64,000 nt of DNA from Peptoclostridium sp. (GTDB lineage: Bacteria; Bacillota; Clostridia; Peptostreptococcales; Peptostreptococcaceae). The position numbers and the translations under genes were made by a program. This document shows, one piece after another, positions 1 to 64,000 of this stretch (position 1 is the stretch's first letter; every line of letters begins with the position of its first letter). The stretch lies in NCBI RefSeq assembly GCF_009881055.1, contig NZ_WXFG01000029.1, positions 62,001-126,000 on the forward strand. Reading direction: 5' to 3'. The notes below the pieces were generated by a model that was not told the DNA's origin, did not search any database, and worked only from the letters and a program-made list of their open reading frames with translations.

Positions 1-69
1 TATTCAGTATATTGTGGACTTTTTTTAACAATCTGACTTTCCAGCTTGCTTCCGCTGTTTCTTGGAAAT

Positions 70-96
70 AAAAAAACACCAGGTATTACCCTGGTG
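70..96 (-). terminator. Rho-independent terminator of the NlpC/P60 gene
   Basis: Read on the minus strand, a perfect 7-bp stem (CACCAGG at 77-83 with CCTGGTG at 90-96, 6-nt loop) is followed by a run of seven T. It lies 24 bp past the stop of the NlpC/P60 gene. Nothing else is recognisable in bases 1-69. Confidence 0.85.
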
Positions 97-119
97 CCAA
101 GATTCTATGTATAGTTTTT

Positions 120-1001
120 TTAGTTTACTATTCTCTTTGCCCATTTGTAAGTTTCGCTGTAAAATCCGCTGTTTAGATCTGAAACTATTACTTTTCCCTG
201 TGCCGAGGATGCATGCACGAATTTGCCGTTACCTGCATATATTCCGGTATGATTGACATTGCCGCTTCGGTCTGTAGTGAAAAACACAAGATCACCCGCT
301 GCAAGACTTGACTTTTCTACAGTAGTCCCAAGCTTGCTCTGAGCCGTAGAGTTATGCGGCAGCTCTGTCCCAGCTGCACCCTTGTATACATATCTTGTGA
401 AGCCTGAACAGTCAAAAGTGCTTGGTCCCATGGCTCCCCATACATATTTGCTTCCAAGAAGATTGAGCGCGTAGTTTGAGATTCCGCTTCTTCCCTCTCC
501 TCTCGAAACAACTGCTGTCTGCTGCGTTTGCGTACTCAGCATAGGCACATTTGCATAAATCGAGTATATGTACGCTGTTTTTCCATCATATGTAACTCTG
601 TACCAGTCGCCTGTTTTCTCGATTACATTCAGCTGAGCTCCCTTGCTCAACTTGGCAACTACGCTGCTTTGAGTGCTTGCTTCCTGCCTCAAATTCACAC
701 TGTCTGCATTGACGTAACCGTCTATGCCTTCCTTAACTATCCCAGCATAGGCACTGCTTATCCAGCCTTCATTACCGTCAGTAAGTCTTATTTTATACCA
801 ATCCTGAACATTTGAAATTATTAGAACTTCATTTTCATTGTAGAGTTTAGAGATTATAGTAGATGTGGTTGATGCTTCTTTTCTGACGTTAAGAGAAGTG
901 GCTTGTACCTTTCCGATACTGAATGGCTGTGCAAAAACGCTGGAGCTGCCCAAACCCAGGGCTATCAAGATAGCAAAAAAGGCCCCAACTTTTTTAATCA
1001 T
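120..1001 (-). CDS. Secreted NlpC/P60 (C40) peptidoglycan hydrolase with two SH3b domains
   Basis: A 293-residue exported cell-wall hydrolase, expected to cut peptide stems of peptidoglycan. Residues 1-24 form a signal peptide ending in VFA. Two bacterial SH3 domains follow (about 30-88 and 92-152), then a linker and a C-terminal NlpC/P60 domain (about 170-293). The catalytic triad is visible as Cys198 in FDCSGF, His251 in NHTGIYAG and His263 in KFVHAS. The start has a good ribosome binding site (AAGGGAGG, 6 nt before ATG). Only 22 bp separate the ATG from the 3' end of a tRNA-Leu on the same strand, with no terminator between, so the gene is probably transcribed from the tRNA promoter. SH3b plus C40 architecture is common in Firmicutes autolysins; the exact cleavage site cannot be read from the sequence. 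Confidence 0.93.
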   Translation of the reverse strand: MIKKVGAFFAILIALGLGSSSVFAQPFSIGKVQATSLNVRKEASTTSTIISKLYNENEVLIISNVQDWYKIRLTDGNEGWISSAYAGIVKEGIDGYVNADSVNLRQEASTQSSVVAKLSKGAQLNVIEKTGDWYRVTYDGKTAYIYSIYANVPMLSTQTQQTAVVSRGEGRSGISNYALNLLGSKYVWGAMGPSTFDCSGFTRYVYKGAAGTELPHNSTAQSKLGTTVEKSSLAAGDLVFFTTDRSGNVNHTGIYAGNGKFVHASSAQGKVIVSDLNSGFYSETYKWAKRIVN

Positions 1002-1023
1002 TTGTAGCCTCCCTTTAAATTAG

Positions 1024-1110
1024 TGGTGCGAGCGAAGGGGGTCGAACCCTTACTTTCCTACGAAAACAGACCCCTCAAGCCTGCGCGTCTGCCAATTCCG
1101 CCACGCTCGC
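1024..1110 (-). tRNA. tRNA-Leu (anticodon GAG)
   Basis: Minus-strand cloverleaf with acceptor GCGAGCG pairing CGCTCGC, a long variable arm typical of leucine tRNAs, and an anticodon stem CAGGC/GTCTG enclosing loop TTGAGGG (anticodon GAG). The T-arm contains GGTTCGACC. CCA is encoded at 1026-1024. It is followed 22 bp later by the NlpC/P60 start codon. Confidence 0.95.
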
Positions 1111-1178
1111 ACATATTCAATTTTTAAGAAGCTCAAAACCTAGAGCCTGCAGCGGCTTTGTGCCCGCCAACAATATTT

Positions 1179-1207
1179 ATTATAAATACTTACAGGCTCT
1201 ATGTCAA
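1179..1207 (-). promoter_or_regulatory. Consensus sigma-A promoter for tRNA-Leu(GAG) and the NlpC/P60 gene
   Basis: On the minus strand TTGACA (1207-1202) and TATAAT (1184-1179) are both perfect consensus hexamers, separated by exactly 17 bp. Transcription would begin near 1172, about 60 nt before the mature 5' end of the tRNA. It is the only promoter seen for both the tRNA and the gene behind it. Confidence 0.9.
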
Positions 1208-1217
1208 CATTTTTTTA

Positions 1218-2762
1218 TTATTTCTCTACAGCAACATCTTCAATGCCCATATAAATGTTGTATTTGCTTGGCTTGAAAGCCCCCGAAATCCTGGAGTTCA
1301 CTACTGCGCTGCTCTTTTTCATGACAAGCCCAAGATAAGGCATCTTGCTGTTGTATGCGCTTTGCAACTTGCTTACTTTTTCGGCTTTTTCAGTTCCTGT
1401 GACACTGCTTTCAATCCCGGCGATTAGCATATCTACACCCGGATCAGAAAATCCCATAAAATTACCGCCGCCCTGAGTACCCAGCACATAGCCAAGCTGT
1501 CCCGCTGCCGGAAGCTTGTAGCCTGCAAGAGCCATGTCATAATTGCCCGATTTCAAATCCTGGCTGTACTCATCCCAAGGCTTTTCAACAACCTCTATTT
1601 CCACTCCTGCATCCGTCAGATTTTTTTTAATAACAGATGCCGCTTTAACCCTCTGCTCATTTTCGCTGTTTACAAGCAGTCTCAAAGGTGTTTTTTTGTC
1701 AGGATTTTTTTTGAAATACGCCTTAGCGCTTTCCGGATTATGCTTATACGCATTTGACTTTTTATCCTTGCTGCCGCTTTTGGGGATAATCGGCAAGTCC
1801 GCGACATCGGCATAGCCCATATATGCTTCCCCGGCAATCTTTTCCCTGTCTATGGCGCTTGCCAGCGCTTTTCTGAAGGCCATATCTGCAAAACTGCCTT
1901 TGCCCAGATTGAAGGCCAGAATGTCAAAGCTGTAGTTGAAATAGTCATATACCTTGATTCCCAGCTTGCCGTACTTTTTGTCATAGTACTGCTCATCATT
2001 GTAGAAATCAATCTCCTGAGACTGGAAATACTCTTTCTGGGCCTGAATATCTGGGACTATCAATATGTTTATCCCCTCGATGGACGGCCTCTTGCCATAA
2101 TAGCCTTCAAAGCTCTTGAGCTTTATCAGTTTTCTTTTATTAAACTCAGAAATTTCATATTTGCCGCAGCCTATCATGTTATTTTTGTCCAGCAAAAGCT
2201 GCTCCTTAGAAAGTTTAAGAAGCTTATGCTTTGGAACGATTGGAAAAACAAGTTTTTCGACCTGCGAAGCTCCCGGCGCCGCGAATTCGATCAGCACAGT
2301 GCCACTGCCCTTTTCCTGCACTGATTTTATACTTGATGCAAAAATATAGTACGGGCTCTCGGGCATGGTTTTTATAAGGTCGATTGTAAACTTGACATCT
2401 TCCGCAGTAAGCTCCCTGCCGTCATGCCACTTGACGCCGCTTTTGAGAGTTATAGTCACCGCACTCCTGCTCACCTCCCAGCTGTAGCTGTCCGCTAAGA
2501 CGGCCTGCACTTCCCCGCTCGAGTCAATTTCAAAAAGACCCTCGTACACAAGATTTAGAGCCTGGCTAACCGATTCATTCTGTGTCAGCAGAGGATTTAT
2601 GTTACTGAAAGAAGTCACCGAAATATTAAGCTCGCTTCCGCCTGCGGCCGCAGCAGGGCTTCCGATTTTGCCTTCCGCCTCGCCGGAGGCATCCTCCTGC
2701 TGACAGGCTGCAGAAAGCATGCAGGCCAATCCTATCATTATTACAAGAAATATTTTTTTCAT
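1218..2762 (-). CDS. ABC-type peptide/nickel-family substrate-binding lipoprotein (SBP family 5)
   Basis: A 514-residue extracellular solute-binding protein of the OppA/DppA type. The chosen ATG has AAAGGTGATCC upstream and gives a clean lipoprotein signal peptide ending LSAAC, so Cys20 would be lipidated. The mature protein has the family-5 layout, including a stretch near DSYSWEVS and the segment on the gain of agonist binding, KSGVKWHDGRELTAEDV, that is the classic signature of this family. It starts 4 bp after the lytic transglycosylase gene and is probably its operon partner. No permease or ATPase genes are adjacent, so it is either an orphan receptor or serves a transporter encoded elsewhere. 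The substrate cannot be told from sequence. Confidence 0.88.
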   Translation of the reverse strand: MKKIFLVIMIGLACMLSAACQQEDASGEAEGKIGSPAAAAGGSELNISVTSFSNINPLLTQNESVSQALNLVYEGLFEIDSSGEVQAVLADSYSWEVSRSAVTITLKSGVKWHDGRELTAEDVKFTIDLIKTMPESPYYIFASSIKSVQEKGSGTVLIEFAAPGASQVEKLVFPIVPKHKLLKLSKEQLLLDKNNMIGCGKYEISEFNKRKLIKLKSFEGYYGKRPSIEGINILIVPDIQAQKEYFQSQEIDFYNDEQYYDKKYGKLGIKVYDYFNYSFDILAFNLGKGSFADMAFRKALASAIDREKIAGEAYMGYADVADLPIIPKSGSKDKKSNAYKHNPESAKAYFKKNPDKKTPLRLLVNSENEQRVKAASVIKKNLTDAGVEIEVVEKPWDEYSQDLKSGNYDMALAGYKLPAAGQLGYVLGTQGGGNFMGFSDPGVDMLIAGIESSVTGTEKAEKVSKLQSAYNSKMPYLGLVMKKSSAVVNSRISGAFKPSKYNIYMGIEDVAVEK

Positions 2763-2766
2763 TGGA

Positions 2767-3318
2767 TCACCTTTTGTATATTTTTTTATACTTGTTATAA
2801 TTCTCCATAACCCTTTCAACGTACGCGCTTGTCTCAGGATAAGGTATTGAGTCCAGTCCGCCCTCCCCGTTGCTGTATGAAGAATCCGACAGCCATTTTT
2901 TTACGTTGGCCGGTCCTGCATTGTAGGCGGCAATGACGAGCCTTTCATCTGAAAACTCCTCGCTTAGCTTGCTTATATACCAGCAGCCAGCTTTAACATT
3001 CACATCAGGCTCATAAATAGAGCCTTCCGAAAACTCGACCTCACTCCTGGCATGCTCGAATGTTATGTCCATTATCTGCATGAGTCCCTTTGCCCCGCTT
3101 GTAGAGTTTGCATACGGGAAAAATTTGCTTTCAGCCCTTATTATGGCGAACACAAGCAGGGGGTCGACCCCATACTCTCCGGCATATCTGTAGACCTGTT
3201 CTTCGTAATGCTCCGGGTACGCTAGCTTTCCCAAGTTGTTTGAATTTAGTGCAAATACGGACAAAATGATTGTTATTGCCAAAATCATGGTGCATATTCT
3301 TCTACTTCGCGGCTTCAA
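2767..3318 (-). CDS. Membrane-anchored lytic transglycosylase (SLT domain)
   Basis: A 183-residue protein with an N-terminal hydrophobic segment (about 9-25; uncleaved anchor or signal) followed by a single soluble lytic transglycosylase domain. The catalytic glutamate is in IIRAESKF, followed by the family motifs GAKGLMQIM and AAYNAGPANVKKW. These enzymes cleave glycan strands of peptidoglycan to give 1,6-anhydro ends. The start is TTG at 3318, overlapping the coaE stop (TTGA), with GGAGG 11 nt upstream, which implies translational coupling to coaE. Transglycosylases directly behind coaE and polA are a recurrent arrangement in Clostridia. The same operon continues into the substrate-binding lipoprotein. 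Confidence 0.9.
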   Translation of the reverse strand: MKPRSRRICTMILAITIILSVFALNSNNLGKLAYPEHYEEQVYRYAGEYGVDPLLVFAIIRAESKFFPYANSTSGAKGLMQIMDITFEHARSEVEFSEGSIYEPDVNVKAGCWYISKLSEEFSDERLVIAAYNAGPANVKKWLSDSSYSNGEGGLDSIPYPETSAYVERVMENYNKYKKIYKR

Positions 3319-3917
3319 CTACTACATACCTCCAAACCCTCCAGAAAATCATCCACCTTGGCCTCAAGCTCATCAACAGTCCCTGAATTATCCAAAATGA
3401 AATCAGCGAGTCTTTTCTTGTCTTCCTGGCACATCTGATGTGCCAGCCTAGATTCGGCCTCCGTCCTGGTCATATCGTCTCTTTCCATTATTCTCTCTAT
3501 CTGCACATTGCTGTCACAAGTCACAAGCAGCACCAGGTCTACCAACTTGTCGAGGCCGGTTTCAAGGAGAAGCGGCGCATCGAGCACAAGCAGCTTCTCT
3601 CCTGCCTTGTCAAACTCTGCAATGCGCTCCTTAATGTCGTTAATTATTCTAGGGTGCATTATGTCATTCAACTCGCACAGCTTTTCGTTGCTGGCGAACA
3701 CAATGGATGCCAGCTTCTTGCGATCAAGGCTGCCATCACTTTTTATTATTTCGGAGCCGAACCTTTCAGCAAGCACCCCAAGCATGGGGCTGCCCCTTCT
3801 GGTAATCTCCCTCGAAATCTCATCTGCATCTATAACCTTTATTCCTCTTCTTTTGAAAATGTCAGACACAGTTGTCTTTCCCGTCCCCATAGAGCCGGTT
3901 AGTCCTATAATTGTCAT
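3315..3917 (-). CDS. coaE: Dephospho-CoA kinase
   Basis: About 200 residues, catalysing the last step of coenzyme A synthesis, ATP-dependent phosphorylation of the 3'-OH of dephospho-CoA. The P-loop GLTGSMGTGKTT lies at residues 5-16, followed by the substrate segment IDADEISRE and the lid region. The ATG at 3917 is preferred over an in-frame upstream start because GAAGGTG lies just before it and the P-loop then has its usual distance from the N-terminus. It begins 16 bp after polA and overlaps the transglycosylase start, so polA, coaE and slt are co-expressed. Length is normal for the family. Confidence 0.95.
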   Translation of the reverse strand: MTIIGLTGSMGTGKTTVSDIFKRRGIKVIDADEISREITRRGSPMLGVLAERFGSEIIKSDGSLDRKKLASIVFASNEKLCELNDIMHPRIINDIKERIAEFDKAGEKLLVLDAPLLLETGLDKLVDLVLLVTCDSNVQIERIMERDDMTRTEAESRLAHQMCQEDKKRLADFILDNSGTVDELEAKVDDFLEGLEVCSS

Positions 3918-3933
3918 ATCAAGCACCTTCAAG

Positions 3934-6585
3934 TTATTTTGTATCGTACCATGACTTGCCGCAGCTGAGATCCACGTCAAGAGGCACGCTGAGCTTCATT
4001 GCATTCTCCATTTCTTCCCTGAGTATAGCTTCAACCTTTGTCTGCTCAGCTGCATAGGCTTCGACTATGAGTTCGTCATGCACCTGGAGTATGAGTTTCG
4101 ATTTGAGCCCCTCTGATTTGAGCCTTCTGAACACGTTTACCATGGCAATCTTTATTACGTCTGCCGCACTTCCCTGTATCGGCGTGTTCATGGCCAGCCT
4201 TTTGCCGAGATTTTTTATTATGGCGTTGTTTGATTTCACCTCGGGAATGTACCTTCTTCTGTTGAGGAGAGTGCTCACGTAGCCATGCTCAAGGGCATAT
4301 TCGACAATGCTCTCCATGTACTGCTTGACTCCGCTGTACCTGCTCAGATAGCTGTCTATATACATCTTGGCTTCCTTCACAGGGATATTAAGGTTCTTGG
4401 AGAGTCCGAAATCGCTTATCCCGTATATTATGCCGAAGTTTACGGCCTTGGCCGCATTCCTCATTGCCTTGTCAACCGCTTCTATAGGTACGCCGAAGAC
4501 CTCCGATGCAGTCCTGGTATGCACGTCCTGGCCCTTCATGAAGGCATCCTTAAGCTTTTCGTCGTCGCATATGTGGGCCATTATCCTGAGTTCTATCTGC
4601 GAGTAGTCCGCATCCGCAAACAGGCAGCCCTCCTTGGCCACGAACACGCGCCTTAGCTTCCTTCCGACCTCGAGTCGAACTGGAATGTTTTGCATGTTCG
4701 GCTCTGTGGAGGATATCCTTCCGGTTGTCGTAATAGTCTGGTTGAATGTTGAATGGACCCTTCCCGTCTTCTCGTTTACAATGCCCAAAAGACCGTCCAC
4801 ATATGTTGACTTTAGCTTCACAAGCTGCCTGTACTCGGTTATAAGGTCTATTATATCGTGCATGCCGCTGAGCTTTTCCAGCACCTGCGCATCGGTGGAA
4901 TATCCTGTCTTTGTCTTTTTAACAACCGGCAAATTAAGCTTTTCAAAGAGTATCACTCCAAGCTGCTTTGGCGAATTTATGTTGAACTCCTCACCCGCAA
5001 ACCTGTGTATGTCCTCCTCCAGCTTTGCTATAGTAAGCGAAAACTCCTCCCTGAGCTGCACGAGTATATTCTGGTCCACAAGAATGCCCTCGTATTCCAT
5101 GCTGCCAAGAACCTCAACTAGAGGCATTTCTACCTCGTAGAGCAATCTCTCCATGCCGCATTCCGCTATCTTCTTCTCCTGAAGCGGCTTTACCTGGGCG
5201 CACATGCTGAGTATGCCGCCTAAATACTCCCTAAGCTCTGATTCCTCGACAATCTCAGCGCCCCTTAAAGTCTTGCCCTTGCCGAGAAGCTCCTCCTGCG
5301 ATCTAAGCGTCCCGCTCAGGTATTTGCTCGCTATGCTTTCATGCGAGTAGTTCGAGCCGGCTGAGTCTATAAGGTACTCTGCAACCGCCACGTCAAACGC
5401 CATGCCTTTTAGGCTTATGCCGTAAGGCCTAAGCGCTACATACTCTTCCTTGAGGTTGTATCCTGATTTTTTCACAGCCTCCGATTCAAGCAATTCGCCC
5501 AGCCTTTCTATAAGCGCCTCGTCTCCCGTATGGTATATATTCGAACCGTCAGCTGTGAGTGACAGCATCACAATGTTTCTGTCGATTATGTTGCCTTTTT
5601 TTGATATGCACTTAAAATACATGTGTCCCTGGCTGTTTATCTGCTCTAAAAGAGCAGGCAGGCTGTCTGCATTCAGCTTTAGATTCACAGACTTGATCTC
5701 ATTTTCCGGCTGCTCTGTACGATGGCCGGCTCCGAGCTTTTTTATCAGGCTTGTAAACTCAAAGTCCGTAAACATACTGGATACCTCTTTGAAATCAAAA
5801 TCCTCAAGCAGCAAAGAGTCAAACTCTATTTCGATAGGCATGTGCGTAACTATTGTCGCCAGTCTCTTGCTGACAACTGCCAGCTGGGCATTTTCCTCAA
5901 TTTTTTGCCTTACGCTTCCCTTCACTTCTTCAAGGTTGTTCAGAAGATTTTCAAGGCTGCCGAATTCCTTAACTAGCTTTATTCCCGTCTTTTCGCCTAT
6001 TCCCGGTACTCCTGGAATGTTGTCGGATTTGTCTCCCATAAGGCCCTTGAGGTCAATCAACTGCAGCGGCGCAAGGCCGTAATCTGCAATTATCCTGTCT
6101 GCGTCATACTCCTCAAGCTCTGAAATTCCCTTTTTGGTTATGAGCACCCTTATCTTGTCGGATGTAAGCTGTAGCGCATCCTTGTCTCCCGTAACTATGA
6201 GAACTTCAAAACCCTCAGCCTCAGCCTCCTTGGAAACCGTGCCTATTATGTCGTCCGCCTCGAAACCTTCAAGCTCCAGCCTGTGAATCTTCATGGCATC
6301 TATCAGGCGCTTAAGAGGCTCCATCTGCTCCCTGAGCTCATTTGGCATGCCCTTCCTGTGCGCCTTGTAGTCGCCGTACTCCGTATGCCTGAACGTCGGC
6401 GCCTTAAGGTCGAATGCGACGCTTATATGCGTAGGCGCGTAATTTTCAAGCAGCTTGAAGAGCATTGTTGTGAATCCGTATATTGCATTTGTGTGGCGCC
6501 CGTCCTTAGTCATAAGCTCCGGCAAGGCATAGAAAGCCCTATTCACAAGGCTGTTTCCATCTATTATAACAAGTCTTTTGCTCAT
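3934..6585 (-). CDS. polA: DNA polymerase I
   Basis: An 883-residue family A DNA polymerase for repair and Okazaki fragment processing. Domains in order: 5'-3' exonuclease/flap domain (about 1-290, with IIDGNSLVNRAFYALP and GVPGIGEKT), a 3'-5' exonuclease-like domain (about 300-470), and the polymerase domain (about 490-883, motif A DADYSQIELRI near residue 660, motif B around AAKAVNFGIIYGIS, motif C VHDELI). The proofreading domain looks inactive: the Exo I DxE position reads FKCISKKG and the Exo II and III aspartates are absent, as in Bacillus PolA. The ATG at 6585 follows GGGAGCTGATAAT. It heads the polA, coaE, slt, lipoprotein group. Confidence 0.96.
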   Translation of the reverse strand: MSKRLVIIDGNSLVNRAFYALPELMTKDGRHTNAIYGFTTMLFKLLENYAPTHISVAFDLKAPTFRHTEYGDYKAHRKGMPNELREQMEPLKRLIDAMKIHRLELEGFEADDIIGTVSKEAEAEGFEVLIVTGDKDALQLTSDKIRVLITKKGISELEEYDADRIIADYGLAPLQLIDLKGLMGDKSDNIPGVPGIGEKTGIKLVKEFGSLENLLNNLEEVKGSVRQKIEENAQLAVVSKRLATIVTHMPIEIEFDSLLLEDFDFKEVSSMFTDFEFTSLIKKLGAGHRTEQPENEIKSVNLKLNADSLPALLEQINSQGHMYFKCISKKGNIIDRNIVMLSLTADGSNIYHTGDEALIERLGELLESEAVKKSGYNLKEEYVALRPYGISLKGMAFDVAVAEYLIDSAGSNYSHESIASKYLSGTLRSQEELLGKGKTLRGAEIVEESELREYLGGILSMCAQVKPLQEKKIAECGMERLLYEVEMPLVEVLGSMEYEGILVDQNILVQLREEFSLTIAKLEEDIHRFAGEEFNINSPKQLGVILFEKLNLPVVKKTKTGYSTDAQVLEKLSGMHDIIDLITEYRQLVKLKSTYVDGLLGIVNEKTGRVHSTFNQTITTTGRISSTEPNMQNIPVRLEVGRKLRRVFVAKEGCLFADADYSQIELRIMAHICDDEKLKDAFMKGQDVHTRTASEVFGVPIEAVDKAMRNAAKAVNFGIIYGISDFGLSKNLNIPVKEAKMYIDSYLSRYSGVKQYMESIVEYALEHGYVSTLLNRRRYIPEVKSNNAIIKNLGKRLAMNTPIQGSAADVIKIAMVNVFRRLKSEGLKSKLILQVHDELIVEAYAAEQTKVEAILREEMENAMKLSVPLDVDLSCGKSWYDTK

Positions 6586-6658
6586 ATTATCAGCTCCCGA
6601 TATTTCTGTATTTAACAACTTCAGCACGTAAAAGCTCGATTCTATTATATAACAAAAC

Positions 6659-6703
6659 AAGTGCAAGTTCTTAATCTATTTTCAAGATTAAGAACTTGCA
6701 CTT
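6659..6703 (-). terminator. Perfect 19-bp stem-loop, probable terminator of the SIMPL gene upstream of polA
   Basis: Bases 6659-6677 are the exact reverse complement of 6685-6703, with a 7-nt loop. It lies 50 bp past the stop of the SIMPL-domain gene on the minus strand and is followed there by a broken T tract (TTGTTTTGTT). A TATAAT directly after it may be the polA -10 element; no convincing -35 is visible. Confidence 0.7.
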
Positions 6704-6752
6704 TCTGTGTACAAAAAAATGTTATTCCCGTTTGAGATTACAACCACATCTG

Positions 6753-7451
6753 CTAATATGCATACTCGAGCGAAACAATCGCTTTTATCGTGAGCTCTCC
6801 CCGCGATATAGCAGCACCTGCATCTGCCATTGAACTTTCAAGCTTCACCACGGGATACGGCCCAGGATAGCTTGCGCTGACCTCGGTGACCCTCAGAGGC
6901 TCTTTTACTGTTACTCCCATCCCCTGGGCTATGGCATCAGCCTTGGCTTTGCCATTGGCAACTGCTTTTTTTAGAGCCTCCGCATAATATTTATCCTTTT
7001 CGAGCACTGAGAAGGCAACATTACTCATACCTGTTATGCCGTCTTCAACGGCCTTGTTGAGCACATCGCCCACCATCTGTATGTTCTCAACTTTAACTTC
7101 AAATGCGTTCACAAGCCTGTAGCCCTTGAAAATCTGCTTGTTGGTTTGTGAATCGTAGTCATAATCCTTGAAGAAATTGTATGACGCAGTCTTTATGTTT
7201 GACTCCTTAACTCCAAGCTTAATAATGTCCGCCTTGAATTTGTTGACTATCGCATTGTTCTCGTCTACTGCCTTTCTTGCATCCATGTTCACAGTATCCA
7301 CGCTGAAGGTTATGACAGCCTGGTTTGGAACCACGCTTACCTCGCCCTCGCCTGTGACGCCAATTGTCCTCGGGCTGGCTGCCTCCTGAGCAAATGTGAA
7401 GCTGCTCATCATGAATATCGCCATAATTGCAGTTACTAAAATTCTCTTCAT
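6753..7451 (-). CDS. SIMPL-domain (DUF541) exported protein
   Basis: A 232-residue protein with a signal peptide (residues 1-21, ending TFA) and one SIMPL/DUF541 domain, recognisable from ITVxGEGEVSVVPNQA-like sequence near residues 29-48 and the closing pattern ending in a short beta strand. Family members are periplasmic or surface proteins of unclear biochemical role. The ATG overlaps the stop of the preceding DUF4349 gene by 4 bp, so the two are translationally coupled and probably act together at the cell envelope. A strong hairpin follows the stop. Confidence 0.85.
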   Translation of the reverse strand: MKRILVTAIMAIFMMSSFTFAQEAASPRTIGVTGEGEVSVVPNQAVITFSVDTVNMDARKAVDENNAIVNKFKADIIKLGVKESNIKTASYNFFKDYDYDSQTNKQIFKGYRLVNAFEVKVENIQMVGDVLNKAVEDGITGMSNVAFSVLEKDKYYAEALKKAVANGKAKADAIAQGMGVTVKEPLRVTEVSASYPGPYPVVKLESSMADAGAAISRGELTIKAIVSLEYAY

Positions 7452-8344
7452 TGTTTTCTCCTCCTTATTTTTCTAATTATTACATAAACAATGTAAGCAA
7501 GTGCTACATAAGGCACATACGCCAAGGTGAGAATCAGCAGGTAAAGCGAGCCTTCAAACGCACTTTTAAACTTCTCAACAAGGTAGTCCCACATCCTGTC
7601 CTTTTCAGAGTATATCCTAAGGCTCACCATGGAATAGGCAACGTCCCTGTCATAGCCCTGCAGATAAGAGGTGTTCAATTCTATCTCCTGTCTTATTCTG
7701 AAAAGCTCCCTTTCAATCTCCAGCATATCGCTTACCTGGGTGGCCTTCTCAAAGAGCATGCGCAGCTGCTGCTCCTCGGCCTTGAGATTGTCAATCCTGG
7801 CTGCCAGGTCCCTGTACTGCCTGCTTATGTCAGCCTCGCTCAGGGATTTTTCCTCTAGCCTGCCCAGCTTTTCAAAGTATGCCAAGGCAGAGTCAAGCTC
7901 TCCTGATGGTATCCTAAAGCTGGCGTACGCTTCACTCGTATTCTTGAAGTACTGCGAATTTTCGACGTATCCATTTTTACTGCGCGCATAGAACACGGCC
8001 TTGGCAAGTGTCTCCTCGACATCTTCCGTCTTTATGCTCATATAGGCGTTTTTTACAACCTTGACGCTCTGCAGATCAGATGAGGCTCCAGGTAATGATG
8101 CCTCCTGCGATTCCCCTTTGTCCTGCTGCGCCATGCCCGGTGAAGCAGTTTCATTTGAGCCTCCCATACTACTGTCGATCTGGCTTCTTTGCCCCAGCAG
8201 GCCTCCTGCGTTGAGCGCCGCTGCAACTATGAGGATTAATGCCAGTGCTGCTGCAAAAATCCAGAGGTCTCCGACCTTCTTTGCCAGACTTTCGGCTAAG
8301 TCCCTCATCCTGCCCTTGCGTTTTTCCGGCTGCTCACTGGACAC
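7448..8344 (-). CDS. DUF4349 membrane protein
   Basis: About 298 residues. An N-terminal transmembrane helix (about 30-50) is followed by a low-complexity linker, a DUF4349 domain (about 95-250, containing an alpha-helical hairpin rich in charged residues around LAARIDNLKAEEQQLRML), and a C-terminal transmembrane helix (about 268-290) ending in a basic tail. The GTG at 8344 is preferred because GGGGGTGG lies 5 nt upstream; an in-frame GTG at 8353 sits on top of that site. Coupled by a 4-bp overlap to the SIMPL gene. DUF4349 proteins are widespread in Firmicutes; function is unknown, and a signalling or envelope-stress role is only a guess from its topology. Confidence 0.82.
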   Translation of the reverse strand: MSSEQPEKRKGRMRDLAESLAKKVGDLWIFAAALALILIVAAALNAGGLLGQRSQIDSSMGGSNETASPGMAQQDKGESQEASLPGASSDLQSVKVVKNAYMSIKTEDVEETLAKAVFYARSKNGYVENSQYFKNTSEAYASFRIPSGELDSALAYFEKLGRLEEKSLSEADISRQYRDLAARIDNLKAEEQQLRMLFEKATQVSDMLEIERELFRIRQEIELNTSYLQGYDRDVAYSMVSLRIYSEKDRMWDYLVEKFKSAFEGSLYLLILTLAYVPYVALAYIVYVIIRKIRRRKQ

Positions 8345-8506
8345 TTGCTCCACCCCCTTTTTTTATTATTAAAAAAATCTCTATAGGGTCTTTATACTCT
8401 TTCTGACAAGTCTTTCATCAAAAAAGTTCCGGCTAATGTAAAAAAACATTGAAATACATGACGTTTTGTATTATTATAATTGTTGTGGCAAGTTAGCCGC
8501 AGACAT

Positions 8507-8593
8507 GCCGAAGTGGTGGAATTGGCAGACGCGCCGGACTCAAAATCCGGAGAGGTAACACTCGTGCGGGTTCGACCCCCGCCTTCGGCACCA
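8507..8593 (+). tRNA. tRNA-Leu (anticodon CAA)
   Basis: Acceptor stem GCCGAAG pairs CTTCGGC, the anticodon stem CCGGA/TCCGG encloses CTCAAAA (anticodon CAA), a long variable arm is present, and CCA is encoded. A TATAAT at 8475-8480 upstream with TTGAAA at 8449-8454 (20-bp spacing, longer than ideal) is the likely promoter. The 3' half of this gene is duplicated 700 bp downstream. Confidence 0.95.
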
Positions 8594-8632
8594 GTAGAAT
8601 CAAGGTCTTTTGAGGCCTTGATTTTTTTATTT
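8552..8632 (+). repeat. Left att-like direct repeat (3' half of tRNA-Leu plus terminator)
   Basis: 81 bp matching 9252-9332. The differences are at 8569 (g/a), 8586 (c/t) and 8594 (g/c). This copy belongs to the intact tRNA, the usual arrangement where an element re-creates the tRNA 3' end on integration. Confidence 0.85.
8599..8628 (+). terminator. Terminator of tRNA-Leu(CAA)
   Basis: ATCAAGGTC (8599-8607) pairs with GGCCTTGAT (8614-8622) over 9 bp with one G-T pair, 6-nt loop, followed by seven T. The hairpin is part of the duplicated att-like segment and appears again at 9299-9328. Confidence 0.85.
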
Positions 8633-8650
8633 ATACCCTTAAATTACGGC

Positions 8651-8672
8651 TTTGCAAACATTTTGCAAACAT
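8651..8672 (+). repeat. Tandem 11-bp repeat just inside the left att-like site
   Basis: TTTGCAAACAT occurs twice without a gap (8651-8661 and 8662-8672), one helical turn apart and 18 bp inside the left repeat. Tandem short repeats at this position resemble recombinase arm-binding sites; binding itself is inference. Confidence 0.6.
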
Positions 8673-8674
8673 AA

Positions 8675-8697
8675 GAAAAAGCCGGGTCTCCCCGGCT
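8675..8697 (-). terminator. Terminator of the hicB-like gene
   Basis: Minus-strand hairpin: AGCCGGG (8680-8686) pairs with CCCGGCT (8691-8697), 4-nt loop, followed by TTTTT. It starts 4 bp after the hicB-like stop. Confidence 0.85.
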
Positions 8698-8700
8698 ATC

Positions 8701-9081
8701 TTAAATTTTATGATCTTTATTCGCTTCAAGGCTTAGGAGATAAATCAGATATTGATTTAAGCTAATACCTTCTTTTTGAGCTTTTTCGGCTAATAGTCTG
8801 TGCAAGCTTTTAGGCGTCCGTAAAGTTATCCTTCCGCTGTAATGTTCGTCTGCTGAAAAAGGCTCTGGGATTTCCTCGCCCTTCTCGAACTTTGTCTCAA
8901 TCCAAGCTTTTCTTGCATCTTCACCCATCTGCAGGACTTCTTCCAGTGTATCTCCATCACTCATGCAGCCTGGTAAATCAGGGTAGGTTATTAAGAGTCC
9001 GCCGCCTTCTTCTTCCGACAGCACCTCTATTTTGTACGGATACTTCGCGTCAAAATAATACTCCAATTTTTTTATGACCAT
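8701..9081 (-). CDS. hicB: Orphan HicB-family antitoxin-like protein
   Basis: 126 residues. The N-terminal part (about 15-75) is the HicB partial RNase H fold, with the characteristic ITYPDLPGCMSDGDTLEEV. The C-terminal part (about 80-120) is a ribbon-helix-helix DNA-binding segment containing GRITLRTPKSLHRLLAEKA and SLNQYLIYLL. In complete modules HicB neutralises the HicA mRNA interferase and represses its own promoter. No hicA fits: 170 bp upstream and 69 bp downstream remain inside the att-like repeats. The ATG has GGAAGGGAG upstream. A consensus promoter overlapped by a palindrome lies about 110 bp upstream, so autorepression is likely to be retained. It may be an antitoxin left behind after element decay, or an anti-addiction protein. 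Confidence 0.88.
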   Translation of the reverse strand: MVIKKLEYYFDAKYPYKIEVLSEEEGGGLLITYPDLPGCMSDGDTLEEVLQMGEDARKAWIETKFEKGEEIPEPFSADEHYSGRITLRTPKSLHRLLAEKAQKEGISLNQYLIYLLSLEANKDHKI

Positions 9082-9179
9082 CTATATCAACTCCCTTCCC
9101 GCTGGGATTATTTTTGATTTTAGCTAAGAGCTTTTCCTTTTTAGAAATACTACCACGCCCCTTTCAACCTTACATCTAT

Positions 9180-9209
9180 ATTTTATCGCGACACTACATG
9201 TGGTGTCAA
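9180..9209 (-). promoter_or_regulatory. hicB promoter with overlapping palindromic operator
   Basis: Minus strand TTGACA (9209-9204), 18-bp spacer, TAAAAT (9185-9180). The palindrome GACACTACATGTGGTGTC at 9190-9207, with a single G-T mismatch pair, covers part of the -35 and most of the spacer. That is where a ribbon-helix-helix repressor would block polymerase, so the HicB-like protein is the likely regulator. Confidence 0.75.
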
Positions 9210-9230
9210 TGTTGTTCTTAGTGTTGTTCT
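9210..9230 (+). repeat. Short direct repeat just inside the right att-like site
   Basis: TGTTGTTCT occurs at 9210-9218 and 9222-9230, a 12-bp period, 21 bp inside the right repeat. It mirrors the position of the tandem repeat at the left end, although the sequence differs. Confidence 0.45.
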
Positions 9231-9251
9231 GAATTTTTAAATGTAGGTATT

Positions 9252-9332
9252 GAGGTAACACTCGTGCGAGTTCGACCCCCGCCTTTGGCACCACTAGAAT
9301 CAAGGTCTTTTGAGGCCTTGATTTTTTTATTT
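9252..9332 (+). repeat. Right att-like direct repeat (truncated tRNA-Leu copy)
   Basis: Second copy of the 81-bp segment. It lacks the acceptor 5' strand, D-arm and anticodon arm, so it cannot make a tRNA. Changes at 9269 and 9286 would also break T-stem and acceptor pairs. The EcsC-family stop codon lies at its right edge. Confidence 0.85.
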
Positions 9333-10138
9333 TATCTATTTTTTCGCCTCAGGTAGCGTTTTTTGTATTTAATGGCCGCAAACTCGCCTATTCTTCTGAC
9401 CAAAGAGTAATTGACCGCGCTTCCGACAATGCCTATTATTGGGATTCCCTGAATGAACTTCGCAACCAAAATGGCTCCCGATAAAGCGCCGGCAGCAGTT
9501 TTCATCTGCTCCTGCAAATCAATATCCGCACCGGCATCCTCTTCAATCTTTATTTCCAGCAGCTCTATCTGGTTGTTATATTCTTTTTTTAAGTCTCCCC
9601 TTGAAACGGCTGCGCAGATTAAAAGAAGAACGTAAACCTTCTCGCCATCTGTTTTGTAATCGAATCCATAGCTCAGGGCAATTTCATGTATTGTTTTCAT
9701 AATCACAGCTATGAACAGCGGTATGTCAGGCACTCCTATGCCCAACAGTCCCAAAACCGCCCCTTCTGCCGCCGAAATTGACGAGTTCGTCAGCTTCGAC
9801 ACATTAGCCTGCTTATCGAGATTTTTTATGTGGCGCCTGCCTGATTTTTTTACCTTATCTCTCTCCAATTCGGCATCGTTTTTGTCATAGTGCGATATTT
9901 TTTTGTTCCTGTTATAGGTTTTTTCAATATACTCGCTTCCCTTTTCAAAAACTAGCTCAAAACCCTTGAAGAAGGCCATGTCTAATGAACTCTTAATCTT
10001 TTCTGGCATCTTCTGCTCTATAGCCTCTCTCACGGGAGTCAGGCTTGCTTCAAGCAATTTGTTCTCATCCCTGTCAATCAGTTTCTTTTCTTTCTTTGCC
10101 AGACGCTCAAGTTCTTTTTTTATTAATCGAGGTTCCAT
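9332..10138 (-). CDS. EcsC-family protein
   Basis: 268 residues. The family signature is seen in the central segment ISAAEGAVLGLLGIGVPDIP followed by a hydrophobic helix and by the Tyr-rich GFDYKTDGEKVYVLLLICAA. A second hydrophobic segment near the C-terminus (GIPIIGIVGSAVNYSLV) precedes a very basic tail. EcsC proteins are named after the third gene of the Bacillus ecs operon; their biochemical function is not established. It lies 22 bp after the Ca2+-ATPase gene and is probably the last gene of the yjbQ, ATPase, ecsC transcript. The stop codon abuts the right att-like repeat. Confidence 0.85.
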   Translation of the reverse strand: MEPRLIKKELERLAKKEKKLIDRDENKLLEASLTPVREAIEQKMPEKIKSSLDMAFFKGFELVFEKGSEYIEKTYNRNKKISHYDKNDAELERDKVKKSGRRHIKNLDKQANVSKLTNSSISAAEGAVLGLLGIGVPDIPLFIAVIMKTIHEIALSYGFDYKTDGEKVYVLLLICAAVSRGDLKKEYNNQIELLEIKIEEDAGADIDLQEQMKTAAGALSGAILVAKFIQGIPIIGIVGSAVNYSLVRRIGEFAAIKYKKRYLRRKNR

Positions 10139-10160
10139 GTGCCATAACGCTCCTCTACAT

Positions 10161-12821
10161 TTATAGTCCCTTCCTGCCTATTCTCATGAAAAGCTTGATG
10201 ATTTCGTTAGCAGCAAACGGCGTTATCGAAAGCAAGAGTACAATTACCCAGTCACGCTGCGAAAGCATCTGCACCTTGAAGGCACTGGTCATGAAGGGTA
10301 TTGATACAACAGCAAACTGCAGTGCCAATCCCAGGCCTATGGCACCTATGAGAAATCTGTTTGAAAATGGTCCTATTTCAAGTATCGATTTTGTCGAGCT
10401 GCGCATAGTCAGGGAATAGAAAAGCTGGGAAGCCGCAAGCACCACAAACGCCATAGTCCTTGCGTATGTCAAGGCATATTCGGATATCCCTCTTGAGCCA
10501 AGGCTGTAGCCATACTCCGCAAGACCAAAATAAAAGGCAACCAGCGTAAGCAGCCCTATGAGCGCCCCGCCAAGCACAGCCCTGAATCCGCGCCCTCCTG
10601 CAAAGAAACTCTCATTAGGATCCCTTGGCTTCTTTTTCATGACATCCCTGTCTCCCGGCTCAATCCCCAGGGCTATGGCCGGAAAAGTGTCTGTTATGAG
10701 GTTGATCCACAGTATCTGCGTTGGCAGGAGGGGCACAGGCCACAGGAACATGACGGATGCTACAACCACTATGACCTCCCCAAGGTTGCACGAGAGGAGG
10801 AATATGACTGAACGCCTTATGTTGCTGTATATGTTCCTGCCTTCCTCTATTGCATGCACGATTGTCGTGAAGTTGTCATCAGTGAGAATCATGTCGCTGG
10901 CGCCTTTTGAAACGTCCGTGCCTGTTATGCCCATTGCCACGCCTATGTCGGCGCATTTTAGCGACGGTGCGTCATTGACGCCGTCCCCAGTCATTGAAAC
11001 GATATTCCCTTTGGCCCTGTAGGCATTTACAATCCTCACCTTGTGCTCTGGCGAGACCCTTGCAAAAACCCTGTAGCCGCTTATTTTTTCTGAGAATTCC
11101 TCGTCTGAGAGTTCGTCTATCTCGGCTCCGGTTATGCTCTGCTCAATGGAATCCGCAATCCCAAGCTCTTTTGCAATGGCCACGGCCGTGTTCCTGTGAT
11201 CTCCTGTTATCATCACAGGGCTTATTCCTGCCCCCTTGGCTTTGGCTATTGAGGCCTTTACCTCGAGCCTTGGAGGATCTTCCATGCCCACCATTCCAAG
11301 GACAACAAGACCGACCTCCATATCGGCTTCGCCAATTGGAGCTTCAACATACTTGTATGCGGCTCCAAGCACCCTAAGAGCCATGTCCGACATCTCTTCG
11401 GCAGCCTTGAGATATTCTGCCTTTAGTTCTTCCGTCAAGGGAATCACCTTCCCTCCAACAAAGGCGTAATCCGATATCTTGAGTATGTTGTCTATTGCGC
11501 CCTTTGTGTTTACTCTGTAGCCAACCGTCTCCTCGTTGAGTGTCGACATAAGCTTCCTGGAAGAGTCAAAGGGCTTTTCTCCCATTCTTTTGTGAGCAGA
11601 GTGAAGTTGCTTTCGTCCTATGCCGTGCCTTTCTCCAAGAATCACAAGGGCTACCTCGGTTGGATCCCCAGTGCTCTCGCCGTTTTCATAGGTGGCGTCT
11701 GAGCACAGCACAAGTGTCTTCATCAGCTCGATTTCGTCTCCAGATGCCTCTAGATTTTCTCCCTCCGCAGGCACATCTCTGGAGCCTCCCAGAGTAAACA
11801 GCTTTGATACGGCCATCTTGTTTTGCGTGAGCGTCCCCGTCTTGTCTGAGCATATTATGTTCACAGAGCCCAGAGTTTCTACCGCGGGCAGCTTTTTTAC
11901 TATGGCATTTTTTCTGGACATCCTCGTCACGCCAAGTGCCAGCACTATGGCCACTATTGCCGGAAGCCCCTCGGGTATGGCTGCTACGGCAAGGCTTATC
12001 GCCGTAAGAAACATCTCAAAGAGGTCCCTTTTTTGAAATGCTGAAATTGCGAATATAAGTCCGCATATGCCCATCGCCATAAATCCTACAACCCTGCCAA
12101 ACTCTGCAAGCCTTTGCTGAAGAGGGGTCATCTCCTGAATGTCTTCATCGAGTATGCTGGCAATCTTGCCGATTTCCGTCTCCATGGCAGTTGCCACGAC
12201 AACACCTTCACCTCTGCCATATGTGACAAGTGTAGACATGTAGGCCATGTTTGTCCTGTCGCCCAAGGGCGTTTTCGGATCCGTATATATTTCTTCGGCA
12301 CGTTTGTCATCCGGCACAGACTCGCCCGTAAGGGCAGACTCCTCTATCTGCAGGTTTACAGTCTCAAGCAGCCTCATGTCAGCCGGGACGAATCTCCCCG
12401 CATCAAGGAGTACTATGTCTCCCGGCACCACAAGAGCAGAGTCAATCTCGCTTGTTTCTCCGCCCCTCCTCACCAGGGCCCTGGGAGCAGCCATTTTCTG
12501 AAGAGCCTCTATAGCCTTCTCAGCCTTGAACTCCTGAATCACGCCGATTACCGCGTTTAGCACTACAACTGAAAGTATTATGGCTGCGTCGATATGCTCG
12601 CCAATGGCTATTGTTATAACCGCGGCGCCAAGCAGTACGTATATGAGCATGTCGTGTAACTGCTCAAAAAACATCCTTGCAACGCTCTTTTTGGGCTTCG
12701 CCTTAAGTTCGTTTCTTCCGTATTTTTCAAGCCTTACTTTGGATTCCTCCGCAGAAAGTCCCTCCTGCTTGCTCACACTAAATGCTTCAAGCACCTCCGC
12801 CTTAGATTTGGAATACCACAT
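10161..12821 (-). CDS. P-type Ca2+-transporting ATPase (type IIA)
   Basis: An 886-residue cation pump with cation ATPase N-domain, actuator domain (TGES in EESALTGESVPDDK), phosphorylation site CSDKTGTLTQNKM (Asp near residue 327), hinge TGDGVNDAPSLK, and about ten membrane helices. Ion-site residues match sarco/endoplasmic-reticulum type Ca2+ pumps: PEGLP in helix 4, NLGE in helix 5 and NLITDTFPA in helix 6. Together these support calcium export from the cytoplasm. The ATG at 12821 is preferred because GTGAGGACAGA precedes it; an in-frame ATG at 12842 has no good site. Upstream is yjbQ (31 bp) and downstream ecsC. Mn2+ as an additional substrate is possible. Confidence 0.93.
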   Translation of the reverse strand: MWYSKSKAEVLEAFSVSKQEGLSAEESKVRLEKYGRNELKAKPKKSVARMFFEQLHDMLIYVLLGAAVITIAIGEHIDAAIILSVVVLNAVIGVIQEFKAEKAIEALQKMAAPRALVRRGGETSEIDSALVVPGDIVLLDAGRFVPADMRLLETVNLQIEESALTGESVPDDKRAEEIYTDPKTPLGDRTNMAYMSTLVTYGRGEGVVVATAMETEIGKIASILDEDIQEMTPLQQRLAEFGRVVGFMAMGICGLIFAISAFQKRDLFEMFLTAISLAVAAIPEGLPAIVAIVLALGVTRMSRKNAIVKKLPAVETLGSVNIICSDKTGTLTQNKMAVSKLFTLGGSRDVPAEGENLEASGDEIELMKTLVLCSDATYENGESTGDPTEVALVILGERHGIGRKQLHSAHKRMGEKPFDSSRKLMSTLNEETVGYRVNTKGAIDNILKISDYAFVGGKVIPLTEELKAEYLKAAEEMSDMALRVLGAAYKYVEAPIGEADMEVGLVVLGMVGMEDPPRLEVKASIAKAKGAGISPVMITGDHRNTAVAIAKELGIADSIEQSITGAEIDELSDEEFSEKISGYRVFARVSPEHKVRIVNAYRAKGNIVSMTGDGVNDAPSLKCADIGVAMGITGTDVSKGASDMILTDDNFTTIVHAIEEGRNIYSNIRRSVIFLLSCNLGEVIVVVASVMFLWPVPLLPTQILWINLITDTFPAIALGIEPGDRDVMKKKPRDPNESFFAGGRGFRAVLGGALIGLLTLVAFYFGLAEYGYSLGSRGISEYALTYARTMAFVVLAASQLFYSLTMRSSTKSILEIGPFSNRFLIGAIGLGLALQFAVVSIPFMTSAFKVQMLSQRDWVIVLLLSITPFAANEIIKLFMRIGRKGL

Positions 12822-12852
12822 TCTGTCCTCACTTCCCTTCATGCAGCCTGCG

Positions 12853-13245
12853 CTAATCCCCTATTACCTTTACATATATCTTTCTGTTTCTTGGTCCGTC
12901 GAACTCGCAGAAATATACTCCCTGCCACGTCCCGAGCTTTAGCCTTCCATTCTCAACTATCAGATTGCACGACGAGCCCGTCAGTGAGGCCTTTATGTGC
13001 GCGTGTGAGTTGCCCTCAAAATGTCTGTATGATCCGTTTTCAGGAAACGCCTTGCTTAGCGCTGATATGATGTCATGTACCACATCGGGGTCAGCATTTT
13101 CATTTATAGTTATGCCTGCAGTAGTATGGGGCACAAATGCCACTGCTATGCCGTTTTTCACTCCGCTTTTGCTTATCTCTTCCCTTATTATATTTGTCAC
13201 ATCAACGAACTCCTGAGCCTTGCTTGTCCTTATGCTGTGTTCCAT
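12853..13245 (-). CDS. yjbQ: YjbQ/UPF0047-family protein
   Basis: A 130-residue member of the YjbQ (UPF0047) family, annotated as secondary thiamine-phosphate synthase because some members replace ThiE when overexpressed. Signature HTTAGITINENADPDV lies near residue 41 and EGNSHAHIKASLTGSS near residue 77; the conserved His residues form the active pocket. The true cellular reaction is unsettled. It is the first gene of the yjbQ, Ca2+-ATPase, ecsC operon and is fired from the left-going half of a symmetric promoter at 13317-13346. Confidence 0.9.
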   Translation of the reverse strand: MEHSIRTSKAQEFVDVTNIIREEISKSGVKNGIAVAFVPHTTAGITINENADPDVVHDIISALSKAFPENGSYRHFEGNSHAHIKASLTGSSCNLIVENGRLKLGTWQGVYFCEFDGPRNRKIYVKVIGD

Positions 13246-13316
13246 GGTCTAAAATCACGCCTTTCACCTATAATTTTGTGTTCTAAAACATAAGCCCATT
13301 TTCAGGGTGCGATGTT

Positions 13317-13346
13317 ATTATACCCAAATAAATTGCTCGGTATAAT
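13317..13346. promoter_or_regulatory. Symmetric bidirectional promoter between yjbQ and the LRR gene
   Basis: On the plus strand TTATAC (13318-13323), 17 bp, TATAAT (13341-13346). On the minus strand TTATAC (13345-13340), 17 bp, TATAAT (13322-13317). Each -10 overlaps the opposing -35, so one DNA segment should fire in both directions. The right-going transcript would have a leader of about 115 nt before the LRR gene; the left-going one about 65 nt before yjbQ. Confidence 0.7.
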
Positions 13347-13383
13347 CAGCCATCTGCTACTTAATACCCCAAAATATTTCAAA

Positions 13384-13417
13384 TGCATTACATTTGCATT
13401 ACATATTGGTAACCAAT
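13384..13417. promoter_or_regulatory. Tandem 11-bp repeats and ATTGGT palindrome in the LRR gene leader
   Basis: TGCATTACAT at 13384-13393 and 13395-13404 are spaced by 11 bp, followed directly by the odd-centred palindrome ATTGGTAACCAAT (13405-13417). It lies downstream of the promoter and upstream of the ribosome binding site. A regulator site is inferred; none is identified. Confidence 0.4.
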
Positions 13418-13469
13418 GGCTGCAATCAAACCTAAATGCTATACTTATTGCAAAGGAGGTTGTATATCA

Positions 13470-15647
13470 ATGAAACGTTTAATTTCGGCTTTTGCCATAT
13501 GCATTTTATTTGTAACGCTATTTTCTGCGCTTGCTTTTGCCGACTCTAAGAGCTACACAGTGTCACCGCAGGCGGCATACTTTAAAGATGTTCCAATACC
13601 CCTTTACGAGATTGACGGGGAAAAGGCTATAATGATCGAAGACCTTGAGAAATACGGCTACAATATGTCTTGGAGCGACTTTTCCAGGACGACCACCCTT
13701 GACTTCAACTCCGAAAAAACCGTTGCCGGCGGAGCGCTCCCCAGGTACACTGACGGCAATATATACGAAAGCGATATATCCATATACGTCAATTCAAAAG
13801 GAGTGCCCTCATTCAATACCGGTGGCTATTCGCTTGTAAGGCTTTCCGACCTTTCTGAAGTATTTGCGATATCAGAAAGAGACGGCGCAGTACATATTGA
13901 CGCAGAAAAATACCTGCAGCTGTTAGTCAGCTCGCCGGTCGATATCCAAAAGCTTGCCAATAGCAAAGGCCTAGAATCACTCTCACTTGTAATCCAAGGG
14001 CCACAAAGGGGCGACATCAACTTTTCAGGACTTTCACAGCTGCCAAACCTCAGAGAGCTTGACATATTCATTGACTCCAACCTCGCAGAGTGCCTCGAAT
14101 CAATAAAGGATATTCGCCAGCTTGAGTCACTGAGCATTAGTTTCAGCTCCATGCCGTTTGATTATGCCGGATACGACTGGATTGAATCGCTCACGTCGCT
14201 CAAGAAGCTCTCGCTGCATACTCCGAACGAAAATATATCATATGGGTTCCTAAGCAAGCTGCCTCTGCTCGAAGACTTGTCAATAGACCTTTTCAACAAC
14301 AAGGACATATCTTTCCTTGAAAACCTAAAGGGGTTAAAGCGACTCGAGATAGACGGCGGTCTTTACGAGGATTTCTCAACACTTGGAAAACTGGATAAGC
14401 TGCGCGACCTCACACTCACAGACAACTATACCAGCAAGTACAACAAAATAGAGACAATTGCGAATATGAAGGCTCTAGAAAATCTAAGGATAGAAAGCGG
14501 CGGGATGATAGACCCCGAAAGAAAACCTTTTGATGGGATAGACTGGATTGGCAACCTTACTGAGCTAAAAAACCTTTGGATAAGAACTTGCGGCGTACAG
14601 GACATATCCCCTGTATCCAATCTGCAAAAACTGGAATCTGCCGACTTTGGATACAATAAAATTTCTGACATTAAGCCTGTTGGATCGTTGAAGAACCTGA
14701 CCACACTAAAGCTCATGGGCAATCCGTTTTCTGATGTATCAGCCCTATCTTCGCTTTCCAAACTGGAAGAGGTGTACATAGGGCAATCAGATGTATCAGA
14801 CATATCGGTGCTTTCGAATTTAAAAAAACTCAAGACCGTATCTGCTCCGTACGCTCAAATATCCTCCATAGAAGGCTTCAATAATCTTCCGGAGCTCAAA
14901 AGCCTTGATTTGAGTGTGAATGCCATCAAGCGCATAGGCAGCCCAAAGATTTTTCCAAGCCTTGAGGAACTTGATATGTCATATAATCAGCTGTCTAGCA
15001 TTGACGGGCTTTCGAACCTGAAATCCCTCAAGAAACTAAACATATCAAGTAACTCCGTGTATTCGCTTGCGCCTTTGGCTAATACTCCTTTGCTTGAGGA
15101 GTTCAGCGCAGACAAAAATAAACTTGTATCCCTTTCATTAATTGAAAAGCTGCCAGCGCTGAAAATCCTTAGCATCCAGAACAACAGCGTCTCAAGCCTT
15201 GAACCCCTTAGGAATAGGCATTTCGAGCAGTTGAACATATTGGACAATCCAGTCAAGGATTATTCTCCCGTATACGATATGTACTACGGCAATATAGCAA
15301 TGCCTCTACTAGATGACAGGGACGGAAGCTACACAGTAAAGGGCACTTTGATAGCAGACCCAGAGAAGGCCTCTACAGTCAATATATCGATTATGGCAAT
15401 CGGAGCAAGAAACGAAACCCTACTTGCCCAGCAACCGATTCAGATGTCTGCAGGAACAAAAAACTATGACTTCACTATTCAAATCAAAAATAGCAGCTAC
15501 AGCAAAAGCAGTGCATATTCTGTAAACTGGCTCGTGCTAACGGCAGAGTCACAAGACTCCAGCCTGGTGTCGCAGCCATATCTGCTGGAAAAAATCCGTT
15601 TCGGCAAGCAGGTTGTCGAGGAAGGTATAGTTCTGCAATTGAAGTAA
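13470..15647 (+). CDS. Secreted leucine-rich-repeat protein with stalk-type N-terminal domain
   Basis: 725 residues. The ATG at 13470 follows AAAGGAGG and starts a clear signal peptide (residues 1-25, ending AFA). Next is a short domain like the copper-amine-oxidase N-terminal or 'stalk' domain (about 30-80, IPLYEIDGEKAIMIEDLEKYG). From about residue 165 to 610 run roughly twenty 21-22-residue leucine-rich repeats of the SDS22/internalin type (LxxLxxLxIxxNxIxxIxPL). The last 110 residues form a beta-rich tail of unknown fold. No sortase motif, transmembrane anchor, SLH or cell-wall-binding domain is visible, so it is probably released or loosely attached. A surface adhesion or protein-binding role is inference from the repeat type. 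Confidence 0.87.
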   Translation: MKRLISAFAICILFVTLFSALAFADSKSYTVSPQAAYFKDVPIPLYEIDGEKAIMIEDLEKYGYNMSWSDFSRTTTLDFNSEKTVAGGALPRYTDGNIYESDISIYVNSKGVPSFNTGGYSLVRLSDLSEVFAISERDGAVHIDAEKYLQLLVSSPVDIQKLANSKGLESLSLVIQGPQRGDINFSGLSQLPNLRELDIFIDSNLAECLESIKDIRQLESLSISFSSMPFDYAGYDWIESLTSLKKLSLHTPNENISYGFLSKLPLLEDLSIDLFNNKDISFLENLKGLKRLEIDGGLYEDFSTLGKLDKLRDLTLTDNYTSKYNKIETIANMKALENLRIESGGMIDPERKPFDGIDWIGNLTELKNLWIRTCGVQDISPVSNLQKLESADFGYNKISDIKPVGSLKNLTTLKLMGNPFSDVSALSSLSKLEEVYIGQSDVSDISVLSNLKKLKTVSAPYAQISSIEGFNNLPELKSLDLSVNAIKRIGSPKIFPSLEELDMSYNQLSSIDGLSNLKSLKKLNISSNSVYSLAPLANTPLLEEFSADKNKLVSLSLIEKLPALKILSIQNNSVSSLEPLRNRHFEQLNILDNPVKDYSPVYDMYYGNIAMPLLDDRDGSYTVKGTLIADPEKASTVNISIMAIGARNETLLAQQPIQMSAGTKNYDFTIQIKNSSYSKSSAYSVNWLVLTAESQDSSLVSQPYLLEKIRFGKQVVEEGIVLQLK

Positions 15648-15648
15648 G

Positions 15649-15675
15649 AAAGCAGGGGATTCCCCCTGCTTTTTG
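15649..15675 (+). terminator. Terminator of the LRR gene
   Basis: AGCAGGGG (15651-15658) pairs with CCCCTGCT (15663-15670), 4-nt loop, followed by TTTTT. It begins 3 bp after the stop. It also faces the convergent VOC-family gene and may serve both. Confidence 0.88.
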
Positions 15676-15700
15676 TCATAAGTAAGTATGTAATTCTTAT

Positions 15701-16075
15701 CTAAATCTTCCCTGCCGGAAGTATTTCTACCCAGTAGTTGTCCGGATCATTTATGAAGTATATGCCCATGTCTTGATTCTCATAGCAGATGCAACCCATC
15801 TCCTTGTGCTTTTTGTAGGCATCATCGAAGTTTTCGGTTTCAAACGCTATGTGGAACTCGTTTTCGCCAAGATTGTATGGCTCAGTTCTGTCCCTTAGCC
15901 ATGTAAGCTCAAGCATGTGAGGAGTCCTGCCGTCACCAAGGTATACAAGAATGAAACTTTCATCCTCAGGCACGTGCCTTTTGACTTCAACAAGCCCTAA
16001 GGCCTCCTTGTAGAACTTAAGGCTCTTTTCAAGGTCAAAAACGTTGATATTGTTGTGTGCAAATCTGAAATCCAT
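15701..16075 (-). CDS. VOC-family metalloenzyme, lactoylglutathione-lyase-like
   Basis: A 124-residue glyoxalase/dioxygenase-fold protein with two beta-alpha-beta-beta-beta modules. Four metal-ligand positions match glyoxalase I: His near residue 7 (FAHNNI), Glu in MLELTW, His in EFHIAFET and Glu in YWVEILPA. It is therefore probably a lyase that acts on methylglyoxal-derived hemithioacetals, but Clostridia often lack glutathione, so the thiol cofactor or even the reaction may differ. It has AAGGGGGA before the ATG and stands alone between two unrelated genes. Confidence 0.85.
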   Translation of the reverse strand: MDFRFAHNNINVFDLEKSLKFYKEALGLVEVKRHVPEDESFILVYLGDGRTPHMLELTWLRDRTEPYNLGENEFHIAFETENFDDAYKKHKEMGCICYENQDMGIYFINDPDNYWVEILPAGKI

Positions 16076-16222
16076 TATAAAATCCCCCTTACTGAAAATT
16101 CATTTTTAATGCAGCATTATCTTTGCAATACCTTCAAGAGGTATTATATCACAGTAGCTCGCCTTTACACATGCACGTTATTACAGTGTCTGTGCCTGAA
16201 TTCCATGGTGGCAATCATCGCT

Positions 16223-16636
16223 CTACTCATATTCTATTCTTTTTTTCACTATTTTAAACAGCTGCGACTGCACCTGCGGATAAGTCAAGCTTTCAGGAAG
16301 GTCCTCAACAAACTCGATTTTAGCTATCTCGTAATCAGGCAGCTGCGAAAGCTCCCTGATATTCGCCATATAAAACATGCTGAGCACCTTCCTGTCTCCC
16401 TCCAGGCTGAATGCCCCGATTTGCTCAATGTCGTAATCAGTGGCCCCCGTTTCCTCGTAAAGCTCTCGCCTGGCCGCCTCAAGCGGACTCTCTCCCGCCT
16501 CCCTGTGTCCCGCAGGCATCTCAAGCGTATCCCTTTCCCTGTGCCTGCAAAACACCCATTTGCCTTCATAGCGTGATGCAATAATTACATATTTTATAAG
16601 CTCTTCGTCTACCCTGTCATGAAATATAATCTTCAT
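16223..16636 (-). CDS. NUDIX hydrolase
   Basis: 137 residues. The complete Nudix box is present: GHREAGESPLEAARRELYEE followed by TGA, with all invariant G, E, R-E, E-E and G positions filled. These enzymes hydrolyse nucleoside diphosphates linked to another moiety; sequence upstream (WVFCRHRERDTLEMPAG) resembles MutT/8-oxo-dGTPase-like members but does not fix the substrate. The ATG at 16636 follows GGTGGAG, and the longer in-frame extension lacks such a site. It starts inside the 3' end of the DUF2721 gene's transcript and ends about 147 bp before the VOC gene start. Confidence 0.9.
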   Translation of the reverse strand: MKIIFHDRVDEELIKYVIIASRYEGKWVFCRHRERDTLEMPAGHREAGESPLEAARRELYEETGATDYDIEQIGAFSLEGDRKVLSMFYMANIRELSQLPDYEIAKIEFVEDLPESLTYPQVQSQLFKIVKKRIEYE

Positions 16637-16652
16637 ATCGTCTCCACCACAT

Positions 16653-17066
16653 TTATTTGCAGCCTTGCCCGCTCTCCACATCACTAAGCTGTATGTCCAA
16701 AGCCTTAACCGAAATCTGAAGCTCGGTTACAAGCAAGGCGAGAGAAAGGATAAGCAGCACTAGGCTTAGTCCAAACACATAGTCTGCGAATATTATATTA
16801 CCCATGAAAATTAAAAACATACATACTACGCAGAAGAAAAAGCTGAGGGCTCCGAAAATTTGCATATACTTTATTATGTGGAGCCTCTTTCTAAGGTTAC
16901 ATATCTGGGCCAATATCCTCTTATCCGCATTTTCTAATTCGCTGCTGTACTTTGAGTGAAGCTCGCGTACCAGCTGTGCCAGCACAAGGAACCTGCTCGT
17001 ATACGCCAGCATCAGCAGAGATATTGCCGGAAAAAGCAGCGCAGGTGTTGTCAGTGTAAGTTCCAT
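16653..17066 (-). CDS. DUF2721-family membrane protein
   Basis: 137 residues with three hydrophobic helices: about 8-30, 64-88 and 93-115. The first helix is followed by a charged amphipathic stretch (HSKYSSELENADKRI) typical of DUF2721 proteins. Both ends probably face different compartments. Function is unknown. It lies 16 bp downstream of the stalk-domain protein gene and 16 bp upstream of the NUDIX start, so the three are likely one transcript. Confidence 0.75.
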   Translation of the reverse strand: MELTLTTPALLFPAISLLMLAYTSRFLVLAQLVRELHSKYSSELENADKRILAQICNLRKRLHIIKYMQIFGALSFFFCVVCMFLIFMGNIIFADYVFGLSLVLLILSLALLVTELQISVKALDIQLSDVESGQGCK

Positions 17067-17082
17067 AAATATCCTCCAAAGT

Positions 17083-17754
17083 TTAGTTTACGTCCAGCAG
17101 CTTTTCGTAGACTGTCATATATTCTCCACCCACGCTCAGCTGATATTTCATGGTATAAACTCCTGTGGATGCAAACGTAACATCCTGTATTCCGAGAGTG
17201 TAGAGGAATCCGCTTTGTCCCTGCGGCATCAGGTATGGCTCATTCTGGGGCGAGGTATATATTGTGTTTCCTTCAGAATCTACTATTAACAGCCTGTCTA
17301 CATACGATTTGCCTGATTCAAGCCCGCTCACATCAATATACGCATTGAAGCTGTAGGTTCCAGTTTCGAACCTGCTGAAGGGATTTCCAATTATCCTGTC
17401 TATCAGCAGTGTCCTGCCGTAGTCGTCCTGTATCTCAAGCGCCTGTTCAGGAGATTCGGCCTCTCCATAATAGTCGCAAAGTATCATGTCCACCTGCGGC
17501 TTTGTCACACTTGCCGTCCATGTCTTATCATCCCACTCCACAGCAAAATTGAGATTTTCCGCCATTTCCCTCAGCGGAAGCATTGTCGAGCCGTTGAAGT
17601 TTATTGCAGGAATGTCGCTCTTTACCTCCTTACCGTTGACCATTACCTTGACTATGGGGAATCCCTTGAAGAATCCATTGATGCCATTGGCACTTGCATA
17701 CCCTCCCAAGAAAACCGTAATCCCCAAAGCTAGAATCAATATCTTATTCTTCAT
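17083..17754 (-). CDS. Secreted stalk-domain protein with C-terminal beta domain
   Basis: 223 residues. ATG at 17754 follows TAGGGGGGC and begins a signal peptide (1-21, ending ASA). A copper-amine-oxidase-like stalk domain follows (about 33-82, with MVNGKEVKSDIPAI and GSTMLPLREMAENLN). The rest (about 90-223) is beta-rich and resembles an immunoglobulin-like or BsuPI-type fold. Such stalk domains are common in secreted clostridial proteins and are thought to mediate surface attachment. The ligand is unknown. Confidence 0.75.
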   Translation of the reverse strand: MKNKILILALGITVFLGGYASANGINGFFKGFPIVKVMVNGKEVKSDIPAINFNGSTMLPLREMAENLNFAVEWDDKTWTASVTKPQVDMILCDYYGEAESPEQALEIQDDYGRTLLIDRIIGNPFSRFETGTYSFNAYIDVSGLESGKSYVDRLLIVDSEGNTIYTSPQNEPYLMPQGQSGFLYTLGIQDVTFASTGVYTMKYQLSVGGEYMTVYEKLLDVN

Positions 17755-17951
17755 ATAAAGCCCCCCTATTTTCAGCATTATCTGCGGCCAATTTTCCCGG
17801 AAATTCTTAAACTTTTTGTATTTATATCCAATTCCGCGGCATTCAACCCACATCATTTCATTCAGAGACTACCGCCGTATAATTTCTTTTTGTTTATGCC
17901 CACCGTAATATGGTAATTCTATATAATATACAACAACATGCGAGGTGGAAT

Positions 17952-19409
17952 ATGGATAGAGACGACTTTGGCTTAAGGCATCTTTCGATGCTTTCTGATT
18001 TTTATGAGCTGACAATGGCAAACGGCTATTTCGAGAACGGCATGGACGAGCAGACAGCTTATTTTGACATGTTTTTCAGAAAAATCCCCGACAACGGAGG
18101 CTTCGTGATAGCCGCAGGACTGCAGCAGCTTGTTGAATATCTCCAGAATTTGAGATTCAACGAAGACGACATAGATTTTTTAAGGTCCAAAGCTATTTTT
18201 TCCGAAAGCTTTCTCGACTATCTGCGGAATTTCGAATTCAAATGCGACGTGTGGGCAGTACCTGAAGGCACCCCCGTGTTCCCGCACGAGCCTCTTGTGA
18301 GCGTTAGAGGGCCTGTCATACAGGCGCAATTCATAGAAACCATGCTGCTCCTCATAATAAACCATCAGAGCCTTATTGCCACTAAAACAAACCGAATTGT
18401 AAGAGCCGCGTCAGGTAGGGCTGTCATTGAATTCGGCTCCAGGCGAGCCCACGGAAGCGACGCTTCGCTCTACGGAGCACGTGCCGCTTTCATAGGCGGC
18501 GCCGTCGCAACATCCTGCACTCTTGCCGACCAGAAGTTCGGAATACCCTCTGCCGGCACTATGGCACACAGCTGGGTGCAGCTGTTCGACTCTGAGCTCG
18601 AAGCTTTCAAAGCCTACGCCAGGATATATCCTAAAAGCTGCGTCCTGCTCGTAGACACCTACAACGTCATGAAATCAGGCATTCCCAATGCAATAAAAGC
18701 TGCCCGAGAAGAACTCCTGCCAAAGGGCTGCAGACTAAAGGGCGTTAGAATTGACAGCGGCGACCTTTCGTACCTTTCAAAGCAGGCCCGCAAAGCCCTT
18801 GACGAAGCCGGCTTTGCCGACTGCAAGATAATGGTGTCTAGTTCTCTTGACGAGGACATAATCCGCGAGCTAATACTTCAGGATTCGCCCATCGACTCCT
18901 TCGGTGTGGGCGAAAGGCTCATAACCGCTAAATCCGACCCTGTTTTCGGAGGCGTCTACAAGCTGTGCGCTGTGGAAAAGGACAACCATCTACTTCCCAG
19001 GATAAAGGTCAGCAACAACATAGAGAAGATAACGAATCCCGGTTTCAAGAAAGTTTACAGGCTGTATTCAAACGAATCCAACAAAGCTCTTGCCGATGTG
19101 ATAACCCTGTTTGACGAAACAATAGACTCATCGGAGCCCTATGAGATATTCGACCCCCTCTTCCCATGGAAGAAAAGCATCCTGGAAAACTTCCATACAA
19201 AGGAGCTGCTTGTTCAAATATTTGACAAGGGCAAGCTGGTGTATAGCCTGCCATCAATGGACCAAATCAGGGAATACGCGGCATCAATGGCCGAAACGCT
19301 GTGGCCGGAGCTTAAAAGATTCGAGAACCCGCACCAGTATTACGTGAGCCTCTCGAGAAAGCTTTGGGAGCTCAAGGACGGCCTCATACAGGAGCACTCC
19401 CAAAAATAG
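17952..19409 (+). CDS. pncB: Nicotinate phosphoribosyltransferase
   Basis: 485 residues; the enzyme of NAD salvage that joins nicotinate to PRPP with ATP hydrolysis. Family landmarks: the N-terminal LSDFYELTMANGYF, FFRKIPDNGGFVIAAGLQQ, EFGSRRAHG, and GTMAHSWVQ, which carries the histidine that becomes phosphorylated. RIDSGDLSYLSKQAR is the phosphoribosyl-binding region. ATG at 17952 is preferred over an upstream in-frame ATG because GCGAGGTGG lies 6 nt before it. A TATAAT at 17922-17927 is the probable -10 element; the -35 is not obvious. Monocistronic, converging on the histidine kinase gene. Confidence 0.95.
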   Translation: MDRDDFGLRHLSMLSDFYELTMANGYFENGMDEQTAYFDMFFRKIPDNGGFVIAAGLQQLVEYLQNLRFNEDDIDFLRSKAIFSESFLDYLRNFEFKCDVWAVPEGTPVFPHEPLVSVRGPVIQAQFIETMLLLIINHQSLIATKTNRIVRAASGRAVIEFGSRRAHGSDASLYGARAAFIGGAVATSCTLADQKFGIPSAGTMAHSWVQLFDSELEAFKAYARIYPKSCVLLVDTYNVMKSGIPNAIKAAREELLPKGCRLKGVRIDSGDLSYLSKQARKALDEAGFADCKIMVSSSLDEDIIRELILQDSPIDSFGVGERLITAKSDPVFGGVYKLCAVEKDNHLLPRIKVSNNIEKITNPGFKKVYRLYSNESNKALADVITLFDETIDSSEPYEIFDPLFPWKKSILENFHTKELLVQIFDKGKLVYSLPSMDQIREYAASMAETLWPELKRFENPHQYYVSLSRKLWELKDGLIQEHSQK

Positions 19410-19412
19410 ACT

Positions 19413-19439
19413 AAGGCTGCAGCCTATCGCTGCAGCCTT
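19413..19439. terminator. Shared hairpin between convergent pncB and histidine kinase genes
   Basis: AAGGCTGCAG (19413-19422) and CTGCAGCCTT (19430-19439) form a perfect 10-bp stem with a 7-nt loop. It starts 4 bp after the pncB stop and overlaps the last codons of the histidine kinase. T tracts are weak on both sides, so it may act as a barrier to convergent transcripts. Confidence 0.65.
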
Positions 19440-20728
19440 GGTACTTCTATTATGAATTCGCTGCCCTTGTTTATTTCGCTTTCCACCCTTATGGTTCCAT
19501 TGAGCGAAAGGACTATATGCTTTACTATAGCCAGTCCAAGACCGGTGCCTCCGATTTTTCTGCTCCTGGCCTTCTCGACTCTGTAGAATCTTTCAAATAT
19601 CCTTGGAATATCCTGCATTGGTATGCCTATCCCTGTATCTTTCACTCTTATTTCAATTGAATTCTTTCTCTCCACAACAGACACAAAAATGCTGCCGTCC
19701 TCCGGAGTGTATTTGACAGCATTCTCGATAAGATTGAGAAACATCTGCTTTATGTAATCCCGGTTGGACGGTATAACTATGTCCTTCTTTTCGAAATAGT
19801 TGCTTATTTTGATGTTCTTTTTTTCAGCAAGCGATGCGATTATCTCGCATACCTCTTCATAGACCTCCCAAAGGTTTATGTCCTTGAGATTTGTGTTGTT
19901 TTTATTCTCGTTGCTTTCAATGAAGGAGAGGGTGAGTATGTCGTCTATGAGGTTTCTGAGCCTGTTTGTTTCTATCTCTATTATCTCAAGAAATCTGTTT
20001 CTGGCCTCAGGCTTGATGTCGTCGTATCCCTTGAGTGTCTCGACAAAACCGCTTATAGAAGTGAGGGGTGTTTTGAGCTCATGCGTTACATTCGCCACAA
20101 AATCCGACCTCACCATTTCAAGCCGTTTTCTCTCGGTAATGTCTTCTATGTTGATTATTGTTCCTATCGCCGTGTCGGCCTTATCCTCTATTATTATCGG
20201 ATCGACCCGTATATTCAGGAAGTGACCGCCGTCATCCTCAATGGCCTGCATGGCACTTTCCCTTTTTGAAATGAGGTTCTTCATAACTGAAAGCATATAT
20301 TTGTCGCGCACTATGAAATCCAGCACCTTGTCCTCAGTCTCATCCTTGCCGTACCTTAGAATCTCCTTGGCGCTTTGATTCATGAGCATTACGTTTTCTC
20401 TGTTATCTACTGCTATTATTCCGTTTGATGTGCTCTTGAGAATGGACTGCAGCTTAACATTATTGTCTTCGAGCTCAATTATGTTGTGCTTTATTTTTTT
20501 AACCATGTAATTGAAATTGTGTACAAGCTTTCCCAAATCTCCTGTCATGTCCTTTTTTATTTCGACCGAAAAATCGCCCTTGCTGACGCTGTCGGCGGCC
20601 AGCATTATGGACTTCAGGTATGACCTCAGAACCAGCAGATATCTGAGTGTGACGCTAAGACATATCACAAGGAATATTACAATAATGTACATGTCATCTA
20701 TTGTTATGATGTTGAGCTTGTCATTCAT
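19424..20728 (-). CDS. Sensor histidine kinase without an extracellular domain (PhoR/WalK type)
   Basis: 434 residues. A single N-terminal transmembrane helix (about 13-34) is followed by HAMP (about 34-85), PAS (about 90-205), HisKA with the phospho-accepting His near residue 214 in VTHELKTPLTSISG, and HATPase_c with N-box NLIENAVKYTPE, DTGIGIP and GTGLGLAIVKH. Typical WalK and PhoR kinases have a second helix and an extracellular sensor before HAMP; that part is missing here. Sensing is therefore probably intramembrane or through the cytoplasmic PAS domain. It overlaps its response regulator by 4 bp. Confidence 0.92.
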   Translation of the reverse strand: MNDKLNIITIDDMYIIVIFLVICLSVTLRYLLVLRSYLKSIMLAADSVSKGDFSVEIKKDMTGDLGKLVHNFNYMVKKIKHNIIELEDNNVKLQSILKSTSNGIIAVDNRENVMLMNQSAKEILRYGKDETEDKVLDFIVRDKYMLSVMKNLISKRESAMQAIEDDGGHFLNIRVDPIIIEDKADTAIGTIINIEDITERKRLEMVRSDFVANVTHELKTPLTSISGFVETLKGYDDIKPEARNRFLEIIEIETNRLRNLIDDILTLSFIESNENKNNTNLKDINLWEVYEEVCEIIASLAEKKNIKISNYFEKKDIVIPSNRDYIKQMFLNLIENAVKYTPEDGSIFVSVVERKNSIEIRVKDTGIGIPMQDIPRIFERFYRVEKARSRKIGGTGLGLAIVKHIVLSLNGTIRVESEINKGSEFIIEVPRLQR

Positions 20729-21414
20729 TTGAATTTGTATCCCACCCCTCTTACAGTTTCAATGTATTTAGGCTTCTTGTCATTGTCTTCAATCTTTTTC
20801 CTCAAGTGCCTTATGTGGACATCAACAGTCCTGGTTTCGCCGAAGTATTCATATCCCCATATCTTATCCAGAAGGAAGTTCCTTGAGAGCACTTCTCCTC
20901 TTTTTTGGGCAAGCAGCTTTAGAAGCTCGAACTCCTTGAGAGTCAGCTCTATCTTGCTGCCATTCTTGTATACCTCGTAGTTTCTAAGGTCTATCTTGAT
21001 CTCTCCTAGCTCTAATACCTCGTCCTTTTTTTCCTTTCCCTGCTCATATCTCCTCATCACAGCGTTGAGTCTTGCTATAAGCTCTTTTATGCTAAAAGGC
21101 TTTGTGATGTAATCGTCCGCACCTACATCAAGCCCCTTTATCTTGTCGTCCTCCATATCCTTGGCCGTAAGCATTATAATGGGCGTACCGCCAATCTCCT
21201 TGTCGGACCTTATTCTTTTGCACACCTCAAGACCGTTTATGCCCGGAAGCATCAGATCCAGAAGGACAAGGTCAGGCTTCATCTCCTTTGCCTTCAGATA
21301 GCCTTCCAGGCCGTCGTACTCAACCTCAACATCCATTTCGTTGAGCTCAAGATTGAATCTGATAAGCTCGACAATATTTTCCTCGTCATCTATAACAAGA
21401 ACCCTCTTGTTCAT
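20725..21414 (-). CDS. OmpR/PhoB-family response regulator
   Basis: 229 residues: receiver domain (1-115) with acidic pocket DDEEN and phospho-acceptor Asp53 in LLDLMLPG, Lys in TKPF, then a winged-helix DNA-binding domain (about 130-229, RTVDVHIRHLRKKIE and ETVRGVGYKFK). The ATG at 21414 overlaps the pgeF stop as TGATG and the end overlaps the kinase start as ATGA. Sequence is close to PhoP/WalR-type regulators. Its location behind nrdR and pgeF and beside dcw genes suggests cell-wall or growth-linked control, which is inference. Confidence 0.93.
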   Translation of the reverse strand: MNKRVLVIDDEENIVELIRFNLELNEMDVEVEYDGLEGYLKAKEMKPDLVLLDLMLPGINGLEVCKRIRSDKEIGGTPIIMLTAKDMEDDKIKGLDVGADDYITKPFSIKELIARLNAVMRRYEQGKEKKDEVLELGEIKIDLRNYEVYKNGSKIELTLKEFELLKLLAQKRGEVLSRNFLLDKIWGYEYFGETRTVDVHIRHLRKKIEDNDKKPKYIETVRGVGYKFK

Positions 21415-22139
21415 CAAATCTCCCCCAAACTACTTTTGTTTAGTATGAAAGCCAGCCTCTTTGAAGTGGCATTGTCGCGCCTGTATGAATGAAGCTTGTC
21501 AGCACCACAATAGGTGCACACGTCAAGACGCCTTATGTTTGCACGATTTATGCCGCAGGCTGCAAGCGTCTCCTCGTTTATCCCCCAAAGGTCAAGATAA
21601 TATCTTCCTTCCCTTATTATATACAAATGTGAGGGAATATTCGTAAACTCCAGGTTAAATTTGTCTGCGAGCTCCCGGTTGACCTCGTAGCAGCAGGGGC
21701 CTATCGAGGGCCCTATTATGCATTTTATGTCAGTCTTGTCGCAGCCATAGTTATCTGCCATAGACTCTACAAGCTTAGCCGCAAGCCTGCCGTATGTCCC
21801 CTTCCATCCGCAGTGCGCAAGACCCAACACACCTTTTTTTTCGTCTATGGCGGCTATCGGCACGCAGTCCGCAACAAATATCATTATTGGAGTGTCCGAC
21901 AAGGATGTGATAATGGCGTCTGCCTCCTCGACTACGCCGACATCGCCTTCTTCTATCAGTCTTATTTTCGTGCCGTGAACCTGGGTGCTGTATGTCAGCC
22001 TGTCCCTGTTAAGATTATATTCCCTGAAAAACATATTTACGTCGTCTTGATTTTTCATGTCAACGCTTGAATCAGTAAAATAAGCTGCAATTCCCCCGCC
22101 AAATTCCATGCCCAGCTTTTCAAGATAGTTCACAGCCAT
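21414..22139 (-). CDS. pgeF: Peptidoglycan editing factor PgeF (multicopper-laccase-domain fold)
   Basis: 241 residues of the YfiH/YlmD family. The conserved metal-site residues are seen in STQVHG, VADCVPIAA and LAHCGWKGT, then IGPSIGPCCYEV. In Escherichia coli PgeF prevents misincorporation of serine into muropeptides; other members act on purine nucleosides. ATG at 22139 shares bases with the nrdR stop (TGATG). Placement near ftsZ is the usual one in Firmicutes (the ylm region). Confidence 0.92.
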   Translation of the reverse strand: MAVNYLEKLGMEFGGGIAAYFTDSSVDMKNQDDVNMFFREYNLNRDRLTYSTQVHGTKIRLIEEGDVGVVEEADAIITSLSDTPIMIFVADCVPIAAIDEKKGVLGLAHCGWKGTYGRLAAKLVESMADNYGCDKTDIKCIIGPSIGPCCYEVNRELADKFNLEFTNIPSHLYIIREGRYYLDLWGINEETLAACGINRANIRRLDVCTYCGADKLHSYRRDNATSKRLAFILNKSSLGEI

Positions 22140-22597
22140 CACCTTTTTTCGCCCAGAATTTTTTCAAGCTCCTCTAGAAAGGAGTTAACATCCTTAAACT
22201 GCCTGTATACCGATGCAAATCTCACGTACGCAATCTCGTCGAGCTCCTTGAGCTTTTCCATTACAAGCTCGCCTACCTTTGTGCTTACAACCTCGCTCGC
22301 GCCGCTTGAGCTTATGGAGCTTTCTATGTCGGCAACCGCCCTTTCCACATCCGCCAGAGCCACGGGCCTTTTCTCGCATGCGCGGAGTATACCCTTTATA
22401 ATCTTGTCCCTGTCAAACAGCTCCCTTGTGCCGTCCTTTTTTATAACCATTATGGTGACATCCTCTATCTTTTCATATGTCGTGAAGCGTTTTTTGCAAC
22501 TTTCACATTCCCTTCTTCTCCTGATGGAGTTGCCTTCGTCCGTAGGCCTCGAATCTATGACCTTCGATTGCATATAACCGCAATAAGGACACCTCAT
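22139..22597 (-). CDS. nrdR: Transcriptional repressor NrdR
   Basis: 152 residues. N-terminal zinc ribbon (CPYC and CESC, residues 3-6 and 31-34) followed by an ATP-cone (about 48-138). NrdR represses ribonucleotide reductase genes when dATP or ATP fills the cone. It is the first gene of a four-gene chain in which each junction overlaps (nrdR, pgeF, regulator, kinase). Its promoter, at 22656-22683, lies against the ftsZ terminator. No ribonucleotide reductase gene is present in the window. Confidence 0.95.
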   Translation of the reverse strand: MRCPYCGYMQSKVIDSRPTDEGNSIRRRRECESCKKRFTTYEKIEDVTIMVIKKDGTRELFDRDKIIKGILRACEKRPVALADVERAVADIESSISSSGASEVVSTKVGELVMEKLKELDEIAYVRFASVYRQFKDVNSFLEELEKILGEKR

Positions 22598-22655
22598 ACA
22601 TTCCCTCCCGCTATATTATTCTATATTATTAGTCTATAGAGCCATCTTATGTTCT

Positions 22656-22683
22656 ATTGTACCACACAGGTCATAATTGTAAA
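22656..22683 (-). promoter_or_regulatory. Promoter of the nrdR operon
   Basis: Minus strand TTTACA (22683-22678), 16 bp, TACAAT (22661-22656), with TG one base before the -10 (extended -10). Its -35 overlaps the T tract that ends the ftsZ transcript. Confidence 0.7.
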
Positions 22684-22709
22684 AAAAAAGAAGATAAAAT
22701 TATCTTCTT
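22681..22709 (-). terminator. ftsZ terminator overlapping its last codons
   Basis: Minus strand AAGAAGATAA pairs with TTATCTTCTT (22700-22709 with 22688-22697) followed by nine T (22689-22681). The stem contains the ftsZ stop codon and part of the C-terminal arginine codons. Confidence 0.85.
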
Positions 22710-23773
22710 CTTCTTAAAAAAGTTGGTATGCTGAAGCTTCCGTCTTCTGTGTCTGCAAGCTCTTCAATCTCGCTCGATGAAGCCTCCTGCTCACTTAACT
22801 CGTCAGATTTTTGTTTTTCCTTTAGCTCAAAACCTGTTGCAATTACAGTTATCTTTATCTCGTCCTTGAGGTTCTCATCTATTACTGCTCCAAATATGAT
22901 GTTTGCATCCTCGTCGGCTGATTCCTGTACTAGCGATGCAGCTTCGTTGACATCGTAAAGTCCAAGGTCCGGACCTCCTGTAATGTTCAGAAGCACTCCT
23001 TTGGCTCCCTTTATTGAAGTTTCAAGCAGCGGACTCTGTATTGCCTGCCTTGCAGCCTCTACAGCCCTGTCTTCGCCGTTGGCTCTTCCTATGCCCATGT
23101 GAGCAAGTCCCTGGTCCTTCATTATCGTCTTAACATCCGCAAAGTCAAGGTTTACAAGCCCTGGAACAGCTATAAGGTCAGATATGCCCTGTACACCCTG
23201 TCTTAGTATGTCATCTGCTATCCTGAAGGCTTCCAGCATTGATGTTCTTTTTTCAGCCACCTGAAGCAGCCTGTCGTTTGGAATTGTTATAAGTGTATCC
23301 ACGCTGGCCTTGAGCGTATCTATTCCGCCAAGCGCATGGTTGAGTCTTCTTTTGCCCTCGAAAGTAAATGGTCTTGTTACAACACCAACAGTAAGGATTC
23401 CCATCTCTTTTGCTATGCTCGCAACTACAGGTGCAGCTCCTGTTCCTGTGCCGCCGCCCATTCCAGCAGTTACGAAAACCATGTCGGCTCCCTCGAGGCA
23501 TTTTTGTATGTCTTCTCTGCTCTCTTCGGCTGCCTTTCTTCCAATATCGGGATCAGCTCCGGCACCCAGCCCTCTTGTCAGTTTCTCGCCGATTTGTATT
23601 TTTTGCTCGGCTTTTGATGTAAACAGTGCCTGTTTGTCTGTATTTATTGCTATGAATTCAATCCCTTTGACGTTGCCCTCTATCATCCTGTTTACTGCGT
23701 TGTTTCCACCGCCACCAACGCCAATGACCTTTATTTGAGCGAATTCATCCATCCCCATATCAAATTGTATCAT
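22700..23773 (-). CDS. ftsZ: Cell division protein FtsZ
   Basis: 357 residues; the tubulin-like GTPase that forms the division ring. [11 protein letters not shown] at residues 19-30, tubulin signature GGGTGTG at 106-112, and the synergy loop around [11 protein letters not shown]. The C-terminal linker is short, ending in the conserved peptide [10 protein letters not shown] that binds FtsA, SepF or ZapA. The gene is preceded by a GAGGAGG site. No ftsA precedes it; the small basic protein gene takes that place. A possible promoter sits in the 91-bp gap upstream. Confidence 0.97.
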
Positions 23774-23813
23774 TGATTATCCTCCTCGCTGTATGTATTG
23801 AACAAAGCTAAAT

Positions 23814-23841
23814 ATTATATGTTTATTTTACTCTCTTGCAT
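23814..23841 (-). promoter_or_regulatory. Possible ftsZ promoter
   Basis: Minus strand TATAAT (23819-23814) with ATGCAA (23841-23836) 16 bp upstream. The -10 is consensus and the -35 poor. It would make ftsZ transcription partly independent of the long dcw transcript. Confidence 0.4.
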
Positions 23842-23864
23842 GATATTAATACAACCCCCAAATA

Positions 23865-24227
23865 TTAACTTGTCTTTTTTTTATCCATCATTTTGCCAAG
23901 AAGCACACGCCTTATCACTGCAAAGTTGTCGAACAGCCTTCCTCCGAAAACTATAATAGGCGCATAGTAAAGCGGCACTCCGAGCTTATCGCCCAGGTAG
24001 GCCAGAAATCCGGCAAGTATAGCATTAGTAAAAAAGCCCGTTATGAAAATCGAATTGTTGTATTTGCCCTCAAGGCTCGCCCTTATGGCCCCAAATACGG
24101 AGTCGAGCGAAGCCAGTATTCCTACCGATATATACAGTGTATAGCTGTCCGGGTAGGTAAACGGAATATAGAATCCTATGAGTATTCCCAGCACCAAACC
24201 GATTATTGCTGCAATCAAATTATTCAC
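23865..24227 (-). CDS. sbp: Small basic protein Sbp (DUF1290)
   Basis: 120 residues with about three transmembrane helices (1-20, 28-48 approximately, and 63-85) and a lysine-rich tail. The family is found between ftsQ/divIB and ftsZ in most Firmicutes. Function is unknown, presumably in division or envelope growth. Its start overlaps the end of the second DUF881 gene by 8 bp, showing translational coupling. Confidence 0.88.
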   Translation of the reverse strand: MNNLIAAIIGLVLGILIGFYIPFTYPDSYTLYISVGILASLDSVFGAIRASLEGKYNNSIFITGFFTNAILAGFLAYLGDKLGVPLYYAPIIVFGGRLFDNFAVIRRVLLGKMMDKKKTS

Positions 24228-24942
24228 CTTCTTTTACATATCTAAAGTACAGTTCGCCGCTGTATTTTTCTATCTTCATTTCATCAGCTACGGCAATTTT
24301 AACATCTATGCCCCACACCTCTTTGAGTATGTAAGCATATGACTCTGGAGCAAGCATAGAGGCTTCAAGATGTTTCGGATCTCCTATAGCCTTTATTACA
24401 AAAGGCTGGCCGTATGTCGAGCCGTTTATTGTTATTGTGGGTCCGGCACACTTAATCTCCGAGGTGCTGATAACCCTCTCGCCATTTATTGATATGGCCT
24501 CCGCTCCTGCCACCTTAAGGTCATTGACTATCTCAAGTACGTCCCTGTCATGCACGAGTATATCGTTGGGATCTTCGCCGTCCTCAAGCTCGCGTTCGCC
24601 ATCCTTGAGGCTGACTATTATGCCCGGTCCCATGACATCCTGCATGCCCGATACGAGCTTGAGCTTGTCATGTTCTTCCTTAATCAGGCTTTCAATAGCC
24701 TCGCCGTTGCTTCCTATTGCCCCTTCATACTTAACTATATCCTTTTTCCTCTCAAGAACCAGATCCTCCAGTTTTTTTACTTCGATTTCAGCCGAATCTA
24801 TCTGGTATCCAAGCTCTCTTATACTGTTCAATGTAACAAACAGATTGTTTGGATCAGAGCTTTTAATCTGTATTGATATGGAAATACCAAATACAAACAT
24901 TACTGCCACAAGCAGTATGGTTTCCATGTTAACCTTTTTCAT
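24220..24942 (-). CDS. DUF881-family protein, second copy
   Basis: About 240 residues: an N-terminal membrane helix (about 5-25), a coiled-coil segment (about 40-85), and a DUF881 domain (about 95-235) with the typical PGIIVSLKDGE and AEAISINGERVIST patterns. Bacillus relatives (YlxW/YlxX) sit in the same place of the division cluster. I chose ATG at 24942; an in-frame GTG at 24954 has no better site. It is paralogous to the gene immediately upstream, with which it may form a heterodimer. Role in division is inferred from location only. Confidence 0.85.
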   Translation of the reverse strand: MKKVNMETILLVAVMFVFGISISIQIKSSDPNNLFVTLNSIRELGYQIDSAEIEVKKLEDLVLERKKDIVKYEGAIGSNGEAIESLIKEEHDKLKLVSGMQDVMGPGIIVSLKDGERELEDGEDPNDILVHDRDVLEIVNDLKVAGAEAISINGERVISTSEIKCAGPTITINGSTYGQPFVIKAIGDPKHLEASMLAPESYAYILKEVWGIDVKIAVADEMKIEKYSGELYFRYVKEGE

Positions 24943-24958
24943 TTTGTCACCCACAGTT

Positions 24959-25681
24959 CTAGCTCACAGGTTGCGCATACTTGAACTCTATTTTGTTTCC
25001 GTAACGTAAAATTTCAACAACATCCGCCTTTTTGACGTCCACCTTGAGGCCCGTATACTGCCTTATCTCCCACACTATACCGTATCTCATGTTAAGCGCA
25101 GCCTCCAGCGTATCGGCGTTGCCTATTGCCTTGATGTAATAAGGAGCCTTTACAGGCTTGTCATTTATTACGATGTTGTCACCCGCATCTGCCGAAAGGT
25201 GTATCTCGGTGCTGGCTACTATCCTTTCGTCGTTTACTGCTATAGCTTCAGCTCCTGCTGCGTTGAGCTTGTTGATGAGTGAAAGCAGCATTTCATAGTT
25301 GTATGTGAGCATCTGCTCGTCCTGTCCCGGCTGCGAAGCATCTATAATCACTTCGATTCCGGGGCCCACGACATCAGTATAGCCCGCTAGTATTTCATAT
25401 CTTTGTATATCTTCCTTGAGATTCTTAGTCACAGTGCTGCTGCTCGCCTGCGATTCTTCATACGCCTTTATCTTGTTCTCTAGTATGCCCAGTTCCTCCT
25501 GCAGGTTCTCGCGCTTGTCCTTGAGCCGCTTGAGCTCGGCAGAAAGCTGCCTTGCCTTTTGCGAGGACACAACTCCGCCTGTTGAGGTTTCAGCTGTCTT
25601 GATCTGTATTGTCATCATGATCCCAAGCACAAGGCTAAGAAGCAGTATTGCAATCCTACCATTTTTCAAATCATTCACCAT
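24959..25681 (-). CDS. DUF881-family protein, first copy
   Basis: 240 residues with the same layout as its neighbour: membrane helix (about 10-28), coiled coil (about 45-95, SAELKRLKDKRENLQEE), then DUF881 with GPGIEVIIDASQPG and GAEAIAVNDERIVAST. The two copies share these motifs but diverge elsewhere. The start overlaps the ftsQ stop by 11 bp. Predicted topology is type II with the domain outside the cell. Confidence 0.85.
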   Translation of the reverse strand: MVNDLKNGRIAILLLSLVLGIMMTIQIKTAETSTGGVVSSQKARQLSAELKRLKDKRENLQEELGILENKIKAYEESQASSSTVTKNLKEDIQRYEILAGYTDVVGPGIEVIIDASQPGQDEQMLTYNYEMLLSLINKLNAAGAEAIAVNDERIVASTEIHLSADAGDNIVINDKPVKAPYYIKAIGNADTLEAALNMRYGIVWEIRQYTGLKVDVKKADVVEILRYGNKIEFKYAQPVS

Positions 25682-26405
25682 CCAGGGTCTGTTTATACAC
25701 GGGATATCCGTTATACCTCATATCTATAACGCCATAATTTATATTCTTCTTGTAAAGGTCAATCAGTATGGCCCTAAGCAGCGGAATCTTGTAGTCCAGC
25801 TTCTGCGCATCTCCAAGCAGCACTACCACTCCAGTCATAGTATAAAGGCGTATATCCCCTTTTTTGTCTATCCCAATTTCAGAAATATTCTCTAGTATAT
25901 TGCTGCCAGAACAGGTATTGAGCAGCTCTAACAGCTTAGGCATTACGTCCTTTTTCCCAAGCTTTATCTTGTTGCCTATCTTGAAATTTTCCATTTCAAT
26001 TCCGGAGAGTATCGGCCTGTCGAGATTGTTGATATCATTTTCCACTCTCAGTACATTCCCCTCTTCATCTATGATAACATAGGAGCCCATATACGGTATA
26101 CAAAATAATTCCATTCTTTCCATTACGTCTATTGTCAGCTTGTCCGGGAACTCCCTTTTAGCTTTGACATTTTTTACATAAGGATTTCCCTGCAGAGCCT
26201 TTTCAATTTCCGACAAATCATACAGAAAAATGTTGCCGCCCTTGGCTATTCCTGAGGCTTTTAAAAGCTCGCCCTTATTCAGCTTTATGATTCCGTTTAC
26301 CTCGATGTCCTTGACGTTGAAATACCCGAACATTATAGCGGTGTAAAACGACGAAACCGCAACTACGAGTATCACAAGTGCTGTCATAATAATATTTTTT
26401 CTCAA
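25671..26405 (-). CDS. ftsQ: Cell division protein FtsQ/DivIB
   Basis: About 244 residues: short cytoplasmic tail, one membrane helix (about 7-27), a POTRA domain (about 30-100, FNVKDIEVNGIIKLNKGELL) and the beta domain of FtsQ (about 105-240). It is a bitopic scaffold of the divisome that binds FtsL and FtsB/DivIC. The start is uncertain: TTG at 26405 has AAGGGTG 6 nt upstream; an in-frame TTG at 26423 lacks a site. It lies between murG and the DUF881 pair, as in other Firmicutes. Confidence 0.88.
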   Translation of the reverse strand: MRKNIIMTALVILVVAVSSFYTAIMFGYFNVKDIEVNGIIKLNKGELLKASGIAKGGNIFLYDLSEIEKALQGNPYVKNVKAKREFPDKLTIDVMERMELFCIPYMGSYVIIDEEGNVLRVENDINNLDRPILSGIEMENFKIGNKIKLGKKDVMPKLLELLNTCSGSNILENISEIGIDKKGDIRLYTMTGVVVLLGDAQKLDYKIPLLRAILIDLYKKNINYGVIDMRYNGYPVYKQTLDGE

Positions 26406-26462
26406 TTGTTTCACCCTTCGCAAATGTAAACATGCCGTCTGGTAGCCCTGCAGCCCAAAACA

Positions 26463-27581
26463 CTACTTGTTTTTTATACCCTTTTTTTCTGCCATTAAGC
26501 TTTTAATTTGCTCGTATATGGTGTCAGACGCATGCGGATTCGAAATCCGGATACTGTTTTGGCTCATGCTCTCAAGCAGCTTTTCGTCGCTAAGTATGCT
26601 GAACACAGCCTCTAACAGGGTATCGCCGTTTAGGTCCTTCTCGAGTATCATTTCGCCAGCCCCTGAATTTTTTACGCTCCTGGCGTTGTACTCCTGGTGA
26701 TTCTCGGCCGTGTAAGCCTTTGGTATTACAATCGAAGGCTTTCCAAGGCATGTGATTTCAGATATTGTTATTGCCCCCGCACTGCATATTACCAGATCGC
26801 TCGCTGCGAGTATATCCGACATATTATCTATATAGTCAGTCACCACTTGATAGCCTTTAAGCTCGATGCCGCGCAGCCCTTCCATGAACTCGTCATAGTG
26901 AAGCCTTCCTGTGGCGTGTACGAAAGCATAGTCCTCTGCTGCAAGTGCGGGAATCACACTCTTCATTGCGGCGTTTATAGTACCCGAACCACCGCTGCCG
27001 CCTACAGAAAGCACCATCTTCTTGCCTTCGGGTATGCCCAGCCTTTCCCTTGCCTGCGCCATGCTGGCGCTGGTTATCTCGCCCCTGACGGGATTGCCGG
27101 TCAGCACCACGCTCTTGCTCTTTGTAAAGAATCTTCTCGAATCGTCAAAGCTTATCAGCACCCTGTCGGCAAACCTCGAGAGGAATTTGTTTGTTATGCC
27201 TGGAAATGCGTTCTGCTCATGTATGAGCGTTGGTATCCCAAGCAGCGCTCCCGCCAGCACTACCGGTCCGCAGACATATCCGCCCGTGCCTATCACAACG
27301 TCCGGCTTGTTTCTTTTTATAATGGCAAGCGACTGCGCGAGCCCCTTCATAAACAGGGCCACTCGCTTTGCATTTTCAACCGAAAGCTTTCTTTGGAATC
27401 CCCTGACCTGCACAGTCTTGAATTCATATCCCTTCTCGGGCACTATCCTGCTTTCAAGGCCTTCCTTTGTTCCTATATATAAAATTCTGCTGTCATTTTC
27501 ATTTTCCATTATCTTTTCAGCTATTGAAAGCGCCGGGTATATGTGGCCACCCGTTCCCCCTCCAGAAATAACTGCCTTCAT
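26463..27581 (-). CDS. murG: UDP-GlcNAc:undecaprenyl-pyrophosphoryl-MurNAc-pentapeptide transferase MurG
   Basis: 372 residues; makes lipid II from lipid I at the inner membrane face. Family motifs: SGGGTGGHIYPALSIAEKI at the N-terminus, GTGGYVCGPVVLAGALLGIP, HEQNAFPGITNK, and the UDP-binding SAGAITISEIT in the C-terminal GT-B half. It starts one base after the ftsW stop. Length is normal for the family. Confidence 0.96.
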   Translation of the reverse strand: MKAVISGGGTGGHIYPALSIAEKIMENENDSRILYIGTKEGLESRIVPEKGYEFKTVQVRGFQRKLSVENAKRVALFMKGLAQSLAIIKRNKPDVVIGTGGYVCGPVVLAGALLGIPTLIHEQNAFPGITNKFLSRFADRVLISFDDSRRFFTKSKSVVLTGNPVRGEITSASMAQARERLGIPEGKKMVLSVGGSGGSGTINAAMKSVIPALAAEDYAFVHATGRLHYDEFMEGLRGIELKGYQVVTDYIDNMSDILAASDLVICSAGAITISEITCLGKPSIVIPKAYTAENHQEYNARSVKNSGAGEMILEKDLNGDTLLEAVFSILSDEKLLESMSQNSIRISNPHASDTIYEQIKSLMAEKKGIKNK

Positions 27582-27582
27582 A

Positions 27583-28758
27583 CTATTCAGCTCCTATTCC
27601 ATCTTGCTTATCCTGCCTGGTTTTTGCTTCATTTGCCCTTGAATACCTGGATACGTTCAGCACCATGCCCACAGCCGCCATTAGTATCACCAGGGATGTT
27701 CCCCCATAGCTTATAAACGGCAGGGGTATTCCCGTCGGAGGCATTGATGATGTTACAACTGCAACGTTGAGCAGCACCTGCACCCCTATCTGGGATGCAA
27801 TACCTGTAACCAGCATGCACGAGAAAAAGTCAGGCGCGTTCATGGCCACCTTTATGCAGCGGTATATGAGGAATACGTACACCATCAAGATTATTATGCA
27901 GCCTATGTAGCCCAGCTCTTCGCCTATTATTGCGAATATGAAGTCGTTTTGCGGCTCAGGTATGTATAGGAACTTTTCATTGCTCCTTCCAAGTCCAAGC
28001 CCGAAAAGCCCCCCGGTTCCCAACGCATAAAGCGACTGTATTACCTGGTAGCCGTTCCCGAGTTCGTCCTTGAAGGGATCCATGAATGAGGTGACCCTCT
28101 TCCATCTATAGGGGCTTATGAATGCCAGTAGTCCACCCGCTGAAAGTCCCGCAGCCACGGTGCCTATAACATACTTAAACTGCAGTCCCGCCGCAAAAAG
28201 CATGCACACAGACGTGATTATTATGCTTCCCGCTGTAGAAAGGTTTGGCTGAAGCACTATCATCGCAAAGAAAAAACCGGCTATCATAATGGGATTCAGC
28301 GCCCCAAGCAGTGACTTTTGTATAAGCTTTGGCTTAATATATTTGGCTATGAGTATTATTGAGGCGAATTTTGCTATCTCCGAGGGCATTATTGTAAGCG
28401 GACCTATTAATATCCACCTCTGGGCTCCATTAAAACTTGTTCCAAGGGGAGTGAGCACTATTACCAGCAGAACCGCAGCTGTACCAGCAATCGTCCAGCG
28501 TAGCTTCTCTATCTTCTTGTAGCTGAAAAAGGACATAAAAATCATGACAATAGTTCCTAGGACTGCAAAGAAAATATTCTTTTTCAGGAAATGGTAAGGA
28601 TCTCCATATCTTTGCGATGCGTTGACATAGCTTGCGCTGAAAACCATTACAATCCCAATGGCCACCAGCAGAAGCGTCGCTAAGAATATATACTTGTCGA
28701 ACCCCTTGATTTTTACAGGCTTCCGCGTCTCCTTTACCTGCTTTCTTGTCCTTGTCAT
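27583..28758 (-). CDS. ftsW: FtsW/SpoVE-type SEDS peptidoglycan glycosyltransferase
   Basis: About 391 residues with ten predicted membrane helices. SEDS signature residues are present: NGAQRWILIGPLTIMPSE and the C-terminal GIPLPFISYGGTSL. SEDS proteins polymerise glycan strands together with a class B PBP, here most likely the SpoVD/PBP2B-like protein encoded in the same cluster. ATG at 28758 follows GGGGGGACATATT; an in-frame TTG at 28773 overlaps that site. In some Clostridia the dcw copy is the sporulation protein SpoVE; sequence alone cannot decide between FtsW and SpoVE here. Confidence 0.92.
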   Translation of the reverse strand: MTRTRKQVKETRKPVKIKGFDKYIFLATLLLVAIGIVMVFSASYVNASQRYGDPYHFLKKNIFFAVLGTIVMIFMSFFSYKKIEKLRWTIAGTAAVLLVIVLTPLGTSFNGAQRWILIGPLTIMPSEIAKFASIILIAKYIKPKLIQKSLLGALNPIMIAGFFFAMIVLQPNLSTAGSIIITSVCMLFAAGLQFKYVIGTVAAGLSAGGLLAFISPYRWKRVTSFMDPFKDELGNGYQVIQSLYALGTGGLFGLGLGRSNEKFLYIPEPQNDFIFAIIGEELGYIGCIIILMVYVFLIYRCIKVAMNAPDFFSCMLVTGIASQIGVQVLLNVAVVTSSMPPTGIPLPFISYGGTSLVILMAAVGMVLNVSRYSRANEAKTRQDKQDGIGAE

Positions 28759-28777
28759 AATATGTCCCCCCAAAAGC

Positions 28778-30127
28778 CTAAAGCCTCATCACATTTTCCT
28801 TAAAATCTCTTCCCCTTACCTCGTAGCTAGGATACATGTCCCAGCTGGCACACGCAGGCGAGAGCAGGACTATGTCACCCTGCTGAGCAAGAGCGAAGGC
28901 CTTCTTTACGGCCTGTTCCATGTTTTCAACTCTGTAGGTCTGTTTGAATCCAAATCTGGCTGCCGTATCCTCCAGCTTTTGGGCCGTCTCTCCAAGCAGC
29001 ACCAGGCCTTTTACCTTGCCGCCAAACTCCGCCACAAAATCATCGAATTCGCCGCCCTTGTCCATTCCGCCTGCAATAAGTATAAGCGGTCTTTCAAAGG
29101 ACTGTATTGCCTTTATTGAGGCGTCGGGGTTAGTCCCCTTCGAATCGTTTATGAAATCTATGCCATCAAGGCTCCTGACAAACTCCAGCCTGTGCTCGAC
29201 GCCTTCAAAGCTTCTCAGGGCAGAGGCTATCAGTTCAAACGGCAGCTTCATCGAAGCCGCTATAGCCACTGCAGCCAGGGCGTTTTCAAGGTTGTGAGGC
29301 CCCGGTATTTTAAGCTCCGAAGCGTCCATAAGGCTTACGGCGCCTTGCTCTGTCTTAACTACTATCTTGCCGCCGTCCACAAACACTCCGCGCTCCAGCT
29401 TTTCCTTCCTGCTGAAGAATACTACATTTGATTTGCAAAGGCCTGCAAGGCTTCTCGTCTGTTCGCAATCGTAGTTTAGGACCGTATAGTCATTATCGTC
29501 CTGGTTCTCGAATATCCTGGCCTTGGCTGCTATGTAGTTTCCCATAGTCTTGTGCCTGTTGAGGTGGTCCGGAGTTATGTTGAGTATGGCGCTTACTCTT
29601 GGCTTGAAAGTCTCTATGGATTCAAGCTGGAAGCTGCTGAGCTCAGTGACAAGCACCGAGTTCTCATCGGCCTTGTCTACAACGTCGACTACAGGAGTGC
29701 CTATGTTGCCCACAACAAATGTGTTGTAGCTTGAGAGCTTGAATATCTCGCCTACAAGGCTTGTCGTAGTAGTCTTCCCGTTAGTGCCCGTTATGCCCAC
29801 GAAAGGAGCCCTGGCATACCTGTATGAGAGCTCTATCTCGCTTATAACCGCAACTTTTCTTTCCTTGAGCTCCACTATAAAAGGAATGTCAAGCGGCACT
29901 CCCGGAGATATAACTGCAAGCTCGTAGCTATCAATGTTTTGCGGATGTGAGCCCAGTATGAACTCTATGCCTAGTCCTTCAAGTTCGCCCAGCACTTCCG
30001 GGAGCTCTTCCTTGCCTTTTATGTCGTTTACCGTGAGCAGTGCCCCCTTGGAGTGCAGGAACTTGATAGTAGCTATGCCCGTCTTTGCCAGCCCCACAAG
30101 AAGCACTTTTTTGCCATGTAAATCCAT
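28778..30127 (-). CDS. murD: UDP-N-acetylmuramoyl-L-alanine:D-glutamate ligase MurD
   Basis: 449 residues; adds D-glutamate to UDP-MurNAc-L-Ala in the cytoplasm. Rossmann-like N-domain (GLAKTGIATIKFL), ATP-binding loop GITGTNGKTTTTSLV near residue 115, and C-domain with INDSKGTNPDASIKAI and LSPACASWDM. The end of the gene lies 20 bp before the ftsW start. Confidence 0.96.
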   Translation of the reverse strand: MDLHGKKVLLVGLAKTGIATIKFLHSKGALLTVNDIKGKEELPEVLGELEGLGIEFILGSHPQNIDSYELAVISPGVPLDIPFIVELKERKVAVISEIELSYRYARAPFVGITGTNGKTTTTSLVGEIFKLSSYNTFVVGNIGTPVVDVVDKADENSVLVTELSSFQLESIETFKPRVSAILNITPDHLNRHKTMGNYIAAKARIFENQDDNDYTVLNYDCEQTRSLAGLCKSNVVFFSRKEKLERGVFVDGGKIVVKTEQGAVSLMDASELKIPGPHNLENALAAVAIAASMKLPFELIASALRSFEGVEHRLEFVRSLDGIDFINDSKGTNPDASIKAIQSFERPLILIAGGMDKGGEFDDFVAEFGGKVKGLVLLGETAQKLEDTAARFGFKQTYRVENMEQAVKKAFALAQQGDIVLLSPACASWDMYPSYEVRGRDFKENVMRL

Positions 30128-30173
30128 TTTCGTCCACCTTCCAACTGTTAGTTTGTCTTTATATTATATAGGC

Positions 30174-31139
30174 CTATATGAAAGCCAAAAATGCGAGTAT
30201 GCCAAGCACAAGGCTTGCAATCCAAAATACGCTTACCACCTTTGTCTCATGCCATCCCACAAGCTCGAAGTGGTGGTGTATTGGGCTCATGCGAAACACC
30301 CTCTTGCCAGTGAGCTTGTACGATACAACCTGTATTATAACCGAAAGCGACTCAGCAAAATATATGCCTCCTGCAATCGGTATTATAAGCGAAATGTTCA
30401 TGAGAACTGCCGCTGCCGCTACCGCTCCGCCAAGTGCCATTGAGCCCGTGTCTCCCATGAACACCTTAGCAGGATACGCATTGAACCTCAGAAAACCCAG
30501 ACATGCCCCAAATACGGCTGCACACACTATGGCAACAGAAGTATAGCCAAGCAGCGAAGCCACCGCAGTGAAGAATACCGAGATTACGAGAGTAACCCCT
30601 GAAGCCAGACCGTCAAGCCCATCGGTGAGGTTGACGCTGTTGACCGTGGCAACTATAACAAGCACCGTGAAGGGAATGTAGAACATCCCAAGGTCGAGCC
30701 TGTAGCCGTCCATGAACGGCACGAATATGCTGCTGCCCGAGTCGGCAACGCTGTACTGGTAGAACACAAGTACAAGCGCCAGAGCAAACTGGCCAATCAG
30801 CTTTTGGTAAGCCCTAAGGCCGAGCGACCTTTTGAGAACCACCTTTATATAATCGTCTATAAAACCTATGAGTCCAAAACCTACTATTGAAACAAGCGCC
30901 ATGACCATGTTGGCGTCAAGCTCGCCCGAAAGCAGAGATGCCCCCAATATTCCCGCCACCATTATTATTCCGCCCATTGTAGGCGTACCATTCTTTGCCA
31001 GATGGCTCTGAGGCCCGTCGTCCCTTACGGTCTGTCCGAACTTGAGCCTTCTTAGCATCGGAATGAACATAGGGCCTGTTATAACCGTGACTGCCAGCGA
31101 TGCCAGTGCTATCAGCATCAGCTTTTGAAAACCAACCAT
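30174..31139 (-). CDS. mraY: Phospho-N-acetylmuramoyl-pentapeptide transferase MraY
   Basis: 321 residues, about ten membrane helices. It transfers phospho-MurNAc-pentapeptide to undecaprenyl phosphate, forming lipid I. Signatures are visible: GTPTMGGIIM, the Asp-rich loop FIDDYIKV, TDGLDGLASGVT, GDTGSMALGG and MSPIHHHFELVGW. Its ATG is 3 bp after the murF stop. Confidence 0.97.
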   Translation of the reverse strand: MVGFQKLMLIALASLAVTVITGPMFIPMLRRLKFGQTVRDDGPQSHLAKNGTPTMGGIIMVAGILGASLLSGELDANMVMALVSIVGFGLIGFIDDYIKVVLKRSLGLRAYQKLIGQFALALVLVFYQYSVADSGSSIFVPFMDGYRLDLGMFYIPFTVLVIVATVNSVNLTDGLDGLASGVTLVISVFFTAVASLLGYTSVAIVCAAVFGACLGFLRFNAYPAKVFMGDTGSMALGGAVAAAAVLMNISLIIPIAGGIYFAESLSVIIQVVSYKLTGKRVFRMSPIHHHFELVGWHETKVVSVFWIASLVLGILAFLAFI

Positions 31140-31141
31140 TA

Positions 31142-32515
31142 TTAAATGCTCCCTTCTTGGAGATGATTTGCTATCTCCTCCATCTTCATACTTCTTGATC
31201 CCTTGACAAGCACCACGTCGCCCGGCTTGACTACTCCGTCGAGATATTCCATGGCGCTCTGCCTATCATCAAAATGCAGTGCATTCGCAAGGCCGCATTC
31301 TCTGGCCCTGCTGGAAATATATGCCGCCGCACCGCCTACGCTCACAAGCAAATCCACCCTGCCTGCTGCATATTCTCCCACTATCTCATGGCCTTCTCTT
31401 GAAAATTCGCCCATTTCAAGCATGTCAGCAAGCACAGCTATCTTTCTTTTACCCTCATATCCGGCCAGAAAATCTATCGCCGCCTTCATTGAATCAGGGT
31501 TTGCGTTGTATGCATCATTAACTATTATAAAGCTTTTTTCCACTATATCCAATCTCATTTTTTCGTTCTCAAACTGCAGCAATCCGCATCTTATCTCGTC
31601 AAGGCTGAGTCCGCATTCAACGCCCACAGCCATCGCAGCCATCGCATTGTATACGTTATGCATGCCCTTGGAAGGTATGGTAAACTTCTCTTCGTTTCCA
31701 TTCCAATTTACATGAAATTCAAGATTTTTGCCCTGTTCGCTCACTCCTGTGCATGCAATGTCGTTTCCCGGCTCAAATCCGAATTTAATCAGCTTGTAGC
31801 CTTCAGGCATTAGCCTTTTAAGATGCTCGTCATCACCGTTGACAATCAGCGTACACGTCTCGTCGAAATAGGAGGTTATCTCAAGCTTCGCCTTCATTAT
31901 GTTTTCCTTGGATCCCAGGTTTTCAATGTGGGAATAGCCGACGTTTGTTATCACAGCAATACTTGGCCTGACTATCGAAGCCAGGTACTCGATCTCTCCA
32001 AAACCGGACATGCCCATCTCAAGCACTGCCGCCTGGTGTCTTGAACTCAGCTCGAACATGGTCAGCGGAAGGCCTATGTGATTGTTGAAATTGCCGCTGT
32101 TTTTATGCGTAATGAGCTTTTGCGAGAGCACGCTCCATACCATGTTCCTAGTGGATGTCTTGCCGCAGCTGCCGGTCACTCCGATGTAGGGTATGTCGAA
32201 CCTGTCCCTATAGCCTCTTGCAATATCGCCAAGGGCCCTAGTAGTATCCTCAACCTCGAGCACAGTGCTGCCTGCATAGAATGACTTGTCGGCAACCCTT
32301 TCCGGCTCCACTATAAACTTGCTTGCACCCTTTTCGCATGCCGCCCCTATGAAATCGTGCCCGTCAAGCCTCTCGCCTACTATTGCAACATAAGTTTCAT
32401 CCGGCGAAATCTTTCTTGTGTCTATTGAAATCCCGCCCAGCATAGCCTGAGAATCACCTGCCGCAACAGTCCCTTTGCACCACGCGGCCGCCTCATTAAA
32501 GGTTACATCCTCCAT
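31142..32515 (-). CDS. murF: UDP-MurNAc-tripeptide:D-Ala-D-Ala ligase MurF
   Basis: 457 residues; completes the UDP-MurNAc-pentapeptide. P-loop GVTGSCGKTSTRNM, substrate segment NSGNFNNHIGLPLTM, and C-domain INDAYNANPDSMKAAIDFL. It follows murE by 2 bp, so the cluster order is murE, murF, mraY, murD. Confidence 0.96.
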   Translation of the reverse strand: MEDVTFNEAAAWCKGTVAAGDSQAMLGGISIDTRKISPDETYVAIVGERLDGHDFIGAACEKGASKFIVEPERVADKSFYAGSTVLEVEDTTRALGDIARGYRDRFDIPYIGVTGSCGKTSTRNMVWSVLSQKLITHKNSGNFNNHIGLPLTMFELSSRHQAAVLEMGMSGFGEIEYLASIVRPSIAVITNVGYSHIENLGSKENIMKAKLEITSYFDETCTLIVNGDDEHLKRLMPEGYKLIKFGFEPGNDIACTGVSEQGKNLEFHVNWNGNEEKFTIPSKGMHNVYNAMAAMAVGVECGLSLDEIRCGLLQFENEKMRLDIVEKSFIIVNDAYNANPDSMKAAIDFLAGYEGKRKIAVLADMLEMGEFSREGHEIVGEYAAGRVDLLVSVGGAAAYISSRARECGLANALHFDDRQSAMEYLDGVVKPGDVVLVKGSRSMKMEEIANHLQEGSI

Positions 32516-32517
32516 AC

Positions 32518-33975
32518 CTACTTGACCTCCTCAAGATAAGCTCTTGCAATTTCCCTGTCGTCAAAATGAATCTTCTGCTTGCCGATTATCTGATAGTCCT
32601 CGTGGCCCTTGCCGGCTATTATTACTATATCCTGAGGCTCCGCCATACTTATTGCCGCTTCTATGGCCTCTTTTCTGTCCTCGACTACTGTATAGCCGCC
32701 TTTTTGCTTGTCAAGCCCCGCCACTATGTCCTCAATTATCTTACGAGGATCCTCGGTTCTTGGATTGTCTGATGTTATGACTGTCATATCGCTCAGCCTC
32801 TGGCTTATTCCACCCATTATCGGCCTTTTCGTCTTGTCCCTGTCGCCTCCGCAGCCTACAACCGTTATAACCCTGCCCTTAGCAAACCCTTTGGCAGTCT
32901 CTAGTATATTCTCGAGCGCGTCCGGCGTATGTGCGTAGTCTACTATCACTGTGACTCCGCTTGGACCCACTATGCTTTCAAACCTTCCTGGAACACCGCT
33001 GCAGCTGCCTATTGCTGAAGATATCTCATCCTTTCCTATGCCCATAAGGTACAGCACCGTTGCCGCCGCCAGAGTGTTGTAAACAGTGAATTCTCCCGGA
33101 ATCGCCACCTCGATGCGGCACTCAAAATCCGGAGTGACCATGGTGTAGCTAGTTCCCGTTGCGTCCATGCTTATGTCCATGGCCCTGATATCTGCCTCTT
33201 CATTTATGCCATAGCTGATGCAAGCCGTGTCCAAGACTTTGAGCCTGTCATGCAGCTCTTTGCCGTGCATGTCGTCCACATTGATTATGTTTGCCTTCGA
33301 TGTCATGAAGAACAGCTTTTCTTTGGCCTTCATGTAACTTTCAAGGTCCTCGTGGAAATCAAGATGGTCCTGCGTCAGATTAGTGAACACCGAATACTTG
33401 AAGTCGCAAAAGTCGACCCTGTGAAGCTCAAGGGAATGTGAAGACACCTCCATGGCGCAGCTCTCTATACCGCAATCGAGCATGTCTCTGAAATAGCTTT
33501 GAAGCTCCACGCTCTCGGGTGTTGTCCTTTCAGACTCGGCGTCCACCCTGCCTGTGTATGTCCTTATTGTGCCTATAAGACCACACTTGCTACCCAGGTA
33601 GTCCAGCGCCGACTTTATAAGATATGTCGTTGTTGTCTTGCCGTTAGTGCCCGTCACACCTACAAGACCTAGCGCGCTTGAAGGATTGCCGTAAAAATTG
33701 GCGGCTGCCCTTGCCATTTCCCTTCTGGTGTCATCTACTACTACAACGCACGCATCCTCGAGTCCGAGCTCCCTTTCCGCCAGGAAAGCCCTGCAGCCGG
33801 ATTCGTACGCGCTTTTTGCATAGTCGTGCCCGTCGGAGGCGAACCCCTTTATGCATATGAAAAGACTGCCGCTTCCCGCCTTTCTCGAATCGTATGTAAT
33901 GCTGCCTATTTCAGTTTCAAAATCTCCGCTGACACTTACCATCTGGGCTCCTGAGAGCATCTCGCTTAGCTTCAT
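32518..33975 (-). CDS. murE: UDP-MurNAc-tripeptide synthetase MurE (meso-diaminopimelate type)
   Basis: 485 residues. P-loop GVTGTNGKTTTTYLI, C-domain motif TSDNPRTEDP. The DNPR sequence is the usual signature of enzymes that add meso-diaminopimelate rather than lysine, which predicts meso-DAP peptidoglycan in this organism. The ATG has GGAGGTGTT immediately upstream. It is the first gene after an internal terminator that separates it from the spoVD-like gene. Confidence 0.95.
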   Translation of the reverse strand: MKLSEMLSGAQMVSVSGDFETEIGSITYDSRKAGSGSLFICIKGFASDGHDYAKSAYESGCRAFLAERELGLEDACVVVVDDTRREMARAAANFYGNPSSALGLVGVTGTNGKTTTTYLIKSALDYLGSKCGLIGTIRTYTGRVDAESERTTPESVELQSYFRDMLDCGIESCAMEVSSHSLELHRVDFCDFKYSVFTNLTQDHLDFHEDLESYMKAKEKLFFMTSKANIINVDDMHGKELHDRLKVLDTACISYGINEEADIRAMDISMDATGTSYTMVTPDFECRIEVAIPGEFTVYNTLAAATVLYLMGIGKDEISSAIGSCSGVPGRFESIVGPSGVTVIVDYAHTPDALENILETAKGFAKGRVITVVGCGGDRDKTKRPIMGGISQRLSDMTVITSDNPRTEDPRKIIEDIVAGLDKQKGGYTVVEDRKEAIEAAISMAEPQDIVIIAGKGHEDYQIIGKQKIHFDDREIARAYLEEVK

Positions 33976-34012
33976 ATGAACACCTCCGCATTATTTTGCC
34001 AATATAAACCTT

Positions 34013-34048
34013 CAAAAAGGCAATGCATACATGCGCATGCATTGCCTT
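34013..34048 (-). terminator. Internal terminator in the dcw cluster, between the spoVD-like gene and murE
   Basis: Minus strand: AAGGCAATGCAT (34048-34037) pairs with ATGCATTGCCTT (34028-34017), a perfect 12-bp stem with an 8-nt loop, followed by TTTTT. It begins 5 bp after the spoVD-like stop and ends about 40 bp before the murE start. It should cut the cluster into two transcripts or act as an attenuator; no strong promoter is visible in the remaining gap. Confidence 0.8.
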
Positions 34049-34053
34049 ACTCA

Positions 34054-36246
34054 TCAGTTTGATTTGAACTCCACGCTAACAGCCATGCCCGGCTCAGCCG
34101 GCATGTTGGGCTTTGGCTCCTGGCTCACGGCCGTGCCGCTGCCCGTAGCCTTGAGCTTGAGACCCATACCCTGGAGTATGTTGGTCACTTCCTTTATTGT
34201 CTTGCCTGTAAGGTCTGGCATCACAACAACGGATTTTCCGCCTGCCATTGCCGCCTCGCTTAGCTCAAGCTTCATGTAGAGTATGACGTTCGAGCCCGCC
34301 GAAAGCTTCGTTCCGGGGCTCGGGAACATATCAAGCACCATGTCGTCCGGGTTGAATACCGTATTGGACGGCTCTATCACGTAGTTGAGCCCATTATCCG
34401 ATAGCAGCTGCAGGGCCGTAGATAGCTCCATGTTCCTGACCTCAGGCACAATCGATTCCTCCACCATGCCGCCGTTTTGCGAGTCGCCCAGATAGAAGTT
34501 GGGCTTTATATTCAAATATCTAAGTACATCGTATATTACTTCCTTTGCTATAGGCGCAGCTACCGTTCCTCCAAAATGCGAGGCTCCACGCGGCTCATCA
34601 ACTATTATCAAAACGGCTATTTCCGGATTTTCAGCCGGAGCCATGCCTACAAAAGACGCATAGTAGAAGCCCGGTTCATATCTGCCGTTTACAACCTTCT
34701 GTGCAGTTCCTGTCTTGCCTGCAACTCTGTAGCCTGGAATGAATGCATTTTTGGCTCCGCCCTCCACGACTACAGACTCCATTATGTTTCTAATCGAGCG
34801 CGCCGTCTTTGACGATATAACCTTTCTCACCTGCTCAGGCTCAACTCTGCTTATTACGTTGCCCTTTGAGTCTACAAACTCCTTTACAACATGTGGCTTC
34901 ATCATTATACCATCGTTTGCAATGGCGCTTATTGCCGAAATAAGCTGTATCGGCGTTGCCGAGTTCGCCTGTCCAAAAGCTATAGTCGCAAGCTCGACAG
35001 GGCCAACGTTCTGCTCGTTGTGGAAAACACCCACCTGCTCGCCTGGAAGATCTATGCCCGTCTTCGACATCAGCCCGAAAGCCTTTATGTATTCATACAG
35101 CCTGCCAGTACCCATTCGCCTAGCCAGCTCTATCATTACAGGGTTGCATGAGTTCTGCACCGCCTGCGCCAGAGTCTCGACGCCGTGCCCCCGCGGATAT
35201 ACGTGGCACTTTATCTTTCTTCCGAGTATCTCTACATAGCCGTTGCAGTAGAAGGTTTCACTTTCTTTTGTAAAGCCCTCCTCCAGCGCTGCTGAAACCG
35301 TTATAGGCTTGAATGTTGAACCCGGTTCATACGTTTCGTTTACAAGAGGATTCTTCCACATGTCAAACCAGCCCTTGGACTTGTCCTCGCCGTATGAGGC
35401 AAGCAGGGATTCGTACCTTGGATATATCGGATTTCTTGGATTATTCGGATCGTAGTCAGGCTTTGACGACATGGCAAGAATTTCGCCCGTTTTCGGATTC
35501 ATGACTATTCCCATGACGTTCTTTGCCTGGTTTTCCGCAAGAGCCTTGTCAAGCGCCTTGTCGAGATGGTGCTGTATGACCTCGTCTATTGTAAGTATAG
35601 CTCCCTGGCCGTCCTTGGGGTTGTTGTACTTGCCGTTGTCGTAGGGAATCTCCTTTCCAGACGCGTCAGTTACGCTTATTATCCTTCCCGGAAGACCCTT
35701 AAGCTCCTTGTCGTACTCAAGCTCAATGCCGGCCTGCCCTGCGTTGTCAGTGGACACATGGCCTATTACATAAGGCGCGAGATTACCATAGGGATAGAAC
35801 CTCTTGTTGTCCTTAACGACCCACACACCGCCTATTTCAAGCTTTTGTATCTGCTTTGCGGGCTTTTCGTCTATCCACCTTGCAAGCCTCACAAGGCTCT
35901 TCTTGTCGGACTTGAGCATAGACTCGACTTCCTTTTCCTCAACGCCAAGGGTCTTTGAGAGCCTCTTGGCAGCGTCGGATTTATCCTTTATGGCGGAAGG
36001 CTTTGCCCATACCGTGTATTTTGTTATGCTTATCGCCAGCTCCTTGCCGTTCCTGTCATATATGGTGCCCCTTTTCGCCTCCACAGGCAGGTCCCTGACC
36101 TGCTGGGCAAGGGCCTTTTCTGTGAGCCAGTCTGCTTCGACAAGCTGTATGTAGCCGAGCCTTGCTATCAAGCCTAAAAAAGCCAGCATCATGAGCGATA
36201 AAAGCGCAAAAAGTCTTCTCTTGTTTTTTATATTCAAATCCGCCAA
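34054..36246 (-). CDS. spoVD: Class B penicillin-binding protein, SpoVD/PBP2B type
   Basis: 730 residues. One N-terminal membrane helix (about 12-32), dimerisation/pedestal domain (about 50-220), transpeptidase domain (about 260-570) with SxxK as STFK near residue 310, SCN near residue 365 and KTGTAQK near residue 509, then two PASTA domains (about 590-655 and 662-728). It cross-links peptidoglycan with a SEDS partner, presumably FtsW in the same cluster. Start is TTG, with GGGGGG upstream. Whether it is the division PBP2B or the sporulation SpoVD cannot be settled by sequence; in several Clostridia the single dcw copy is named spoVD. Confidence 0.93.
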   Translation of the reverse strand: MADLNIKNKRRLFALLSLMMLAFLGLIARLGYIQLVEADWLTEKALAQQVRDLPVEAKRGTIYDRNGKELAISITKYTVWAKPSAIKDKSDAAKRLSKTLGVEEKEVESMLKSDKKSLVRLARWIDEKPAKQIQKLEIGGVWVVKDNKRFYPYGNLAPYVIGHVSTDNAGQAGIELEYDKELKGLPGRIISVTDASGKEIPYDNGKYNNPKDGQGAILTIDEVIQHHLDKALDKALAENQAKNVMGIVMNPKTGEILAMSSKPDYDPNNPRNPIYPRYESLLASYGEDKSKGWFDMWKNPLVNETYEPGSTFKPITVSAALEEGFTKESETFYCNGYVEILGRKIKCHVYPRGHGVETLAQAVQNSCNPVMIELARRMGTGRLYEYIKAFGLMSKTGIDLPGEQVGVFHNEQNVGPVELATIAFGQANSATPIQLISAISAIANDGIMMKPHVVKEFVDSKGNVISRVEPEQVRKVISSKTARSIRNIMESVVVEGGAKNAFIPGYRVAGKTGTAQKVVNGRYEPGFYYASFVGMAPAENPEIAVLIIVDEPRGASHFGGTVAAPIAKEVIYDVLRYLNIKPNFYLGDSQNGGMVEESIVPEVRNMELSTALQLLSDNGLNYVIEPSNTVFNPDDMVLDMFPSPGTKLSAGSNVILYMKLELSEAAMAGGKSVVVMPDLTGKTIKEVTNILQGMGLKLKATGSGTAVSQEPKPNMPAEPGMAVSVEFKSN

Positions 36247-36267
36247 ACCAGTATTCCCCCCAAAGCC

Positions 36268-36675
36268 CTATTCAACGTCAATATACACAATCTGTCCGTC
36301 AGCAGGATATTCCATGCCCAGCTTCTCGCGCGCCTGCTTCTCGATGGTGGCGCTGTTTGTCTTCATTTCTATCTCGTAGTAGAGCTCCTTTTTTTCATTC
36401 AACTTCTCATCGAGCTGCTTGCTCAGAGAGTGCGACTCATAGTTGAGCCTTGATATTACGGAGTATCTCGCCATTATCAGAAAAACAGCCACGGCTATGA
36501 AAGCTATAGCACCATTCCTGAGAAGTGCTGCATTTCTCTTGCTCCTGTTCCTTGCGAGCCTTGCACCGTCGACATTGGAGTTTTCATCCCTGGCGCTGCG
36601 CTTTTTCCTCTGCCTGTATTTTTCGAGGTCGGCAATTTTCTTGCCGTCACTTGCTTTATTTTTGTCTGCTCTCAA
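36268..36675 (-). CDS. ftsL: FtsL-like septum protein
   Basis: About 135 residues: a basic cytoplasmic N-terminus (about 1-50), one membrane helix (about 52-70), then a leucine-zipper coiled coil (about 75-120). This topology is typical of FtsL/DivIC, which bind FtsQ and activate the FtsW-PBP pair. It fits its place between rsmH and the spoVD-like gene. The start is uncertain: TTG at 36675 has AAGGGG 7 nt upstream, whereas GTG at 36684 and 36681 sit on that site. Confidence 0.82.
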   Translation of the reverse strand: MRADKNKASDGKKIADLEKYRQRKKRSARDENSNVDGARLARNRSKRNAALLRNGAIAFIAVAVFLIMARYSVISRLNYESHSLSKQLDEKLNEKKELYYEIEMKTNSATIEKQAREKLGMEYPADGQIVYIDVE

Positions 36676-36694
36676 ATGCACCACCCCTTAGCGC

Positions 36695-37630
36695 CTAAAC
36701 CCTCTGTGCAACCCTGAGCTTGGCGCTCCTTGACCTTGGATTGCCTTCAATCTCCTGATCGCTTGGTATTATAGGCTTTTTAGTGATTATCTTGAGCTCC
36801 TGCCTCTTGCCGCACACGCAAACCGGGAATTCCACCGGGCATACGCAGCTTTTGGCGAGCTCCTTGAAGGTGTCCTTTACTATTCTATCTTCCAGCGAGT
36901 GGAAGGTTATTATGCATATCCTGCCGCCCTTTCTCATCACAGAAGTCGCGTCTTCAATAGTCTTTCTTATCACATCGAGTTCTCTGTTGACCTCTATTCT
37001 GATTGCCTGGAATGTCCTTTTAGCCGGGTGCGGGCCGTCCTGCCTTGCCTTTTGAGGTATCGCGGCCTTGATGACATCCACAAGCTCGAGTGTCGTGTTT
37101 ATCCTGTGAGCCTGCCTTTTCTCCACTATGAACTCGGCAATCCTTGCGGCCCATCTTTCCTCGCCATACTCCCAAATCACCCTCTCGAGCTCCTCCTTGG
37201 GGTATGTGTTCACAATCTCGTAGGCGCTCAGCGGATTCCTGCTGTCCATTCTCATATCGAGAGGTGCGTCCTGCATGTAGGAAAAACCCCTTTGCGCCTC
37301 GTCGAGCTGGTGCGAGGACACTCCCAGATCGAGCAGCAGCCCGTCGATTTCGTCTATGCCCAGATTTTCAAGCTCTTTCTTTATGTTTTCAAAATTGCTG
37401 TGGACAATCCTGACCCTGTCCATGTAGGGAGCCAGCCTTTCCTTAGCCACCTCTATTGCGTTCTTGTCCTGGTCAAAGCCTATAAGCAGGCCGTCCTTTG
37501 AAAGCCTCTTTGCAATCTCAAGCGAATGGCCGGCACCGCCGAGCGTCCCGTCCACATACACTCCGTCAGGCTTTATGTTCAGATTATCTATAGATTCGTC
37601 GAATAGTACCGATACGTGTTTGAAGTCCAA
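36695..37630 (-). CDS. rsmH: 16S rRNA (cytosine1402-N4)-methyltransferase RsmH
   Basis: 311 residues; SAM-dependent methylation of 16S rRNA C1402. [16 protein letters not shown] is the SAM-binding segment, [20 protein letters not shown] is diagnostic, and the C-terminus has [13 protein letters not shown]. Start is TTG with GGGAGAG upstream. In most bacteria mraZ precedes this gene; here lgt does, 49 bp upstream. Confidence 0.96.
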
Positions 37631-37679
37631 AATTGTTCTCTCCCTTTATTAAAGCCCAAAATCCCGCTCATTATTATAG

Positions 37680-38513
37680 TTATTTAGTCCCTTTTTTTGA
37701 TTTTTTAGCGCTAACGGCAGCATTGTTGTAAATGTTTGCAGTTCTCTTTATCTTCTTTGCCCAGCCTTTGTCCAGCTCCCAGTCCCTGAAATACTTGTGC
37801 GCAACCAGACCGCCCACTATCAGCACAAGGCTGAGTACCTGGGCTGCCTTAAGCGGTCCCAGCATCAGGCTGTCGGTCCTTAGGCCCTCTATCCAGAGCC
37901 TTCCGAGCGAATAGAATATGCAGTATTTGATTATGAGCTCGCCCTCGTATACCTTCTTTTTCCTTATGCTCCAAAGATATATGAAAACGCCGATATTCCA
38001 TATTGATTCGTAGAGGAAGGTAGGGTGCACGCCCACGCCGTTCACCGTAATGGCCCAAGGAAGACTTGTAGGACTTCCGTAGGCCTCCTGGTTTATGAAG
38101 TTGCCCCACCTGCCAATTGCCTGCCCGAGTATTATGCTGGGCGCAGCGATGTCTGCCATCTTCCAGAAATTGAGCTTCTTGTTCCTGCAAAAGTAATACC
38201 CAGCAAGTATTCCGGCTATGACGGCCCCGTGTATTGCCATGCCGCCCAGTCTGGTGTTGACTATCTTTGAGAAATCACCCTGGTAGTAGCTCCAGTTGAA
38301 TATCACGTAGTAAGCCCTGGCGCCTATAATTGCCATAGGCACCGTAATCAGGAATAGATCAAGCATAGTATTCTCCTCTATTCCCTGCCTCTTAGCCTCG
38401 CGAAGTGCAAGCACCATTCCTGTCAGTATTGCAAAGGCCATTATTATGCCGTACCATCTTATGTCCATTCCATATATCTTAAACGCTACCGGATCTATCA
38501 TTGAAAAAACCAT
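37680..38513 (-). CDS. lgt: Prolipoprotein diacylglyceryl transferase Lgt
   Basis: 277 residues, about seven membrane helices. It attaches diacylglycerol to the lipobox cysteine of prolipoproteins. Signatures: the Lgt motif GRWGNFINQEAYG and HPTFLYES, and IHGAVIAGILAGYY. A strong extended -10 promoter lies 72 bp upstream. Its position at the head of the dcw cluster, where mraZ usually sits, suggests that the lgt promoter drives rsmH and following genes. An alternative ATG is at 38501. Confidence 0.95.
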   Translation of the reverse strand: MVFSMIDPVAFKIYGMDIRWYGIIMAFAILTGMVLALREAKRQGIEENTMLDLFLITVPMAIIGARAYYVIFNWSYYQGDFSKIVNTRLGGMAIHGAVIAGILAGYYFCRNKKLNFWKMADIAAPSIILGQAIGRWGNFINQEAYGSPTSLPWAITVNGVGVHPTFLYESIWNIGVFIYLWSIRKKKVYEGELIIKYCIFYSLGRLWIEGLRTDSLMLGPLKAAQVLSLVLIVGGLVAHKYFRDWELDKGWAKKIKRTANIYNNAAVSAKKSKKGTK

Positions 38514-38584
38514 TTGAAAAACCGCCTCCGTATTCCGTTAATATTGTATGAAGCCGTATGTATTGTGTAAATTCGCCGAGTCTA

Positions 38585-38613
38585 ATTATAGCACATTTTA
38601 TAATTACATTTAA
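38585..38613 (-). promoter_or_regulatory. Promoter of lgt and the dcw cluster
   Basis: Minus strand TTAAAT (38613-38608), 17 bp, TATAAT (38590-38585) preceded by TGC, an extended -10. It is the best promoter between the M16 peptidase terminator and rsmH. Confidence 0.75.
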
Positions 38614-38624
38614 TCGAAAGCACA

Positions 38625-38648
38625 AAAGCTAGGTAAAAACCTAGCTTT
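38625..38648 (-). terminator. Terminator of the M16 peptidase pair
   Basis: AAAGCTAGG (38648-38640 read on minus) pairs with CCTAGCTTT (38633-38625), 6-nt loop, followed by TGTGCTTT. It separates yfmH from the lgt promoter. Confidence 0.7.
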
Positions 38649-38679
38649 ATTATAATTCTACTTGTTTCCCAAGTCAATT

Positions 38680-39969
38680 TCATTTAGGGTTTATAACCGA
38701 CAGAACGCAGTTGTCCTCACGTATGTGGTCGTAGAGTCTTTTTTTGACATCCTCAAATTCTATGCTCTTTAAAGTCTCCAGATAGCCAAGGAGGTTAATT
38801 CCCTTGAAATGGTACGAGATGAAATTATTGGCTATGAACTCTAGTGAGTCGAAATACTTGAGGAAGTTGCCTATCTTCTTTTTCTTTATCCTCTCGAAAT
38901 ACTCGAGCTCAAGGCCCTTCTCCCTGTACTTGCCTGCGTATTCCATGACCTTTTCCTGTACCCTTTGCGGGTCCTTTGACTCTCCGCCTATCATGGTGTA
39001 GCCATGGTCGGGAGTAAGAGTGTAAGAGCACGAGAAGCTCTCGTTTATTAGCCCCCCAAGATAAAGCTCCTCATGGAAGCTGCTCCCCTTCTTGTAGAGC
39101 ATATCCAGCAATATCTCGGTTGACAGTTCTCTTCTCAGAAGCGCCTCTCCGCGTTCTCCCACACTGGTCTCCTTGAAGCCTATGTTGAACATCGGCATCG
39201 AAACCGACAGCGACTCCTGTATGCTCTTTTGTGCCACAGCCTCCGGCTCCTGCGGATAGAACCTTTCAACCTCCATGCCGAGTATCTCGCTGCCGTAGCT
39301 TCTTTGAGAGCTCCTCGCGGTCTCGAGAACCCTGTCCCACTCCAGGTCGCCCACCACGAAGAGCGCCATGTTCTGAGGGCTGTAGAAAGTGTTGTAGCAG
39401 TCGTAGAGCTCCTCTTTTGTTATCCTGTATACGCTCTCGACAGTGCCCGCTATGTCTATCCTGTTGGGATGGTTTATGTACATCGCCTTGAGCGTGTTGA
39501 AATACACTCTCCAGTCAGGATTGTCGTCGTACATCTTTATCTCCTGGGCTATTATCCCCTTTTCCTTTTCAACGTTCTCATCAGTGAAATGCGGACTCTG
39601 AACGTACTGTATCAGGTGCTCGAGCGCCTCGTAAAAGTTGTCGGTTGACGTAAAGAGATAAGAGGTCATGTCGAAATTGGTGTAGGCGTTGGCGCTGACG
39701 CCGAGCTGCGCAAATTTGTCGAAGGCGTTGCTCCCATCCTCCTGCTCGAACATCTTGTGCTCGAGGAAATGGGCTATGCCCTCGTTCACCCTTATCTTGC
39801 CGTTCTTGCCAAAAGGCACGAACTCCAGGTCGTTTGAGCCGTAATTCGTTGAGAACACAGCGTACTGCTTTGCAAAGCCTTTCTTGGGCATGAAGAATAT
39901 CTCAAGTCCATTATCCAGTTTATCGTAAAAAAGCTCCTCATTGAGAACCTTGTTTTCTATCCTGTTCAA
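38680..39969 (-). CDS. ymfH: M16 zinc peptidase, YfmH-like (EF-P modification-associated)
   Basis: 429 residues of the insulinase-like M16 family. The inverted zinc motif HFLEH lies at residues 67-71 with the second-shell Glu about 75 residues on, so this subunit should be catalytic. It pairs with the inactive homologue upstream. This pair is annotated in Firmicutes as EF-P 5-aminopentanol modification-associated (YfmF/YfmH; Bacillus loci ymfF/ymfH). The start is TTG preceded by GGAGGCG. No EF-P gene is present here. Confidence 0.85.
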   Translation of the reverse strand: MNRIENKVLNEELFYDKLDNGLEIFFMPKKGFAKQYAVFSTNYGSNDLEFVPFGKNGKIRVNEGIAHFLEHKMFEQEDGSNAFDKFAQLGVSANAYTNFDMTSYLFTSTDNFYEALEHLIQYVQSPHFTDENVEKEKGIIAQEIKMYDDNPDWRVYFNTLKAMYINHPNRIDIAGTVESVYRITKEELYDCYNTFYSPQNMALFVVGDLEWDRVLETARSSQRSYGSEILGMEVERFYPQEPEAVAQKSIQESLSVSMPMFNIGFKETSVGERGEALLRRELSTEILLDMLYKKGSSFHEELYLGGLINESFSCSYTLTPDHGYTMIGGESKDPQRVQEKVMEYAGKYREKGLELEYFERIKKKKIGNFLKYFDSLEFIANNFISYHFKGINLLGYLETLKSIEFEDVKKRLYDHIREDNCVLSVINPK

Positions 39970-39981
39970 GAAATCGCCTCC

Positions 39982-41253
39982 CTAATTTTTCAGGAAAAAT
40001 ATTGTATCCATTTTGATCTTTTCAGAAGCCTTCACGACATCCTCCACGCTTACGCGCGAAATCTTGTCGATCATCTCCTCCGGAGTCTCAAATACGCCGC
40101 TTACCAGCTGCCCGTAGTAGAACTCAGAAAGGCCGTTTATACTGTCAGCCATAGACCTTATAGAGTTTGTCATGGCGCTCTTGCTGTTGTCCATCTCAAG
40201 CTGCGTGATGCTGCCGGCGCTCATGTCGCCTAGCTCCTTCCTGATTAGCTCTAGCGCCTTTTCATAGTTTTCGAATTCAATACCCGAGGATATCAGCATA
40301 AGCCCCTTGTACTTTTCAACAGATGCATATATATAATAGCACAGGCTCTCCTTCTCCCTTATATTGAGGAACATCTTCGAGTGCGGCCCTCCGCCAAGCA
40401 CGCTGGCGTACACTGCAAGCGGATAGTACTCGGGGTCAAGGTAGTGTATGTTGGTCCTAAAACCCATGCACAGCTTGCCCTGGGTTATGTCCATGCTCTC
40501 GCTTATATTCTTCACCTCGGCAGGTATGTTGTAGACCTGCTCATCCGGTATTTCAATGAGCTCCCTGTCCTTTTCAAGCACTCCATCAAAGAAGCTCCTT
40601 GCTGCGGCCTCCGCCCTCTCGCTGTCAATGTCTCCAACAACAAGCATGTCTATTGGCGATGTTCCTATAATTTCCCTGTAGTGACTGTAGAGGTTCTGAG
40701 GTGTTATCTTTTCGATGTCCTCCTCGTATCCGTCCTCATGTATGCTATAGTTTTCACCCTTGCACATCTCCTCCACGCAGCGCTCCACGGCGTAGTAGGC
40801 CTTGTCGTTAACCCTTCCCCTTATGGCATCGCGCAGATTCTGCGCCTCCACGTCGAAATATCCCCTGCTGAAGGCTTCCTCCTCAAGCAGCGGATCGAAT
40901 ATCATGTCCTTCATGAACATGAGGCCGTCCTCGAATATCGCCTCATCTATGTACCTGTCGTTTGTCATAACCAGCTTAAAGCTGAGTATGTGCTTTTCAC
41001 CCTTCTTGCCCACTCCGGCCACAAGGTTAGAGCCGTAGAGCTCGTCGAGCTTTTTGGATATCTCTACCTGGCTTTTATAATTCCTGCTGCCGCACTTAAG
41101 CACATACGGCAAAAGCGCGTTCTTAGTCGCTTCTTCCCTGTTGAGCGGTCTTTTTATGTACACGCTTACAAGATTAGTCTTGAACTTGTCTGTCTTGACT
41201 ATTATTAGGTTTACACCCTTTTGTATCTCTATCTTTTCGTAGTTTTGCACCAT
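39982..41253 (-). CDS. ymfF: M16-like protein without the zinc motif, YfmF-like
   Basis: 423 residues, M16 fold (VxLxxxVNLIIVKTDKFKTNLVSVYIKRPL at its N-terminus) but the HxxEH position reads LPYVLKCGSRNYKSQ, so the zinc ligands are missing. M16 enzymes often form active/inactive heterodimers, and the next gene, 12 bp downstream, is the active partner. GGAGGGACA precedes the ATG. The promoter is at 41326-41356. Confidence 0.85.
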   Translation of the reverse strand: MVQNYEKIEIQKGVNLIIVKTDKFKTNLVSVYIKRPLNREEATKNALLPYVLKCGSRNYKSQVEISKKLDELYGSNLVAGVGKKGEKHILSFKLVMTNDRYIDEAIFEDGLMFMKDMIFDPLLEEEAFSRGYFDVEAQNLRDAIRGRVNDKAYYAVERCVEEMCKGENYSIHEDGYEEDIEKITPQNLYSHYREIIGTSPIDMLVVGDIDSERAEAAARSFFDGVLEKDRELIEIPDEQVYNIPAEVKNISESMDITQGKLCMGFRTNIHYLDPEYYPLAVYASVLGGGPHSKMFLNIREKESLCYYIYASVEKYKGLMLISSGIEFENYEKALELIRKELGDMSAGSITQLEMDNSKSAMTNSIRSMADSINGLSEFYYGQLVSGVFETPEEMIDKISRVSVEDVVKASEKIKMDTIFFLKN

Positions 41254-41325
41254 TGTCCCTCCTCATTTGCACTATCTATTTGAAATTTGCTGTTTGTCAG
41301 ATGCAGTAAAAATTCAACTAGTGTA

Positions 41326-41356
41326 ATTATACCATTTTTTAATTCCATATTCCCAA
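41326..41356 (-). promoter_or_regulatory. Promoter of the yfmF/yfmH operon
   Basis: Minus strand TATAAT (41331-41326) with TG one base upstream (extended -10) and TTGGGA (41356-41351) 19 bp before it. The leader would be about 65 nt. Confidence 0.55.
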
Positions 41357-41429
41357 ATACTTTTCCAAATAGTGACTCTAGCAGGATAATTGTGCGCCCT
41401 CTTCCATTTTGCGATTTCCATTTCATCTT

Positions 41430-41508
41430 ATTCAGCCTGCAAGCCGGAAGCTTTGAAACTCGCTATCGCTCAGACAGTCAAAGCTTTTTTCCGGCAACAT
41501 GGCTGAAT
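41430..41508. repeat. Long imperfect palindrome in the yfmF-ychF intergenic region
   Basis: Three stacked helices: ATTCAGCC/GGCTGAAT (41430-41437 with 41501-41508), a 6x6 internal loop, CCGGAA/TTCCGG (41444-41449 with 41489-41494), a TTTT bulge, and GCTTTGA/TCAAAGC (41450-41456 with 41478-41484), closing a 21-nt loop that contains CGCTATCGCTCAGACAG. It lies between divergently transcribed genes, where no terminator is needed. It may be a dispersed palindromic repeat or a structured RNA. The rest of 41254-41745 holds two promoters, a small ATAAAG/CTTTAT hairpin near 41540 and no credible gene. Confidence 0.7.
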
Positions 41509-41632
41509 TTCGATGGGAAATCCCACAAAACGTCATAAAGTCGCACTGCTTTATCCTGCTTAGAGTCACCTTCGGTCTGCAGACAAAATTTCTTCTGGCA
41601 TAGGAAAAATCTTACTTCAGGTGCGTAATTTG

Positions 41633-41661
41633 TTGAATAAATCCCTTCCATGATATATAAT
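41633..41661 (+). promoter_or_regulatory. Promoter of ychF
   Basis: TTGAAT (41633-41638), 17 bp, TATAAT (41656-41661). The leader of about 75 nt contains a small hairpin, AAAGCC with a GCAA loop and GGCTTT (41703-41718). Confidence 0.7.
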
Positions 41662-41745
41662 GTTTCTGCATGTTTAAAATCAGTACGATAAATTTAATTA
41701 TGAAAGCCGCAAGGCTTTTCAATAAAAAGTGAGGGAGATTTTTTA

Positions 41746-42840
41746 ATGAAACTTGGAATAGTGGGACTTCCCAACGTGGGAAAAAGCACCCTTTTTAACG
41801 CAATAACACAAGCAGGCGCCGAGTCTGCAAACTACCCCTTCTGCACGATAGACCCCAACATAGGCGTCGTGTCGGTACCTGACAAGAGGCTTGACGTGCT
41901 TGCTGGCATATACGGCTCTGAAAGGATACTTCCAACGGCAATAGAGTTCTGTGACATAGCCGGTCTTGTAAAGGGCGCAAGCAAGGGCGAAGGCCTTGGC
42001 AACAAGTTCCTCTCGCATATAAGAGAGGTGGAGGCTATAGTTCACGTTGTAAGATGCTTTGACGATCCGAACGTAGTTCACGTTGAAGGCTCTATAGGAC
42101 CGCTAAGGGATATCGAGACAATAAACCTCGAGCTTATATTCTCGGATATAGAAATGCTTGAGCGTAGAATACAAAAGACACAAAAGGCGGCCAAGGCGGA
42201 CAAGGCGCTTCAGGGAGAGCTGGCACTACTCGAGAGGATACAAAGCGCGCTCGAGGACAATAAAATGGCAAGAAGCCTTGAACTGACAGACGACGAAGCG
42301 GCGTTTGTAAAAGACCTCAACCTGCTGACATACAAGCCTGTAATCTACGCCGCGAACGTGTCCGAGGAGGACCTTGCCAACGACGGAGCTACAAATGAAA
42401 ATGTGGCAGCCGTTAGAGAGCACGCAGCACAGGAAGGCGCAGAGGTTGTAGTGGTATGCGCCCAGATAGAGGCTGAAATCGCCGAGCTGGAGGACGAAGA
42501 AAAAACAGCATTCCTTGAAGACCTTGGACTTTCAGAGTCAGGCCTTGACAAGCTAATAAGAGCAGGCTACAAACTGCTTGGCCTTATAAGCTTCCTTACA
42601 GCAGGTCCAAAGGAGACAAGAGCCTGGACGATTGTTAATGGCAGCAAGGCTCCACAGGCTGCAGGAAAGATACACACTGACTTTGAAAAAGGCTTCATAA
42701 GAGCCGAGGTCGTGGCCTACGATGACCTCGCGGCTGCAGGCAGCATGGCAGCGGCCAAGGAAAAAGGCCTTGTAAGAGTCGAAGGCAAGGAATACGTGGT
42801 GCATGACGGAGACGTTATGTTGTTCAGGTTCAACGTGTAA
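41746..42840 (+). CDS. ychF: Redox-regulated ATPase YchF (OLA1 family)
   Basis: 364 residues. The G1 motif GLPNVGKSTL is at residues 5-14, followed by NYPFCTIDPNIGVV, DIAGLVKGAS and the C-terminal TGS domain (about 280-364, with FLTAGPKETRAWTI). YchF is an ATPase rather than GTPase and binds ribosomes; it is linked to oxidative stress control. The ribosome binding site is AGTGAGGGAG. Monocistronic, with a terminator 48 bp downstream. Confidence 0.96.
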   Translation: MKLGIVGLPNVGKSTLFNAITQAGAESANYPFCTIDPNIGVVSVPDKRLDVLAGIYGSERILPTAIEFCDIAGLVKGASKGEGLGNKFLSHIREVEAIVHVVRCFDDPNVVHVEGSIGPLRDIETINLELIFSDIEMLERRIQKTQKAAKADKALQGELALLERIQSALEDNKMARSLELTDDEAAFVKDLNLLTYKPVIYAANVSEEDLANDGATNENVAAVREHAAQEGAEVVVVCAQIEAEIAELEDEEKTAFLEDLGLSESGLDKLIRAGYKLLGLISFLTAGPKETRAWTIVNGSKAPQAAGKIHTDFEKGFIRAEVVAYDDLAAAGSMAAAKEKGLVRVEGKEYVVHDGDVMLFRFNV

Positions 42841-42887
42841 CCTGCATCCATACTAAATACTATTGATTTTACGACCTAGCTCATACA

Positions 42888-42914
42888 ACACCTCTGATTT
42901 TTCAGGGGTGTTTT
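42888..42914 (+). terminator. Terminator of ychF
   Basis: ACACCTCTGA (42888-42897) pairs with TCAGGGGTGT (42902-42911), 10 bp with one G-T pair, 4-nt loop, then TTTTG. Confidence 0.85.
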
Positions 42915-42956
42915 GTGTATCTGCCAATGCCCAACTCTTTGAAAGGATGTGTTATT

Positions 42957-43688
42957 ATGTTCTGTACAAATTGCGGCTCCAAACTGGAATCAGATTCGGT
43001 TTTCTGCAGCAGCTGCGGCGAAAAGGTTGTCGGAATAGCAGCCGGCGAAGAAATACAATCGCATGCCGAGTCTGCAGCAATAGCTTCCAGCAAACCCAAA
43101 GAAGCCAGCAACAATCTTGTGGGTTTTTCGCCGAAGATCAACGACCCTGCTTTTAAAAAATACCTGAAAAACTCAAACCAGTGGTCATTCTTTTTCTCCT
43201 TGGGACTTGCCGTCATAGCAATTGTGGGATTCTACATAGCTGGCGAGCTGGAGGCCGACGGCCTTTCAAATCCAGAATCGCTCTACATAGGCTGCGCTAT
43301 AGGAACAATGTTCATAACGATAGCCATTTTTCAGATTCTAGGCAGAAAGCGCAGCAAGACATGGGACGGCCAGGTCATCGACAAGACAGTGAAGAACAAA
43401 GCAAAGGAAGTCAAATCCGGAGGCGGCTCTTACATCAAACGCTATACCGAATTCACAGTTTTCGTAAGAAGCGACGGCGGCAAAAAGTACGTAATAAGCG
43501 TAGATGACGATGACACGCTCTATAACTATTTCAATGTCGGCGACAGGCTCAGGTATCATGGAGGCCTCAACAGCTACGAAAAATACGACAAAACGGGCGA
43601 TGATATAATATTCTGCGCCGCATGCTCCACTCTTTGCGACATAAAAGAAGACACCTGCTATCGCTGCAAGTGTCCTCTTCTCAAATAA
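42957..43688 (+). CDS. Zinc-ribbon membrane protein of unknown function
   Basis: About 243 residues. It begins with a double-CxxC zinc ribbon (CTNC and CSSC, residues 3-22), then a charged linker, two membrane helices (about 80-102 and 112-132), a cytoplasmic beta-rich domain (about 140-215), and a second four-cysteine cluster at the C-terminus (CAAC and CYRC). ATG at 42957 is chosen because GAAAGGATG precedes it and the protein then opens with the ribbon, as do others in this locus. It converges on a three-gene operon in which two proteins also carry zinc ribbons, so a shared task is possible. I do not recognise a family beyond the zinc ribbons. Confidence 0.75.
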   Translation: MFCTNCGSKLESDSVFCSSCGEKVVGIAAGEEIQSHAESAAIASSKPKEASNNLVGFSPKINDPAFKKYLKNSNQWSFFFSLGLAVIAIVGFYIAGELEADGLSNPESLYIGCAIGTMFITIAIFQILGRKRSKTWDGQVIDKTVKNKAKEVKSGGGSYIKRYTEFTVFVRSDGGKKYVISVDDDDTLYNYFNVGDRLRYHGGLNSYEKYDKTGDDIIFCAACSTLCDIKEDTCYRCKCPLLK

Positions 43689-43769
43689 ACCGCTATTAAA
43701 CCATTAATACTGGCGACAAAGATTCACACCTTACCGGTGGTGGAGCTTTGCCGCTTTTTCTTTTCCAGA

Positions 43770-44852
43770 TTATTTTCCTACAGGCTTGCCGCAGCTGCGG
43801 CAGAACTTGCCTCCCGGCGTCAGCGCAGTACCGCAGTATTTGCAGAATTTCGGGGCAGGCTTTGCTGCAGTCTCATCGCCTGCGCCATTGCCTATATTGA
43901 CCGTTTCAGACAAATCGGCCACTGCCGGCTCAGCCTTGACTGCAGCGCTTCCCGGATTGTCGCCAGGCGCTATGAGAGTCAAAACCGCTTCCTTAAGTTG
44001 GTTTTCATCAATGCTGGCCCAAGCCACACTTTCTCCGCCTTCTATACAGTACAGGTAGTCTCCCACTCTTAGGAATGCTGTGCTTAGAAGCTGCAACGAA
44101 TCCTGGTGGTAGAACATGCTGTTAATGCCGAGTATGCTTTTCTTTCCGCCGAGCATATCCAGCCAGCCTGACTTTTCATCCTGAAGAGTTATGGCATTTT
44201 TCTGGAGCTTTGCAATTCCCATATCCGCGAGTTCCCCCAGCCCCTTTTTCAAATCAAAGGGGCTTTTCATGTTGAATGCATTAAGGAAAAATGGTGTCAG
44301 CCAGCGCATGTCCCTGTTTTCCTGGGCGATGGCAAGCTCATTTTCCAGATCCCTTATTTCGATTGGCTCTGATCCCACAACATGCAAAATCAGGTTCTCA
44401 AGCTTTCTCCGCCTAATAACATCGAGCAGGCATGCAAGCGACAAAAGTCCATTGCGGCTTAGCGAAAGCGCCGTATTTGTCTTACAAACACCCGCTGCGC
44501 CTATTATATCTCGTACCAGTAATGATATTTCATCTGAAGTCACTGTCTTGAGGCGAATATCATTCCCTTCGGCACCGTAAAAAGCATAGTCATTCTCTCC
44601 AGTGAGTATTGTGGTGAAAAAGAAACTCTCATCCTGCAATATAGAGCTTAAAAACGATATATTATAAGGCTGAGCAAGCCGCCTGAGCAATTCTTGCCGG
44701 CCTTCCATAAGGTCTTTACCGCCTACAGATTTCTTTCCAGATGCTTTAGAAATATCCAAAAGCGACGACAGGCGGTTGGGCTCTATCCCCAACTGCTGGG
44801 CCGCTGCCAATGCAGCTTCCTTAGGTATTGTTACTGTCTCTTGTTTAAGCAT
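43770..44852 (-). CDS. Unknown protein with C-terminal zinc ribbon
   Basis: 360 residues, no signal peptide or membrane helix. The body (about 1-300) is mixed alpha/beta without a motif I recognise; the middle contains a winged-helix-like segment (LKKGLGELADMGIAKLQ). After an Ala/Pro linker the last 26 residues form a double-CxxC zinc ribbon (CKYC and CRSC). It starts 11 bp after the giant protein gene, with AGGAGC before the ATG, so it is the last gene of that operon. A cytoplasmic partner or regulator of the giant protein is plausible. The N-terminal half may be an adaptor domain; no function is claimed. Confidence 0.75.
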   Translation of the reverse strand: MLKQETVTIPKEAALAAAQQLGIEPNRLSSLLDISKASGKKSVGGKDLMEGRQELLRRLAQPYNISFLSSILQDESFFFTTILTGENDYAFYGAEGNDIRLKTVTSDEISLLVRDIIGAAGVCKTNTALSLSRNGLLSLACLLDVIRRRKLENLILHVVGSEPIEIRDLENELAIAQENRDMRWLTPFFLNAFNMKSPFDLKKGLGELADMGIAKLQKNAITLQDEKSGWLDMLGGKKSILGINSMFYHQDSLQLLSTAFLRVGDYLYCIEGGESVAWASIDENQLKEAVLTLIAPGDNPGSAAVKAEPAVADLSETVNIGNGAGDETAAKPAPKFCKYCGTALTPGGKFCRSCGKPVGK

Positions 44853-44863
44853 GCTTTCAGCTC

Positions 44864-47800
44864 CTATCTCTTGAATTTTGCTATGGATTCCATTATGGAA
44901 GAGCTCTGCTGCACAACGTCGTCCACCGAAGTTCCCATACCTTTCAGTATGCCCTCGGCCTGCGCCATAGTTATTCCGCCTTCCTTGCCCACCTGATCAA
45001 GCACTCTTATTGATTTGAGGAGCTTGTCGGATATGTGTATATTCTTGCCTGTTGCAGCCACCGCCTTGACCTGGCCTGCAATTTGGGCATCAAACTGCTT
45101 GACGAGCTGGCGAACGCCTTCGCCCTGGAGCGCCTCGGCCTCCATAAGAAGTTCCTCAGCTGCCTCGCTGGAGCCTCCCAGCTTCTGCGCATCCTCCCTG
45201 AGTTTATCTGCACGCTCAAACCACTCGTTCGACTTGTATTCCATAGTTCCCGTTACAGAGGTAATGTCTTCAAATTCCTTTACACCTTTGTTTCCCTTGT
45301 CGAGAATGTTTACAAGATCCCTGTCACCTCTTCCGTAGGCGTCCTTGCCTGTACGGTCTGTAACGGTATGGTCCATCTTCTCGGCAAATTTGGATATCTC
45401 CTTCTCGTCCACTATGTCCTTTCCGTCTAACTTCGGTAGCTCGCCCTTGTGGTGGGACTTGTAGAGCTCCTGTCTGTATACTCGCTCCACATCTTCCTTA
45501 GGAATGTCAATCCACTGGTTGGTCTTCTTGTCGAATATCCTGGCGGTTACGTCCTTGTCCATAGGCGCTCCCTTTATTCGCGCCGACTGAGGTATTACAT
45601 CGTCAGCCGTAGACGCACCTTTGAAATCAGCAGCAGTATGTTGGCTGACATCAACCTTCTTGGCTGTCACCGAAGCGTCGGCCGTTCTGGCACCAGCCCC
45701 TGTGTTTGTAGCTTCCACGAACTTGATTTCACTAGGATCCACTCCGTGTTCAAGCGCCAGCCGCTCCTTTGTATTCCTGAGTGCCGACTGTGTGAACTGC
45801 TCGTTTCTCATGTTGAAATTCCCGCGCAGCTCGTTTGCTCCCGGTCCGTCGAGACTGTTGAGCTTAGTCATTGCGTACTTGTCCTGCTGCACGGAGCGCA
45901 GCGCCTGATCGTAGGCGTCCTGAGCCTCCCTGGAGCCAGGATTGCTATTTAGCCTCTCCTGGGCGCGCCTTAGGTTGTCCACCTTCTGTTCGCCTATCTT
46001 CTGGCCCTTTCTGTAGAGCGCATCCCTTGCCGATTCGGCAGAATCCTTGCCACTTGTGGACTGCTTGTACTTGTCTATCTCTTTTCTCGCCTCATCCTTA
46101 GCCTCATCCATTTGTTTGTTCCATTTCTTCTCTGCAGCCTTGTAATCTTCCGGATTAGGACCGTCGGCCTTTTCTGCCGCCTTCGAAGCGTCGTCAGTCT
46201 TTTCACCTGCATTTTTTACAGAATCATCCGCCTTTTCTGCCGCCTTGGCCGCGTCATCAGCATTCTTAGTCGCAGCTTTAGCCGTGTCATCTGCTTTTCC
46301 TCCGGCAGCCTTGGCCGCGTCGTCCATCTGTTTTGTTGCTGATTTCACGGCATCATCGGCTGTGTTTGCGGCAGCCTTTGCCACGTCGTCAGCCTGATTG
46401 GATGCGGCTTTCACTGCATCGTCAAGCTGCTTGTTCGCAGCCTTTATGGCGCTTGCGGCGTTTGCCTTCTTCAGAGCCTTTGCCGCATCGTCAGCAGTAT
46501 TCGCGGTTTTCCCAAGCATCTTCTTCGCCAGATCATCTACATTCTGTCCGAAGAAATCAGATGCCTTTCCTGCCAGATTCGAAGCCCCTTCAATTGCGGC
46601 TTTGCCAATCCTGGTCTTAGATGCCATTTTTGTGGCATAAGAGCCCGCTTTTCCTGCGATATCTATGCCAAGTCCGGCAACCCTTCCTATTCCTTCGTCC
46701 ACAACCGTCTGCATGACGGAATTGCTTACCGCTTCCCTCCAGCTGTCCCCTCCGGCATCAACATAATCCTTAGTAGTATACACGGAACGCGCCGCCTCGA
46801 AGCCAATTTCCGACTTGCCTGCTGTCAGCATGCCAGCCAGAACCCTTAAAGCTATAGCCTTCCCACTTTCGCCTCTTGAAATCTCCTCCGAGCTCATGGC
46901 AATAGTATCCTTTGCATGCTCCCAATTTGAATATTCTCCAGGTATGCTTCCGTTGCCGGAGATCTCGCCTCTTGTATATTTACCATACGCGTCCCTTACT
47001 GACCTGTAGGCCTTCTCATCGAGGCCCTTGCCGCTGCTAATGTCACTCTGGATACGCTCTAGCCTTTCGGCCATCTGAGATGCAAGAGAGTCTCCGTCGC
47101 CTCCGGCTTCCCTTTGCAGCCTGTCCTTAAGATGCTGTATGCGGTCTAGCTTGCGCAGATACTCGGACTGTCCGTCAGTTCTGTTCTCCATGCGCTTTCT
47201 GTCCTGCGCCGAATTGGCAAGGCTTATCCTGTGCTCGTTGTGGGCACGCTCCACATCATCAAGGTCCAGCTCCGAGCCGTAGGAGCTTTCAAATTTTCCC
47301 GTAGCGGGATTTAACCTGTACAGCTCCTGGGAGCCACTCGGAGAAGTCACAACGAGCGTTCCATCGCTCGGGTCGTAGTCCATGCCTTCTCTTTTGATTC
47401 TGAAAAATCCTCCCGGACCATAAGGGCCGCCAAAGCCTCCCGCTGCCGCTGCTCCAGCGCCCACAAGTCCCGCCAGAGCTGAAGCCGCTCCAATAACGCC
47501 TGTTTCAAATTCGTCAGCACGCTCGTCCCACTCGTGCTCCCATGGATCAAGTATGCCTTCTAGCAAGCCTTCATCGTCGGAGCCTCCAGGACCTGTTTTT
47601 CCGTATACAGCTTCAGTCGACAGCTTATACATATAAGTGACGCTGCCGCTCCCGAAGGCAGATATTTCTATAAACAAGCGGCTGTTTTCGGTAGTGAGCT
47701 TGTCGTAAGGAGTCTCTCCGGTGCGGCTCTTGTTTTGCTTTACAGTATATACACCCTCTACCGACTGGCCCGGATCAAGGTTGTTTCCATAAAGAGTGGT

Positions 47801-49699
47801 TGACGTACCCTCCTGACCCTCTGTCGCAAAGAAGCCTTCATAAACAGTCTTCATGTCGCTCTCGCCGTCTAGCATCGCAGATATGTATGCCCTGCCCAGC
47901 ATGTATCCGGCCTGTGCCGTGAAATGATCCCCTTGCCATGTAATCCGTTTCTTGACCTGGATCTCGTTTTCACGCCCAAGCTCAATACGCTCGGGAGGCG
48001 GCGTCCAAGTGTACTCAGTTGCGCTATACTGTGAGCCTTCCTCGCCTCCCGAAGACTCGAATATTCGGCCATTTGCCACTTCGGTATGGAAATAGCTGTC
48101 GCCTTCATTGGGATTGTCTATAATCACATCGTCAAGCACCCACACAGTGCTTACCTTCTCAGTTGCACCAGATGGAGCATCCAGCATTATCTCCTTGACA
48201 CAAAGATGCATGACGCTGTCAATGCCTTCATCGCTGACTTCCCCATCGCTCCACGTTATCTGTGTCCCGCCCGCAAGCTTTGCCACCATGAAAAGTTGTC
48301 CGGGATCATAGCTGAATGCCTGCTGGCCGTACACACTGTATTCCGTGTCGGTTAGCAGACTCTCCCTTATATGTTCAAATGAGTCGAAAACCACAGGATA
48401 AGAGCTTTCGCTTCCCTTTATGTAAAAATTCGACGCTGCAACTCCGCTTTCGTAGTCAGAGCGGTTTATCACGTAGCCCGAATAGTCTCCCACGCTCCTT
48501 GCCATTATGGGGAGCCTGTTCTGGCTAAAAGAGCTGTCGTATGGCGACTCAGCGCCGAGAGCCCCTTCGTCATAAAAGAACGAAACGCGCCCCTTGAACT
48601 TGCTGCTCAAATAGCTGTAGTCATCCGTCTTGTTGTGCAGATCCTCAAGTGACGGCGACGATATCTCCAGGTCAATCGTAGTCTCCTTGCCGCCCTCAAT
48701 TATTATCTCTTGGCCATTTGGAACTATCCCATAATATGTACCGAAACTCATGCCCATAGGCTCAACCTTTGCGCCGTAGAAAGGCTTCTTTGCAATAGCA
48801 GCCTTAAGAGCCTCATAGTCGCCCTTTGCAACTCCGTAAGCCTCGTATGGGTCCATCCACTTGGGCTCGGCCTCTGCGACCTGAAGTGTTGGAGCCATGA
48901 CGCCCATGAGCAGCATGACAATCATCGCAGCGGCAGGTATCCGCCTTCCTCTGAACACCACTGCAACTACTATCGAGATTGCAAGCAGAATGCCGCCCAT
49001 CGTATAGCAAAGTCCCCCGCTTGTCAGGAGCGAAGAGGCTATCCCAAGAGCGAACCCTAGCATCATGCCTACCACGCAGTGGCCTGCCCTCGGCCTTGAA
49101 AGCCTACCCTTGCTAAACGAGCGCATGAACCCAACGAGAAATCCCCCCGGATTCCTGAGTGACCTTAGGCACGCCACCATGGCTGTCAGCCCGATTACGC
49201 TGTTTTCAAGGCTGGCATTGCCCGTTAGGAAGTTGTAAATGATCAGCGCGATTCCCGAACCCGCAACAAACAGGGCAAAGCCGCGCATATCCCTTATCGC
49301 AAAGGCAGGCCCCATTTTCATCTTCACTGATTTTGGAGCCTTCTTGCCCGTCAGCACCGGCATAAGCGCATTAGTCACAAACCACGCGAAAAACGCCTTG
49401 CCAATTATGCCTCCGACAGCTCCTAGAAGTCCCGCGTACATTCCGCCCTGAGCAAATAAAATAAGGCTCAGCGCAAACACAGCTCCCGAAGCCGGCATAT
49501 AAAGCTTAAGGTAGGAAAGCGCAAGCCACATAATTGATATTATAATCGTAGGCAGCAGGAGCTTGGGATTCTTAAAAAGAGCTCCTATTCCGCCAAGAGC
49601 CTGCTTCATGCTCGCAAGCAGGTAGCGAAGCGGCCCCAGCGTCGCCTCGTCTAGCGGCGGCGCGTTTTGACTCTTCGAAACAGAAAGTTCACTTTGCAT
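44864..49699 (-). CDS. Giant multi-domain membrane protein (1611 residues) of unknown function
   Basis: Visible parts in order: about seven hydrophobic helices (residues 35-270); a beta-rich region of about 440 residues with many aromatic and acidic residues (280-720), probably outside the cell; a Gly/Ala-rich hydrophobic stretch (about 730-760); a charged alpha-helical region (about 800-1060); an array of about nine 11-residue repeats of the form xADDAAKAAxx (about 1068-1177); and a helical C-terminal region with D/K-rich segments (1180-1611). No catalytic motif is recognised. It lies between two zinc-ribbon genes on one transcript. The mosaic order resembles secreted or surface polymorphic proteins, but no toxin domain can be named. 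The start has a weak site (AGGGATGGG); an alternative downstream start is possible. Confidence 0.8.
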   Translation of the reverse strand: MQSELSVSKSQNAPPLDEATLGPLRYLLASMKQALGGIGALFKNPKLLLPTIIISIMWLALSYLKLYMPASGAVFALSLILFAQGGMYAGLLGAVGGIIGKAFFAWFVTNALMPVLTGKKAPKSVKMKMGPAFAIRDMRGFALFVAGSGIALIIYNFLTGNASLENSVIGLTAMVACLRSLRNPGGFLVGFMRSFSKGRLSRPRAGHCVVGMMLGFALGIASSLLTSGGLCYTMGGILLAISIVVAVVFRGRRIPAAAMIVMLLMGVMAPTLQVAEAEPKWMDPYEAYGVAKGDYEALKAAIAKKPFYGAKVEPMGMSFGTYYGIVPNGQEIIIEGGKETTIDLEISSPSLEDLHNKTDDYSYLSSKFKGRVSFFYDEGALGAESPYDSSFSQNRLPIMARSVGDYSGYVINRSDYESGVAASNFYIKGSESSYPVVFDSFEHIRESLLTDTEYSVYGQQAFSYDPGQLFMVAKLAGGTQITWSDGEVSDEGIDSVMHLCVKEIMLDAPSGATEKVSTVWVLDDVIIDNPNEGDSYFHTEVANGRIFESSGGEEGSQYSATEYTWTPPPERIELGRENEIQVKKRITWQGDHFTAQAGYMLGRAYISAMLDGESDMKTVYEGFFATEGQEGTSTTLYGNNLDPGQSVEGVYTVKQNKSRTGETPYDKLTTENSRLFIEISAFGSGSVTYMYKLSTEAVYGKTGPGGSDDEGLLEGILDPWEHEWDERADEFETGVIGAASALAGLVGAGAAAAGGFGGPYGPGGFFRIKREGMDYDPSDGTLVVTSPSGSQELYRLNPATGKFESSYGSELDLDDVERAHNEHRISLANSAQDRKRMENRTDGQSEYLRKLDRIQHLKDRLQREAGGDGDSLASQMAERLERIQSDISSGKGLDEKAYRSVRDAYGKYTRGEISGNGSIPGEYSNWEHAKDTIAMSSEEISRGESGKAIALRVLAGMLTAGKSEIGFEAARSVYTTKDYVDAGGDSWREAVSNSVMQTVVDEGIGRVAGLGIDIAGKAGSYATKMASKTRIGKAAIEGASNLAGKASDFFGQNVDDLAKKMLGKTANTADDAAKALKKANAASAIKAANKQLDDAVKAASNQADDVAKAAANTADDAVKSATKQMDDAAKAAGGKADDTAKAATKNADDAAKAAEKADDSVKNAGEKTDDASKAAEKADGPNPEDYKAAEKKWNKQMDEAKDEARKEIDKYKQSTSGKDSAESARDALYRKGQKIGEQKVDNLRRAQERLNSNPGSREAQDAYDQALRSVQQDKYAMTKLNSLDGPGANELRGNFNMRNEQFTQSALRNTKERLALEHGVDPSEIKFVEATNTGAGARTADASVTAKKVDVSQHTAADFKGASTADDVIPQSARIKGAPMDKDVTARIFDKKTNQWIDIPKEDVERVYRQELYKSHHKGELPKLDGKDIVDEKEISKFAEKMDHTVTDRTGKDAYGRGDRDLVNILDKGNKGVKEFEDITSVTGTMEYKSNEWFERADKLREDAQKLGGSSEAAEELLMEAEALQGEGVRQLVKQFDAQIAGQVKAVAATGKNIHISDKLLKSIRVLDQVGKEGGITMAQAEGILKGMGTSVDDVVQQSSSIMESIAKFKR
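46169..46497 (-). repeat. 33-bp coding repeats encoding 11-residue amphipathic units
   Basis: Within the giant protein gene about nine units of 33 bp encode variants such as QADDVAKAAAN, TADDAVKSATK, QMDDAAKAAGG, KADDTAKAATK and NADDAAKAAEK. An 11-residue period is that of apolipoprotein, LEA-group-3 and synuclein-type helices, which bind membranes or form right-handed coiled coils. DNA of this type changes copy number easily. Confidence 0.85.
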
Positions 49700-49765
49700 A
49701 AATCATAACCCATCCCTTCACAGCGTTATTTCCAATATGTACATATGCTTAGTCCCAAAGCTTTT

Positions 49766-50557
49766 CTACAGTGTTGACTTGTATGTCACCTTGGCCTTCT
49801 TGCACTTGCCCAGAATGTGCTCGAGCACTGCTTCAAAATCCTCCCTCGAGGCGTACACCTGGTTATGCTCGAGATTCTCGTTTACGTATATGACATTGCG
49901 CTTTGCGTGCACCACTACCCCCTTTACCTTGGAAAACTTGGAGTAAGAGCTTTGCTTTGATCCCGCCAAAAGACCCGAAGCCGTAGCCTGAATATTACCA
50001 CCTGCAGCGCCTGCCAATACAGTAAGCATTGAAAGCACCTGGCTCCTTTCGAACTGCTTTTGCATCTGTATGTGCTTGACTCCGAAGTTGTCCATCTCGA
50101 ACACAACGCAGTACTTTCCACCATTGGCTATGGCTACTATAGGATACGCTATAACCATAAGTCCAGTAACTATGCCGGCTGTGTAAAGCGCCACCTTCAC
50201 AAACGCACCGAGAGCTTCCACCACTCCGTCCCCTATTGCCAAAGCACTTACCAGAAGCGCCGGAGCCAGGGCAGCAAGCATGAGCACCTTCCAGACCGTA
50301 ATCAGTATTGTCGGGTTTTTCCACATGTTCATGTCGTAGGCCCACCTTATGACTCCGTCAGCTCCCCTTGTAACACCGGGGCTAAGCTGCACCGGCTCCT
50401 GTCCTCCTAATGCCGCACCCTCATTTTCGACTTCAAACAGCTCCTGCTGCTCATCTTCTTGATCAATATTCGCCATATCTGCAACAACAGGTTCTCCGCA
50501 ATGCTCGCAGAACTGGCTCTCATCAGTGATCTGCTGGCCGCAATTACTACACTTCAT
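49766..50557 (-). CDS. Zinc-ribbon membrane protein, first gene of the giant-protein operon
   Basis: 263 residues. N-terminal double-CxxC zinc ribbon (CSNC and CEHC, residues 3-21), an acidic linker, two membrane helices (about 82-105 and 118-142), then a C-terminal beta-rich domain (about 150-263) that resembles a bacterial PH-like domain (YCVVFEMDNFGVKHIQM, KVKGVVVHAKRNVIYVN). GAAAGGAGCG precedes the ATG. It lies 66 bp upstream of the giant gene. A TATAAT at 50601-50596 is the likely -10 of the operon. The ribbon-helix-PH layout fits a small membrane-associated accessory protein; the ligand is unknown. Confidence 0.75.
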   Translation of the reverse strand: MKCSNCGQQITDESQFCEHCGEPVVADMANIDQEDEQQELFEVENEGAALGGQEPVQLSPGVTRGADGVIRWAYDMNMWKNPTILITVWKVLMLAALAPALLVSALAIGDGVVEALGAFVKVALYTAGIVTGLMVIAYPIVAIANGGKYCVVFEMDNFGVKHIQMQKQFERSQVLSMLTVLAGAAGGNIQATASGLLAGSKQSSYSKFSKVKGVVVHAKRNVIYVNENLEHNQVYASREDFEAVLEHILGKCKKAKVTYKSTL

Positions 50558-50664
50558 GTTATCGCTCCTTTCACTATGTAAATTGTATTTAAATAATTAT
50601 ATCATTTTTCAGAGGTAATATTTAGTAGCATTTGCCGGTAATTTTTGCCTGCCGCCAAGCCTTG

Positions 50665-50693
50665 TTGAACAAATCTGATCATTGGTATATAAT
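50665..50693 (+). promoter_or_regulatory. Promoter of the leader ORF and acidic-protein gene
   Basis: TTGAAC (50665-50670), 17 bp, TATAAT (50688-50693). It diverges from the zinc-ribbon/giant operon. Confidence 0.75.
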
Positions 50694-50740
50694 GGTTTTA
50701 CGGCAACAAAAAAACACCACCAAGACAGTCGGAGGTGTAA

Positions 50741-50770
50741 ATGATAACGCCTTTGCGGCGAAACTCTTAA
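50741..50770 (+). CDS. Possible nine-codon leader peptide
   Basis: ATG at 50741 follows GGAGGTG at ideal spacing and encodes MITPLRRNS, then stops; the next ribosome binding site (TTGGAGG) begins at the stop. A CACC/GGTG hairpin masks the first site and a small CGCC/GGCG hairpin lies in the ORF. The layout is that of a regulatory upstream ORF. Translation is not proven. Confidence 0.45.
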   Translation: MITPLRRNS

Positions 50771-50785
50771 TTGGAGGTAAATCAG

Positions 50786-51109
50786 ATGAAACCTGTTGAA
50801 ACTATAGTATCTGAACTTATTGACGAAATGGAAGGCCCTCTTAAGGATACAACCGAAGACGACTCAACAGTGGCTTCAAGCCAGGTAGATGAAAGACACT
50901 ATATATTCTTATCCACCCGCGATGCCTTCAACTGGATCAACCCAAAGGAAGACGTGCATTTCTACGTAAAGCTAGTACTAAGAGGCCCTGAAGGTGACAG
51001 AATCCTAGACACGGCTACCACAAAAAGCACTTCAAGAGAAGGACTTGAAAACGCAGTCCACTACCTTATCGACACGCACTTTGGCAAGGGCAAACCCAAG
51101 GACAAGTAG
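50786..51109 (+). CDS. Small acidic protein of unknown function
   Basis: 107 residues, no signal or membrane segment. N-terminal 40 residues are acidic (DEMEGPLKDTTEDDSTV); the rest is mixed alpha/beta with conserved-looking VHFYVKLVLRGPEGDRILDTATT. GGAGGTAAATCAG precedes the ATG. It stands alone between a leader ORF and a strong terminator, and I do not recognise the family. Being so short and compact, it may be a cytoplasmic binding or regulatory protein. Confidence 0.75.
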   Translation: MKPVETIVSELIDEMEGPLKDTTEDDSTVASSQVDERHYIFLSTRDAFNWINPKEDVHFYVKLVLRGPEGDRILDTATTKSTSREGLENAVHYLIDTHFGKGKPKDK

Positions 51110-51113
51110 ATGT

Positions 51114-51138
51114 AAAGGGGCTTTAAAGGCCCCTTTTT
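51114..51138 (+). terminator. Terminator of the acidic-protein gene
   Basis: AAAGGGGC (51114-51121) pairs with GCCCCTTT (51129-51136), 7-nt loop, then TTTTT. It starts 4 bp past the stop and faces the end of the DsbA-like gene. Confidence 0.88.
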
Positions 51139-51145
51139 CATGCAA

Positions 51146-51745
51146 CTATTCCCCAACCGCCAGAAAATCGCGCTTGAACCGTTCATAGTCCCTGACTCCT
51201 GTTAGCCTTGCTTTTTCGTTTACAATAAATGTTGGTATGCTCTCTATTTCATAAATCCTTGAAGCATTGTAAGCCTCTTCGAATCTCTGCTCATACATAC
51301 CCGAATCGATAGCCTTGTTCATGGAGTCGACATCCAAGCCTATGCCTTCAGCTATCCTGTCGATTTCATTCCTTTCTGCAATGTTTGTACCGTATTCGAA
51401 ATACGCCTTGAACATAGCCTTGGCATACTCGTCGTACTTGCCGTTTTCCTTTGCAAAATAGCCGCCCAGGTGGGCTCTTCTCGTATTGAACTTTCCATTT
51501 TTATTGATGAACTTTATACCGTACTTTTCACCCTGCTTCGACAGCATATCCAGAGCTTTCAACACATACTCCTTAGGATAGACGTCGAACAGATCCATTC
51601 CCTCAAGCGGCGCCTTAGGGTCCAGCTCAAAGGGCATCCATTCCGCTTCATATTCGATTCCGTCCTCCCTCAGCTTCTCCAGTAGACAAAGTCCCAGATA
51701 GCAATACGGGCAGGCGAAATCAGAAAACACTTTAACCTTAAGCAT
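51146..51745 (-). CDS. DsbA-family thioredoxin-fold oxidoreductase (FrnE-like)
   Basis: 199 residues. The redox motif CPYC is at residues 12-15 right after the first strand (VKVFSDFACPYCYLG), followed by a large helical insert and the cis-proline strand (ESIPTFIVNEK). FrnE-type members are cytoplasmic and act as thiol-disulfide exchangers or chaperones; there is no signal peptide. The ATG at 51745 follows GGAGGGGATG. It is the last gene of the ydbC, DUF429, DsbA-like group, 35 bp after its neighbour. Confidence 0.9.
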   Translation of the reverse strand: MLKVKVFSDFACPYCYLGLCLLEKLREDGIEYEAEWMPFELDPKAPLEGMDLFDVYPKEYVLKALDMLSKQGEKYGIKFINKNGKFNTRRAHLGGYFAKENGKYDEYAKAMFKAYFEYGTNIAERNEIDRIAEGIGLDVDSMNKAIDSGMYEQRFEEAYNASRIYEIESIPTFIVNEKARLTGVRDYERFKRDFLAVGE

Positions 51746-51780
51746 AACATCCCCTCCAGTCGTGTTCAGCTTTTTATGCA

Positions 51781-52800
51781 CTATTCAACGATTTCCTCAA
51801 ACCTATACACCTTCTTGCCGCCAACCTCAACCTTCTCAAGAAACATATCAAGAGGCCTCACCCAAATTCCATATTCGCCGTATAATGCCTGATATACTAC
51901 CATTTCCTGCAAGGTCTCCGAATCCTTGGCTATATGCATAACCAGGTATTCCTTGCCCTTGAAGTGCCTGTATTTCTTCCCTAAGCTCAATTCACGCTTC
52001 CCGTTGCTTTCCGTACTAAATTCTTTGTTTACATTATTACTTGATTCCATTTTTTCTGCCATGTTTTTCTCCTCGCTATATACTATCTGCATAAGAAGTC
52101 CCTTACTGTCCATCATGGGCTTTTCGGGAAATCTCCTGCATCCATTTTCTACAATTAATCTTCCCATGACAGCCAGACATAGCGCATCCACAACATCGTC
52201 GGTTTTCTTTCTGTTTGGGCCGTCAGACAGGAACCTCTCTATGACCTTGTCCGCAGCGGGATAGTATATTCTCAGAACCTCGAGCCGCCTATTATAGCCT
52301 TCTGCTGTTGTCTTCTTTTCCATAATCGGCTGGTTGCCGTTCAGCTTTGAGAAGCAAAGCTCCGGATGGCTCTCTAGCAGCCTGTTTTTCCACTCATGAT
52401 TAGCCTGCAGGAACTCGTCCACCTGCCTAATTGCCTTAGAAATGCCAATGCTCTGCTCTGAAAGGTTCTTTCCAAGAGCGGAGATGTTAAGCTCTCTTGC
52501 TCTGGCCTTGTCATCGGCATACACGGCTTGCCTGCAGGGCACCGGGAATATACTGGAGCCCTTCCTGCCAAGCTCCTTTTTCACAAGCATGTCCGGCCTT
52601 GCATCATCCCTGCTTTCGGGGAGGCCTATTGGGATGTCTATCAGGTAGGTGTCGCAATCCGGATAGGATTTGCAGACATCTCCTATGGTGTCAAACTTGT
52701 CTACTTCAAAGCCTTTGTCTGATATGCAGACCGCCACCCACTTGCCCTTGCAGGCGTCGATGCCTACGCAGCTGTATCCAGCTACCTTTCTTTTAGTCAT
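51781..52800 (-). CDS. DUF429-DUF1653 fusion protein
   Basis: 339 residues. Residues 1-235 form a DUF429 domain, an RNase-H-like nuclease fold (GIDACKGKWVAVCI with the first Asp, IDIPIGLP with the second, and KKTDDVVDALCLAV with later acidic residues). A linker (about 250-275) leads to a DUF1653 domain (about 278-339) recognisable from GKKYRHFKGKEYLVMHIAKD and YGIWVRPLDMFL. DUF1653 is usually a separate small protein of unknown function. Fusion with a putative nuclease suggests the two act together, which is inference. It lies 5 bp after ydbC. Confidence 0.82.
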   Translation of the reverse strand: MTKRKVAGYSCVGIDACKGKWVAVCISDKGFEVDKFDTIGDVCKSYPDCDTYLIDIPIGLPESRDDARPDMLVKKELGRKGSSIFPVPCRQAVYADDKARARELNISALGKNLSEQSIGISKAIRQVDEFLQANHEWKNRLLESHPELCFSKLNGNQPIMEKKTTAEGYNRRLEVLRIYYPAADKVIERFLSDGPNRKKTDDVVDALCLAVMGRLIVENGCRRFPEKPMMDSKGLLMQIVYSEEKNMAEKMESSNNVNKEFSTESNGKRELSLGKKYRHFKGKEYLVMHIAKDSETLQEMVVYQALYGEYGIWVRPLDMFLEKVEVGGKKVYRFEEIVE

Positions 52801-52805
52801 GAGTT

Positions 52806-53027
52806 CTAAATATCCATTTCGTTAAGTAGTCTCTTTAGCTCTTTAAGCTCTTCCTTAGACAGAGTAACTCCCTTGCCCATTTTTTCATGATTAGGCGCCC
52901 ATTCGCGAATGTCATACTTGGGATCCCTGTCGTTCCAGCTTATTAGATTCAGTTCCTTTGTCCATCCCTTTGAGGATTCTGATATTTTACCGAATTGCCC
53001 TGTGATTTCATATTTTATGTCTGCCAT
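52806..53027 (-). CDS. ydbC: YdbC/PC4-family protein
   Basis: 73 residues with the PC4-like single-strand DNA-binding fold: ADIKYEITGQFGKISES, then a beta strand and RDPKYDIREWAPNHEKMGKGVTLS, then a C-terminal helix. Lactococcal YdbC binds single-stranded DNA and RNA. The ATG at 53027 follows GGAGGTATATT, which excludes the longer in-frame start. It is the first gene of the operon with DUF429-DUF1653 and the DsbA-like protein. Confidence 0.87.
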   Translation of the reverse strand: MADIKYEITGQFGKISESSKGWTKELNLISWNDRDPKYDIREWAPNHEKMGKGVTLSKEELKELKRLLNEMDI

Positions 53028-53375
53028 AATATACCTCCGTTCGTAGTCATTATATCTTGTTTGCATTTTTCATCTATACGGCTGCACTAATTAGCATGCT
53101 TTGTCAAGCTATAATCTACCCTAACAACCATTCATCATCACAAAAATCTGTAAGTTTATTTAATCTCGATTGCCAAATAACTTTTCACTTTATGCTTATC
53201 ATCAACGAAATTAAACACCCTTGTTTCTTTATTTTTTAATCGCGATTACATAATAGATTCATTAGTTCGTGCCTGACACTAGTGATTTCCACTAGATATA
53301 TTCCATCCGAAAATATTACTCACCTCTATGGCCTCCAAAAATAATTTGAGGACCATTTAAATTTACATACCTCCG
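53028..53375. other. AT-rich junction without genes at the left end of the defence island
   Basis: About 350 bp between ydbC and the small cysteine-rich gene. It is strongly AT-rich compared with the left side. It contains a short inverted repeat, CTAGTG/CACTAG near 53279-53295, and no tRNA, integrase or transposase remnant. A short plus-strand ORF (53057-53239) lacks a ribosome binding site and is not accepted. Confidence 0.6.
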
Positions 53376-53579
53376 TCATATAAATAACATGCACCCCTGT
53401 TCTTTAAATTCTTGCACTTTATCAACAAGTTCATCCGTCGTAACTTCAAGATAATCTGACAAACATTCTAAACAAAAATATTTTTCTATATTTCGCCCAA
53501 TTAACTTTTGATTCAATCCTATTTCATCTTTAGAAATGTTAACATTGCATGCAAAACACTGCTTTTTAATTTTTTTCAC
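53376..53579 (-). CDS. Small cysteine-rich protein coupled to brxL
   Basis: 67 residues with two CxxC pairs (CFAC at residues 8-11 and CLEC near residue 37), spaced as in a zinc knuckle, then an acidic helix. GTG at 53579 overlaps the brxL stop as TAGTG, so it is translated by coupling. It is the last gene of the BREX operon. I do not recognise a family. Being coupled to brxL suggests a role with it, for example as a regulatory or adaptor subunit, but this is inference. Confidence 0.72.
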   Translation of the reverse strand: MKKIKKQCFACNVNISKDEIGLNQKLIGRNIEKYFCLECLSDYLEVTTDELVDKVQEFKEQGCMLFI

Positions 53580-55015
53580 TATATATTCAACCCCCGAATT
53601 TCAAAACGTGGAACACTTTTACCTTTGTATTCCGTATCCAAAATACCTAGTTGATATTTTATGATGCTCCTCATGCTTACTGCTGGTCTCAAACAGTATT
53701 TTTTAAATTGCAGTAAATCAATGTCATCAAAATTTCTGACATTAGGGAACAACAATTTGACATAAGCAGTACAAATTCTTTTAATAGCTTCAGTATCTCT
53801 AGTATCAGCTTTTTCTGGAACAATTACTAATTCATCGACAATTGCCCTATAACTGACATCATCTCTAAGCAAGTGCATAATCTCTGAAAAGTATTCAGAA
53901 TTTAGTGCCCAATCACTAATTTTCAAATCATCGTGCATGCGCGGAATATCCCAGCCTTTGATAAAGCCATGAAATCTATCAATCAATGCACTCTCATGAA
54001 ATATTTTAGGCAATTCCTCTAACATATTTCCATACTCATTCATATTTTCTTCATTTATATTTCCAAGCAGAACAACACCCGATTCAGCTGTTCCTTCATA
54101 GTTTCCAACAGTGAATATTCCTGATTCCATATATCCTTTGAGCGCAGCTCTCATTTCGTCTACATCTGCAAATGAAATAGTTTGAACTTCATCGAGAGCT
54201 ACAAAATCATTCCCACATACTAATCCCTGTTGCTTTTTAGCTTGATCGTAAAACATTTTTGCGCGTGACATTACTCCACCAGATGAAAGCCAACAATACT
54301 TACTCACTCTTCCAAACAAGTATGACTTGCCTGTCCCTTTTGGCGCAAGTTCTATTAGATTTAGCCTTTTTTCGATGAAAGGTAATAGTCTTGTAAGCAT
54401 AGTCAATTTCTCTTTTTCTGTGTCATAACCACCGGCATTATAATCTATTGCTCCAAGCAATAAATCTATCCACTGTTCTATAGTAAAATTATTTCTAACT
54501 TCCTTGTAATAATCAAGATCAATTGTATAAGGGCAAAAATTTTGAAATCCGATAAGCTTAATTTTACCTGGCTCTGTTTTTGAGATAAAAGGCCTATATC
54601 CAAGTTCTACAATACCCCATATTTCCTTTCCAGCAATCAATTCTTCCTTGCAACTGTCCCATACATGCTGCTCAATTAAAGTTTCTTTTTTACCCAAGCT
54701 AAAATCAGGCAAAGTAAATGATATTTCTCCAGTTTTAATGTCTATATCCGCTGAAACTTTGGCAAGGAATTTGACTCTCTCGTTCTCATTTATAATTCGA
54801 TCTTTTATTCGCACCCAATCATCTTTCTTAGGAATATATTGTTTGATATACTCACTTAACTCCTCTATATCAAAACTCCCGTCATTATCCGCAAAACGCT
54901 TTAATAACCAATCACGTAAGAAAGAAGGGAGGCTTAGAGCAGAAAAAAAATTACTTTTTCTCAAATCCTTATATACAACCATATCATCAAAGTACTCCCT
55001 AAGTAAATCTTTCAT
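53579..55015 (-). CDS. brxL: BREX protein BrxL-like AAA+ ATPase, short form
   Basis: 478 residues. Walker A APKGTGKSYLF near residue 225, Walker B with FVALDEVQTI, sensor region VVLLGNINEE, and DRFHGFIKGWDIPRM, which is diagnostic for the BrxL/Lon_2 ATPase family. Typical BrxL is about 680 residues with a C-terminal Lon-like domain; here the protein ends shortly after the ATPase core and no Lon Ser/Lys pair is visible. Start ATG at 55015 follows AAGGGGGG. It begins 10 bp after pglZ. BrxL is the motor-like component linked to defence in BREX systems. Confidence 0.86.
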   Translation of the reverse strand: MKDLLREYFDDMVVYKDLRKSNFFSALSLPSFLRDWLLKRFADNDGSFDIEELSEYIKQYIPKKDDWVRIKDRIINENERVKFLAKVSADIDIKTGEISFTLPDFSLGKKETLIEQHVWDSCKEELIAGKEIWGIVELGYRPFISKTEPGKIKLIGFQNFCPYTIDLDYYKEVRNNFTIEQWIDLLLGAIDYNAGGYDTEKEKLTMLTRLLPFIEKRLNLIELAPKGTGKSYLFGRVSKYCWLSSGGVMSRAKMFYDQAKKQQGLVCGNDFVALDEVQTISFADVDEMRAALKGYMESGIFTVGNYEGTAESGVVLLGNINEENMNEYGNMLEELPKIFHESALIDRFHGFIKGWDIPRMHDDLKISDWALNSEYFSEIMHLLRDDVSYRAIVDELVIVPEKADTRDTEAIKRICTAYVKLLFPNVRNFDDIDLLQFKKYCLRPAVSMRSIIKYQLGILDTEYKGKSVPRFEIRGLNI

Positions 55016-55025
55016 GCCGCCCCCC

Positions 55026-57299
55026 TTAAATACCATAGTCTTTTTCATTGCTTGTCGGCTTAATAACATTAAATTTTATTTTGTCTATATATTGTTCATT
55101 AGCGTATACTTCTCCCTCATATTCACCAAGTTTAATAATGTCATATATCGGTACAGTGTAATACCTTCCATCGAATTCTGTTGATTCATACTCATTATTA
55201 TTGAGTTTGACTTTGATTTTTTCGAATTTTTTCGTTACGAATATTTTTAGAACAGCTTTGATTTTGTAACTAACCGTAATAACATCTTCCACTAAATTTG
55301 CTCTTATTATTTCTTTTTCATTTTTCACAACAATAACTGGCACTATTAGTTCTTCTAATGTTGCACCTCCGTGAGTTTCTACTCTTGGGGCACCTGGAGT
55401 TTTAAACCTATCATAACTAGCCAGTATACATTGGTCATTCTCAATTGTAGCATATAAAGGAACCTCCATCCCTTCTACATATTTACAACATCTGCCACCT
55501 TGAGTCCCATTTGTTTCAGTGGGATATGTGATTTTATTGCCATACAAAACCACTAGCCTACTAGCCCCATGATCAGATACCACAATTACTTTTTTTACAT
55601 CGGGCTTTGATAGTTCTGCTTTAATCTTTCTAAAAATTTCTTTGATTATATTTAATTCCTCATGAATATGTAATGGTAATTTTGAAAATTCATAATTGTA
55701 ATCACCCTTGCCTTCATGTTTTATATCATCCAAATCCTTTATATCATTTGTTATATCCCAGAAACCCTCTAGAAAATCCTTATTCGAAAATGTTGTGGTT
55801 GGCAAATTAGCTGTAGTAAAGGACACATCGATACTTAATCCCATCTCTGTGCATATTTTCCCGATATACCCCATATATTCGACACCTAAAGAATCAACGA
55901 AATAGATTTTACTGCCTCTTTTGTCGATTTTTTCAAACACTTCGTTTCTTGTTTTTAAAAATAGATTATAATCTCTTCTTTTGGCATTCTCATAGACAAC
56001 ATCAATAAATCCGTTATATATTTTATTGTTGAGCTTCTGCAATTTATACTTTTTAAAATAATCATTATATGGCTCAATTCCGATATTATACTCCATCATA
56101 TAACTTTCAAGTTCTGGATAAACTTTTGATATAATTGCCCTTGAATTATCATCAATATAATCAAGTTCACTGAGCCATGAAAATATACACTCTCTTTCAA
56201 GCGATGTTATATTTGTCAAATAATAAATTCTGTCTTCGGCTTTCATATTAACAATGGAACAAAATTCATTGATGCAACTATCATTCCCAATAACTTCTAT
56301 GAGATTTTTTCTTTGATTATACAGCGATTCAAACTCATCATCTTCATATGAAAAATCAAGTATGCTAAAGTATAAATTTCTAATAAAATCCGTATTCTTT
56401 AAAGATTTCTTTACAACATAATCCAAATACTTGTTTTTAATTTCTGAAAGCTTAAGAGCAATAAAGTATAGCCACTTAATATTGTCATCCCATTTACTCC
56501 AATTATAAAATAGCAAATCAATGTTATCCATATTGCCGAATTCTCTTATCAATAAATCTTTCAAGCAATATTCATGCATATTTTCATATAGATATTTCCA
56601 ATTATCTTCAGTCCCCAAATCCGAAGTAATCTCACCAGGAATTTCTTTGAATAAATTCAACAATTGAAAGCTATCTGATATTTTTCTAATATTGACTCCT
56701 GCCTCACTATAATCATAATTATAATGTCTAGTTGAAACTGGCAATTTTACTATACACTCTTCCTCACATTGATCCAAATAATTCTTAATACCATTAATAA
56801 CATTACCATTTTTTTTATTTGTTATTTGTGAGTTAACCAGATTTAATGTTGCATTCTCTAAGCGGTCCCCTTTTACAAGTATTATTTGATTTTGATTCTT
56901 GAATCTAACATCTCTATCTAGTATCTCTTTCAATTTATTTTCGCAGTCAAAATAAATCATTATAACTTTTGCCAATGTGTTCATGCTAGATAGCAAAACC
57001 TGTGTCCACATTTCAAAGGATTCTTTGTTCTTTAATTTCAGATATTGACTTACACCCAGCACTAGGCTGCTTTTGTCGGTTTCTCTACAACATTTAACAA
57101 ATTTTTCAATATCCGGCATGTCATCATATTCACAACAAAAATTCGAAAGTTTTATTGTAGACAATTCAATATCTAAAGATGATTTAATATTCATATAGTC
57201 TTCAACATTGTTTATATTAACAATCAGAAATTTACTCATATTAGATTGTTTTAGAAATTTTTTTATACAGTCTATGGCAACATGAGCTTCCTCAGTCAT
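55026..57299 (-). CDS. pglZ: BREX protein PglZ (alkaline-phosphatase fold)
   Basis: 757 residues. The N-terminal half (about 1-420) is helical and divergent. The PglZ domain (about 450-680) has the metal-site segment YFVDSLGVEYMGYI near residue 460 and VVSDHGASRLVVLYG near residue 575, as in the phosphatase superfamily. A beta-rich tail (about 690-757) follows. PglZ is the one protein shared by all BREX types; it is needed for modification and defence, although its substrate is unknown. It lies 8 bp after brxC and 10 bp before brxL. Confidence 0.92.
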   Translation of the reverse strand: MTEEAHVAIDCIKKFLKQSNMSKFLIVNINNVEDYMNIKSSLDIELSTIKLSNFCCEYDDMPDIEKFVKCCRETDKSSLVLGVSQYLKLKNKESFEMWTQVLLSSMNTLAKVIMIYFDCENKLKEILDRDVRFKNQNQIILVKGDRLENATLNLVNSQITNKKNGNVINGIKNYLDQCEEECIVKLPVSTRHYNYDYSEAGVNIRKISDSFQLLNLFKEIPGEITSDLGTEDNWKYLYENMHEYCLKDLLIREFGNMDNIDLLFYNWSKWDDNIKWLYFIALKLSEIKNKYLDYVVKKSLKNTDFIRNLYFSILDFSYEDDEFESLYNQRKNLIEVIGNDSCINEFCSIVNMKAEDRIYYLTNITSLERECIFSWLSELDYIDDNSRAIISKVYPELESYMMEYNIGIEPYNDYFKKYKLQKLNNKIYNGFIDVVYENAKRRDYNLFLKTRNEVFEKIDKRGSKIYFVDSLGVEYMGYIGKICTEMGLSIDVSFTTANLPTTTFSNKDFLEGFWDITNDIKDLDDIKHEGKGDYNYEFSKLPLHIHEELNIIKEIFRKIKAELSKPDVKKVIVVSDHGASRLVVLYGNKITYPTETNGTQGGRCCKYVEGMEVPLYATIENDQCILASYDRFKTPGAPRVETHGGATLEELIVPVIVVKNEKEIIRANLVEDVITVSYKIKAVLKIFVTKKFEKIKVKLNNNEYESTEFDGRYYTVPIYDIIKLGEYEGEVYANEQYIDKIKFNVIKPTSNEKDYGI

Positions 57300-57307
57300 G
57301 ATTACAC

Positions 57308-60300
57308 CTACCTGTCCTTTAATATTTCCATACCAACTTCTATTCTTTCCTTTATTAATGATTTTAGATACAATTTGACATTTGCTTCGCTCATACTTTC
57401 AATTTTGGCAAGCGCTTCTTCACAACCGTTTGTATCGTATAATTTTCGCGCATAACCATCTAGAATTTTTTCCAATTGTTGGGTTTTGGGATACCACTCA
57501 TATACACCGTGAGGAAATCTTGTAAGTATCGCTTCACGCGCATCATCTACATCTTTAATTATAAAATATTTATCAATTATTTTATCCTTGAAAGCTTTGT
57601 TGCGAACCACTTCATCACGCATTCTCTCGAAAATAGTCGTTCTTTTAAAATAGTCAATTGCATCTTTAATATCACTATCTGATGGCATTTTTTGCATAAG
57701 TGTTTCAAAAGACTTTTTTGCCATGTCATATTCTTCATCCGCCATACACAATATTGGCGTTCTATACCTATCCGACCATTCTCGTGGTGAATTTGTACCA
57801 GTTTTAGCCAACCATAGTTCCTTTAATTCTTCAATCAGAATTGTTTTTCTGTATTCAGTAATCTTCAAAGACGCAACATTTTGAAATTCCGAATTTGTTT
57901 TAGCAAAAACTCCGAGCGGCATGTTTGTGAAAATTTTTCCAATGTCAGCATCAGATAATCCGTTTAGATCGAAACTGCACTTTTCTTTAAACCAATCAAC
58001 TTGATTATTAAAATGATTGACGAAAATCTCACCATTCGTTTGCAATGCCTCCAAGAATAGTTTTCTATTGCCGTTTCTCAAATCCTTTGATGTGAAAATT
58101 CCATAGAGACAATCCAAAAATGGCCGTAATTCAGAAAAATCGTTTTTTATTCCCTCGTAAGGCAACTTGAAATGATTCATTTTGTCAGCCCATGCTAAAA
58201 TTGTATCTTTAAAACTAGTGGTTTTCATTACATAGTTATTACTAATAAGAACAATTTTATATTCTATTATTAAATCATCAATTTTCTCATTAATTGTTTC
58301 TTTATGCCACAGCCATGAAGAGTCTCCAGTCACCTTGCTTTTAAGATCTGCAATCTTGGCATCATCGCAACCTATTTCCACAGCAAGTTTTTTCAACTCC
58401 CCTGATTTATACTCATTTAAATAAATTTCCATTCCTCTTTTGCATGCTTCAGTATTTATAAACCTTCCAACCTCTTTAGCAATACCCTCATTTTGCACAT
58501 AGAGTTGTCCAATTTCAATGACTATATCGCTTTCTGTTTTACCAGAACCGTTATTATTAACAAGAATGCAATAGAGATTTATTAATTTAATCATTTCAGA
58601 GTAATTATCTGGTTTTTCTTGTTGCAAAGCTATGTTTGCAGCCCATAGTGGTATGCCGATATTTCTGATAGCTGCCCTTACTTCTTCACGTGTTTTTTCA
58701 ATCGTCGCACAATTAGACTCTCTTATTCCAAAAACTAAAGCTGTATTATTTAAAAATTCCCTTTCTTCTGTTGACATCTTCACAATATACTTTTCTACAT
58801 ATCTATTACTTGGATTTATCTGCTGTTTGATAATTTCATCAATCATCTCTACCATTTTTTCAACAGACAGAGTATCTCCTACTTGTTCGTTGCTCCACCT
58901 GTATGTTCCATCAGCATAATCCTTTAATAAAAATCCTAGGACAAATGAAGTAAGGTTACACGGCATGAATCCATACGGCTCGACTTTTAAAAATTCATAT
59001 ATTTTTGATATAGCTATCTTTCCGCTTTTCTCAAAGGCTGCATTTATATGTTTGTCTAATTCCACTTTGATTTTGTTTATTATATGATTGGAATCATAAG
59101 ATTCTTCTCCCTCGTTTATTCTCCAAATACCTTTCATTACATTTTCTAGCTTTGTTGCATCATTTGAGGAACGATATTGTCCTGATATTTCTTGAGTGAT
59201 TCCACACTTTGCCCCTTGTTTGAAATTCGTTGCATTGTACATTGTTGCTACGACATTGAAATTTTCAATTCCCATACTGAATATATTTCGGTTAAATTTA
59301 TTTAATTTTGCCTCGATTTCAACAGCCCCAAACGCTTTTATTTCTTCATCTTTTGTTATTATTCTGAATTCAGCATCCCTTAACTTGGCTTTCCACTTTT
59401 CAATAATGCCTGATGCATTATTACTGTACTGATCAGCCATACTATTGTCTTTACCTCTCCAATATTTTTCCTCAGCCAGATTTGTGATGAATTCTTCAAA
59501 ATCTTCATCAGATAAATCACATAATGACGTATCTACAAAAATTACTCTTTTATCGCTTATTTTTATAAGGTCTCTTATCTTTGAAATCAATATAGCTCTT
59601 TCAGTGTCGTTTAGCGCAAATGTCATAACTAATGGCAATGTATTTTCATAGTGTTTCTGATTTATCCCATTTACAATTCTTGTTATATCAGCTGTTGTCG
59701 CCGTCTGGATTTCGTATCTTAATTTTAGTGCGCCAGATAAGGATATTACTTCAGCCACATTATATTCATCTACAATATTTTTGATCTTTTTATCTTGCCT
59801 AAAATCTTCCTTATACTTATTTACGTCAACAGAATTGCTCCCAGAACGCATAGCTATATACTGAGCTTCATTGTTTCCAATAGCATGTTTGTATAGAAGT
59901 CCATCTCTTACTAAAACCTCTGCTATTTGAGCCGCCTTACCTTCGCCTAATTCTGTTCCTTCATAAGCATTGCAAATGTTTTTAGCCGTTGGCTTGAAAA
60001 GTTCCACACTGTCAAAGTTTTTTTCCGAGATTCCCTGCAACAACAGAACCGTCTTTAAGACTTTTTTCTTATCTAATGTAAGTAATTTGCTATTACCCCT
60101 CATATCATACACACTTAGAAGCGATTTTAGGCTTGCTTCCAGATTTGCTTTGCCATCCGCATAAAAATACTCCCATAACATATCTATTGTTAATAGATTT
60201 TCATCTGAAAAAGGCCCATGATTTTCAATATACCAAATGAAACCTCTGTCATCTTCCTCATCCCTTTTATTTTTAATAAATTCAAACATGCTTCTTTGAT

Positions 60301-61480
60301 TTGAGCTAAACATAGCCGAGAGATGTTTTAAAATAATGGCAGTATAGGGATGTATAGGGAGTATCTTTTTCAAATCCTTTTCATCAATTTTTGCCAGGTT
60401 CATAACCATGTTGCTGCACACGGGTATTTGTCCATACAAGTCATCTGCCAACTTATTCCACTCATTTCGAATCACAGAATCATCTTTTATTTGCATGGCT
60501 TTCCCCATAAGCTTAAAAGCCATATTCTCTGGCAAATTAATTTCACATGTAGGATTTATAAATCTATCAATGATTTTTTTACTGTCATCTTTCTCATTAA
60601 ATAAGCCTGTACTTTTATGAGTTACTATGACAAAGTAAAATGGCATTGTCTGGCTCAATTGTGCGAGATTCTGAAATCCCGTAATAGCATTTTTATTGTT
60701 ATGAAAATACTCTGTAAACTCATCCCATATAAAAACAATTGATTTGAGCCCATTTCTTTCAATTATATCTTTTATCCATTCACCTAAATCTGTGGCTTCC
60801 AACTTCAGTGCCGTAATACCTTCGTTATTAGCTACCATAAAGATTTTACGAGTTAGATCCGCGACTTCATTTTCTCCATAATTCTGCAATTTATGTATTA
60901 TAGACTCTGAATCATCAGAACCAAATTCATTTCTATATCTACCTTCTATATAATTATTAAAATTCATTGCATTTATTTTGTCTGAAAGCCATTTTATAAT
61001 AGATTCTTTCAAAGAATCTTCGCACTTATATTTATATCCTTTTTCAGAAATTGCTTTCTTAATGCTTTCTTGGATGGCCATAACAAGAGCGCTGTCGCCT
61101 TTAATCGTTGATGAACCTACTCTATGTACAGTCAGTATGTCTCCTTGCTTTTTTGCCCCTTGAATTGTATTAAAAAGATCCATGTCAAGACCATTATCTT
61201 TGAAATACTTCAAAACTTCTTCTTCAGATGCATCTAATATTTTTTTCAGTGTAAGTACAGCATGTGATTTTCCTGTTCCATAGGCACCTTCAACCCAAAT
61301 AGATCGATTTTGTTGTCGTCTAAGTATGCTTGCCGTATCTTTTAAAAGCCCTATAAAAGTACTATGAGGATAAAAAGTTGTCCAATCTACAAAACCTCCA
61401 GCAAGAAGTTCATCGCTGACTGAGGCATAATAATTTTCGTCTATGTCAAAAAAATTCTTATATGCATTCTGCGAGCTCAT
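57308..61480 (-). CDS. brxC: BREX P-loop protein BrxC (large, AAA-like)
   Basis: 1390 residues, large even for BrxC. Walker A GAYGTGKSHAV at residues 65-75 and a Walker B near residue 250 (IVFIWDEFTEYF). The rest is mainly helical with a HINPYTAIILKHLSAMFSSNQRS-like region near residue 375 (motif of BrxC/PglY ATPases), and no nuclease or protease motif I recognise. It lies 14 bp after brxP and 8 bp before pglZ. In BREX, BrxC is a large ATPase essential for defence. Confidence 0.9.
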   Translation of the reverse strand: MSSQNAYKNFFDIDENYYASVSDELLAGGFVDWTTFYPHSTFIGLLKDTASILRRQQNRSIWVEGAYGTGKSHAVLTLKKILDASEEEVLKYFKDNGLDMDLFNTIQGAKKQGDILTVHRVGSSTIKGDSALVMAIQESIKKAISEKGYKYKCEDSLKESIIKWLSDKINAMNFNNYIEGRYRNEFGSDDSESIIHKLQNYGENEVADLTRKIFMVANNEGITALKLEATDLGEWIKDIIERNGLKSIVFIWDEFTEYFHNNKNAITGFQNLAQLSQTMPFYFVIVTHKSTGLFNEKDDSKKIIDRFINPTCEINLPENMAFKLMGKAMQIKDDSVIRNEWNKLADDLYGQIPVCSNMVMNLAKIDEKDLKKILPIHPYTAIILKHLSAMFSSNQRSMFEFIKNKRDEEDDRGFIWYIENHGPFSDENLLTIDMLWEYFYADGKANLEASLKSLLSVYDMRGNSKLLTLDKKKVLKTVLLLQGISEKNFDSVELFKPTAKNICNAYEGTELGEGKAAQIAEVLVRDGLLYKHAIGNNEAQYIAMRSGSNSVDVNKYKEDFRQDKKIKNIVDEYNVAEVISLSGALKLRYEIQTATTADITRIVNGINQKHYENTLPLVMTFALNDTERAILISKIRDLIKISDKRVIFVDTSLCDLSDEDFEEFITNLAEEKYWRGKDNSMADQYSNNASGIIEKWKAKLRDAEFRIITKDEEIKAFGAVEIEAKLNKFNRNIFSMGIENFNVVATMYNATNFKQGAKCGITQEISGQYRSSNDATKLENVMKGIWRINEGEESYDSNHIINKIKVELDKHINAAFEKSGKIAISKIYEFLKVEPYGFMPCNLTSFVLGFLLKDYADGTYRWSNEQVGDTLSVEKMVEMIDEIIKQQINPSNRYVEKYIVKMSTEEREFLNNTALVFGIRESNCATIEKTREEVRAAIRNIGIPLWAANIALQQEKPDNYSEMIKLINLYCILVNNNGSGKTESDIVIEIGQLYVQNEGIAKEVGRFINTEACKRGMEIYLNEYKSGELKKLAVEIGCDDAKIADLKSKVTGDSSWLWHKETINEKIDDLIIEYKIVLISNNYVMKTTSFKDTILAWADKMNHFKLPYEGIKNDFSELRPFLDCLYGIFTSKDLRNGNRKLFLEALQTNGEIFVNHFNNQVDWFKEKCSFDLNGLSDADIGKIFTNMPLGVFAKTNSEFQNVASLKITEYRKTILIEELKELWLAKTGTNSPREWSDRYRTPILCMADEEYDMAKKSFETLMQKMPSDSDIKDAIDYFKRTTIFERMRDEVVRNKAFKDKIIDKYFIIKDVDDAREAILTRFPHGVYEWYPKTQQLEKILDGYARKLYDTNGCEEALAKIESMSEANVKLYLKSLIKERIEVGMEILKDR

Positions 61481-61494
61481 TCTTTACATCCCCC

Positions 61495-63819
61495 TTAAAA
61501 CAATTCTAAAACATCTGCAGAAGTCTTATCTCTATTCAATGTGATATTGTCAAGGTCATGAGTAAAGCCGACAGTAATAAAATCAGGATGGTTTACTGAT
61601 AAACCCGATAGAAGCTTTGTCATGACATCCCTTTCTATTCCAAAAATTAAGGTAGGACTTACCCCGTTGCTATCTATGTCATGATTAAGTAGTCTACTTA
61701 GTGTAAATTGATAATAATCGCCACAAGCTTCAGCAAATTTATATAAACCATATAGAATTACTTTAGGATCTGGATTTTTCCAAGATGTACGAATAATAGA
61801 TGTTACTGTTTTATTTTTGCCTTTTAGTTCCACCTTACCTAACCCTATATTTTCTCCCAAAGGAGTTTCCATTAGAATCCTTCTATATGCCGATAGAATT
61901 TGATTCGATCCTCTTTTATTTACACCTTCATCTTCAAGCATTAGTATAATTGATTCGCGCGTGTACAGTTGATCAAACTCAATATTCTTTATGTACCATC
62001 CCACTTGGGGTGCATAACTTAAATTAGTTAGTATGATTCCCCAGGCTACATCGGTTTCAATTCCAATATCGTCGACTATAATTGCTGTTGATGAAAAATT
62101 TTCATTTTCCATTAATTCAGCGTCTCTTAAAAACCTTTTAAAAAAATTAAACATCGGTCCGCCAAGTAAATGATTGTTTTTGAAATTATCTTTATGCTCA
62201 AAATAACTTTTAATCCATTCCTTTTGTACCCCATGAGTTGAATAACTGTTTAAACTCTTCTTTTCTCCCATACCACTTCCCCCTTTTGGCATCATTATGG
62301 ATTTATATATCAAACAACCCATATCAACTTTATGGCATTTTTGGCATTTCAAACATTTGTCATCCACCTTAACTTCATCAACCATGTTTAAATACCCTTG
62401 TACACAATTTGATTCACATACTCTACATCTTATACAATAAGCTGTCTTCCTAAATACTTGCTTGAATCCCTTGACAAATTGAGGATTTTCTCTGGCCAAG
62501 ATTGAATCTATCACCGCTATAATACCAAATTCATTGTCTGTCAGTATAAAATCATATTGCTTATCTCCGTATTTTATGCAATATTTAGTTTCATCAATAC
62601 TAATGATACTTCCTATTGTTTTTATCCACTCTTTCCAATTTGTTTTTGGATTCGGTATTTTTATGACTATATTGTTTCCTTCGATTTTTTCGTCGTAATT
62701 TAAAATGACATTGCCTAACTCAAGACCATTACGTCTCGCTTTCCATCCTCCACATGCAAGAAATTCTTCTTTATCTTTATCTGTTTCTAGAGATTTACTT
62801 GAATTTGTTATTATTTTCCTGATAAATGGTTTTGTTTCAGTACTTGATGATGCATTTCTGATATACTCATTTTTCAATGTTGACATCGGGCAAACTACAC
62901 AACCAACACGACTATTACCTTCTTTATATGAAGGATTAAAAATTAAATCATTTTGGTAAATATACAAAAATAATTCTGCCGTATTCCAAGTATCAATGGC
63001 ATTAAAGCTATATTGCCCATCGTGTTTTTCACTTTCACTAATCGTTTCGTATTTTGAACGTGAAATACTCTCATCTTTCCTTATACCAGTGAATGCCATT
63101 CCTTTGAAATTCGATTTATTTAATAATTTTCTCAACAAAATAATCTGTGGCGAAGTTTTATGTACGCTACAACACCATCTAAGTGTTTGAGAAGGTGGAC
63201 CAAATATATCCCATGTATCGGTGGCTTTTAAATGTGATTTTGCAGTATGAAAACTTATGTCTTGATATCCTTTAAAACGCTCAATTTCTTCTCTGACTTT
63301 ATATGTATCTTCACATTCCATATCTGTATCACCAAAAACAACAAAAAACTCATCATGCGGCAAGGCTCTTTGAACAATATCTAGCAACACAATGGAATCT
63401 TTACCACCACTAAAAGCCACATAAAAAGCATCTACTTTTGTTCTATATTCTAAAAAAGTAATGTAAACTTTTTTAATTGTATCGTTTACAAGTGAATTCA
63501 TAATTTCAGAATTTTTATCAACCATTGCTTTTAAGTCAATTGGGCGCAGCGTCAATCCTTCTTCATATACTTCAAGTTTTGGTGGATTATACAAGCTACC
63601 TCCAATAGTCTTGGCAACAATACGTCCTCTATATATATATTGACTAGATTCCGCCCACATGTAAGGAATATCGTCTTGCTTTTCATAGTTCCAACATTTA
63701 TCAAATCCCAGGATATCTAATTCTTTATAGTAGACCGGCCTTGGTTCCTTACTAAATTTTGATGCAGTCTTTGTCAGCAAGTATCCTCCAGTTGAAACAT
63801 CCCATTCATATGTATACAT
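61495..63819 (-). CDS. brxP: BREX type 4 BrxP: PP-loop/PAPS-reductase protein with ferredoxin and DUF4007-like parts
   Basis: 774 residues. The PP-loop SGGKDS is at residues 137-142, followed by FGDTDMECEDT. Cys216, Cys217, Cys307 and Cys310 (in RWCCSVH and GCVVCP) are spaced like the [4Fe-4S] ligands of the phosphorothioation enzyme DndC. Residues 462-502 add CxxCxxCxxxC and CxxCxxCxxxxxxC, a two-cluster ferredoxin-like unit. From about 535 the sequence fits the DUF4007 domain often encoded beside DndC-like genes. It is therefore a sulfur-chemistry enzyme, taking the place of the methyltransferase in type 1 BREX. ATG at 63819 follows AGGTTGTGAG. Confidence 0.88.
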   Translation of the reverse strand: MYTYEWDVSTGGYLLTKTASKFSKEPRPVYYKELDILGFDKCWNYEKQDDIPYMWAESSQYIYRGRIVAKTIGGSLYNPPKLEVYEEGLTLRPIDLKAMVDKNSEIMNSLVNDTIKKVYITFLEYRTKVDAFYVAFSGGKDSIVLLDIVQRALPHDEFFVVFGDTDMECEDTYKVREEIERFKGYQDISFHTAKSHLKATDTWDIFGPPSQTLRWCCSVHKTSPQIILLRKLLNKSNFKGMAFTGIRKDESISRSKYETISESEKHDGQYSFNAIDTWNTAELFLYIYQNDLIFNPSYKEGNSRVGCVVCPMSTLKNEYIRNASSSTETKPFIRKIITNSSKSLETDKDKEEFLACGGWKARRNGLELGNVILNYDEKIEGNNIVIKIPNPKTNWKEWIKTIGSIISIDETKYCIKYGDKQYDFILTDNEFGIIAVIDSILARENPQFVKGFKQVFRKTAYCIRCRVCESNCVQGYLNMVDEVKVDDKCLKCQKCHKVDMGCLIYKSIMMPKGGSGMGEKKSLNSYSTHGVQKEWIKSYFEHKDNFKNNHLLGGPMFNFFKRFLRDAELMENENFSSTAIIVDDIGIETDVAWGIILTNLSYAPQVGWYIKNIEFDQLYTRESIILMLEDEGVNKRGSNQILSAYRRILMETPLGENIGLGKVELKGKNKTVTSIIRTSWKNPDPKVILYGLYKFAEACGDYYQFTLSRLLNHDIDSNGVSPTLIFGIERDVMTKLLSGLSVNHPDFITVGFTHDLDNITLNRDKTSADVLELF

Positions 63820-63829
63820 ATCTCACAAC

Positions 63830-64000
63830 CTATCTTTTGGAATTCTTTTGCTTTGCAGCTAAATAAAGTACTTCAATGCCTTTATATCTTTTCTGAGCAA
63901 TATATCCATTATCAAATAGGTATTGAAGTGCCTCTTCTTGATTTTTTAATGGACAACATTTGTCATATTCCGCCAATGCTTCAGTAAGTACGTCTTCTGG
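63830..64000 (-). CDS. C-terminal 56 residues of an upstream BREX-operon gene (partial)
   Basis: An open frame enters from the window edge and ends with TAG at 63832-63830, 10 bp before brxP. The visible residues include LTEALAEYDKCCPLKNQEEA, then LQYLFDNGYIAQKRYKGIEVLYLAA and a lysine-rich tail. The pattern of helices with a basic turn resembles a winged-helix segment. The spacing to brxP implies the same transcript. Identity cannot be set from this fragment. Confidence 0.75.
   Translation of the reverse strand, partial: PEDVLTEALAEYDKCCPLKNQEEALQYLFDNGYIAQKRYKGIEVLYLAAKQKNSKR

Follow-up and report, generated by a model that had tools for sequence, protein, structure and literature searches.

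How a BREX type 4 system selects its DNA sites, or senses phage, is the question that this locus raises, and a Peptoclostridium genome offers a concrete candidate for the answer: a fifth gene ahead of brxP that is kept across a clade and has one fixed and one changeable half. In the type 4 passages of PMC12839542, methylation is described as replaced by a phosphorothioate apparatus, and brxPCZL is counted among the phosphorothioate-synthesis genes in part of PMC11931770 and named as type IV BREX phosphorothioate systems in part of PMC12707154. The stretch of DNA analyzed here, referred to as the window, comprises 64,000 nucleotides (bases 62001-126000 of contig C10, itself 222,526 bases long) of a genome of 2,040,807 bases that is 99.74% complete.

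On the minus strand of the window, the open reading frame coordinates give the closely packed order brxP, brxC, pglZ, brxL, and all four genes are named by PADLOC. The product of brxP (61495..63819, 774 aa) scores 828.6 bits with the BrxP model (E 1.3e-249) and matches Pfam PAPS_reduct (9.1e-27). The AAA+ ATPase gene brxC (57308..61480, 1390 aa; 775.6 bits, 2.2e-233) encodes Walker motifs and is the one member of the four without a Pfam match, with no NCBIfam match either. Next come pglZ (55026..57299, 757 aa; PADLOC 308 bits, 3.7e-92), a member of the phosphatase/nuclease family that scores 407.8 bits with the NCBIfam BREX-4 PglZ model NF033445 (1.1e-121; cut-off 140), and brxL (53579..55069, 496 aa as listed; PADLOC 738 bits), which reaches 412.1 bits with NCBIfam TIGR02688 (2.4e-123; cut-off 329.3) and has a solved relative, 8emc. 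BrxC, PglZ and BrxL adjoin BrxP, the type-specific PglZ model is well above its cut-off, and BrxP takes the place of the PglX methyltransferase, so this is a genuine BREX type 4 system, known in kind, and a phosphorothioate role for such systems has been published.

The core motifs are conserved, and both the gene order and the Walker, PglZ and PP-loop motifs named in the original prediction hold. The PP-loop SGGKDS is kept in 26 of the 27 other BrxP proteins compared (the 27th has a gap), and 12 cysteines are kept in all 27. The Walker A lysine is present in 19 of 22 BrxC relatives, the other three having gaps, and in all 19 BrxL relatives, while D469, D576, H577 and H643 of PglZ are kept in 21 of 21 others. 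Residue 470 of this PglZ (window:55026-57299), beside the invariant D469, is a serine; the 21 others have alanine (15) or glycine (6). Because the relatives of BrxL begin to align at residues 19-23, the true start of brxL is probably codon 19, at position 55015, a reading of the alignment with which the 44-base overlap with pglZ would vanish. A promoter scan of the operon scored no higher than shuffled sequence, and no excess of terminators was found within it; one terminator-like hairpin lies ahead of the operon's first gene, where 0.2 would be expected. A structure model of BrxP was set aside at a mean pLDDT of 44.

That first gene is where the original prediction, which regarded the operon within the window as complete-looking, has to be amended. 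A further gene, orf819, precedes brxP and ends 10 bp before it; only its final 171 bases (63830..64000, minus strand) fall inside the window, and it continues to window-equivalent position 66289. The whole gene (G000:C10:125830-128289, equal to L003:3831-6290, minus strand) encodes 819 aa.

The five genes lie together on an island of low GC content. Both flanks align with G774, a genome of the same genus, and the alignment ends at window position 53042 and restarts at window-equivalent 66687, which together with base composition defines an island of 13,644 bases (window-equivalent 53043-66686, C10:115043-128686; 53043..64000 within the window) with a GC content of 31.8%, where the flanks have 49.4 and 49.6%. 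G774 carries 4,443 other bases at this site (L138:15248-19573; G774:C1:1039647-1043972), encoding a protein judged helicase-like by eye (761 aa), proteins of 230 and 139 aa, and an HNH-type protein of 283 aa with an N domain of the orf819 kind (34% identity). Since a different cassette occupies the site in G774, the site looks, as far as sequence comparison tells, like a spot of defence-cassette exchange. No tRNA genes were found beside the island in L002 and L003. Elsewhere in the window, a 1611-aa protein (window:44864-49699) has no Pfam, PADLOC or NCBIfam match and is 81% identical in G774 over the part fetched.

The absence of a DNA methyltransferase, a central claim of the original prediction, was borne out for the three families searched by profile across the whole genome (PF02384, PF01555 and PF00145), none of which matches on contig C10. 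Two C5 methyltransferases lie side by side on C25, off the BREX contig; three N6_Mtase matches, on C26, C8 and C7, are barely above the cut-off, and two N6_N4_Mtase matches are both below it. A methyltransferase gene just beyond position 64000, which would have spoken against the claim, is likewise missing among the ten proteins scanned in the 13 kb past the window end. DndB, DndD and DndE, also predicted to be lacking, are absent among 18 proteins scanned with PADLOC, and BrxP does not qualify as DndC, scoring 29.9 bits against a cut-off of 290.4. BrxP is the single PF01507 match in the genome, and a second sulfur-inserting enzyme of this type, considered as a candidate, was not found there.

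The operon includes no cysteine desulfurase gene, and in this it differs from the 56% of taxa in which such a gene accompanies BREX type 4 according to a passage of PMC12839542. Cysteine desulfurases belong to the class V aminotransferase superfamily, which has five strong matches in the genome (109 to 295 bits), all outside the operon, and ten weak ones. The proposal that host DNA carries a sulfur mark, possibly phosphorothioate, agrees with the published reading of BREX type 4 (in parts of PMC12839542 and PMC11931770); the idea is sound and already known. By analogy with the other strains covered in that literature, the present system very probably marks host DNA with phosphorothioate.

BREX type 4 usually has a DUF4007-like part fused to BrxP, and residues 523-763 of BrxP, at its C-terminus, match a DUF4007 (SspB-type) protein in a single profile comparison (probability 84%, E 8e-6); the Pfam DUF4007 model itself does not match BrxP (P0001). 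With this tail the operon has SspD-like, SspC-like and SspB/DUF4007-like parts, as do Ssp systems (SspABCD with SspE or SspFGH). It nevertheless does not belong to the Ssp type: the SspB-like part is fused to BrxP, PglZ and BrxL are present, and the SspC score of 57.9 bits is far under the 775.6 bits for BrxC. An Ssp-like cluster was seen at L076:3306-9588, where weakly BrxC-like and BrxP-like proteins have a separate DUF4007 gene between them.

The fifth protein itself matches no Pfam, PADLOC or NCBIfam family at 0.001, is assigned to no known PADLOC defence family, and at a relaxed threshold gives one meaningless Pfam match (E 1.6). It has no match in plasmid and phage records, and wide protein searches returned 9 and 7 proteins, query included, among the best 7995 and 7994 word-sharing candidates. 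Its architecture comprises an N-terminal domain of HNH-enzyme type, a SAM-like piece and tandem winged helices. The N domain is common to small HNH-type proteins (8 proteins); orf819 contains no HNH motif by pattern and no Pfam nuclease family, and thus does not qualify as an HNH endonuclease. The C half is modelled at a pLDDT of about 88, and within residues 340-819 the model predicts repeated units of three helices and a wing, probably six to seven, which constitute a tandem winged-helix array. Its best PDB matches are the arrays of UFL1 and SelB; a second structure search spans mainly residues 486-546, and families absent from it may still be represented in the protein.

Distribution links this protein to BrxP. 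Twenty-nine BrxP loci were compared: 4 from named genomes, 10 from 391 genomes of the class and 15 from 398 genomes of the phylum, where class matches were kept at 2e-85 or better, own locus included, weaker ones such as the partial matches G059, G282 and G025 were left out, and the phylum set excludes the own locus. All four named genomes with a close BrxP carry a C-half relative at the same place. Overall, the fifth gene precedes brxP in 16 of the 29 loci, a count that includes L072, where just the last 95 residues are visible at a contig end; 15 precede it directly, and in L108 a gene for a 238-aa protein intervenes. The gap between the two genes is -8 to +10 bases in 12 of the 16. Every locus whose BrxP is at least 41% identical to ours has the fifth gene, none at 38% or below has it, and on the BrxP tree the 16 fall in one starred clade of 18 rows. 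The intervening protein of L108 (L108:6162-6878) has no Pfam match. At L075:3222-4682 and L114:9314-11332, the 20 kb fetched contain a brxP piece and no brxC, pglZ or brxL; the L075 piece is still preceded by the fifth gene.

Outside the clade there are 11 loci, of which 10 have DNA ahead of brxP but no fifth gene there, and BREX type 4 can therefore work without it; the eleventh, L046, has no DNA ahead of its brxP. The remaining two clade rows, L113 and L115, which are placed on a long branch, have a similarly built protein before brxP. Their C parts are 48% identical over 280 aa, and the L113 protein carries a HARE-HTH domain. A profile of the two proteins matches the fifth family at E 2e-5 (probability 77%). 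Alone, L113 reaches E 7.3e-4, better than any of 107 background proteins, of which the best has 3.3e-3; L115 reaches 6.5e-3 and is outscored by two of the background proteins, both of them BrxL. The L113 protein is, on these profile comparisons, probably remotely akin to the fifth family, and the L115 protein may be.

The N half of the fifth protein differs among close relatives while the C halves stay related, at the level of sequence comparison. The closest C-half relatives of orf819 are P0006 (58%), P0007 (49%) and a Clostridium bowmanii protein (41%). P0006 has an N end unlike that of orf819, with Pfam accessions that we take to be TPR families, and after it the SAM-like piece that orf819 has too (51%); P0007 retains the HNH-type N domain (29%), and the C. 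bowmanii protein has SAM-like pieces in repeats. The N domain of orf819 has a match in none of the 14 loci containing an N half. A domain labelled Myb-like here opens 7 of 17 proteins, four of those seven being the ones from which the model was built. In the L113 and L115 pair, the BrxP proteins are 67% identical and the N parts of the upstream proteins are without similarity; the L113 N part shares 45% identity with its L105 counterpart and 49% with that of L107, and the L115 N part resembles part of that of L005 (25%, E 1e-4). L073 and L074 have BrxP proteins 80% identical and C halves 49% identical. Measured against our operon, the C half shows lower conservation than BrxP, BrxC, PglZ and BrxL in all 13 loci in which all five were measured, with PglZ nearly as divergent, three points apart in the tightest cases. 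Such fast divergence does not by itself prove a recognition role.

Taken as a whole, we read the locus as a sulfur-marking, phage-blocking BREX type 4 system whose fifth protein would serve as an exchangeable subunit for DNA recognition or phage sensing, with a probability of roughly 0.45. The role of the fifth protein, considered separately, stands at about even odds: a recognition or sensing subunit is suggested because its gene is paired with brxP across the clade, its N half swaps and its C half is predicted to consist of winged helices. In such a system, a housekeeping cysteine desulfurase would supply sulfur, and BrxP, as its PP-loop, its Fe-S-type cysteines and the published brxPCZL work suggest, would accept it and put it into the DNA backbone. 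The BrxC ATPase would hold the DNA together with the DUF4007-like tail of BrxP, the winged-helix protein with its changeable N half would direct the complex to DNA in the manner of a specificity subunit, and PglZ and BrxL would, in the literature model, attack unmarked phage DNA; PglZ, which in the original prediction would help to make the mark, is regarded as the nuclease effector in a passage of PMC12839542. A more specific version, in which the winged-helix array docks on BrxP-BrxC and the swappable N half picks a DNA sequence or phage feature, making this an unrecognised fifth core protein of clostridial BREX type 4, is put forward tentatively and is somewhat doubtful.

The nearest precedent, by analogy, is the group of multi-winged-helix recognition subunits discussed in part of PMC10853773, where rapidly evolving proteins with two to four winged helices are described as recognition subunits in related systems, and a target-recognition role in phosphorothioate systems is proposed for subunits with winged-helix triples (SspB, DndG). 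As in DndG, SspB and the DNA-binding part of FokI, a fast-diverging winged-helix array here lies beside a phosphorothioate or restriction machine (PMC10853773, same part). However, orf819 would have six to seven units rather than two to four, it has a changeable N half in addition, and the likeness is one of predicted fold.

BrxR occupies a similar place in other BREX systems, and the fifth protein might accordingly be a transcriptional regulator of the operon, with marking and defence needing only brxPCZL. Its gene comes first in the operon, winged helices are frequent in regulators, and Pfam finds Sigma70_r4 in 10 of 23 members of the C-half family and RNA_pol_A_CTD in 2. Moreover, the winged-helix half also exists in clostridial proteins (L078-L087), many with Sigma70_r4, and the stretches fetched around these contain no brxP. 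On the best tree of C halves, in which L077, presumably from the same genome on another contig, substitutes for L072, the loci L106 and L108 group with these solitary proteins and linkage to brxP needs two changes, while the starred branches alone force only one. Although its relatives carry Sigma70_r4, orf819 (P0005) itself has none, either at E 0.01, where it matches no family, or at E 10. The narrow gap to brxP is that of subunits made together, and the N half varies among close relatives while the operon is unchanged, so that we consider a regulator unlikely.

Still less probably, the fifth gene would be an anti-phage sensor or effector in its own right, semi-independent of the operon it travels with and comparable to the auxiliary effectors adjoining BREX described in part of PMC12839542. 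Sharing of the N domain with small HNH-type proteins, one of them at the same G774 site, would suit such a role, but orf819 yielded no nuclease motif or family, HNH included, and the constant place before brxP in 16 loci is unlike that of a passenger. As for the mark, the published phosphorothioate evidence concerns other strains, in the parts of those sources cited above, and the system could bear a different mark or be markless and restricting only; the kept PP-loop, the 12 invariant cysteines and the DUF4007-like tail of BrxP make this very improbable.

The recognition-subunit reading, if true in its specificity form, would make orf819 the phosphorothioate counterpart of HsdS, and related operons with differing N halves would be ready-made swap tests. 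The extra 819-aa gene sets the operon apart from BREX type 4 as listed in the type 4 text of PMC12839542, in which no gene like it is described. Titles and abstracts on BREX type 4, BrxP and winged-helix proteins do not describe it either, and supplementary tables may hold it; a clade-wide fifth component thus appears unreported in the portions of the literature examined. Gene finders that end at brxPCZL can overlook one gene of the unit.

Finally, two observations concern other loci. In another BREX type 4 operon, a ResIII helicase with a PLD-type domain lies ahead of the fifth gene (L107:14417-17608). In plasmid records, BrxP is matched in two, both of one plasmid of the methanogenic archaeon Methanosphaera sp. 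ISO3-F5 (NZ_CP118754), which encodes a full-length relative at 30% identity.
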